Source of the DNA: Terriglobales bacterium | Lineage (GTDB): Bacteria > Acidobacteriota > Terriglobia > Terriglobales > Acidobacteriaceae | Assembly: GCA_035937135.1 (NCBI GenBank) | Contig: DASYVL010000133.1 | Location: 1 to 34,747 of the forward strand | Direction of reading: 5' to 3' | Length of the DNA: 34,747 nt | Part shown: positions 1-34,747 of the stretch, in pieces | Layout of the letters: each line of letters opens with the position of its first letter | Position numbering within the stretch: the stretch's first letter is position 1 | Made by a program: the position numbers and the translations under genes | Notes under the pieces: model-generated | Database searches by the model: none | What the model saw: only the letters and a program-made list of their open reading frames with translations | Told to the model about the DNA's origin: nothing

Positions 1-23
1 GAAGTCCTGCCCGTTCCCGCCCG

Positions 24-2096
24 CTACGACTGGCCCTCACTCTGCTTCGAGTAGGGTGTTTGCAGGTACTTGCGGGCTTCTTCCAGGGCGCCCTGGGTGT
101 TGTCGTTGGTATTGAGGGCGCGGCGATACTCGTTGACGGCGCGTTCGCGCTGCCCGGTGAGGTCGAAGATCTTCCCCAACTGGATGTAGCTCCACACCTC
201 GGTCCAGCGAGGCTCGTTGTCGCCGTTGGCGGCCTCGCGGTAGGCGTTGGCGGCGGCCTGGTAGTTGCGCTGCAGGAAGAAGACCTCGGCGATGCGGTAA
301 TGGGCGAGCGAGCTGTTCTTGTTGATGTCCAGCGCCTTCTGGTACTCGCGCAGGGCCTCGGCCAGGTCCCCCTGGGCGACGAGTTGCGTCCCGCGCAGGA
401 TGGAGACCCGCACCTTGAAGTCGCTGGAATTCTTCAGCACATGGCTGCCGGGATCGAGCGAGATGTGCCGCGGCTTGCCGAAGGTCTCGACCACGTAGGG
501 CGAATTGGTGCCCACCACTTCGATGCGCTTGGTTTCCGTCTTGCCATCGGTATCGATGCGCAACTCCACCGGCATGCGGAACAGGTCCAAGTCCTGTGAG
601 ACCTCGCCCACCACGCGGAAGCCCTTGGCGGTGCGGAAGACGGTGTACTTGTTGTGGAACTCCGGGGCGCCGGTGGAGTCGAGCCACTGCGAGAAGAAGG
701 CCTGGAGCGACTGCCCGTAGCTGAACTCGGCGACCTTGCGGAAGTCGTCCACGGTGGCGGACTTCTCGTTGAACTGGGTGGCGAAGTTGCGCAGGATCTG
801 ATCGAAGGGCTTGTCGCCCACGATCCAGCGCAGCATGTGCAGGATCATCGCGCCTTTGTCGGTGACCAGCGACTGGAACTCGGGAGAGAAGGCGCTGAGC
901 CGGCCGACTCCGGCGAGCGGGATGTTGTCGTAGGCGAGCGCGCCCACGGCGATATCCTTCATCACTTCTTCGAAGGCGGCCTGCCCGGCGGCCCACTCCA
1001 CGTAGCGCGCCTCGGAGTAGCGCGCAAAGCCGTCGCTGATCCAGGCGTCTTCCTGGCGCGCGGGGCTCACGCGCACTCCCCACCACTGCCGCGCCACCGC
1101 GTTGGCCAGCAGCCGGTAGTTGATCTTTTCCTGGATGCCGCGCGAAGCCAGCCCCGCGATCTCCGGCGCCCATGCCGTGGGTACCGTGTCGTCGGGAAGC
1201 TCGACCACATAGAGGTTGTAGGAGACCGCCGGGCCGTAGATGGAAGAGAAGTATTCGAACTCCTTGCCCGCCGTCTCGCCGTAGGGCTTGGCCATGGCCT
1301 TGTGGCTGGGCTTGAAGTACACGCGGACATTCATGCCCCCCTGGGTCACGGTGGTCTCATCGAAGCGGCCGGCGATGATGGTTCCGGGGAAGCTGGGCTT
1401 GTCCCACAGGAAGTAGTGCGTGTTCTTGCCCTGGCTGCTGGCGGCAGAGGCGGCGGGGGAGCGCAATCCCACGCGTCCCGGACGTCCGGGCGTCGCGGCG
1501 GGCGCGGGTGCCGAGGGCAGCTCCGCGGGGGCGCTGGTGGTGCGACCGGTGCCGATGACCGTCATCCCCGCGGGCACGGTGATTGCCATGGAAGCGGTGA
1601 AGCGGTTGGTGTTGTATCCCACCATGGGGAACCAGCGCCCGGCGTAGAGCAGATAGGAGGTGTCGTCGCCGATGTAGGCCAGCTTCAGCCCTTCGACCGG
1701 GCTCTCGTCGGCGGACTGCAGCACGCCTTCGTAGTCAAAGGTGAGGGAGGTGCTTGCCCCCTTGCTGAGGCCGTCGGGCAGGGCCACGCGGACGGTCGAA
1801 TCCTGGGTGACGCGCTCGGCGTTCAGGGTGCGTCCGCTCGCGTCCGTCACCCGGGTGACGCGCAGGGCGTTGTGCAGCTCGAAGGTGGCGATGCTGATGT
1901 CATCCAGCGCGGTGAACTTCACCCGCGCGTGCGCCAGCAGCTTGTGGCTCAACGGCACCAGCTCGGCCGAGATGGCGTAGTCGTCCACGCGGATGCGCGG
2001 TTTCTCCGCCGCCGCCGCCGAGAGCGCCACGGCCAAACAAAAAATCACGCACCCCAGGGTGCGTCTCCGCCTCATGGCGAGTTTTGACATTCCCAT
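24..2096 (-). CDS. Secreted M1 aminopeptidase-like protein with C-terminal TPRs, probably catalytically inactive
   Basis: The protein has 690 residues. I chose the ATG at 2096 because AGAGGA lies 9 nt upstream; an in-frame ATG at 2147 would add 17 residues. An N-terminal Arg-rich stretch and a hydrophobic run ending in AAAA are a Sec signal peptide. The order is an M1-type N-terminal beta domain, a Pro/Ala-rich linker near residues 190-225, a gluzincin-like domain, then TPR-like helices in the last 120 residues. In M1 enzymes zinc is bound by HExxH-x18-E. Here the aligned positions are N332, A333, R336 and D355, with exactly the family spacing and the neighbouring QWWG and W-[IL]-x-[ED]-G-F-A landmarks kept. 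All ligands and the catalytic Glu are therefore replaced. I infer a periplasmic or secreted binding or scaffold role rather than proteolysis. It lies 68 nt downstream of lpxB on the same strand. Confidence 0.85.
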   Translation of the reverse strand: MGMSKLAMRRRRTLGCVIFCLAVALSAAAAEKPRIRVDDYAISAELVPLSHKLLAHARVKFTALDDISIATFELHNALRVTRVTDASGRTLNAERVTQDSTVRVALPDGLSKGASTSLTFDYEGVLQSADESPVEGLKLAYIGDDTSYLLYAGRWFPMVGYNTNRFTASMAITVPAGMTVIGTGRTTSAPAELPSAPAPAATPGRPGRVGLRSPAASAASSQGKNTHYFLWDKPSFPGTIIAGRFDETTVTQGGMNVRVYFKPSHKAMAKPYGETAGKEFEYFSSIYGPAVSYNLYVVELPDDTVPTAWAPEIAGLASRGIQEKINYRLLANAVARQWWGVRVSPARQEDAWISDGFARYSEARYVEWAAGQAAFEEVMKDIAVGALAYDNIPLAGVGRLSAFSPEFQSLVTDKGAMILHMLRWIVGDKPFDQILRNFATQFNEKSATVDDFRKVAEFSYGQSLQAFFSQWLDSTGAPEFHNKYTVFRTAKGFRVVGEVSQDLDLFRMPVELRIDTDGKTETKRIEVVGTNSPYVVETFGKPRHISLDPGSHVLKNSSDFKVRVSILRGTQLVAQGDLAEALREYQKALDINKNSSLAHYRIAEVFFLQRNYQAAANAYREAANGDNEPRWTEVWSYIQLGKIFDLTGQRERAVNEYRRALNTNDNTQGALEEARKYLQTPYSKQSEGQS

Positions 2097-2164
2097 GCTT
2101 GTGATTCCTCTGAAGGGCTCTTCCAATAGATGGGCCATCTGGCCCAAAGGATGTACTCAGCCGG

Positions 2165-3301
2165 CTACTTCGACGTCTGCAGGGCGCGCAGAACCGCCTG
2201 CGCGGCCCGGTCGGCGGCCGTGCCGGTTTCCCCGGAAGGCCGCAGGCGCTCGCGGACTTTCGCCAGCGCACCCATCATTTTCTCACGGGCGGGGCCTTCG
2301 GCCAGGATTTCCTCCAGGTGCGCGGCCACATTCTCCGGCGTGAAGTCGGACTGGATCAACTCCGGCACCACCTGCTCCCCCGCGATCAGGTTGGGCATGG
2401 CCACATAGGGCACCTTCAGCAGATGGTGTCCGAGAGCCCAAGTGAGTGTCGAGACCCGGTAGACAACCACCATGGGCGTGCCCATGAGCGCCGCCTCGAC
2501 CGTCGCCGTGCCGCTGGCCACCACGGCAGCGCGGGCGTGCACGAGCGCTGACGAGGCCCCCTCCACCACCCTCAGCTTCAACCCGGAGTTGCGAACTCTG
2601 TCTTCCAGCCAGGGCCGCTCCACCGTAGACGCCGCCGGAAGGATGAACTCGTATTTCCCCTGCACCCGGCCGGCTCCTGCGAGCAGAGCCGGCAGGTTCA
2701 TGGAAATCTCTTTCTTGCGGCTACCGGGGAGCAGCGCAACCCACTGCCTAGCTGGATCCAGTCCGTACTTGGCGGCGAACCCCTCCCGCGAGAGGGACGG
2801 TGGCGGGACATCCGCCAGCGGATGCCCCACGTACTCGGCGTCCACGCCGTGCTCGCGGTACCACTTTTCCTCGAAGGGAAAGATGACCAGCGCCTTCTTG
2901 ATCCACTTGTGGAAGCGCGAGACGCGCTGCTCGCGCCACGCCCACAGCTGCGGGCAAACGTAATAGATGACCGGCACGCCGCGCTGGTGCATCGCGCGGG
3001 CCACGCGGAAGTTGAAGCCAGGGGAGTCGATGACGATGGCGGCATCGGGCTTGCGCTCATCCGCCGCCCGCACCAGGCGCCGGAACTCGCGGTAGATCCT
3101 CGGCAGGTGGGAGACGACCTCCGTGATGCCGACCACGGAGAGTGTGCGGGCATCCACCACCGTGTCGCAGCCGGCGGCACGCATCTGCTCGCCGCCCACG
3201 CCGAAGCACTCCAGGTCCGGGACCCGGCGGCGGAGCGCCAGGACCAATCCCGCGCCGTACAGTTCACCGGAGGCTTCGCCGGCCGAAACAAGCAGGCGCA
3301 T
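2165..3301 (-). CDS. lpxB: Lipid-A-disaccharide synthase LpxB
   Basis: LpxB joins UDP-2,3-diacylglucosamine and lipid X to form the lipid A disaccharide at the inner face of the inner membrane. The 378-residue length matches the family. The start at 3301 gives the typical N-terminus with the AGEASGE motif (E9 matches the essential Glu15 of the E. coli enzyme). D92 in the VIDSPGFN segment matches Asp98, and the LPGSRKKE loop carries the conserved Arg. The segment YYVCPQLWAWR is also typical. The frame stays open to 3649, but that extension overlaps the upstream gene. The ATG overlaps the stop of the upstream gene by one base (TGATG), so the two are probably translationally coupled. No other lpx gene is in the window. 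Confidence 0.95.
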   Translation of the reverse strand: MRLLVSAGEASGELYGAGLVLALRRRVPDLECFGVGGEQMRAAGCDTVVDARTLSVVGITEVVSHLPRIYREFRRLVRAADERKPDAAIVIDSPGFNFRVARAMHQRGVPVIYYVCPQLWAWREQRVSRFHKWIKKALVIFPFEEKWYREHGVDAEYVGHPLADVPPPSLSREGFAAKYGLDPARQWVALLPGSRKKEISMNLPALLAGAGRVQGKYEFILPAASTVERPWLEDRVRNSGLKLRVVEGASSALVHARAAVVASGTATVEAALMGTPMVVVYRVSTLTWALGHHLLKVPYVAMPNLIAGEQVVPELIQSDFTPENVAAHLEEILAEGPAREKMMGALAKVRERLRPSGETGTAADRAAQAVLRALQTSK

Positions 3302-4617
3302 CAGGGCGTGGTCGCCTTCTTGGTGTCGGAGTCCGTGTCTCCGATGCCGAGGTAGGGGTTGTAGAGGTACTTCTCCCGGGTGTGGAAAAGGCCGAAGTGG
3401 CGCTTGAGGATGACGATGGGATCGAAGAACCAGGCGCCCAGGGGCAGTTCCTGGTCGTCGAGGTCGATCCAGTTCCAGGGCGCGGAGGCCGCGTTGGGAC
3501 GCAGGTAGTCGCCGCGGATGGCGGCGCCCACCGTCCCCAGCGCGCACGTCGGACGCCGCGCCCCCGGGACATCGCAGAAGCGGTCGCCAAAATCCGCCAC
3601 CGTGCCGAAGGTGAGGTTGGGCTTGTGCGTCGCGCGCGCGTGCTTCCACCAGGTCTTGGATATAGGGATGAGCTCGTAAGTTGCGGTGTCGCCGCTCACC
3701 TTCGAGAACTCCACCGGCTTGTCCTTGCCGTAGCGCAGCACCAGGATGGGTTCCTGCCAGGAGCCCTCCTCATCCCTCCAGGCGTGGATGCCGTGTTTCT
3801 GTGACTCGATGTAGAGGATGGGGTGGCCGTCTTCCAGCCTCAGTCGCTGGCCGCGCTCGCCGGAGGTGATGTGCAGGTCCGCAGCCGCGGTGCTCAGCGA
3901 GCGCAGCAGGTGGTTGTGGGCCACCGTTTCCATGGCCACGGGTTGCGGCCCGCCCTGGGCCCACTTGTCCACGATCACCAGCGCGCCTTCCAGGTCGTTC
4001 TCGTGGTTGAACTCGGCTTCCTTGCGCGCCCCCCCGCCGATGACGTCCTTGTACTTGTCCTGCAGCTTGTCCAGGAGGCTGTCGAATGTCGCCTGCACCA
4101 GGGACCAGTCGCGCGGGTGATACACGGCATAGTGGATGAAGTAGTGGTCCTCGCTCTCGATCACCGAGTAGTAGACGTAGGACCAGAGCTTGTATTTGGA
4201 GCCGGCGGCGTTGGCCCAATTGTTGTTGCCCTTCCAGTCGCCGTCGAAGTCGAAGTTGGTGGGATAGTCGAAGCGGTGCTGCTCGGCGGTCCCCGCCATG
4301 CGCTGGTGGAGCACCGGAGCGAAGCGTTCGGCGATATCGCGCAGGTCCTTCTCTGGCTGGGGCATGTTTGGAGCCGGGGTTTGCGCCGCGGGCGGCTGCG
4401 GCGCAGCCGGGCTGGAGTCTCCCTCGTTGAACTCCCGTATGGTTTTTCCCGGCGGCTGCTGGGGAGCGGCCGGAGCCGCTGCCGGCTGCGGCTGGCTCGG
4501 CTGCTGCTGTTGCTGCTGTTTGGGCGGAAGCACGTAGTGGGGCGTCCAGTCCTCCTGCGCGGCGGCCAAAGCGGCGAATGTCAGAACGAGGACGATGACC
4601 GCAGGGAAACGGGACAT
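3301..4617 (-). CDS. Secreted protein of unknown function with Gln/Pro-rich N-terminal linker
   Basis: I do not recognise this 438-residue protein with confidence. It begins with a signal peptide (hydrophobic core, AAAQ at the likely cleavage site). A low-complexity segment of Gln runs, Pro and Ala covers roughly residues 33-90. The rest is a globular domain rich in Trp, His and Asp, with segments such as FDFDGDWKGNNNW, HYAVYHPRDWS and FNHENDLEGALV. These suggest a folded extracytoplasmic domain, perhaps with metal or carbohydrate contacts. A remote relation to Vps62/DUF946-type proteins is possible but I cannot support it. It sits 37 nt after the ABC exporter and overlaps lpxB by one base, so it probably shares their mRNA and may act in the envelope. 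No clear Shine-Dalgarno precedes the ATG. Confidence 0.75.
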   Translation of the reverse strand: MSRFPAVIVLVLTFAALAAAQEDWTPHYVLPPKQQQQQQPSQPQPAAAPAAPQQPPGKTIREFNEGDSSPAAPQPPAAQTPAPNMPQPEKDLRDIAERFAPVLHQRMAGTAEQHRFDYPTNFDFDGDWKGNNNWANAAGSKYKLWSYVYYSVIESEDHYFIHYAVYHPRDWSLVQATFDSLLDKLQDKYKDVIGGGARKEAEFNHENDLEGALVIVDKWAQGGPQPVAMETVAHNHLLRSLSTAAADLHITSGERGQRLRLEDGHPILYIESQKHGIHAWRDEEGSWQEPILVLRYGKDKPVEFSKVSGDTATYELIPISKTWWKHARATHKPNLTFGTVADFGDRFCDVPGARRPTCALGTVGAAIRGDYLRPNAASAPWNWIDLDDQELPLGAWFFDPIVILKRHFGLFHTREKYLYNPYLGIGDTDSDTKKATTP

Positions 4618-4654
4618 GGGAGATTGGATGCGGCCGCGCCGCCCGAGCGTGAGC

Positions 4655-6583
4655 CTAATCGTCGGCGCTGACCGCGACTTCCTGGTCCTTGTACTGCAAC
4701 TGATAGAGCTTCCAGTATATACCGCGCTGCGCCAGCAGCTGTTGGTGCGAGCCCACCTCGCGCACCCGCCCTTTGTGCATCACGATGATCTTGTCGGCGC
4801 GCTGGATGGTCGAAAGCCGGTGGGCCACGATCACCGACGTCCGCCCCTCCACCATGCGGCTGAGCGCATCGCGCACGCGGAACTCGGTCTCCGTGTCCAC
4901 GCTGGAGGTGGCCTCGTCCAGCACCAGGATGCTGGGTTCGTGGGCCAGGGCGCGTGCGAACGAGATCAACTGCTTCTGCCCGGTGCTCAGCGTACTGCCG
5001 CGCTCCACCACCTTCTCCTGGAAGCCGCCGGGCAGGGTGCGGATGAAGTCGGCGACGTTCACGTCCTCGGCGGCCTGCTCCACGGCTGCGTCCTGGATCC
5101 AGGACGTCCCCAGCCGGATGTTGCCACCCACCGTACCCGTGAACAGGAACGGGTCCTGTAGGACGACGCCGAAGCGGCGGCGCAAGCCATCCAGGTCGAG
5201 CTCACGGATGTCCACGCCGTCGAGGCGGATCGAGCCCTTCTGGATGTCATAGAAGCGGACGAGCAGGGAGATGATGGTGGTCTTGCCCGCTCCAGTGTGG
5301 CCCACGATGGCGACGGTCTCGCCCGGCTCGATGGCGAAGGAGACGTCGCGCAGCACCCAGTCCGGCTCGCCGGGTTTGGCTTGCTCCGCGCCCTCCTTTT
5401 TCTCCACGCCCTTCGCGGCTACGGATTTGTCTCCGTCGGTGGGGGCAGGCACGGTGCGATACGCGAACCACACGTGGTCGAACTCGATGCGCCCCGGGCC
5501 GTCCGACGTCTTCGGCGAGGCCGGCCCGGTGACCTCCGCCCGGGTATCCAGCAGCTTGAAGATGCGTTCTCCGGAGGCCATCGCCGACTGCAGGATGTTG
5601 TACTTCTCGCTCAAGTCCTGGATGGGCCGGAAGAAGCGCTGCGCGTATTGCATGAAGGCGGTGAGCACCCCGAGGGTGACGGCGCCGCGAACCACCTGGT
5701 TCCCACCGAACCAGATGACGCTGGCGATGGCCACCGAGGAGAGGACTTCGATCACCGGGTAGTAGATGGCGTGCGCCAGGATGGCGTCCTTGAAGGCCTC
5801 CATGTGGGTGGCGTTGATCTTCTCGAACTTCTCGTAGGCGCGCTTCTCGCGGTTGAACAGTTGCAGCACCACGATGCCGCTGACGTGCTCCTGCAGGTAG
5901 GCGTTGATGCGCGCGATGGCTATGCGGATGCGCCGGTAGCTGTCACGCACATACTTGCGGAAGACCATCGTGGCCCAGAAGATGAGCGGCAGCACCGCGA
6001 AGGTGATGAGCGCCAGCCACCACTGCATCTTCAGCATGATGACCAGGATTCCCACCAGCACGAAGATGTCCTCGAAGATGGCCACCACGCCCGCGGTGAA
6101 CAGCTCGTTGAGCGCGTCCACGTCCGTGGTCACGCGGGTCACCAGCCGCCCGACGGGGTTCCTGTCGAAGAAGGCCAGGTGCATGCCCTGCAGGTGACGG
6201 AAGATCTGGCTGCGCAGGTCGAACATCACCTTCTGCCCCGTCCACTGCATGAAGTAGGTCTGCGCGAAGTCCAGGAAGAAACTGATGGCCAGCAGAAAGA
6301 CGTAGATGGCGCCGATCTGACCAATGCCGGTGAGCGGCTCCGAGCTGAGCCAGCGGTCGAGCATCGAGCCCGCTCCCGGCGCGTTCGAGTGCACCAGGTA
6401 CTTGTCGATCGCGACTTTGGTGAGGTAGGGGCCGAGAACGTCCGCGCCCGCCTTGAGCACGATCGCTCCCAGCGCGATGAACACCTGCCCCTTGTATGGA
6501 CGCAGGTAGGTGAGCAGCCGCTTCATCAGCCGGCTGTCATAGGCTTTCCCCAGAACGTCTTCTTCGTGCATGCTGGCGGCCAT
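4655..6583 (-). CDS. ABC exporter half-transporter (MdlB/BmrA/MsbA type)
   Basis: This is a 642-residue fused permease-ATPase that should work as a dimer in the inner membrane. The transmembrane domain spans about residues 25-335. In the ATPase domain Walker A is GHTGAGKT at 428-435, the signature is LSTGQ at 532-536, Walker B is ILVLDE at 552-557, and the switch His is H588. The LSTGQKQL signature resembles MdlB/YheH-type exporters more than MsbA itself, so the substrate is uncertain. A position upstream of lpxB would suit lipid A or phospholipid export. A charged insert (about residues 378-407, rich in Lys, Glu and Gly) separates the A-loop Tyr from the rest of the ATPase core. A TACAAT hexamer ends 11 nt before the ATG and no Shine-Dalgarno is seen. 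Confidence 0.93.
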   Translation of the reverse strand: MAASMHEEDVLGKAYDSRLMKRLLTYLRPYKGQVFIALGAIVLKAGADVLGPYLTKVAIDKYLVHSNAPGAGSMLDRWLSSEPLTGIGQIGAIYVFLLAISFFLDFAQTYFMQWTGQKVMFDLRSQIFRHLQGMHLAFFDRNPVGRLVTRVTTDVDALNELFTAGVVAIFEDIFVLVGILVIMLKMQWWLALITFAVLPLIFWATMVFRKYVRDSYRRIRIAIARINAYLQEHVSGIVVLQLFNREKRAYEKFEKINATHMEAFKDAILAHAIYYPVIEVLSSVAIASVIWFGGNQVVRGAVTLGVLTAFMQYAQRFFRPIQDLSEKYNILQSAMASGERIFKLLDTRAEVTGPASPKTSDGPGRIEFDHVWFAYRTVPAPTDGDKSVAAKGVEKKEGAEQAKPGEPDWVLRDVSFAIEPGETVAIVGHTGAGKTTIISLLVRFYDIQKGSIRLDGVDIRELDLDGLRRRFGVVLQDPFLFTGTVGGNIRLGTSWIQDAAVEQAAEDVNVADFIRTLPGGFQEKVVERGSTLSTGQKQLISFARALAHEPSILVLDEATSSVDTETEFRVRDALSRMVEGRTSVIVAHRLSTIQRADKIIVMHKGRVREVGSHQQLLAQRGIYWKLYQLQYKDQEVAVSADD

Positions 6584-6594
6584 CGGCTCTGACT

Positions 6595-6600
6595 ATTGTA
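6595..6600 (-). promoter_or_regulatory. Putative -10 element of the ABC exporter gene
   Basis: TACAAT on the minus strand ends 11 nt before the ATG at 6583. Initiation 6-8 nt downstream would leave a leader of only a few bases. There is no convincing -35 hexamer at the usual distance. Confidence 0.4.
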
Positions 6601-6680
6601 CAGACGTTCCGGCGCTCGCTTGGGATGCGGAAAAACAGTGGCAGGACGGAGCTTTTGCCGTGGCGCAGCGGGCGAGCGGA

Positions 6681-7931
6681 TTAGATTCTGCGCAGCACCA
6701 GCGCCGAGTTCTTCGAGCCAAAGGCGATGCAGTTGCACACGGCGTGCTCTATCTGCGCCTTGCGGCCGGCTTCGGAGACGTAGTCCAGGTCGCACTCCGG
6801 ATCGGGCTTGTCCACGTTGATTGTGGGAGGGAGCTGTTCATGCCGCATGGCGACCAGCGTGGCCGCGACTCCCGCTGCGCCGCAAGCCCCCTGGGGGTGG
6901 CCGATCTGCGACTTCAGCGCCGACATGGGGACCTTGTAGGCGTGGCCGTTGCCCATGGCCAGCTTGAGCGCCCGGGTCTCGATGCGGTCGTTGAGCTGCG
7001 TGGACGTGCCGTGCAGGTTGACGTAGTGGATGTCCGTCGGGCCCACGCCCGCCTCCTGCATGGCCAGTTGGATGGCGCGTGCCGGCTCTTCGCCGCATTC
7101 TGCCAGGCGCACGCGATGGAAGGCCTCGCAGGTGGAGCCGTATCCGGCGATCTCGGCATAGACACGAGCGCCGCGCGCGCGGGCGTGCTCGGAGTCCTCC
7201 AGCAGGAACATCCACGCGCCCTCGGCGATCACAAAGCCGTCGCGGTCTTGGGAGAAGGGGCGCGAGCCGCGCTCTGGCTCCTGGTTCCACGAGGTGGTGC
7301 AGATCTTCATCAGCTCGAAGCCTTTGAGGATGCCCAGTGCCAGCGGCGAGTCGGCGCCGCCGGCCAGGATCATGGGCAGCACGCCCGCCTGGATCTGCCG
7401 CAGCGCGTAACCCATGGCGTCGGTGGAAGAGGTGCAGCCCGAAGTCACCACGTGGCTCATCCCGCGCAGCCCGAAGCGCATGCTGACTTCGCTGGATAGC
7501 GTCCCCATGGTCCCGCTGGGGATGGAGAACAGGCTGACCTGCTTGACCTTGCCCTCGAGCCACAGCCGGTACTGTATCTCGGAAAAGTCCTGCGCGCCGC
7601 CGCCCGTGCCCAGGATCACGCCGATGCCGCGCTTTTCCTCCAGCGACATCTTTTCCGGTTCGATGCCCGCATCCGTCAGCGCTTCACTGGTGGCGGCCGT
7701 AGCCAGCGGCACCACGCGTGAGACGTGCTTGCGCTCGTGCTTGGTTATCCAGGCCATCTCGTCGAAGTCCGTGATCTCGCCCGCGATCTGCACCTCGAGC
7801 TCGCTGGGGTCGAAGCGGGTGATGCGGCGCACCCCACTCTTTCCCGCCAGCACTGCACGGCAGAAAGCGTCGTTGCCGATGCCGTTGGGGCTGACCGAAC
7901 CCATCCCGGTGATGACGACGCGTCGCGACAT
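6681..7931 (-). CDS. fabF: Beta-ketoacyl-ACP synthase II family protein (FabF-like)
   Basis: This 416-residue ketosynthase should condense malonyl-ACP with an acyl-ACP in the cytosol. The start at 7931 gives the usual N-terminus (MSRRVVITGMG); the frame stays open upstream to 8231 but without family sequence. Catalytic residues are C166 (in SGCTSST), H307 (in NLHGTST), K340 and H345 (in KSQIGH), matching Cys163, His303, Lys335 and His340 of E. coli FabF. The active-site segments differ from the usual ACATG and GHLLGAAG, and no acpP or fabG is adjacent. It could therefore be a specialised ketosynthase rather than the main FabF. It is divergent from hemW across a 77-nt gap. Confidence 0.88.
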   Translation of the reverse strand: MSRRVVITGMGSVSPNGIGNDAFCRAVLAGKSGVRRITRFDPSELEVQIAGEITDFDEMAWITKHERKHVSRVVPLATAATSEALTDAGIEPEKMSLEEKRGIGVILGTGGGAQDFSEIQYRLWLEGKVKQVSLFSIPSGTMGTLSSEVSMRFGLRGMSHVVTSGCTSSTDAMGYALRQIQAGVLPMILAGGADSPLALGILKGFELMKICTTSWNQEPERGSRPFSQDRDGFVIAEGAWMFLLEDSEHARARGARVYAEIAGYGSTCEAFHRVRLAECGEEPARAIQLAMQEAGVGPTDIHYVNLHGTSTQLNDRIETRALKLAMGNGHAYKVPMSALKSQIGHPQGACGAAGVAATLVAMRHEQLPPTINVDKPDPECDLDYVSEAGRKAQIEHAVCNCIAFGSKNSALVLRRI

Positions 7932-7941
7932 GAAGGCAGCG

Positions 7942-7947
7942 ATTGTA
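7942..7947 (-). promoter_or_regulatory. Putative -10 element of the FabF-like gene
   Basis: TACAAT on the minus strand ends 10 nt before the ATG at 7931, with no Shine-Dalgarno in between. It lies in the 77-nt divergent gap shared with hemW. No clear -35 is visible. Confidence 0.4.
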
Positions 7948-8008
7948 TCTGAGAAGTGGAAAGCGCGCCTCGCTCCCGCCACCGGTGCCGGGATGGGATA
8001 ATGGCTCG

Positions 8009-9328
8009 GTGCCGCTCGGCCTCTACATCTCCGTGCCCTTCTGTAAGACGAAATGCAGCTATTGCAACTTCGCCTCCGGCGTATTCTCCCGCGAGCAGTT
8101 CGGAAGCTATGTCGAGCGCGTCTCGAGCGACATGGCCCGCGCGGCTGAGTCCGCCGCAGCCTTGGGCTGCCAGTTCGACCGCCGCGTGGATTCCGTCTAC
8201 CTCGGCGGCGGCACCCCCAGCGTTCTCGCACCCGATCAGTTGCGCGAGCTGTTCCGCGCCGCCCGGCAGAACTTCGATGTGGCGCCCGACGCTGAAATCA
8301 CGGTCGAGTGTGCCCCAGGTACGCTGAGTCCGGCAGTTGTAGGCGCGCTGCTGGACGGCGGCGTGAATCGCGTCAGCCTGGGAGTCCAGTCCTTAATGGA
8401 CGGGGAAGCGGCCGCGGTCGGCCGCCTGCACAGCCGCGCCACCGTTCTCGACGATATCGCCCGCCTGCGCACAGGTGGGATTTCCAGCCTCAACGTGGAC
8501 ATGATCGCCGGCCTGCCCCACCAGACCGCCGCCAGCTGGCGCGCCTCGCTCGACGACGCCATCGCCTCCGGCGTGCCGCACGTCAGCGTTTACATGCTGG
8601 AGGTGGACGACGACTCGCGCCTGGGCCGCGAGCTTATCGCCGGCGGCACACGCTACCACGCCCACTTCGTCCCCGACGACGAGGCCATCGCAGACTTCTA
8701 TGTGGAAGCCTGTTCGGCGCTCGCCTCGGCCGGCGTCGCCCAGTACGAGATTTCTAACTTCGCGCGTCCCGGCGGCGAATCCCGCCACAACCTTAAGTAC
8801 TGGACCCGCCAGCCCTACCTCGGCTTCGGCGTGGACGCCCACTCCATGCTGCCGTGCGAGCAAGGACTGCGTGGCGCGGGCGCCCTCGCCCGCGAAAACC
8901 TGCGCGGCCAAGCCGTCCTCGGCCGCGAAGAGCAGCAGGAACCGTGTGGCACAGGCGTCCCCGCCTGCGCGCTTCGCTTCTCCACTCCGGATTCCCTGGG
9001 CGGCTACCTGGCCGGCGAATCCGGGACGGTCACCCCGGCCTCCGCTGCCCAGGCTCTCGAGGAAAGCTTCTTCCTGGGCCTTCGACTGAATCGCGGCGTG
9101 GACCTGCGACGGCTCGCGACAGAGTTTGGCGGCGAAGCCGTAGCCGCTTCGCGCGACACCGTGGACGAGCTCATCGCCGTCGCGCTCCTGGCGCGCGAGG
9201 GCGACTGCATTCGCCTGACTTCGCGGGGTCGCCTGCTCTCGAACGAAGTGTTTGAGCGCTTCTTGGGCTCGCGGCAGTCCCCTGCCTCAACGCCTGAGCC
9301 TGTGGCAGATTTTCCCGAAATTCATTAG
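8009..9328 (+). CDS. hemW: Radical SAM heme chaperone HemW, carrying a three-unit in-frame repeat insert
   Basis: HemW is a radical SAM protein that binds heme and delivers it to targets; it is often annotated as oxygen-independent coproporphyrinogen oxidase. I chose the GTG at 8009, which places the family N-terminus directly before the iron-sulfur motif; the frame is open from 7943. Cysteines C12, C16 and C19 (CKTKCSYC) are followed by N-F. HemW has Phe there, whereas HemN has Cys, which argues against true HemN. The C-terminal HemW domain is present. Between the conserved PYLGFGVDAHS segment and the Gly-Tyr-Leu segment lies an insert of about 40 residues (about 282-323). It is built from three copies of a palindromic element, all in the same frame. 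GATAAT at 7997-8002 just upstream could be a -10. Confidence 0.92.
   Translation: MPLGLYISVPFCKTKCSYCNFASGVFSREQFGSYVERVSSDMARAAESAAALGCQFDRRVDSVYLGGGTPSVLAPDQLRELFRAARQNFDVAPDAEITVECAPGTLSPAVVGALLDGGVNRVSLGVQSLMDGEAAAVGRLHSRATVLDDIARLRTGGISSLNVDMIAGLPHQTAASWRASLDDAIASGVPHVSVYMLEVDDDSRLGRELIAGGTRYHAHFVPDDEAIADFYVEACSALASAGVAQYEISNFARPGGESRHNLKYWTRQPYLGFGVDAHSMLPCEQGLRGAGALARENLRGQAVLGREEQQEPCGTGVPACALRFSTPDSLGGYLAGESGTVTPASAAQALEESFFLGLRLNRGVDLRRLATEFGGEAVAASRDTVDELIAVALLAREGDCIRLTSRGRLLSNEVFERFLGSRQSPASTPEPVADFPEIH
8864..8969 (+). repeat. Three near-tandem palindromic elements inside hemW
   Basis: Unit A is 8864-8894, unit B 8897-8927 and unit C 8939-8969. Each aligns without gaps over 31 nt to the copy in rimO (34097-34127), with 23, 22 and 25 identical positions. 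Unit A has a perfect 8-bp stem (8875-8882 with 8887-8894) and loop CCCT. Unit C has stem CACAGGCG/CGCCTGCG with one mismatch and loop TCCC. Unit B keeps the 13-nt core AGCCGTCCTCGGC. Unit starts are 33 and 42 nt apart, so all three are read in the same frame, giving 11-residue repeats such as GLRGAGALARE and NLRGQAVLGRE. Confidence 0.85.
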
Positions 9329-9342
9329 ACTCAAACAGTTGC

Positions 9343-9366
9343 CGCTGCTCGAGCGCCGGAGCAGCG
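9343..9366 (+). repeat. Intergenic hairpin between hemW and ltaE
   Basis: CGCTGCTC (9343-9350) pairs perfectly with GAGCAGCG (9359-9366) around an 8-nt loop. No T-run follows, so it is not a standard intrinsic terminator. It may stabilise the mRNA end or be another small repeat. Confidence 0.5.
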
Positions 9367-9379
9367 ATCCCCATCCGCC

Positions 9380-10474
9380 ATGAAGAGCCGCGTCGCCCCG
9401 CGAGGGGTCGCAGAAAAATCAGAGGAGCCGCGCCGGGCCACCCCCGTGGACCTGCGCAGTGACACGGTCACCAAGCCCACGCCGGAGATGCGCCGGGCCA
9501 TGGCCGAGGCCGAGGTCGGCGACGACGTCTACGGCGAAGATCCCACCATCAACCGCCTGGAGCATCTCGCCGCCGAGACCTTCGGCCGCGAGGCCGCGAT
9601 CTTCGTCCCCAGCGGCACCATGGGCAACCAGATCGCCATCAAGATCCACACTCGTCCCGGCCAGGAAGTCATCTGCGAGGAGCGCGCCCACATCTTCAAC
9701 TATGAGATGGCGATGCTCGCGGCCTTCTCCGGCTGCCTCGCGCGCCCCATCCCGGCAGCGGACGGCATCCTGAGCTGGGCGGAGGTCAAGAAGCGCATCC
9801 GCCCCAAGACTTACTACATCTCGCAGACCGGACTGGTCTCGCTCGAGAACACGCACAACATGGCGGGCGGGACGGTGTATCCCACGGAAGTCGCGAACGA
9901 GATTTGCGACGCCGCCCATGACGCCGGACTTCCCGTGCATCTCGACGGCGCGCGCATCTTCAACGCCGCGGCGGCGCTGGGCCAGCCCGTGGCCGAGATC
10001 ACGCGCAAGTTCGATTCGGTGATGTTCTGCCTTTCCAAGGGACTGGGCGCGCCGGTGGGCTCGATGCTGGTGGGCAGCCGCGGCTTCATCGAACAGGCGC
10101 GCGCCTATCGCAAAGCTTTGGGCGGCGGGATGCGCCAGGCGGGAATCCTGGCGGCGGCGGGCCTGATCGCCCTGGGGAAAATGCCGGCCCGCCTGCGTGA
10201 CGACCACGCCAACGCCCGCTTCCTGGCCGATGGATTGGCCGAGGTTCGCGGCATCCGCCTGGATGCGAAAAAAGTTCAGACCAACATCGTAGTCTTCGAC
10301 ATCAGCGGCACAGGCATGAACTCGGCGGAGTTCTCGCGACAGCTGGCCGAGCGCAACGTGCTGGCCAACGGCATTGACCCGCAGACCATGCGCATCGTCA
10401 CCCATATGGATGTGGACCGCGCCGGCTGTGAGCGCGCGCTGGACGCGATCCGCGCCATCTGCGGTGAGAACTGA
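9380..10474 (+). CDS. ltaE: Low-specificity L-threonine aldolase (PLP enzyme)
   Basis: The enzyme cleaves L-threonine or L-allo-threonine to glycine and acetaldehyde in the cytosol. The 364-residue protein carries the family N-terminal motif [19 protein letters not shown] for cofactor phosphate contacts, H104 stacking on the ring, HLDGAR with D189, and the PLP-binding K220 in [13 protein letters not shown]. The first 22 residues precede the family core and are charged; the DNA there contains CCCC-GCGA-GGGG. A GTG at 9446 directly before DLRSDT is an alternative start. It follows hemW after 51 nt and precedes the SRPBCC gene by 18 nt. Confidence 0.93.
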
Positions 10475-10492
10475 GGAGACGATTCCCCCATC

Positions 10493-10951
10493 ATGGCCAT
10501 ACACCTCGAATACTCCGTGAGCGCGAAGTGCCGCCCCGAGCACATCTGGGAGAAGTTCGAGAAGCTCGACCAGTGGCCATGGTGGAACCGCGTCATCGCG
10601 CAGAGCAAGTGGCTGGAGGGCCAGCCCTGGCAGAAGGGAAGCCGCTTCCTGATGGAGCTGGCGCGCCCCATCAACATGAAGTTCGAACCCGTGGTCCTGG
10701 AGTGCGCCGCGCCGCACAAGGTCGGCTGGGTGGGCAAGGCCATGGGCGTGCGCGGCGAACACTGGTTCAGCTTCGAGCCCCAGCCCGACGGAGCCACCCT
10801 GATGAAGACCTGGGAGGAGTTCACCGGCCCCAGTACCCTCTTCTTCGGGGACGGCAGGAAACAGGCGGTGGTCAAGATGTATGCTGACTGGTTCGAGGCA
10901 CTCAAGTTCGAAGCCGAGCGCATCGCCCGCGAGGCGGCGGCGCGCTCCTGA
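10493..10951 (+). CDS. SRPBCC (START/Bet v1-like) ligand-binding family protein
   Basis: A cytosolic protein of 152 residues without signal peptide or membrane segment. The pattern of an N-terminal beta strand, the paired helices around PEHIWEKFEKLDQWPWWNRV, a strand-rich middle (KGSRFLMEL, HWFSFEPQPDGATLM) and a long C-terminal helix is that of SRPBCC polyketide-cyclase-like proteins. These have a deep hydrophobic cavity and bind lipids or other ligands; the ligand here cannot be told. It lies 18 nt after ltaE and 11 nt before the SelW-like gene, so co-transcription is likely. Confidence 0.8.
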   Translation: MAIHLEYSVSAKCRPEHIWEKFEKLDQWPWWNRVIAQSKWLEGQPWQKGSRFLMELARPINMKFEPVVLECAAPHKVGWVGKAMGVRGEHWFSFEPQPDGATLMKTWEEFTGPSTLFFGDGRKQAVVKMYADWFEALKFEAERIAREAAARS

Positions 10952-10962
10952 CGGAGGCAACC

Positions 10963-11205
10963 ATGAACGTGGAGATTAAGCGCTGCTTCACCTGACTCTC
11001 GATTCTTTTTGAGGCGGGACGCCTCAAGCGGGAGATCAGGGAAAAGCTGAATATCAAGCCGAAGATGAGCTTCGGCGGAGTGGGTGTGCTGGACGTGATG
11101 GTGGACGGCAGGACCATCTTCTCCCACCAGGCGGAGCGGCGCATGCTGGTTCCGGGGGAGATTGTGGCGCTGATCAGCGCGCTCCAGGGCAGCGCGCCGG
11201 CCTAA
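10963..11205 (+). CDS. SelW-like (Rdx family) selenoprotein with in-frame UGA at codon 11
   Basis: Reading from the ATG at 10963 (GGAGG 5 nt upstream) through the TGA at 10993-10995 gives 80 residues ending at a TAA. The product begins [11 protein letters not shown], a C8-x-x-U11 redox motif near the N-terminus as in SelW. After the TGA it continues with a helix ([14 protein letters not shown]), then [20 protein letters not shown] and [11 protein letters not shown]. That matches the Rdx/SelW plan, in which a strand with V-x-V-D-G and a basic or polar segment precede a C-terminal helix. The gene is invisible to standard ORF callers because of the stop. A SECIS-like hairpin lies 14 nt after the UGA. 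It sits between the SRPBCC gene (11-nt gap) and an acyl-CoA dehydrogenase (26-nt gap). Family members are thought to be thiol oxidoreductases. The alternative, a gene broken by a nonsense mutation, is less likely given the hairpin and the position of the TGA. No selA, selB, selC or selD is in the window. Confidence 0.83.
11009..11027 (+). promoter_or_regulatory. Bacterial SECIS-like hairpin
   Basis: TTGAGGCG (11009-11016) pairs perfectly with CGCCTCAA (11020-11027) around loop GGA. The loop begins with two G, and its first base is about 21 nt after the UGA. Both features fit bacterial SECIS elements, which lie inside the coding region directly downstream of the Sec codon and bind SelB. Confidence 0.75.
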
Positions 11206-11231
11206 GGTTCGAAGCATCGGAAGGAGCCGAC

Positions 11232-12374
<1,143 letters not shown>

Positions 12375-12408
12375 ACGTCCGAGCGTTCCCGTTACCAGGA
12401 GAGAAGTC

Positions 12409-14205
12409 ATGATGTCCCATCGTTTGCGACTGACCCTTGCTGTTCTTTTTCTGACTTCCGCGACGGCCGCGGCGCAGGCTGGTTCATCCGGCACAAGACC
12501 TGCCGCGCAGCAGCCCTGGGTCGCGCGCAGCAACGAGAACGCCACGGTCTTGATCCAGGTGATTGCACGCTTCGAGCCGGAGGCGGCCAGTCAAGTGGGC
12601 GCGGAAGGCTTCGACGGGCAGATCGCGGACATGAAGCCGGGGGTGAACGAGCGCTCGCGCCAAGCCACCCGCGGAGCCATCGAGGAGCTGAAACGCCGCC
12701 TGGCGCAGGAGAAGGATCCGCTCATCCGCCAGGACCTGGAGATCCTCATCAAGACCGCCTACGACAACATTCGCGGCTCGCTCCTAAGCGAAAAGTTCGA
12801 TGTTCCCTACTTCAACCTCCCGCGCAACCTGTTTCTGGGCATCCGCTCGCTGCTCGACGACCAGGTGCCGGCCGAGCGCCGCAAAGCGGCGCTGGTGCGG
12901 CTGCGGCGCTACGCCGGCATGGAGCCCGGCTACGAGCCCATCGTCAAGCTGGCGGAGGACCGCACCCGCGAGCGGCTGACGCAGCCCGGATTGCTCGGTC
13001 CGGTGAAGGACGAAGTGGAAAAGGACCTGAACAACTCCGCGTTGTTCGTGAACGGCATGGGCCAGCTCCTTCAGAAATACAAAATTCAGGGATACGAGAA
13101 GCCCTACGCCGAACTCAAGCGGCATTTGGCCCAGTATGACGAGTTCGTGCGCACGGAGATTCTGCCCCGGGCGCGCACCGATTTCCGCTTGCCACCGGAG
13201 GAGTACGCCTTTGACCTGGAGCAGGTCGGCGTGGACGTTCCGCCCGACGAGCTGGCCGTCAAGGCACACGCGGCCTTCGATGACATCCAGAAGCAGATGC
13301 GCAAGCTGGCGCCGCAGGTGGCCAAGCAGCACGGCTGGAACCTCACCGACTATCGCGACGTCATCCGCGAGCTGAAGAAGGACCAGTTGGTGGGCGAGGC
13401 CATCCTGCCGCACTACCAAGCGCGCCTGAAAGAGATCGAAGGGATCATCCGGAAGCAGCGCCTGGTGACGCTGCCGTCGCGGCCGGCGCGCATCCGCCTC
13501 GCCAGCGCGGCCGAGAGCGCCAACGTCCCCGCGCCCAACATGCGGCCGCCGCGCTTCATCGGCAACACCGGCGAGCAGGGAGAATTCGTCCTGCCCCTGA
13601 ACATTCCCGCGCCCCCCGGCTCCAAGCAGGCCACGCAGAAGTTGGACGACTTCACCTACTCCGCCAGCTCCTGGACCATCATCGCGCACGAGGCACGCCC
13701 CGGCCACGAGCTGCAGTTCGCGGCCATGATGGAGCGAGGGGTCTCCATCCCCCGGGCCGTCTTTGCCTTCAACAGCACCAACGTCGAGGGCTGGGGCCTT
13801 TACGCCGAAGCCATCACCCTGCCCTACATGCCTCCGGACGGCCAGTTCATCTCGCTCCAGTTCCGGCTGATGCGCGCCGCCCGCGCCTTCCTTGATCCCG
13901 AGCTGCAATCCGGCAAGGTCACCAAGGAGCAGGCCCTCAAGGTCCTGAAGGACGACGTCGTGCTCTCCGACGCCATGGCCAATCAGGAGGTCGAGCGCTA
14001 TACCTTCCTCGCGCCCGGGCAGGCCACCTCCTATTTCTACGGCTTCAACCGGCTGATTCGGCTCCGCGAGGAGGTGGAGAAGGCGCAGGGCAAGAAGTTC
14101 GACCAGCAGAAGTTCCACGACTTCGTCCTCGGCCAGGGCCTGCTGCCTCCGGAACTGCTGCGCAAGGCGGTGCTCGAGGATTTCGTCGGCCGCAAGCAGG
14201 ATTAG
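12409..14205 (+). CDS. Secreted DUF885 family putative metallopeptidase
   Basis: The 598-residue protein begins with a Sec signal peptide (hydrophobic stretch ending TAAAQA). The AGGAGA upstream of the ATG at 12409 supports this start, with a second ATG following directly. The family landmark HExxPGH is present at about residues 427-433 (HEARPGHELQ), followed by VEGWGLYAE, in which the Glu is a likely further metal ligand. The family is generally thought to be zinc-dependent peptidases, but substrates are mostly unknown. The location should be the periplasm or outside the cell. It lies 34 nt after the acyl-CoA dehydrogenase and 34 nt before meaB. Confidence 0.88.
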   Translation: MMSHRLRLTLAVLFLTSATAAAQAGSSGTRPAAQQPWVARSNENATVLIQVIARFEPEAASQVGAEGFDGQIADMKPGVNERSRQATRGAIEELKRRLAQEKDPLIRQDLEILIKTAYDNIRGSLLSEKFDVPYFNLPRNLFLGIRSLLDDQVPAERRKAALVRLRRYAGMEPGYEPIVKLAEDRTRERLTQPGLLGPVKDEVEKDLNNSALFVNGMGQLLQKYKIQGYEKPYAELKRHLAQYDEFVRTEILPRARTDFRLPPEEYAFDLEQVGVDVPPDELAVKAHAAFDDIQKQMRKLAPQVAKQHGWNLTDYRDVIRELKKDQLVGEAILPHYQARLKEIEGIIRKQRLVTLPSRPARIRLASAAESANVPAPNMRPPRFIGNTGEQGEFVLPLNIPAPPGSKQATQKLDDFTYSASSWTIIAHEARPGHELQFAAMMERGVSIPRAVFAFNSTNVEGWGLYAEAITLPYMPPDGQFISLQFRLMRAARAFLDPELQSGKVTKEQALKVLKDDVVLSDAMANQEVERYTFLAPGQATSYFYGFNRLIRLREEVEKAQGKKFDQQKFHDFVLGQGLLPPELLRKAVLEDFVGRKQD

Positions 14206-14239
14206 TCCGGCTCCGCGCTTCTGCTTTACACTGGGTCCG

Positions 14240-15196
14240 TTGCCTGACGAGACCAACAACTGGGTAGCGCGCATCCGCTCCGGGGAGCCGCGGGCGCTGG
14301 CCCGCGCCATCAGCGCCATCGAGGACCACGCGCCCGAATCCGTCGAGCTGCTGAAGGCGCTGTTCCCACACAGCGGGAAGGCGCGCGTCATCGGCCTGAC
14401 CGGAGCTCCCGGCTCCGGCAAGAGCACGCTAGTGGACCAGCTGGCCCGCGAGTACCGCAAGCAGGGACGCACCCTCGGCATCATCGCCGTGGATCCCACC
14501 AGCCCCTACACTGGCGGCGCGATTTTGGGCGACCGCATCCGCATGCAGGCCCACCACGCCGACTCCGGCATCTACATCCGCAGCATGGCGACGCGCGGTT
14601 TTCTGGGCGGCCTGGCGCGGGCTACCGCCGACGTGGCCACGGTACTCGACGCCAGCGGCAAAGACCTCATCCTGGTCGAGACTGTCGGGGTCGGGCAGGA
14701 CGAGGTGGACATCGTGCGCCTCGCCGACGCCACCATCGTCATCCTGGTTCCCGGCATGGGCGACGACGTGCAAACCATCAAGGCCGGCATCATGGAGATC
14801 GCCGACATCTTCGTCATCAACAAGAGCGACCGCGAAGGCGCGGAGCGCGTGGAGCGCGAGATCCGCGCCATGCAGTCGCTGGCCACGCGCCCCGACCGCT
14901 GGTCGCCGCCCATCGTCAAGACGGTGGCCACCGAAGGCACCGGCATCCCGGAGCTGGTGGCCGCCATCGCCGAGCACGAGGAGTACCTGCGGCGGGAGAA
15001 CCTCACGCTCAAGAAGAAGATCGGCAACTGGCGCGAGCGCCTGGTGGAGATGCTGCGCGAATCGTTGCTGGAGCGCGTCCTCAAAGAGCAGATGTCCGAC
15101 GGCGAGGTGGCGGCGTACGCCGCCGAAGTCGCCGAAGGGAAGCGCGATCCGTATTCGCTGGTGGAAGAGATCGTCAGCCGGGTGGGGAAGCCCTGA
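14240..15196 (+). CDS. meaB: Methylmalonyl-CoA mutase-associated GTPase MeaB (ArgK family)
   Basis: MeaB is a G3E GTPase that gates B12 loading and protects methylmalonyl-CoA mutase. The 318-residue protein has the P-loop GAPGSGKS at 55-62, the family motif DPTSPYTGGAILGDR, switch segment ETVGVGQDEVDI, and the base-specifying NKSD. Start is TTG at 14240; no ATG or Shine-Dalgarno fits. TACACT ends 7 nt upstream, so a leaderless start is possible. The next gene, mce, acts on the substrate of the same mutase and starts 7 nt after this gene, which supports the assignment. The mutase subunits themselves are not in the window. Confidence 0.95.
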   Translation: MPDETNNWVARIRSGEPRALARAISAIEDHAPESVELLKALFPHSGKARVIGLTGAPGSGKSTLVDQLAREYRKQGRTLGIIAVDPTSPYTGGAILGDRIRMQAHHADSGIYIRSMATRGFLGGLARATADVATVLDASGKDLILVETVGVGQDEVDIVRLADATIVILVPGMGDDVQTIKAGIMEIADIFVINKSDREGAERVEREIRAMQSLATRPDRWSPPIVKTVATEGTGIPELVAAIAEHEEYLRRENLTLKKKIGNWRERLVEMLRESLLERVLKEQMSDGEVAAYAAEVAEGKRDPYSLVEEIVSRVGKP

Positions 15197-15203
15197 GGCC
15201 TGA

Positions 15204-15611
15204 ATGACCGCAAAGTTGTCCATCGACCATCTGGGCATCGCCGTGAAGTCGCTCGCGGCCTCCAAGGCCTTCTACGAACAGCTTGGCCTGCGCGTCGAGT
15301 CCGAGGAAGTCATCGAGCACGAGAAGGTGCGCGTGGCCATGCTGCCGCTGGGTGAGAGCCGCGTCGAGCTACTGGAAGCGACCTCGGACGATTCGCCTAT
15401 CGCCCGCTTTATCGCCAAGCGCGGTGAAGGGCTGCACCACATCTCGCTGCGGGTCGCGGACCTGGAGGCGACCGTGGCGCGCATGAAGAAGAGCGGCACG
15501 CGCTTCGTCTCCGAAGAGATCAAGATCGGCGCCGGCGGCCACCGCTACGTCTTCGTTCATCCCGCGAGCGCCGGCGGCGTGCTGCTGGAGCTGTGCGAAG
15601 AGCGCCGCTAA
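15204..15611 (+). CDS. mce: Methylmalonyl-CoA epimerase
   Basis: This enzyme interconverts (2S)- and (2R)-methylmalonyl-CoA, linking propionyl-CoA carboxylation to the mutase. The 135-residue protein is a two-module VOC fold. Likely metal ligands are H9 (IDHLGIAV), H79 (GLHHISLRV) and E129 (VLLELCE), with E55 in VELLEAT near the fourth position. The length and order of motifs match known epimerases well. It starts 7 nt after meaB and ends 4 nt before tsaB, so the genes are probably one operon. Confidence 0.92.
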   Translation: MTAKLSIDHLGIAVKSLAASKAFYEQLGLRVESEEVIEHEKVRVAMLPLGESRVELLEATSDDSPIARFIAKRGEGLHHISLRVADLEATVARMKKSGTRFVSEEIKIGAGGHRYVFVHPASAGGVLLELCEERR

Positions 15612-15615
15612 CGCC

Positions 15616-16275
15616 ATGCTGATCCTCGCCATCGACACCTCCTGGAAGCAGGGCAGCGTGGCCCTCGCCCGCGGCGACGCTCGCAGCTTCGAGCTCATCG
15701 AGATGGCGCCCGTGGCCGGCGGAACGTTTTCGGCGCAACTGATTCCCGAGATCTCGGCGTTGCTGGCGAAGCACAAAATCGGTAAGGAAGAGATAGAGGG
15801 CTTCGGCGCCGCCTCCGGCCCCGGCTCCTTCACCGGCCTGCGCGTCGGGCTGGCCGCCATCAAGGCCCTAGCCGAGGTGCTGAAAAAGCCGATTGCGGCG
15901 GTGTCGGTGCTCGAGGCACTGGCCGTCGCCTCCGGCGCCACGGGAAGAGTCATCGCCGCCCTCGACGCCGGACGCTGCGAGGCTTATGTCGGGGAATACG
16001 TTCTTGGCGCCGGCGGCGCGACCAGAGTGCGGGAATCCCTGGTGGGGCAGGAAGAGCTTCCCGCTCTTGTCGCCGGCCACGAGGAAGCCACGGTGGTCAC
16101 TTCGGACGAGGCGATTGCCAAGCTGCTGGACGCCCGCCGGGTCGCCCGCCCGCAGAGCGACTCCATCGCGCGCCTGGCAATCAGAAAAATCATGGCGGGA
16201 CAGACGGTCGCACCCGAGGAGCTGGACGCCAACTACATCCGCCGCTCCGATGCCGAGATCTTCGCCAAGCCCTGA
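15616..16275 (+). CDS. tsaB: tRNA threonylcarbamoyladenosine biosynthesis protein TsaB
   Basis: TsaB (YeaZ) is the inactive ASKHA partner of TsaD in the complex that makes t6A37 on ANN-decoding tRNAs. The 219-residue length is typical. The N-terminus MLILAIDTSWKQGSVAL and the segment GFGAASGPGSFTGLRVGLAAIKALAE are strong family signatures. It is followed 13 nt later by rimI, a very common bacterial pair. tsaC, tsaD and tsaE are not in the window. Confidence 0.95.
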   Translation: MLILAIDTSWKQGSVALARGDARSFELIEMAPVAGGTFSAQLIPEISALLAKHKIGKEEIEGFGAASGPGSFTGLRVGLAAIKALAEVLKKPIAAVSVLEALAVASGATGRVIAALDAGRCEAYVGEYVLGAGGATRVRESLVGQEELPALVAGHEEATVVTSDEAIAKLLDARRVARPQSDSIARLAIRKIMAGQTVAPEELDANYIRRSDAEIFAKP

Positions 16276-16288
16276 CCGCATTTCGAAC

Positions 16289-16744
16289 GTGAACATCCGC
16301 GCCGCCACCGCCGCCGACGTCCCCGCCATGATGGCGCTGGAGCGCCATGCCGTGACCGCTGCCCACTGGGGTGCGGCCGACTACGCGCGCCTCTTCGCCG
16401 CCGGTTCTCAGTACGTCGCTCTGGTCCTGGAAGGGAAGGAGCTAGAGGGCTTTGTGGTTGCGCGCGGGATGGGGACTGAGTGGGAGCTCGAGAACATCGC
16501 GGTGGCGGGCCCGGCCCGTCGTCGCGGCCTGGGCGCCCGCCTGCTCGCCAACCTGCTGGACCGGGCGCGCCAGGCCGGCGCCCGCAACGTTTTTCTCGAA
16601 GTGCGCGAGTCCAATCGCGCGGCCCGGTCGCTCTACGAGAAGTGGGCCTTCGTCGAAAGCGGCCGCCGCAAGGCCTACTACCGCGACCCGGATGAGGACG
16701 CGGTACTCTACCGGTTTACTCTTCCTGCAATACCCGAAAAATGA
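16289..16744 (+). CDS. rimI: Ribosomal-protein-alanine N-acetyltransferase RimI (GNAT)
   Basis: RimI acetylates the N-terminus of ribosomal protein S18. I chose the GTG at 16289 because the family sequence begins there (VNIRAATAADVPAM); the frame is open further upstream but overlaps tsaB. The 151-residue product has the acetyl-CoA loop AVAGPARRRGLGARLL, followed by FLEVRESNRAARSLYEKWAF and a C-terminal YYRDPDEDAVLY segment, all typical of RimI. The gene is 13 nt after tsaB. A related GNAT with another target cannot be excluded, but the context favours RimI. Confidence 0.88.
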   Translation: MNIRAATAADVPAMMALERHAVTAAHWGAADYARLFAAGSQYVALVLEGKELEGFVVARGMGTEWELENIAVAGPARRRGLGARLLANLLDRARQAGARNVFLEVRESNRAARSLYEKWAFVESGRRKAYYRDPDEDAVLYRFTLPAIPEK

Positions 16745-16802
16745 TTGAAGCCCGCCGTGCAGGTATGGTAGTTTCTAGCCGACAATCTAGGAGGTCCTCT
16801 GG

Positions 16803-17030
16803 ATGGCATCTCAGCTGAGGGACCATCTCCTGACCAGCCATGAAGAGTTCCGCAAGCTGGTTCAAGAGCACTCGCAGTACTCGCAACGCCTCGATTCGCT
16901 GATCCAGAAACGCTACCTGACCGAAAACGAAAAGCTGGAAGAAGTGCGCCTGAAGAAGCTCAAACTGCGGCTCAAGGACCAGATGGAGCAGATCGAGCAG
17001 CAGTACAGGAGCACCAACCAGGTAGCCTAG
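16803..17030 (+). CDS. Small DUF465 (YdcH-like) helical protein
   Basis: A 75-residue, highly charged protein predicted to be almost entirely helical. The HLLTSHEEFRKLVQEHSQY start and the central LDSLIQKRYLTENEKLEEVRLKKLKLRLKD segment (given here as two family landmarks) match DUF465. The function of this family is unknown. A perfect AGGAGGT lies 7 nt before the ATG, the strongest Shine-Dalgarno in the window, so the protein may be abundant. It is separated from rimI by 58 nt and closed by its own terminator, so it is probably a monocistronic unit. Confidence 0.88.
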   Translation: MASQLRDHLLTSHEEFRKLVQEHSQYSQRLDSLIQKRYLTENEKLEEVRLKKLKLRLKDQMEQIEQQYRSTNQVA

Positions 17031-17049
17031 CCGAACGTTCATTTTCCCG

Positions 17050-17080
17050 GCCTTCCGCCGCGGCGGGGGGCTTTCTGTTT
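17050..17080 (+). terminator. Rho-independent terminator after the DUF465 gene
   Basis: A GC-rich inverted repeat at 17050-17071, centred on CCGCCG/CGGCGG with outer G-C and two T-G pairs, folds into a stem of about 9 bp. It is followed directly by TTTCTGTTT. It lies 20 nt after the stop codon at 17030. Confidence 0.8.
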
Positions 17081-17129
17081 GCCCCCGGCGTTTCCCGTCA
17101 AGACGCCCGTAAGAGCGCCTCCGCTCCGC

Positions 17130-17135
17130 TATAAT
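17130..17135 (+). promoter_or_regulatory. Consensus -10 element of the psd-pssA-lptE-holA operon
   Basis: A perfect TATAAT ends 11 nt before the psd ATG, after the preceding terminator. Initiation 6-8 nt downstream would give an almost leaderless mRNA. The hexamer 17 nt upstream (CCGTAA) is a poor -35. Confidence 0.6.
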
Positions 17136-17146
17136 CGGCATATCCC

Positions 17147-17791
17147 ATGGTTCGAGACGGCATCTACTACGCTCTGGCGATGTCCGCGGTGGGCGTGCTG
17201 GCCGGGTGGTTCGCCGGGCCCTGGTACGGGCTCGCGCCCTTCCTGCTGGCGGGCTTCTTCCTGTGGTTCTTCCGCGACCCGGAGCGCCAGGTGCCGGCGC
17301 TGGCCGGAGCGGTAGTCTCGCCCGCCGACGGACGGGTCACCGCGGTCTCGCCCATCGAGGTCGAAGGCCAGCCGCGCACCCGCATCAGCATCTTCTTGAA
17401 CGTCTTCGATGTGCACGTGAACCGCGCCCCCATCGCCGGACGCATCGCCAAGGTCGAGTACCGTTCTGGGAAGTTCCGGAACGCCATGGGCGCCGGCTCC
17501 GCGGCGGAGAACGAGCAGAACGTGGTCACGGTGGAAGGCGACGGCCACACGGTGGTCTTCAAGCAGATTGCCGGGCTGCTGGCGCGGCGCATCGTCTTCT
17601 GGAAGGCGGTGGGCGAATCCACCGCCCGCGGCGAGCGCGTGGGACTCATCAAGTTCGGCTCGCGCGTGGACGTGATCCTCGACCGCTCCGCCGCGCTCCA
17701 GGTGAAGATCGGCGACAAGGTGCACGGCGGCTCGAGCGTGCTGGCCGTTCTCCCGGAAGGCTCCGGCCGGCCGGGCACGGGAGGCGATTGA
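17147..17791 (+). CDS. psd: Phosphatidylserine decarboxylase proenzyme (short form)
   Basis: The enzyme decarboxylates phosphatidylserine to phosphatidylethanolamine at the inner membrane. The 214-residue proenzyme has an N-terminal hydrophobic hairpin (about residues 8-42), the FFRDPER segment, VSPADGRV, and [13 protein letters not shown] with conserved His. Self-cleavage should occur between G195 and S196 in HGGSSVL, leaving a pyruvoyl group on the alpha chain. The length fits the short archaeal-type class. The stop overlaps the pssA start by one base (TGATG). There is no Shine-Dalgarno before the ATG. Confidence 0.96.
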
Positions 17792-18657
17792 TGGATCCGC
17801 AGCCTCCCCGGGAGCGCCGCCTCGAACAGAACCGCAAGCGCCTGCGCCGCGGCATGTATCTGCTGCCCTCGCTGTTCACCACCGCCAACATGGCCTTCGG
17901 GTATTACGCCATCTCCCAGTCCATGCAGGGTTCGTTGGCGGAGCCCTGGCACTTTGATTTTGCCGCCCGCGCCATCGGCTTCGCCATCGTCTTCGACATG
18001 TTTGACGGCCGCATCGCCCGCATGACCCAGACCGCCAGCGACTTCGGCAGGGAACTGGATTCGCTTGCCGACGTCATCACCTTCGGCGTGGCCCCGGCCG
18101 TGCTGGCCTGGATGTGGGGATTCCGCATGCTGCCCGCGCTGCCCGAGGCCGATTTGCGCGTGCGCCTGGTGCAGTTGGGCGCCATTGCCACCTTCCTGTT
18201 CATGATCGCCGGCGCCAGCCGCCTGGCCCGCTTCAACATCCAGGAGAATCCACAGCCTTCGAATCCCGGCCCCCCGGGGAAGAAATACTTCGTAGGAATG
18301 CCCATTCCCGCTGCTGCCGGGGTGGTGGCCGCGATCGTCCACTTCGCCAACGGCCAGCCGCTGACCATCTGGTGGTGGTCGGTCGTCTGGCTGGGCCTGC
18401 TGATCAGTTGTGCCTTCCTCATGGTCAGCACCTGGCGTTTCTACAGCTTCAAGGACGTCAACCTGCGCGGACGCCATCCCTTCCGCAACGTCGTCTTCAT
18501 CGGCGCGCTGATCGCCGGCATCTGGTACTTCTCGCACCCCGTGCTGTTCGTCATCGCGCTCACCTATATGCTCTCCGGCGTTCTGGCGCGGGTGCCGCAC
18601 GTCCTGCGCCGGCGCACCACCCCGCCCTCTCCGCCCGCCTATCAGGGGGCGGCGTGA
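17791..18657 (+). CDS. pssA: CDP-diacylglycerol-serine O-phosphatidyltransferase
   Basis: This inner-membrane enzyme makes phosphatidylserine from CDP-diacylglycerol and serine, the substrate of the neighbouring Psd. The 288-residue protein has several membrane helices and the complete CDP-alcohol phosphotransferase motif, with D72-G73, A76-R77, G86, D90 and D94 in the conserved x8, x3, x3 spacing. The basic N-terminus (RRLEQNRKRLRR) precedes the first helix. The start at 17791 overlaps the psd stop; the frame is open upstream only as a shadow of psd. Its own stop overlaps the next ATG. Confidence 0.96.
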   Translation: MDPQPPRERRLEQNRKRLRRGMYLLPSLFTTANMAFGYYAISQSMQGSLAEPWHFDFAARAIGFAIVFDMFDGRIARMTQTASDFGRELDSLADVITFGVAPAVLAWMWGFRMLPALPEADLRVRLVQLGAIATFLFMIAGASRLARFNIQENPQPSNPGPPGKKYFVGMPIPAAAGVVAAIVHFANGQPLTIWWWSVVWLGLLISCAFLMVSTWRFYSFKDVNLRGRHPFRNVVFIGALIAGIWYFSHPVLFVIALTYMLSGVLARVPHVLRRRTTPPSPPAYQGAA

Positions 18658-18785
18658 TGAGCACGTCCGGCAGCCTGCCCGTGCCTTCGCGGATGCTGGT
18701 GCAGGCGCCCACCTTCCACAGTCCTAGCTTTTCGATTTACATTAAGGCGCAGAAAGAAGTCTCCGCCGCAGGGAGGGCAGAGTGA
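18657..18785 (+). CDS. Possible 42-residue small protein between pssA and lptE
   Basis: I do not recognise this ORF. Its ATG overlaps the pssA stop (TGATG) and its TGA overlaps the lptE GTG start (GTGA), so it fits exactly between two coupled genes. The predicted peptide begins MSTSGSLPVPSRML, has no membrane helix and ends in a charged segment. It could be a real small protein, or a translated linker that keeps ribosomes moving into lptE. A chance ORF is also possible in GC-rich DNA. Confidence 0.35.
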   Translation: MSTSGSLPVPSRMLVQAPTFHSPSFSIYIKAQKEVSAAGRAE

Positions 18786-19303
18786 GGAAGACCGCTGGCG
18801 TTCTCGTCCTGCTTCTTGCGCTGGCCTCGGCCGGCTGCGGATACCACAGCGCGGGACACGCCGCCAAGCTTCCTCCCGACCTCAAGACCATCGCCATTCC
18901 CGCCTTCGTCAACCACACCCACACCTATCGGGTGGAGCAGGTGCTGACCGCGGCGGTAGTGCACGAGTTCCTCACCCGCACCAACTATCGCATCGCCAAT
19001 GAAGCCACCGACTCCGCCGACGCCACCCTGCGCGGCGACGTGCTGACCACCGAGTTTGCGCCGCTCACCTACGACTCCAAGACCGGCCGCGCCTCCTCGG
19101 CCTTGATCACCGTGACCATGAAGGTGCAGTTGGTGGATCGCAAGGGCAAGGTCCTCTACGAGAATCAGAACTACATCTTCCGCGAGCAGTACCAGGTGTC
19201 GCGCGAGATCTCCAGCTTCTTCGAGGAGGAGACCCCGGCGCTCGACCGCCTCTCCCGTGACTTCGCGCGCACTCTGGTGAGCAACGTCCTGGAGGCGTAC
19301 TGA
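18782..19303 (+). CDS. lptE: LPS-assembly lipoprotein LptE
   Basis: LptE is the outer-membrane lipoprotein that plugs the LptD barrel and helps deliver lipopolysaccharide to the surface. The 173-residue protein has a lipoprotein signal with lipobox LASAGC (C19). The mature part begins GYHSAGHAAKLPPDLKTIAI, typical of LptE, and continues with strands such as ITVTMKVQLVDRKGKVLYE. Start is GTG at 18782 with GGGAGGG just upstream. It is 2 nt before holA, a pairing seen in many Gram-negative genomes. LptD is not in the window. Confidence 0.9.
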   Translation: MRKTAGVLVLLLALASAGCGYHSAGHAAKLPPDLKTIAIPAFVNHTHTYRVEQVLTAAVVHEFLTRTNYRIANEATDSADATLRGDVLTTEFAPLTYDSKTGRASSALITVTMKVQLVDRKGKVLYENQNYIFREQYQVSREISSFFEEETPALDRLSRDFARTLVSNVLEAY

Positions 19304-19305
19304 CC

Positions 19306-20430
19306 ATGCGCGGCTTCGCGCCCGCCGAACGTTTCGAGTCGGAGGTGCGGGCGCGCAAGCTGCGGGCCGCCTACGTCCTGGTGGGCGACGAAGCCTTCTT
19401 CCAGCGCCAGTGCCGCCTAGCGCTGCTCGAACATCTGGTCGCCCCCGATTGCCGCGACTTCTGCCTACATGAGCTGGACTTGGCGGAGATCTCGGTGCCC
19501 GAAGTGCTCAACCGCGCGCGCACGCCCTCACTCATGGCGCCCTTCCAGGTTTTTCTCATCCGCGGCGTGAAGACGCTCTACGGCCGCGGCTCGCACCAGG
19601 ACGAGTTCACCGCCATCGAGGCCTACGTCAAGAATCCCAACCCGGACGCAGTCCTGATCTTCATCGCCGACCACATCAGCATCCTCGCCGACCCGCGGCG
19701 CATGGAGCTCACCGACAAAGAGCGCTACGAGCGCATCCGCGAGACCCTGGGTCGCTACTGCGGCGTGGTGGATCTGGCGCGGGTGGAAGAGGGCGAGGGC
19801 GCGCGCTGGATCATCGAGTTTGCCGCCGAAAAGGGCGTGAAGGTCGAGCCCGAAGCCGCGCGCGAGCTGGTGGATTCCCTCGGCGCCGACCTGATGCTCA
19901 TCTCCAGCGAGCTGGAGAAACTCATGCTCTACGTGGGAGAGAAGAAGCGCATCACCCTGAGCGACGTGGAAGCGATGGTGCTGGCCGCCAAGCAGTGCTC
20001 GCTCTACGAGCTCACCGACGCCATCTCCGCCAAGGACAGGACTCGGGCGCTCGAGGTCCTGGACGCGCTGCTGGCCGCCGGCGGCGCCGACGAGGCTGCC
20101 ATCGGACATCTCTACATGCTGGCCAAGACCTTCCGCCAGATGCTGGTCATCTCCGAGCGCAAGGTGCGCGATCAGCGCCAGCTCTGGCAGGCGCTGTGGC
20201 AGGGCTTCCGCGTCCCGCCCTTCGCCGCCGACGACCTCATCCGCCAGGCCCGCCGCTACTCCTCGCGGCGCGAACTGACCCGCGCCCTGCGCCTCATCGC
20301 CCGCGCCGATCTCGCTCTGCGCTCCAATCCCCCCAGCAAGCGCCTAGTGCTCGAGCAGCTGGTTCTAGAGCTGTCCGCGCCACCCAAAGCCACCGCGCCG
20401 GTTTGGCAGCAGGAAGAATTGCCGGTCTAG
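19306..20430 (+). CDS. holA: DNA polymerase III subunit delta
   Basis: HolA is the clamp-loader wrench that opens the beta sliding clamp during replication. The 374-residue protein shows the family pattern: an N-terminal AAA-like domain opening with AAYVLVGDEAFFQRQCR, a segment on loss of base 2 chain binding (NPDAVLIFIADH), the middle domain ending in SSELEKLMLYVG, and a C-terminal helical collar with ALEVLDALLAAGG and GHLYMLAKTFRQML. It starts 2 nt after the lptE stop. The typical lptE-holA order supports both calls. Confidence 0.93.
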   Translation: MRGFAPAERFESEVRARKLRAAYVLVGDEAFFQRQCRLALLEHLVAPDCRDFCLHELDLAEISVPEVLNRARTPSLMAPFQVFLIRGVKTLYGRGSHQDEFTAIEAYVKNPNPDAVLIFIADHISILADPRRMELTDKERYERIRETLGRYCGVVDLARVEEGEGARWIIEFAAEKGVKVEPEAARELVDSLGADLMLISSELEKLMLYVGEKKRITLSDVEAMVLAAKQCSLYELTDAISAKDRTRALEVLDALLAAGGADEAAIGHLYMLAKTFRQMLVISERKVRDQRQLWQALWQGFRVPPFAADDLIRQARRYSSRRELTRALRLIARADLALRSNPPSKRLVLEQLVLELSAPPKATAPVWQQEELPV

Positions 20431-20448
20431 CTGGACTGCCGAATGACA

Positions 20449-20479
20449 ACCGCAGAGGACGTGGAGGACGCTGAGATTT
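20449..20479 (+). repeat. Degenerate purine-rich repeat (GAGGACG type)
   Basis: A short tandem of GAGGACG-like units after an ACCGCAGAG start. It resembles, in opposite orientation, the sequence at 22550-22581 upstream of ribD. The similarity is partial and judged by eye. Confidence 0.4.
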
Positions 20480-20488
20480 GTGCACCTA

Positions 20489-20540
20489 TCATCCTGAGCG
20501 AGCGGCGAACGAAGCGAGCCGCGAGTCGAAGGACCCCTAT
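20489..20540 (+). repeat. Intergenic palindromic repeat, copy 1 (downstream of ribE)
   Basis: The element begins TCATCCTGAGCG and ends CGCGAGTCGAAGGACCCCTA, with a variable centre that can pair GCGGC with GCCGC. The same ends recur at 21236-21284 in the same orientation. It fills most of the 136-nt gap between the convergent holA and ribE genes and may act as a transcription or mRNA-stability signal. Confidence 0.8.
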
Positions 20541-20566
20541 CGCGGCAAGAAACGAGAGACGAGAAC

Positions 20567-21223
20567 CTAGAAACCCTCGCTGATCAGCCGCTCCAACGTC
20601 ACCGCCCCCGGAACGTCCTCGCCCTTCAGCATCTTCTCGGCGTACTTGGCCAGGATGTCCACTTCGAGGTTGAGGCCATCGCCGGGCTTGAGCGACTTGA
20701 GGTTGGTGACTTCGTAGGTGTGCGGAATGATGGCCACGGTGAGCGTGGTTCCCTCGATGCGTGCCACCGTCAGGCTGATGCCCTCGATGGCGATCGACCC
20801 TTTGAAGACCACGTACTTCGCCAACTCCGCCGGGATCTCGGCGCGCAGCCAGTAGTCCTCGCCGCCCTCGACCTTCTCGAGTGCTACGAGCTTGGCCACG
20901 CCATCCACGTGGCCCTGGACGACGTGCCCGCCCATGCTTCCGCCGAAGCGCATGGGCAATTCCAGGTTGACCTCGGTGCCCTCCGCGATGCGCGCGAACG
21001 AGGTACGCGCCACAGTCTCGGCGGCCAGGTCAGCGGTCACGGAGTCGGGCGAGACCTCGACCGCGGTCAGGCACACGCCGCTCACGCACACGCTGTCGCC
21101 CTTCTTCAGTTCCTGCGTCAACTGTGACGCCGCCACCACGATGCGCGTGGCGCGGGCGCCCTCGCCCGCGCTCTTTTCCACCCGCAGGACGCGTCCTACT
21201 TCTTCAATCAGCCCGGTGAACAT
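20567..21223 (-). CDS. ribE: Riboflavin synthase alpha chain
   Basis: The enzyme dismutates two lumazine molecules to riboflavin and the pyrimidine precursor. The 218-residue protein starts with the invariant MFTGLIEEVG and contains two similar beta-barrel halves: the first with KKGDSVCVSGVCLT, the second with KGSIAIEGISLTV. The GGHVVQGHVDG segment lies at the domain junction. AAGGA lies close upstream of the ATG. It is 65 nt downstream of ribD, with a repeat between them. ribH and ribBA are not in the window. Confidence 0.97.
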   Translation of the reverse strand: MFTGLIEEVGRVLRVEKSAGEGARATRIVVAASQLTQELKKGDSVCVSGVCLTAVEVSPDSVTADLAAETVARTSFARIAEGTEVNLELPMRFGGSMGGHVVQGHVDGVAKLVALEKVEGGEDYWLRAEIPAELAKYVVFKGSIAIEGISLTVARIEGTTLTVAIIPHTYEVTNLKSLKPGDGLNLEVDILAKYAEKMLKGEDVPGAVTLERLISEGF

Positions 21224-21235
21224 AATCCTTCACTG

Positions 21236-21284
21236 TCATCCTGAGCGCGCGCCAAGCGCATGCGCGAGTCGAAGGACCCCTACC
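21236..21284 (+). repeat. Intergenic palindromic repeat, copy 2 (between ribD and ribE)
   Basis: It shares TCATCCTGAGCG at one end and CGCGAGTCGAAGGACCCCTA at the other with the copy at 20489-20540, in direct orientation. The variable centre has alternating GCGC that can form a hairpin. It lies in the gap between ribD and ribE and so should be transcribed with them. Confidence 0.8.
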
Positions 21285-21288
21285 CATA

Positions 21289-22545
21289 CTACTCATAGGG
21301 GTCCAGCAAATATCCCTCCACGGCAAAATCCTCGCCGAAGCGATGCAGGGTCACCGACTTCACCTTGGCGGCCTCGCTCACCCGCCGGAATCCCTCGCCG
21401 GCGGCGAAGGGCACGGAGCCGGTGCCGGCCAGGATCTTGGGAGCATAGTAGAGGAAGACCTTGTCCACGATGCCGGCGGCGAGCGCGGCCCAGTTCACCA
21501 GCGCGCCGCCTTCGCTCAAGACGCTGGTGATCTCCAACTCGCCCAGCCGTTCCACCACCTTCTGCATGTCGGGCCGGCCGGCGGGAACGATTCCCGGGGA
21601 CGGGGCCGGCTTGATGGGAGCGCCGGTGCCGGTGCGCCGCCGCACCGGCATGCGGCGGACGTTCGAGGCCGTCGGCCGGCCGGCGCTGACCATGGCCACC
21701 TGCTCCACGCGCACTCCGTGGGCCTCCAGCGCCTGCTTGCGTTTTTCCTCGGCCATCGAGCACAGGATGAGCACGTCCTGGTTCGCGGTCTTGACCACGC
21801 GCGAATCCAGCGGCAGGCGCAGCCGGGAATCCAAGATCACCCGCATCAGCGGACGCCGCCGCGGACGCCCGCTGCGGTCGGTGAGCAGGGGATCATCGGC
21901 CACGATGGTGCCCACGCCCACCAGGATGGCATCCGAGGCGTGGCGCAACTCCTGCAGATGGGCGCGCGCCTCTTCGCTTGTGATCCAGCCCGCCGAAGCG
22001 TCTCCCGCGCCCGGCGCTGAGGGGCTCTCCGACTCTCCCGGCGGCGCTGCGATCTTGCCGTCCAGCGTCATCCCGGCCTTCAGCGTCACCAGTGGCGTCT
22101 TCTGCCGGATGTACTTGGCGAAGGCTTCGTTCAGCTTGCGGGCTTCGGCCTCGCCAACGCCTTCCACTACCTCGATCCCGGCGGCGCGCAGCTTCTCCAA
22201 ACCCTGGCCGTTCACCAGCGGATTGGGGTCGCGCATCGCCGCGACTACGCGCTTCACGCCGGCAGCAATGACGCTTTCGGCGCAGGGCCCGGTGCGTCCC
22301 TGATGACTGCAGGGCTCGAGGTTCAGGTAGAGCATCGAGCCGCGCGCTGCCTCGCCGGCCTGCTCGAGCGCCAGGACCTCGGCGTGCTTCACGCCGTCGT
22401 AGGTGTAGCTTCCACGGCCGACGATGTTGCCGTCGCGCACCACCACCGCCCCCACGGCGGGATTCGGGGAAGTGAGGCCGACGCCCTGGCGGGCAAGGTC
22501 GAGAGCCTCGCGCATGAAGCGTTCGTCGTTGGGCGCAAAGTCCAT
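21289..22545 (-). CDS. ribD: Bifunctional riboflavin deaminase/reductase RibD
   Basis: RibD deaminates and then reduces the pyrimidine intermediate of riboflavin synthesis. The 418-residue protein has the cytidine-deaminase-type zinc site H54-A-E56 with C79 and C88 (PCSHQGRTGPC), and a C-terminal NADPH-dependent reductase domain with LKAGMTLDGKIA, ASDAILVGVGTI and SEGGALVNWA. Two inserts are seen: a Ser/Pro/Gly stretch near 169-185, and a basic Arg/Pro/Gly segment at about 287-325 that interrupts the reductase domain. The second contains a perfect 10-bp palindrome at DNA level. The family is usually about 360-380 residues, so the inserts explain the extra length. Confidence 0.95.
   Translation of the reverse strand: MDFAPNDERFMREALDLARQGVGLTSPNPAVGAVVVRDGNIVGRGSYTYDGVKHAEVLALEQAGEAARGSMLYLNLEPCSHQGRTGPCAESVIAAGVKRVVAAMRDPNPLVNGQGLEKLRAAGIEVVEGVGEAEARKLNEAFAKYIRQKTPLVTLKAGMTLDGKIAAPPGESESPSAPGAGDASAGWITSEEARAHLQELRHASDAILVGVGTIVADDPLLTDRSGRPRRRPLMRVILDSRLRLPLDSRVVKTANQDVLILCSMAEEKRKQALEAHGVRVEQVAMVSAGRPTASNVRRMPVRRRTGTGAPIKPAPSPGIVPAGRPDMQKVVERLGELEITSVLSEGGALVNWAALAAGIVDKVFLYYAPKILAGTGSVPFAAGEGFRRVSEAAKVKSVTLHRFGEDFAVEGYLLDPYE
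21627..21650 (+). repeat. Perfect 10-bp palindrome within ribD
   Basis: TGCCGGTGCG (21627-21636) pairs fully with CGCACCGGCA (21641-21650) around loop CCGC. It lies in the low-complexity RibD insert and has the same design (8-10 bp stem, 4-nt loop) as the hemW and rimO elements, but its sequence is different. Confidence 0.65.
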
Positions 22546-22549
22546 CTTT

Positions 22550-22581
22550 GGATTCTCTGTGCCTCGGTGTCTCTGTGGCGG
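22550..22581 (-). repeat. Repeat-like CACAGAGACACCGAGG sequence upstream of ribD
   Basis: On the minus strand the 42-nt gap between ftsY and ribD holds a purine-rich imperfect tandem with CACAGAGA and GAGGCACAGAG units. It covers the space where the ribD leader should be. No Shine-Dalgarno is seen before the ribD ATG. From memory, such sequences recur many times in some soil bacterial genomes; a genome search is needed. Confidence 0.45.
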
Positions 22582-22587
22582 ATTTCC

Positions 22588-23538
22588 CTACGCGAACAGC
22601 GATTCCACGAACTCGCCGGCATCGAAGGGTAGCAGGTCGCCGGGCTGCTCGCCTACGCCCACGTAGCGCACCGGCAGTCCCAGCTCCTGCGAGATGGCCA
22701 CCACCACGCCGCCCTTGGCAGTGCCGTCGAGCTTGGCCAGGATGATCCCGGTGACCCCGGCCGACTGCGTGAACTGGCGCGCCTGCTGCAAGCCGTTCTG
22801 GCCGGTGGTGGCGTCCATCACCAGCAGCGTCTCGTGGGGCGCGCCGGGGACCAGCCGCCCGGCCGTGCGGCTCATCTTCTCCAGCTCAGCCATCAGGTTG
22901 GTCTTGGTATGCAGCCGGCCCGCCGTATCCACGATGACGTAGTCGGCGCCGCGCGCGCGGGCGGCCTCCAGCGCGTCGTAGAGCACGGCCGAGGGGTCGC
23001 CGCCCGGTTTGGTCTTGATGAGCTCGGCGCCGGTGCGCGTCGCCCAGATCCCCAGTTGCTCGATGGCCGCGGCGCGGAAGGTGTCCGCCGCGCACAGCAG
23101 GACGCTCTTGCCCTGGGCCCGCAGCACGTGCGCCAGCTTCCCGATGCTGGTGGTCTTGCCCGTTCCGTTCACCCCAACCACCAGGATGACCTCGGGCGGT
23201 TCCACCACCTGGCGCGGCTGCGAGTCGGCGCGGGTCAGGATGCCGAGCAGTTCCTGCTTTAGCAGGCGCTTCAACTCGGCCACGTCCTTGATCTGTTTGC
23301 GGTCCGCCTTCTCCCGAAGCTGCGCCAGCACGTGGCGCGAGGTGGCCACCCCCAGGTCGGCGGCGATGAGCGAGGACTCCAGCTCCGCGAGCGTGTTGCT
23401 GTCGATCTCCTTGCCGAGGGAGATCACATCCTCGAGGCGCCGGCTCAGGCTCTCGCGCGTCCGCTCCACCGCCTGCTTCATGCGGTCGAGGAAGCCGGAC
23501 TTCTTGCTCTCGCCGCCGCCGAACAAGGTCTGGATCAT
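22588..23538 (-). CDS. ftsY: Signal recognition particle receptor FtsY
   Basis: FtsY docks SRP-ribosome complexes at the inner membrane. The 316-residue protein has the N domain with conserved [14 protein letters not shown], and the G domain with P-loop GVNGTGKTT from residue 122, DTFRAAA, DTAGR and [10 protein letters not shown]. The long acidic A domain of E. coli FtsY is absent, leaving only a short charged N-terminus ([16 protein letters not shown]), as in many other phyla. GTAAGG lies upstream of the ATG. It begins 12 nt after the HD-GYP gene. Confidence 0.97.
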
Positions 23539-23550
23539 TCGGGGATGGCC

Positions 23551-25344
23551 TTACATTCTCGGGTCGACTGCGGGGACGCTATCCGGGAGCGGGCCCGCGG
23601 CCGCCTGCTCCGCGGTGACCACGCCCGCGCGGTGCAGGCGCAGCTTGCCCTTCTCGAAGACGGAGGTGATGGCCGCCACCACGCGGGAATCGAACTTGGT
23701 GCTGGCCAGCGAGTTGATGATGCGCACCACATACTCCGGGTCCATCGCCGCCTGGTAGGGACGGTTGGTGGTCATGGCGTCGAAGGTGTCGGCCACGGTG
23801 ATGACGCGGGCCATCAGCGGGATGGCGTCGCCCTTCAGCCCGTAAGGATAGCCGCGGCCGTCCAGCGATTCGTGATGCAGCTCGATGCCGGGGATCATCT
23901 CCTTCAGCATCTCCACCGGGCGCAGGATGGTGGCGCCCTTGGTGGTGTGCGTCTTCATGATCTCGAACTCGTCCGGGGTGAGCGCACCGGGCTTCTTCAG
24001 GATGCGGTCCTCGATGCCGATCTTGCCCACGTCGTGCAACTGCGCCGAGATGCGGATGCGCTCGACCTCCTCGCTCACCAGGCCCATCTCCGTCGCCAGC
24101 AGCACCGAGTATCGGGTGACGCGGTCGGAATGGCCCTTGGTGTAGGGGTCCTTCTCGTCCACCGCGCCCGCCAGCATCTGGATGGAGCTCAGGAACAGGG
24201 TGCGGTTCTCCTCCGCGGCGCGCTTCAGGTCGGCGACGAAGCGCTCCAGGTCGGTGGACATGACGTTGAAAGTTTCCGCCAGCTCGCCGATCTCGGTACG
24301 GCTCTTGAGGTGCACGCGCTGGGAGAAATCGCCCTTGGCGATGGCGCGGCTGGATTCGGTCAGCGTCTTCAGCGGCGAGGTGATCTTGCGCGATGCGAAG
24401 ACGCTGATGCCTATGCTGGCTAGCACCGCGAACAGCGCCAGCAGTTGCGCTGCCCGCTGCATCTCGTTCACCGCTCGGTAGGCTTCGCGCTGCGGTTTCT
24501 GCGCAATCACCGCCCACTTCAGTGCGGGCACGAGACTGTAGGTGCCCAGCATGGCGATTTTCTCCTTGTCTTCGGTGACGTTGAATTCCTCGGTCACAAT
24601 GGCCCGGGCGTTGCCGCCAGTGTTCACGAAGTCCTTCACGATTTCGAAGCGAGTCATGTCCTGGCCCGTGGCAAACTCGGGAGTGGCCCCTGCAACCAGC
24701 CGGCCCTGCCGGTCCACCACGTAGGTCACGAGCTTCAGGTCGCCGGCGCGCGCTTCCTTCAGGCGCGTGATTAGGAATTCCAAATCCACCACCACGCCAA
24801 TCATCCCGATGAAGCGGCCGTTGGCCAGCACCGGCGCGCTCACCAGCATCATGGTGTGCGCTTCCTTCCCACTGTCCACAGAGAGCGGCGGGCCGTTGTA
24901 GGTGCGTCCCTCGCGGGCCGCCGTGAAGGCGCGCTCCAACTCCCGCTGCAGGAACACGTCCGGGGCGATACGCCCGGCGGAGATGCCCTTGGCCTCGGTG
25001 TTCAGCAGGGTGGCGTAAGCCAGGTCGTCGGAGGAGGTGACGAACTTCTCCAGCAGGGCGCGAAGTTCGGGCGCGCTGACCTTCTGCGCCGCGATGTCCC
25101 CCCCGCTCGCCACCTGGACGGCCGAGGAGAGGTTGCCTAGCATGGCGCGAAGGTTGTTCTGCCGCTGAGTGATGTCGTCGCTGAGTGAACCGGTGACCGT
25201 ATTCTGCAACAGTTTCTCGTTGGTTTTCAGGCGCTCCCGATTGGGAGGCACCACCTGCCAGTAATAGAAGCCAAGCGACCCTACGCTCACCAGGATCAAC
25301 ACTCCCAGGATGAGATACACGATGGGTATGCGCGCGGGCATCAT
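23551..25344 (-). CDS. Membrane-bound HD-GYP c-di-GMP phosphodiesterase with Cache and HAMP domains
   Basis: A 597-residue sensor. A membrane helix (about residues 7-28) is followed by a periplasmic dCache-like sensor domain (about 35-290), a second helix (about 298-318), a HAMP domain (about 319-372) and an HD-GYP domain. The HD residues are H437 and D438 (QLHDVGKIG), and the HHE...GYP signature is at 490-500 (HHESLDGRGYP). All key motifs are intact, so it should hydrolyse c-di-GMP in response to an external small molecule. Start is ATG at 25344, with a second ATG directly after. It is divergent from the S9 peptidase and upstream of ftsY. Pairing with ftsY is not expected functionally. Confidence 0.95.
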   Translation of the reverse strand: MMPARIPIVYLILGVLILVSVGSLGFYYWQVVPPNRERLKTNEKLLQNTVTGSLSDDITQRQNNLRAMLGNLSSAVQVASGGDIAAQKVSAPELRALLEKFVTSSDDLAYATLLNTEAKGISAGRIAPDVFLQRELERAFTAAREGRTYNGPPLSVDSGKEAHTMMLVSAPVLANGRFIGMIGVVVDLEFLITRLKEARAGDLKLVTYVVDRQGRLVAGATPEFATGQDMTRFEIVKDFVNTGGNARAIVTEEFNVTEDKEKIAMLGTYSLVPALKWAVIAQKPQREAYRAVNEMQRAAQLLALFAVLASIGISVFASRKITSPLKTLTESSRAIAKGDFSQRVHLKSRTEIGELAETFNVMSTDLERFVADLKRAAEENRTLFLSSIQMLAGAVDEKDPYTKGHSDRVTRYSVLLATEMGLVSEEVERIRISAQLHDVGKIGIEDRILKKPGALTPDEFEIMKTHTTKGATILRPVEMLKEMIPGIELHHESLDGRGYPYGLKGDAIPLMARVITVADTFDAMTTNRPYQAAMDPEYVVRIINSLASTKFDSRVVAAITSVFEKGKLRLHRAGVVTAEQAAAGPLPDSVPAVDPRM

Positions 25345-25368
25345 TATTATTTGGCAGCCAAGAGCGCG

Positions 25369-25374
25369 ATTTTA
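25369..25374 (-). promoter_or_regulatory. Putative -10 element for the HD-GYP gene
   Basis: TAAAAT on the minus strand ends 24 nt before the ATG at 25344, in the 163-nt divergent gap. The -35 region is not clear. Confidence 0.35.
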
Positions 25375-25443
25375 CCGCGAAAGCCGCGGAAGGGCCGGGA
25401 AAATCGCCCCACCCTCGATTACGAAGGGGGCAGGACCGTTGTC

Positions 25444-25472
25444 TTGGCCAGCCTGCCAGGGTGGTTTAGAAT
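25444..25472 (+). promoter_or_regulatory. Putative sigma-70-type promoter of the S9 peptidase gene
   Basis: TTGGCC (25444-25449) and TAGAAT (25467-25472) are 17 nt apart. The predicted leader is about 28 nt and contains GGAGG at 25498-25502, 5 nt before the ATG. Confidence 0.55.
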
Positions 25473-25507
25473 CGTGTGCTTCGTCGGCTGCAATCCTGGA
25501 GGATCCC

Positions 25508-27550
25508 ATGAATCGCCGCCTCTTATCCGTTCTTCTGGCCTTGGTATGGTTCTGCCTGCCCGCCTTTGCCGCGCACCCGGTCACGCTGGACGACATCGTG
25601 AAGTACAAGGGCATTAACTCGGTCGAAATCTCCCCCGACGGCCGCCGCGCCGCCTTCGTAGTCTCCGAGTTCGACTTCGACGAGAACGTCACTCGCACCA
25701 ACATCTACCTGGCAGATTCCTCGGGCAAGGGAGTGATGAAGCTGACCAATGCTCCCAAGCACGACGACACGCCGCGCTGGTCACCCGACGGCGAGTGGCT
25801 GGCCTTCCTCAGCGACCGCGAGGCCAAGCCCAAGAAGGAGGGCGAGGAAAAGCCGCGGAAGCAGATCTGGGTGATGTCGCCCGAGGGCGGGGAAGCCTGG
25901 CAGCTCACCCGCGGGACGTTCTCCGTCAGCACCTTCGAGTGGGCGACGGACGGCCGGCGCATTGCCTTCATCGCCACCGAAGGCCTCACCGACGACGAGG
26001 AGAAGAAGCGCAAGAACAAAGACGACGCCCAGCTCGTGGACCACGACATCAAGATGGGACGCATCTACCTGGCCAGCGTCCCCGAGGGCCAGTCGGAGAT
26101 GCTGTACGCCGGCGCCGGCGACGTCACCGCCATCTCCTGGTCGCCGCGCAGCGACGAGATCGCCTTCGCTGAGCAGCCCACCCCCAAGGTCCCGGACGGA
26201 TTTCACAGCGCGGTCCGGGTCCTCACACTCGCCGGCAAACAGGTGCGCGACCTGGCGGCCGACAGCCAACTCTCCTACCATGGTCCCAAGTGGTCGCCCG
26301 ACGGGAGGCACATCGCCTATGAAGCCACCTCCCAGACTGACTGGTGGGCCAACAGCTACCTCTATCTCTCGCCCGCAGCGGGCGGAACGCCGCAAAGGCT
26401 CTCCCGCGACTTCGACGAGGAAATCCACCAGTTCGAGTGGTCGGATGACTCAAGCTCGGTGTACTTCACCGGCTCGAAGGGCGTGGACCAGTACGTCCTG
26501 CGGGTGATGCTCGACGGGAAGGTCTCGGTCGTGGACGGCCGCCCCGGACTCAGCCGCCAGATCTCCATCGCCAGCGGGAACATGGCTTGGCTGCATGAGA
26601 CCTCGTCCGAACCTGTCGACGTATTCTTCGCTGCTCTGCGAGGCCCAGGGAAACTCCTCAAGGGAAACTTGAAGCTCTCGCCGCGCAAGGTCACGGCCAT
26701 GAACCCCTTTGTCTCCGACCTTTCGCTGGGCAAGACCGAAGTCGTGAAGTGGAAGAACAAGACGGACGGCCAGGAGCTCGACGGCCTCCTGCTGACCCCG
26801 CCCGACTACGCCCCCGGCAAGTCCTACCCGCTGCTGCTGGTGATTCACGGCGGGCCGGCCGGCGCCTTCCAGACCTCATTCGCTTTGCGCCGCGGTGCCT
26901 ACCCGGTGCAGGCCTTTGCCTCGCAGGGATACGTCGTCTTCATGCCCAACCCGCGTGGCTCGGGCGGCTACGGCGAACGCTTCCGCAAGGCCAACATAAA
27001 GGACTGGGGCTACTCCGACTATAACGACATCCAGGACGGCGTGGACGACCTGGTGGCCCGTGGCATCGCCGACAAGGACCGCCTGGGAGTGATGGGCTGG
27101 TCCTACGGCGGCTTCATGACCTCCTGGACCATCACCCAGACGCAACGCTTCAAGGCGGCTTCGGTCGGCGCCGGCGTGACCAACCTGTTCTCCATGTACG
27201 GCACCACTGACATCCCGCCCTTCCAGGAGTCCTACTTCGGCGCCCGCCCCTGGGAGGACCGCGAGCTCTACGCCAAGCACTCGGCCATGAGCTTCGTGGA
27301 CAAGGTCACCACGCCGACGCTCATCCAGCACGGCACCGAAGATCGCCGCGTGCCGCTCTCCCAGGGCGAAGAGCTCTACACCGCGCTGCGCTCCCGCGGC
27401 GTTACGGTGGAGATGGTGAAGTACCCGCGCTCGCAGCACGGACTCACCGAGCCCAAGCTCATCCGCGACTCCATGATGCGGAACCTGGAATGGTTCGACC
27501 GCTACGTGATGGGCAACGCCGCCGCGGCCAAGTGGCACACGGGGAAATAG
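25508..27550 (+). CDS. Secreted S9 family prolyl oligopeptidase (acylaminoacyl/dipeptidyl peptidase type)
   Basis: A 680-residue serine peptidase with a Sec signal peptide (LLALVWFCLPAFA). The start at 25508 is fixed by GGAGG; the frame is open upstream to 25310 without family sequence. A seven-bladed beta-propeller (WSPDGEWLAFLSD, WSPDGRHIAYEA and similar blades) precedes the alpha/beta hydrolase domain. The triad is S532 (GWSYGG), D612 (HGTEDRRVP) and H644 (RSQHGL). The family cleaves short peptides, often after Pro or N-acylated residues. It probably acts in the periplasm on imported or secreted peptides. The gene stands alone between its own promoter and a downstream inverted repeat. Confidence 0.95.
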   Translation: MNRRLLSVLLALVWFCLPAFAAHPVTLDDIVKYKGINSVEISPDGRRAAFVVSEFDFDENVTRTNIYLADSSGKGVMKLTNAPKHDDTPRWSPDGEWLAFLSDREAKPKKEGEEKPRKQIWVMSPEGGEAWQLTRGTFSVSTFEWATDGRRIAFIATEGLTDDEEKKRKNKDDAQLVDHDIKMGRIYLASVPEGQSEMLYAGAGDVTAISWSPRSDEIAFAEQPTPKVPDGFHSAVRVLTLAGKQVRDLAADSQLSYHGPKWSPDGRHIAYEATSQTDWWANSYLYLSPAAGGTPQRLSRDFDEEIHQFEWSDDSSSVYFTGSKGVDQYVLRVMLDGKVSVVDGRPGLSRQISIASGNMAWLHETSSEPVDVFFAALRGPGKLLKGNLKLSPRKVTAMNPFVSDLSLGKTEVVKWKNKTDGQELDGLLLTPPDYAPGKSYPLLLVIHGGPAGAFQTSFALRRGAYPVQAFASQGYVVFMPNPRGSGGYGERFRKANIKDWGYSDYNDIQDGVDDLVARGIADKDRLGVMGWSYGGFMTSWTITQTQRFKAASVGAGVTNLFSMYGTTDIPPFQESYFGARPWEDRELYAKHSAMSFVDKVTTPTLIQHGTEDRRVPLSQGEELYTALRSRGVTVEMVKYPRSQHGLTEPKLIRDSMMRNLEWFDRYVMGNAAAAKWHTGK

Positions 27551-27555
27551 GAAGT

Positions 27556-27640
27556 AAAAGGGAAAAGGGAAAAGGGAAGCCTTCCTTCCTGGCCTTTTCT
27601 AGTTCTTGACTTTTTCCTTTTAACTTTTCCCTTTTCCCTT
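27556..27640. terminator. Purine/pyrimidine inverted repeat between converging genes
   Basis: Three tandem AAAAGGG units (27556-27576) face a pyrimidine tract at 27625-27640. A perfect 16-bp pairing exists between 27558-27573 and 27625-27640, with a 51-nt loop holding further T-runs. It lies between the stop codons of the S9 peptidase and gpsA and probably ends transcription from both sides. The AAAAGGG repeats could also form a triplex. Confidence 0.6.
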
Positions 27641-27647
27641 GTTTTCT

Positions 27648-28661
27648 CTATTCCCCCGTCGCCGGCCTGGTCATCAGCTCCCGGATCGCCTCCTGCGGCG
27701 GCTTGCCCTGGTTCAGGATGGCGTGCATCTGAGCGGTGATGGGCATCTCCACGTTCTTCCGGCTGGCGAGTTCGCGGGCAGCATTCGTGGTCAGAACTCC
27801 TTCCGCCACCATGCCGTGCATTTCGGCGAGGACGTCTGGAAGCTTGCGGCCTTTCCCCAGCTCCACACCCAGGGTGCGGTTGCGCGAGAGGCCGCCGGTG
27901 CAAGTAAGGACCAGGTCGCCCATGCCGGCCAGGCCCGCCAGGGTCTCGTGGTGCCCGCCGCAGGCCACAGCCAGGCGGGTGATTTCCGACAGCCCGCGGG
28001 TCATCAAGGCGGCGATGGTGTTGTGCCCCAGTCCCAGCCCCACGCACACCCCGGCGGCGATGGCGATGATGTTCTTGAGCGCGCCGCCCAGCTCCACGCC
28101 CACCACGTCCTCGTTGGTATAGACACGGAAGTTGGGGTCGCTGAACTCGCTCTGCACCGTCGCGCCCAGCTCCTTGTCGGTGGAGGCGATGGTGATGGCG
28201 GTGGGGTCGCCGCGCGCCGCCTCGCGCGCGAACGACGGCCCGCTCAGCGCGCCCATGCGCGGCGGAAAGCCCGCTGGTGAATACTGGATCACGTCGGTCG
28301 CCACCTCCGTCATGCGGTGAGAAGTTCCGCTTTCCAGCCCCTTGGTGGCGCTCACGAAGAGCATCTTGGGGTTCAGCGACCCGGGCATCTGTTCATAGAC
28401 GCTGCGGCAATGCTGCGAGGGCACTGCCGTCACCACGATCTCCGCTCCATCCAGCGCCTGTTCCATGCGCGTGACCACCGCCACCGCCTCCGGCAAGGGA
28501 AACCCGGGGAGGAAGATCTGATTCACGCGCTGGGTGCGGATGGCCTCGGCGACCGCCTTCTCGAACGCCCACAGCCGCACCTGGTGGCGTCCGTTGCGGC
28601 TCAGCACTACGGCCAGCGCCGTTCCCCAGGAACCCGCACCGATGACGGCGATGCGGCTCAT
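27648..28661 (-). CDS. gpsA: NAD(P)-dependent glycerol-3-phosphate dehydrogenase
   Basis: GpsA reduces dihydroxyacetone phosphate to sn-glycerol-3-phosphate, the backbone for phospholipids. The 337-residue protein has the Rossmann loop GAGSWGTALA near the N-terminus, VSATKGLE, LSGPSFA, the catalytic Lys region ELGGALKNIIAIAAG, and GLGLGHNTIAALMTRG. The ATG at 28661 overlaps the plsY stop by four bases (ATGA); the frame is open upstream only within plsY. It directly supplies the substrate of PlsY, so the coupling makes metabolic sense. Confidence 0.96.
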   Translation of the reverse strand: MSRIAVIGAGSWGTALAVVLSRNGRHQVRLWAFEKAVAEAIRTQRVNQIFLPGFPLPEAVAVVTRMEQALDGAEIVVTAVPSQHCRSVYEQMPGSLNPKMLFVSATKGLESGTSHRMTEVATDVIQYSPAGFPPRMGALSGPSFAREAARGDPTAITIASTDKELGATVQSEFSDPNFRVYTNEDVVGVELGGALKNIIAIAAGVCVGLGLGHNTIAALMTRGLSEITRLAVACGGHHETLAGLAGMGDLVLTCTGGLSRNRTLGVELGKGRKLPDVLAEMHGMVAEGVLTTNAARELASRKNVEMPITAQMHAILNQGKPPQEAIRELMTRPATGE

Positions 28662-29311
28662 GTGCGCCTCCACTGCCAGCGCGGTTCGGAGCCGGCGAAC
28701 AGGCGGCGCAGGTTCTCGTGGTGACGCGCCACCACCAGCACCGCCGTTGCGCACATCGCGCCCAGAGCCGCTGGCGAAGAGTCGGAAGAGCGGGTCAGGT
28801 AGGCCAGCACCGGGACCGCGGCCACCGCCACGGTCGAACCCAGCGCCACATAGCGGAAGGCAACCACCATCAGAAGAAAAATGGCCAGGGCTGCGAGGAT
28901 GACCTTGGGTGCGAGCAGCACGAACGCGCCTGCTCCGGTGGCCACACCCTTGCCGCCACGAAACTTCAGCCAGGGAGGGAAGACGTGTCCGGCGACGGCA
29001 AGCAAGGCAGCCATCGAGGCAGCGGGCTGGGCATGACCGATCCCCTCCCAGCTGAATTGGGCAAGGACGCCCTGTTCGGCGTAGCCCAGCAGGGCTACTG
29101 CGGCCAGCACGGCCAGCGCTCCCTTGCTCGCGTCCAGGACCAGGGTCAGCAGTCCAAGTCCCGGCGCGGCGCGCGCCACATTGGTCGCTCCGATGTTCCC
29201 GCTGCCGCTCTCCCGGATGTCGTGTCCGCGGAAGGCGCGCACCAGCAGGTAGCCGAAGGGGATTGAGCCCAGCAGGTAGGCGGCGGCGGCAATGAGGACG
29301 TAAATAGCCAT
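28658..29311 (-). CDS. plsY: Acyl-phosphate:glycerol-3-phosphate acyltransferase PlsY
   Basis: PlsY is an inner-membrane enzyme that acylates glycerol-3-phosphate at position 1 using acyl-phosphate. The 217-residue protein is very hydrophobic and has the three conserved loops: GSIPFGYL, SGNIGATNVAR and KFRGGKGVATG. It is coupled to gpsA downstream and starts directly after the thpR stop. PlsX and PlsC are not in the window. Confidence 0.97.
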   Translation of the reverse strand: MAIYVLIAAAAYLLGSIPFGYLLVRAFRGHDIRESGSGNIGATNVARAAPGLGLLTLVLDASKGALAVLAAVALLGYAEQGVLAQFSWEGIGHAQPAASMAALLAVAGHVFPPWLKFRGGKGVATGAGAFVLLAPKVILAALAIFLLMVVAFRYVALGSTVAVAAVPVLAYLTRSSDSSPAALGAMCATAVLVVARHHENLRRLFAGSEPRWQWRRT

Positions 29312-29899
29312 TCAGGACAGCGCGAAGCGCTCGATCTTCCTGTACTCGGCCCCGGCGGGAGACAGCTTGCTCTCGTACAGGAAGAACTCGCGGGCGGTCA
29401 TTGTACCGAACTCGGGTTCGGGGAGAGAGGCCAGTTTCTCCTGCAGCTTCTGGAAGCGGGCGCTGGCGGCATCGCCGGGCCCGCCCTGCGGACGTCCGGA
29501 GCCGGCGCGCGCCAGGGTCAGGTGTGGAGTGTAGGGCGCCCGCTCCCGCCCCGTGGAAAACGGCGCCACAGCAGCGTCCACCGCCGACGCCAGTTGCGAG
29601 AGGTTGGGGCCCGCCTGGATCCCGATCCAGAAGACCCGGGGCGCCTTGGACGTGGGGAAAAAGCCGTATCCCTTGAAGGTAAACTCTGCCGTTTGGACGC
29701 GAATGCCACTCAGCGCGCGCTGGATCTGTTCCGCCCTATCTGGGCCGGCTTCGCCGATGAACTTCAACGTGAGGTGTAGGGACTCCGGCCGCACCCAGCG
29801 TACTTCGCTGGCGGGCGCGAAGCCGCGCACTCCGTCGAGAAAGCGCGTCAGGCGCTCGCGGATGGGCTCGTCAATGTCGATGGCAACGAATAAACGCAT
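29312..29899 (-). CDS. thpR: RNA 2',3'-cyclic phosphodiesterase ThpR
   Basis: A 2H-phosphoesterase family protein of 195 residues that opens 2',3'-cyclic phosphate ends on RNA. The two HxTx motifs are at H42 (LHLTLKF) and H126 (PHLTLAR), and the N-terminus MRLFVAIDIDE is typical. It ends directly before plsY and starts 17 nt after cinA, so it is part of the cinA-thpR-plsY-gpsA run. cinA and thpR are commonly neighbours. Confidence 0.94.
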   Translation of the reverse strand: MRLFVAIDIDEPIRERLTRFLDGVRGFAPASEVRWVRPESLHLTLKFIGEAGPDRAEQIQRALSGIRVQTAEFTFKGYGFFPTSKAPRVFWIGIQAGPNLSQLASAVDAAVAPFSTGRERAPYTPHLTLARAGSGRPQGGPGDAASARFQKLQEKLASLPEPEFGTMTAREFFLYESKLSPAGAEYRKIERFALS

Positions 29900-29916
29900 A
29901 ATGAATGACCGAGGGC

Positions 29917-31161
29917 CTACATCAACTTTTTCCTCACCATATCCAACGCCTGCTGGCTGGCCTGCCAGCGGACCTTCTCCCGGTCGCCGGGGAAGGTGCG
30001 CTCGACTACTTCGGTCTTGCGGCCGTCGGCCAGAGCGTGGAAGACCAGGCCCACGGGCTTCTCGCTGCTCCCCCCGGTGGGTCCGGCGATTCCCGTGATG
30101 CCCACTCCCAGGGTCGAGCCGGTGCGCTTGCGGACTCCCTCGGCCAGGGCCACGGCCACCTCGCGACTCACCGCGCCGTGCTCGGCCAGGACCTTCGCCG
30201 GGACGTCCAGGAAGGCACTCTTGAGGTCATCAGCATAAGCCACCACGCCGCCCCGGAAGTAGCGGGAGCTGCCGCTCACCCGGGTCAGGCGCTCGGCCAC
30301 CAGGCCTCCGGTGCAGGATTCGGCCACGGCAATGGTTGCGCCGCGCATCTGCAAGTAGTAGCCGGCGATCTGCTCCAAGGACTCCCCGCTGCGGGAGTAC
30401 ACCGCGTCCTCGAGCTCGTCTTCGAGCTTGTCCGCCAGCTCCTCCACCAGCTTCTCCGCCACCGCCTGCGAATCCGCGCGAGCCCGCAGGTGCAGCTGCA
30501 CCTCTCCCGCGGCGGCCAGGATCGTCGTCTCCACCTTCTTGGCCTTGGAGTAGATGGGAGCCACCTGGGCGTCGAGCTGCGACTCCGGCATCAGCGCCAC
30601 CTTGAGGACGCGGGTCGCGATGTAGAGCGGCGGCACCAGCGCGCGCAACCGTTCCATGCAGTGATTCTCGAACATGGGCATCAGCTCGTTGGGGGGGCCG
30701 GGCAGCAGGACGACGACCTGCCGCGCCTCGGCGGAGCCGCATTCCAGCCAGTGTCCCGGAGCCGTGCCGTTTGGGTTGGGCAAGGTCTCCGCGCCCTCGA
30801 TGACGTCAGCCTGGCGCAGGTTGTTCTCCGGCATCTTCAGGCGGCGGCGCGCAAAGCGCGCGTAGAGCTCGCCCGACAGCGCCGGATCGCGCCGCAGTCC
30901 GCGTCCCAGCGCCGCCGCCACTGATTCCCGCGTCAGGTCGTCCTCGGTCGGCCCCAGGCCTCCTATGCAGATCACCAGGTCCGTGCGCTCGAGCGCCAGC
31001 TTCACCGCTCCCTCGATGTGTGCCCGCCGATCGCCCACGATGGTCTTGAAGGCAACCTCCACCCCCAGCTGGTTCAGCTTCTCGGTCAAGAACAGGGAAT
31101 TGCTGTCCTGGCGGTAGGGAGTGAGCAGCTCGGAGCCGACGGCGATGATCTCGGCATTCAT
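29917..31161 (-). CDS. cinA: CinA family nicotinamide-nucleotide amidohydrolase
   Basis: A 414-residue two-domain protein. The N-terminal MoaB-like domain (COG1058) has IAVGSELLTPYRQDSN, IGGLGPTEDDLTRE and MPENNLRQADVIEGA. The C-terminal amidase domain has VAESCTGGLVAERLT and GITGIAGPTGGS. CinA proteins deamidate NMN and salvage pyridine nucleotides; the name comes from competence induction. The ATG at 31161 is not preceded by a Shine-Dalgarno. GACAAT ends 10 nt upstream. Confidence 0.96.
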   Translation of the reverse strand: MNAEIIAVGSELLTPYRQDSNSLFLTEKLNQLGVEVAFKTIVGDRRAHIEGAVKLALERTDLVICIGGLGPTEDDLTRESVAAALGRGLRRDPALSGELYARFARRRLKMPENNLRQADVIEGAETLPNPNGTAPGHWLECGSAEARQVVVLLPGPPNELMPMFENHCMERLRALVPPLYIATRVLKVALMPESQLDAQVAPIYSKAKKVETTILAAAGEVQLHLRARADSQAVAEKLVEELADKLEDELEDAVYSRSGESLEQIAGYYLQMRGATIAVAESCTGGLVAERLTRVSGSSRYFRGGVVAYADDLKSAFLDVPAKVLAEHGAVSREVAVALAEGVRKRTGSTLGVGITGIAGPTGGSSEKPVGLVFHALADGRKTEVVERTFPGDREKVRWQASQQALDMVRKKLM

Positions 31162-31171
31162 GCGCAGGCGT

Positions 31172-31177
31172 ATTGTC
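31172..31177 (-). promoter_or_regulatory. Putative -10 element of cinA
   Basis: GACAAT on the minus strand ends 10 nt before the cinA ATG, the same distance as at the FabF-like gene. The 48-nt gap to the preceding gene leaves room for a promoter. The -35 is weak. Confidence 0.3.
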
Positions 31178-31209
31178 TCATTGATTCCCGGAGCGGTTGA
31201 GCGCCGGCA

Positions 31210-32265
<1,056 letters not shown>

Positions 32266-32312
32266 GCGTCCCCGGCGTCCGCCCTCTCAGTCGTGCGCGG
32301 GTTCCCGCACGT

Positions 32313-32846
32313 TCAGGAGAGCACTCGAAAATGGATCAGAAGCTGCAGCGATAGCAGGGCCAACAGGCCCGCCGCGACGTCGTCCAGCATGATCCCCCAC
32401 CCGCCCGGCAGTTCTTCCAGTTGCCGCACGGGCGGCGGCTTGACGATGTCGAAGGCTCGAAAAAGTATAAGACTCGCCAGCAGGTATTTCCAAGTGATGG
32501 GCACGAAATAGGGAAAGCCGAGCAGCGCGATCATCTGCCCCGCGACCTCGTCGATCACCACCTGCTGCGGATCTTTGCGCCCGCTCTCCCGCGCCACGAT
32601 GCCCGCCGCCGGGATCCCCACCAGCGTCGCCACCAGCGCCAGCACTACCAGCACCGGCAGATGCTGCGTGGGAGCCAGCCGCATCGTCAGCACCCACCAC
32701 AAGACCACCGTGATGAGCGAGGCGTGCGTGCCCGGGCCGGGGTGCAGATATCCCGTTCCGAAGAAGGTGGCGACCCACCACGCCCATGGGGTGACCTTGG
32801 AGCTGGCGGCGGCTGCGTCGCCGGTCGGTTCAGTCCGTGTCGTCAT
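32313..32846 (-). CDS. pgpA: Phosphatidylglycerophosphatase A
   Basis: PgpA dephosphorylates phosphatidylglycerol phosphate to phosphatidylglycerol at the inner membrane. The 177-residue protein has the family motifs FGTGYLHPGPGTHASL, VVIDEVAGQMIAL (catalytic acidic residues), FRAFDIVKPPPVR and GIMLDDVAAG, with four hydrophobic segments. Its start overlaps the end of yacG by 17 nt, so the two are probably coupled. An alternative short start downstream is possible because the first 18 residues are polar. Confidence 0.95.
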   Translation of the reverse strand: MTTRTEPTGDAAAASSKVTPWAWWVATFFGTGYLHPGPGTHASLITVVLWWVLTMRLAPTQHLPVLVVLALVATLVGIPAAGIVARESGRKDPQQVVIDEVAGQMIALLGFPYFVPITWKYLLASLILFRAFDIVKPPPVRQLEELPGGWGIMLDDVAAGLLALLSLQLLIHFRVLS

Positions 32847-33042
32847 CGTAAGAAGGATGCGCCTCGTCGAGCGCCGCGGCCTCCGGCTCCGCGATGGGGC
32901 TGGAGACCACGTACTTGCCGCTTGCCCATTTGCCCAGGTCGATCAAGCGACAGCGCTCACTGCAGAACGGGAACTCGGCCGCCGTGCGCAGAACAAGCGC
33001 CTTGCAGATCGGGCACCGCAGGCTGCGCAGGCGCTTGGACAT
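32830..33042 (-). CDS. yacG: YacG family zinc-binding protein (DNA gyrase inhibitor)
   Basis: A 70-residue protein with one treble-clef zinc site made by C10, C13, C27 and C31 (CPIC and FCSERC), followed by RLIDLGKWASG, the family signature. E. coli YacG binds GyrB and blocks DNA binding by gyrase. The C-terminal tail is acidic. It starts 3 nt after rimO and overlaps pgpA by 17 nt. Confidence 0.92.
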   Translation of the reverse strand: MSKRLRSLRCPICKALVLRTAAEFPFCSERCRLIDLGKWASGKYVVSSPIAEPEAAALDEAHPSYDDDTD

Positions 33043-33045
33043 GGC

Positions 33046-34542
33046 TCAAACCAGTTTGGCCACCAGGTCGTAGTCGTGGGCCTCGGTGATCTGGCAGCGG
33101 TGGAACTCGCCCTCGCGCAGCTCGGAGTTTCCTCCGGCGTCGTTGACAAAGACTTTGCCGTCGATCTCCGGGGCGTGCATGGCGGTGCGGCCCTCCCAGA
33201 GCAAGTCCGTTTCCTGCGATGGCCCCTCCAGCAGCAGGTCGAACTCTCTTCCCACCAGCGCGCGCTTCTTCTTGCGGCTGATCGCCTGCTGGATGCGCAT
33301 CAACTCGGCGCGGCGGTCCTCGATCTCGGCGGCTGGCACCTTCTTGCTCTCCCCGAATGCCCGCGCGCCCTCTTCGTCGGAATAGCCGAAGACGCCCATC
33401 CAGTCGAACTGGGCTGCGCGCACGAAGGCGCAAAGCTGCTCGAAGTCGCGTTCGCTCTCCCCCGGGAATCCAACGATGAACGACGTCCGCAGCGTCAGGC
33501 CGGGAACGGTCCGCCGCATCTTCTCGATGGAGCGCAGGAAGATCTCCGCCCCGGCGCCGCGCTGCATGCGCTTGAGCACCGCAGGGGAGGCGTGCTGCAG
33601 CGGGACGTCGATGTAGGAGCAGACCTTCTCGTGGGCCGCGACGGTCTCCAGCAGCCGCGCCGTGATCTTGTTGGGATAGGCGTAGAGAAACCGGATCCAG
33701 CGCAGCTCTTCGATCCCCGCCAACGCTTCCAGCAGCCGCGGCAGGCCGTCCTTTAGGCCGAAGTCCTCGCCGTAGCAGGTCGTGTCCTGCCCAATCAGCG
33801 TGATCTCCCGGACGCCCGAGCGCGCCAGCCGCTCCGCCTCCGCCACCACCGACTCGAACCTCCGCGAGCGGAACTTGCCCCGCAGTTGCGGGATGATGCA
33901 GAAGGTGCAGGGATGGTCGCAGCCCTCGGCGATCTTGATGTAGGCCGAGGAGCGCGGCGTGGCTAGAACCCGGGGTGTGTTTTCGTCGTAGAGGTAGTTG
34001 GGAAGGTCAGCGAGCGCGCCCTCCCAGGCGTCGCGCCGGAAACGCCCGCTCTGCTCCCGCGCCTCGCCCTCAGCCCGAGAGGGAAGCACTACAAAAGGAC
34101 TGTGTGGCACAGCCGTCCTCGGCTGTGCGATTCCTGCGGCTTTCAGAATGTCTTCCAGCTCACCCGTGCCCACCACCGCATCTACTTCCGGGATGTTCTT
34201 CTGGATCTCGTTGCGATAGCGCTCCACCAGGCATCCGGCAACGATGAGCTTTTTCACGCGTCCATGTGTCTTGTGCGCGGCCATCTCCAGGATGGCATTC
34301 ACCGACTCCTGCTTGGCGGTTTCGATGAACGAGCATGTGTTCACGACGATGACGTCTGCATCTTCTGCGCGCGTGGTGATCTCGGCTCCGCCCGCAGCCA
34401 AGAGGCCCATCATCACCTCGCTGTCGACCAGGTTCTTGGGACAGCCCAGAGAAACGAAGCCCACCCGCACGGGTTTCGTCGTGCGGCGGCTCTCGGCCGC
34501 GGAGCTCCCGCGAGGTTCTGCCGTGATTTCGTCAACTGGCAT
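33046..34542 (-). CDS. rimO: Ribosomal protein S12 methylthiotransferase RimO, with an internal insert
   Basis: RimO is a radical SAM enzyme with two iron-sulfur clusters that methylthiolates the conserved Asp of S12. The UPF0004 domain has C34 (SLGCPKNLVDSE), C70 (NTCSFIE) and C104 (AGCLVER). The radical SAM motif is C208, C212 and C215 (GCDHPCTFC), followed by the RGKFRSR segment, and a TRAM domain ends the protein. I prefer the ATG at 34542; an ATG at 34563 would place TAGAAT inside the gene. At 498 residues it is longer than the usual 430-450. About 40 extra residues (137-178) lie between the UPF0004 domain and the LYDENTPRVLATP segment, and they include the palindromic element at 34097-34127. 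Confidence 0.95.
   Translation of the reverse strand: MPVDEITAEPRGSSAAESRRTTKPVRVGFVSLGCPKNLVDSEVMMGLLAAGGAEITTRAEDADVIVVNTCSFIETAKQESVNAILEMAAHKTHGRVKKLIVAGCLVERYRNEIQKNIPEVDAVVGTGELEDILKAAGIAQPRTAVPHSPFVVLPSRAEGEAREQSGRFRRDAWEGALADLPNYLYDENTPRVLATPRSSAYIKIAEGCDHPCTFCIIPQLRGKFRSRRFESVVAEAERLARSGVREITLIGQDTTCYGEDFGLKDGLPRLLEALAGIEELRWIRFLYAYPNKITARLLETVAAHEKVCSYIDVPLQHASPAVLKRMQRGAGAEIFLRSIEKMRRTVPGLTLRTSFIVGFPGESERDFEQLCAFVRAAQFDWMGVFGYSDEEGARAFGESKKVPAAEIEDRRAELMRIQQAISRKKKRALVGREFDLLLEGPSQETDLLWEGRTAMHAPEIDGKVFVNDAGGNSELREGEFHRCQITEAHDYDLVAKLV
34097..34127 (+). repeat. Palindromic element inside rimO, same family as in hemW
   Basis: A perfect 8-bp stem CACAGCCG (34108-34115) with CGGCTGTG (34120-34127) encloses loop TCCT. 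Compared with hemW unit A it has 8 differences in 31 nt. Six of these are three compensated base-pair changes in the stem. It is read on the opposite strand by RimO, unlike the hemW copies. Confidence 0.85.
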
Positions 34543-34553
34543 GGAATCTATCG

Positions 34554-34559
34554 ATTCTA
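34554..34559 (-). promoter_or_regulatory. Putative -10 element of rimO
   Basis: TAGAAT on the minus strand ends 11 nt before the ATG at 34542. No Shine-Dalgarno lies between. A -35 is not evident. Confidence 0.4.
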
Positions 34560-34588
34560 GCATCCGACCACTGAGGACCGTTGGCGGG

Positions 34589-34747
34589 CTAGCGCCCGGA
34601 GCGAATCGACTCGTACAGCTCAGGAAGTTGCTGGGCGTCTTCCGCCGAATCGCCGAATCTTGCGCGCTCGTAGCGCAAGATGAAGGCCTCGACCGAGCGG
34701 CGCACCTGCGGATCGTCGATGGTGATCAGGAACTCTTCCGGGGTCTG
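34589..34747 (-). CDS. C-terminal end of a further protein (cut by the window edge), DUF4129-like tail
   Basis: The last 52 codons of a minus-strand gene, ending at TAG 34589-34591. The visible part has a VRRSVEAFILRYERARFGD segment followed by a helix and ends SGR. The YExARFG pattern is common at the end of DUF4129/transglutaminase-type membrane proteins, but the fragment is too short to be sure. It ends 46 nt before the rimO start. Confidence 0.6.
   Translation of the reverse strand, partial: QTPEEFLITIDDPQVRRSVEAFILRYERARFGDSAEDAQQLPELYESIRSGR

Follow-up and report, generated by a model that had tools for sequence, protein, structure and literature searches.

Does the TGA at codon 11 of a short reading frame in this Terriglobales genome terminate translation, or does it encode selenocysteine (Sec) in a SelW-like protein? 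We addressed this question in the window, that is, the whole stretch of 34,747 nucleotides that was analysed. When TGA was translated as U, the frame at 10963–11205 (+) comprised 80 codons from the ATG at 10963 to the TAA at 11203–11205, with codon 11 (10993–10995) as the single in-frame TGA. A Shine–Dalgarno region (GGAGG) is located 5′ of the ATG at 10950–10962 (+), and the TGA completes the redox motif Cys8-Phe-Thr-Sec11 (10984–10995, +), a column kept in relatives, which comes after strand 3–7 in an AlphaFold2 model. A sequence-only reading of this DNA had described the 80-codon frame, the Shine–Dalgarno sequence, the C8-x-x-TGA11 arrangement and the TAA end, and all of them were confirmed. 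The length of the open frame was dropped as proof of a Sec gene, because at least 69 sense codons follow 152 of the 792 TGA codons (19%) in the six frames of the whole GC-rich window, all of which would qualify. Since such stretches are common in GC-rich DNA, an uninterrupted frame behind the TGA carries no weight as evidence by itself and homologues were therefore needed.

A search of 120 related genomes returned SelW-like matches in 10 genomes besides the window's own. Nine of these 10 relatives carry a TGA at the aligned codon and Cys three residues before it; the tenth (G023) reads PLFP at the motif position, with neither TGA nor Cys. Among 396 genomes drawn from the phylum Acidobacteriota, 121 yielded a SelW-like match, and nearly all matches listed contained one in-frame TGA. 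C-x-x-U was present in 30/30 phylum loci read out in full, a set that includes the window's own locus and thus represents about 29 further acidobacterial loci. Cys aligned with the TGA, by which the earlier reading had proposed to verify its assignment, was indeed found: eight homologues display CTQC with Cys at the Sec column (L083–L090, from genomes G402, G463, G137, G177, G242, G281, G311 and G484). One further MAG contained RCWTU (L104, gp1 AA123), and a contig search using the part of the SelW alignment after Sec led to two MAGs, while a plasmid search with the SelW-like sequence gave no match. The in-frame UGA is thus conserved, and some homologues have Cys in its column, as expected for a selenoprotein gene. 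Comparison with the nearest relative over 62 codons revealed 17, 20 and 25 mismatches at codon positions 1, 2 and 3, respectively, which is a weak test. Given homologues that share the TGA, Cys8 and the downstream sequence, together with the aligned Cys homologues, the frame is, as judged by sequence comparison, far beyond chance.

The same alignment bears on two other readings of the TGA. If the UGA were read as another amino acid, for instance Trp by general recoding, or by unspecific read-through, it should not be expected to align with Cys instead of Trp, and genes of this lineage also end in TGA, such as the SelW homologue of G015 and the SRPBCC gene of the window (10949–10951). No support for recoding or unspecific read-through was found, and we assign this reading a negligible probability. 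Alternatively, the frame could be a pseudogene, namely a former Cys-type SelW that suffered a nonsense mutation and is decaying in place. The interrupted tRNA-Sec of the draft and the loss of the gene or of its redox residues from the same slot in G023 and G038 (see below) are in line with such decay, but the TGA is kept across families and remoter lineages of the phylum without additional stop codons, a pattern not expected from neutral decay, and the downstream hairpin covaries. Conservation of the TGA thus largely refutes the pseudogene reading, which we consider extremely unlikely.

Two further types of copies were noted. One copy from another family (L055; G233 C18:34009–34227) is unusually near to the window's sequence (IKRCVTU...LKREI) and has no acyl-CoA dehydrogenase neighbour; horizontal transfer is possible. 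Furthermore, several Acidobacteriota encode a second CxxU paralogue type (YCDTU/YCPTU; L098, L099, L101), which matches over the first ~55 residues only and stands beside the SelW-like copy in some genomes.

Concerning the family, the single-sequence match to Pfam Rdx (PF10262) was too weak to serve as proof (16 bits, E 0.014, under the 22.6-bit cut-off). All 10 clade members, however, matched Rdx, the best at 3.4e-18, and profile–profile comparison of the window's clade with canonical SelW scored 99.8% (E 2.2e-28, 74 columns), the SelW-like sequences on the other side of this comparison matching Pfam Rdx down to 3.8e-35. Sequence matches in the PDB were SelW-related or MIEN1 (C17orf37) chains. 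An AlphaFold2 model calculated from two sequences reached a pLDDT of 89, and its first PDB fold matches were SelW-related (2fa8, 2p0g, 3dex and 2obk; TM 0.71–0.84), with all 22 best fold matches being SelW-type entries or MIEN1. Sequence match, an N-terminal CxxU after the first strand and a predicted thioredoxin-like SelW fold thus concur with Rdx/SelW-like proteins (PF10262). While the single sequence was weak, the clade profile, the relatives and the fold were decisive for the Rdx/SelW identity that had been proposed from the sequence alone: the product of 10963–11205 (+) is an Rdx-family SelW-like protein.

In bacteria, Sec is inserted by SelB and Sec-tRNA-Sec with the aid of an mRNA hairpin, and the bSECIS elements sought by bSECISearch are hairpins with a G starting a small loop about 16–37 nt downstream of the UGA. 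The sequence GAGGC(GGGAC)GCCTC at 11011–11025 (+) agrees with this description: the SECIS-like apical hairpin begins 15 nt past the UGA, and its loop follows after 20 nt. Two computations gave fold z values of –3.8 and –3.5 for the region after the UGA. Across 11 relatives, the five-pair apical stem was 89% paired, compared to 16–42% when slid, and its covariation score was reached by 0/500 shuffles. The relatives also exhibited changes on both sides (CG/GC exchange) in the basal part of the apical stem, with these informative changes confined to one pair; moreover, the hairpin doubles as coding sequence for a conserved stretch of the protein, and protein conservation may account for part of the pairing. 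In the window a longer fold reaches back to the UGA, but this extended lower stem is not common to all relatives, and the folds of 3/6 homologues were barely, if at all, more stable than those of shuffled sequences, as judged by z-score.

The sequence-only reading had also implied a full Sec system elsewhere in the genome. SelA (C159, 560 bits), SelB (C72, 379 bits) and SelD (C180, 371 bits) are indeed encoded in the window's genome, as befits a selenoprotein producer, whereas tRNA-Sec is represented in the draft by its 5′ 43 nt only (C145:360–402, minus strand; L051/L043 in G000). This piece (CGGTCTTCAAAACCG) matches the gene of G025 at 95% and ends exactly after the anticodon arm. The 3′ half was absent throughout the assembly and no intact tRNA-Sec was found there; the top RF01852 match in the genome was rejected as a candidate, being a tRNA-Ser with UGA anticodon. 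ARAGORN detected an intact tRNA-Sec(UCA) in 10/10 relatives tested. selA was present in all 11 genomes with a SelW match, yet also in 92/120 genomes overall, so that the co-occurrence is mildly informative. As a separate observation, the selD gene (L029; G000 C180:12610–13539, minus strand) contains its own in-frame TGA (AAGUASKLSP) and represents a second selenoprotein.

The exact cut after the anticodon arm could indicate that an inserted element recently broke tRNA-Sec (selC) in this strain; UGA would then act as a stop, leaving SelW and SelD as relics of recent origin. However, selA, selB and selD are intact, and integrative elements that enter a tRNA gene usually rebuild it in full. In addition, the genome is a draft of 192 contigs, and because the contig stops 359 bp past the cut, the assembly does not include the far end of any insert. 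A recent loss of decoding is thus very unlikely in our view; the likeliest explanation is that an integrative element has its attachment site at the cut within selC, an intact tRNA-Sec presumably lying outside the draft assembly.

The frame, the conserved TGA column, the Cys homologues, the covarying hairpin, the family, the predicted fold and the genes for SelA, SelB and SelD argue with high confidence for a small SelW/Rdx redox protein of thioredoxin fold, with Sec decoded from UGA codon 11 via SelB and the downstream hairpin. Counting against this assignment are the missing intact tRNA-Sec in the assembly, the single-sequence Pfam score, the non-universal lower stem, and two relatives that keep the gene without Sec, one with Glu at the Sec column and the other with Pro at the Cys and Sec columns alike. 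We infer that Sec is actually inserted in this organism: SelB and Sec-tRNA-Sec would read UGA codon 11, guided by the hairpin that follows closely on the mRNA. Cys8 and Sec11 would then likely form a reversible selenenylsulphide, since the pair opens the first helix as in thioredoxin-fold oxidoreductases, and the protein may serve a partner as thiol/selenol oxidoreductase, this partner perhaps being tied to the co-located acyl-CoA dehydrogenase and aldolase.

These neighbours were assigned by domain matches and synteny. Upstream lie a GntG-family PLP-dependent aldolase of the threonine-aldolase type (9380–10474, +; NCBIfam NF041359, E 3.7e-131) and, immediately before the SelW gene, an SRPBCC/Polyketide_cyc2 domain protein (10493–10951, +; Pfam PF10604, E 2.6e-10), whose stop at 10951 precedes the SelW ATG by 11 nt. 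The acyl-CoA dehydrogenase (11232–12374, +; Pfam PF00441/PF02771/PF02770) starts 26 nt past the SelW TAA; its identity in relatives is 81–87%, and it was present in 64/72 family genomes. All three genes flank SelW in most family relatives having the SelW gene, although some loci are truncated at their ends and SRPBCC is missing from some. By comparison, the SelW slot is variable, as a SelW-like frame occurred at 7/30 acyl-CoA dehydrogenase loci (five with Sec, one with Glu, one with Pro for Cys and Sec), some of the loci without a match being cut by contig ends. The Glu copy (L122, G038) reads CFWE in a genome with selA, and the Pro copy (L125/L024, G023) reads PLFP in a genome with selA and tRNA-Sec. 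Judging from these sequences, some relatives appear to have lost the SelW gene or its Cys/Sec from the slot.

We know of no substrate of a bacterial SelW. The conserved neighbourhood offers a lead to a partner, and we regard the adjacent acyl-CoA dehydrogenase as just such a lead; a search of open-access papers gave no report linking this enzyme to SelW. It is conceivable, though rather doubtful, that the divergent Sec-SelW subclade serves as a dedicated redox partner of the acyl-CoA dehydrogenase/aldolase cluster and, because the same slot keeps the fold without Cys/Sec in some relatives, that these copies have a second, non-redox function. If true, a dedicated partnership would give bacterial SelW a specific metabolic role.

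Sec-containing SelW is a known and abundant bacterial selenoprotein family, and the window's gene is a divergent member and no new kind. SelW-like CxxU proteins are established bacterial selenoproteins, of which organisms that use Sec have hardly any Cys homologues or none (PMC1794560), and they formed the most numerous selenoprotein family of the marine GOS survey, with 427 CxxU sequences (PMC2398784). The claim that all standard gene callers would miss such a gene was not supported in that form, as homology- or SECIS-based predictors exist (bSECISearch, deep-Sep; PMC12013277). The apparent novelty here lies in a divergent subclade (K/R-R-C-x-x-U) that occupies a conserved aldolase – SRPBCC – SelW – acyl-CoA dehydrogenase slot. 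A common family thereby gains a subclade whose window member falls under the Pfam cut-off, and Sec-type SelW readings prove to be spread through the Acidobacteriota.

In fold, size and N-terminal CxxU, the window's protein equals bacterial SelW-like proteins (PF10262). Whereas the canonical acidobacterial SelW copies found here read YC-x-x-U-NY, the K/R-R-C-x-x-U clade has no Tyr before the Cys, lacks most of the GRFP motif, contains one extra residue after Sec and adjoins the acyl-CoA dehydrogenase. NCBIfam NF041051 (SelTWH_Campy) was the best single-sequence family match (E 4.5e-7, residues 3–71), but the protein scored 30 bits where the cut-off is 88 and hence lies outside this equivalog. 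The fold predicted for the window's protein is also that of Cys-type SelW/Rdx proteins (CTQC; e.g., Agrobacterium Atu0228, PDB 2fa8), which differ by a Cys where the window's protein has Sec, as do the acidobacterial CTQC forms.
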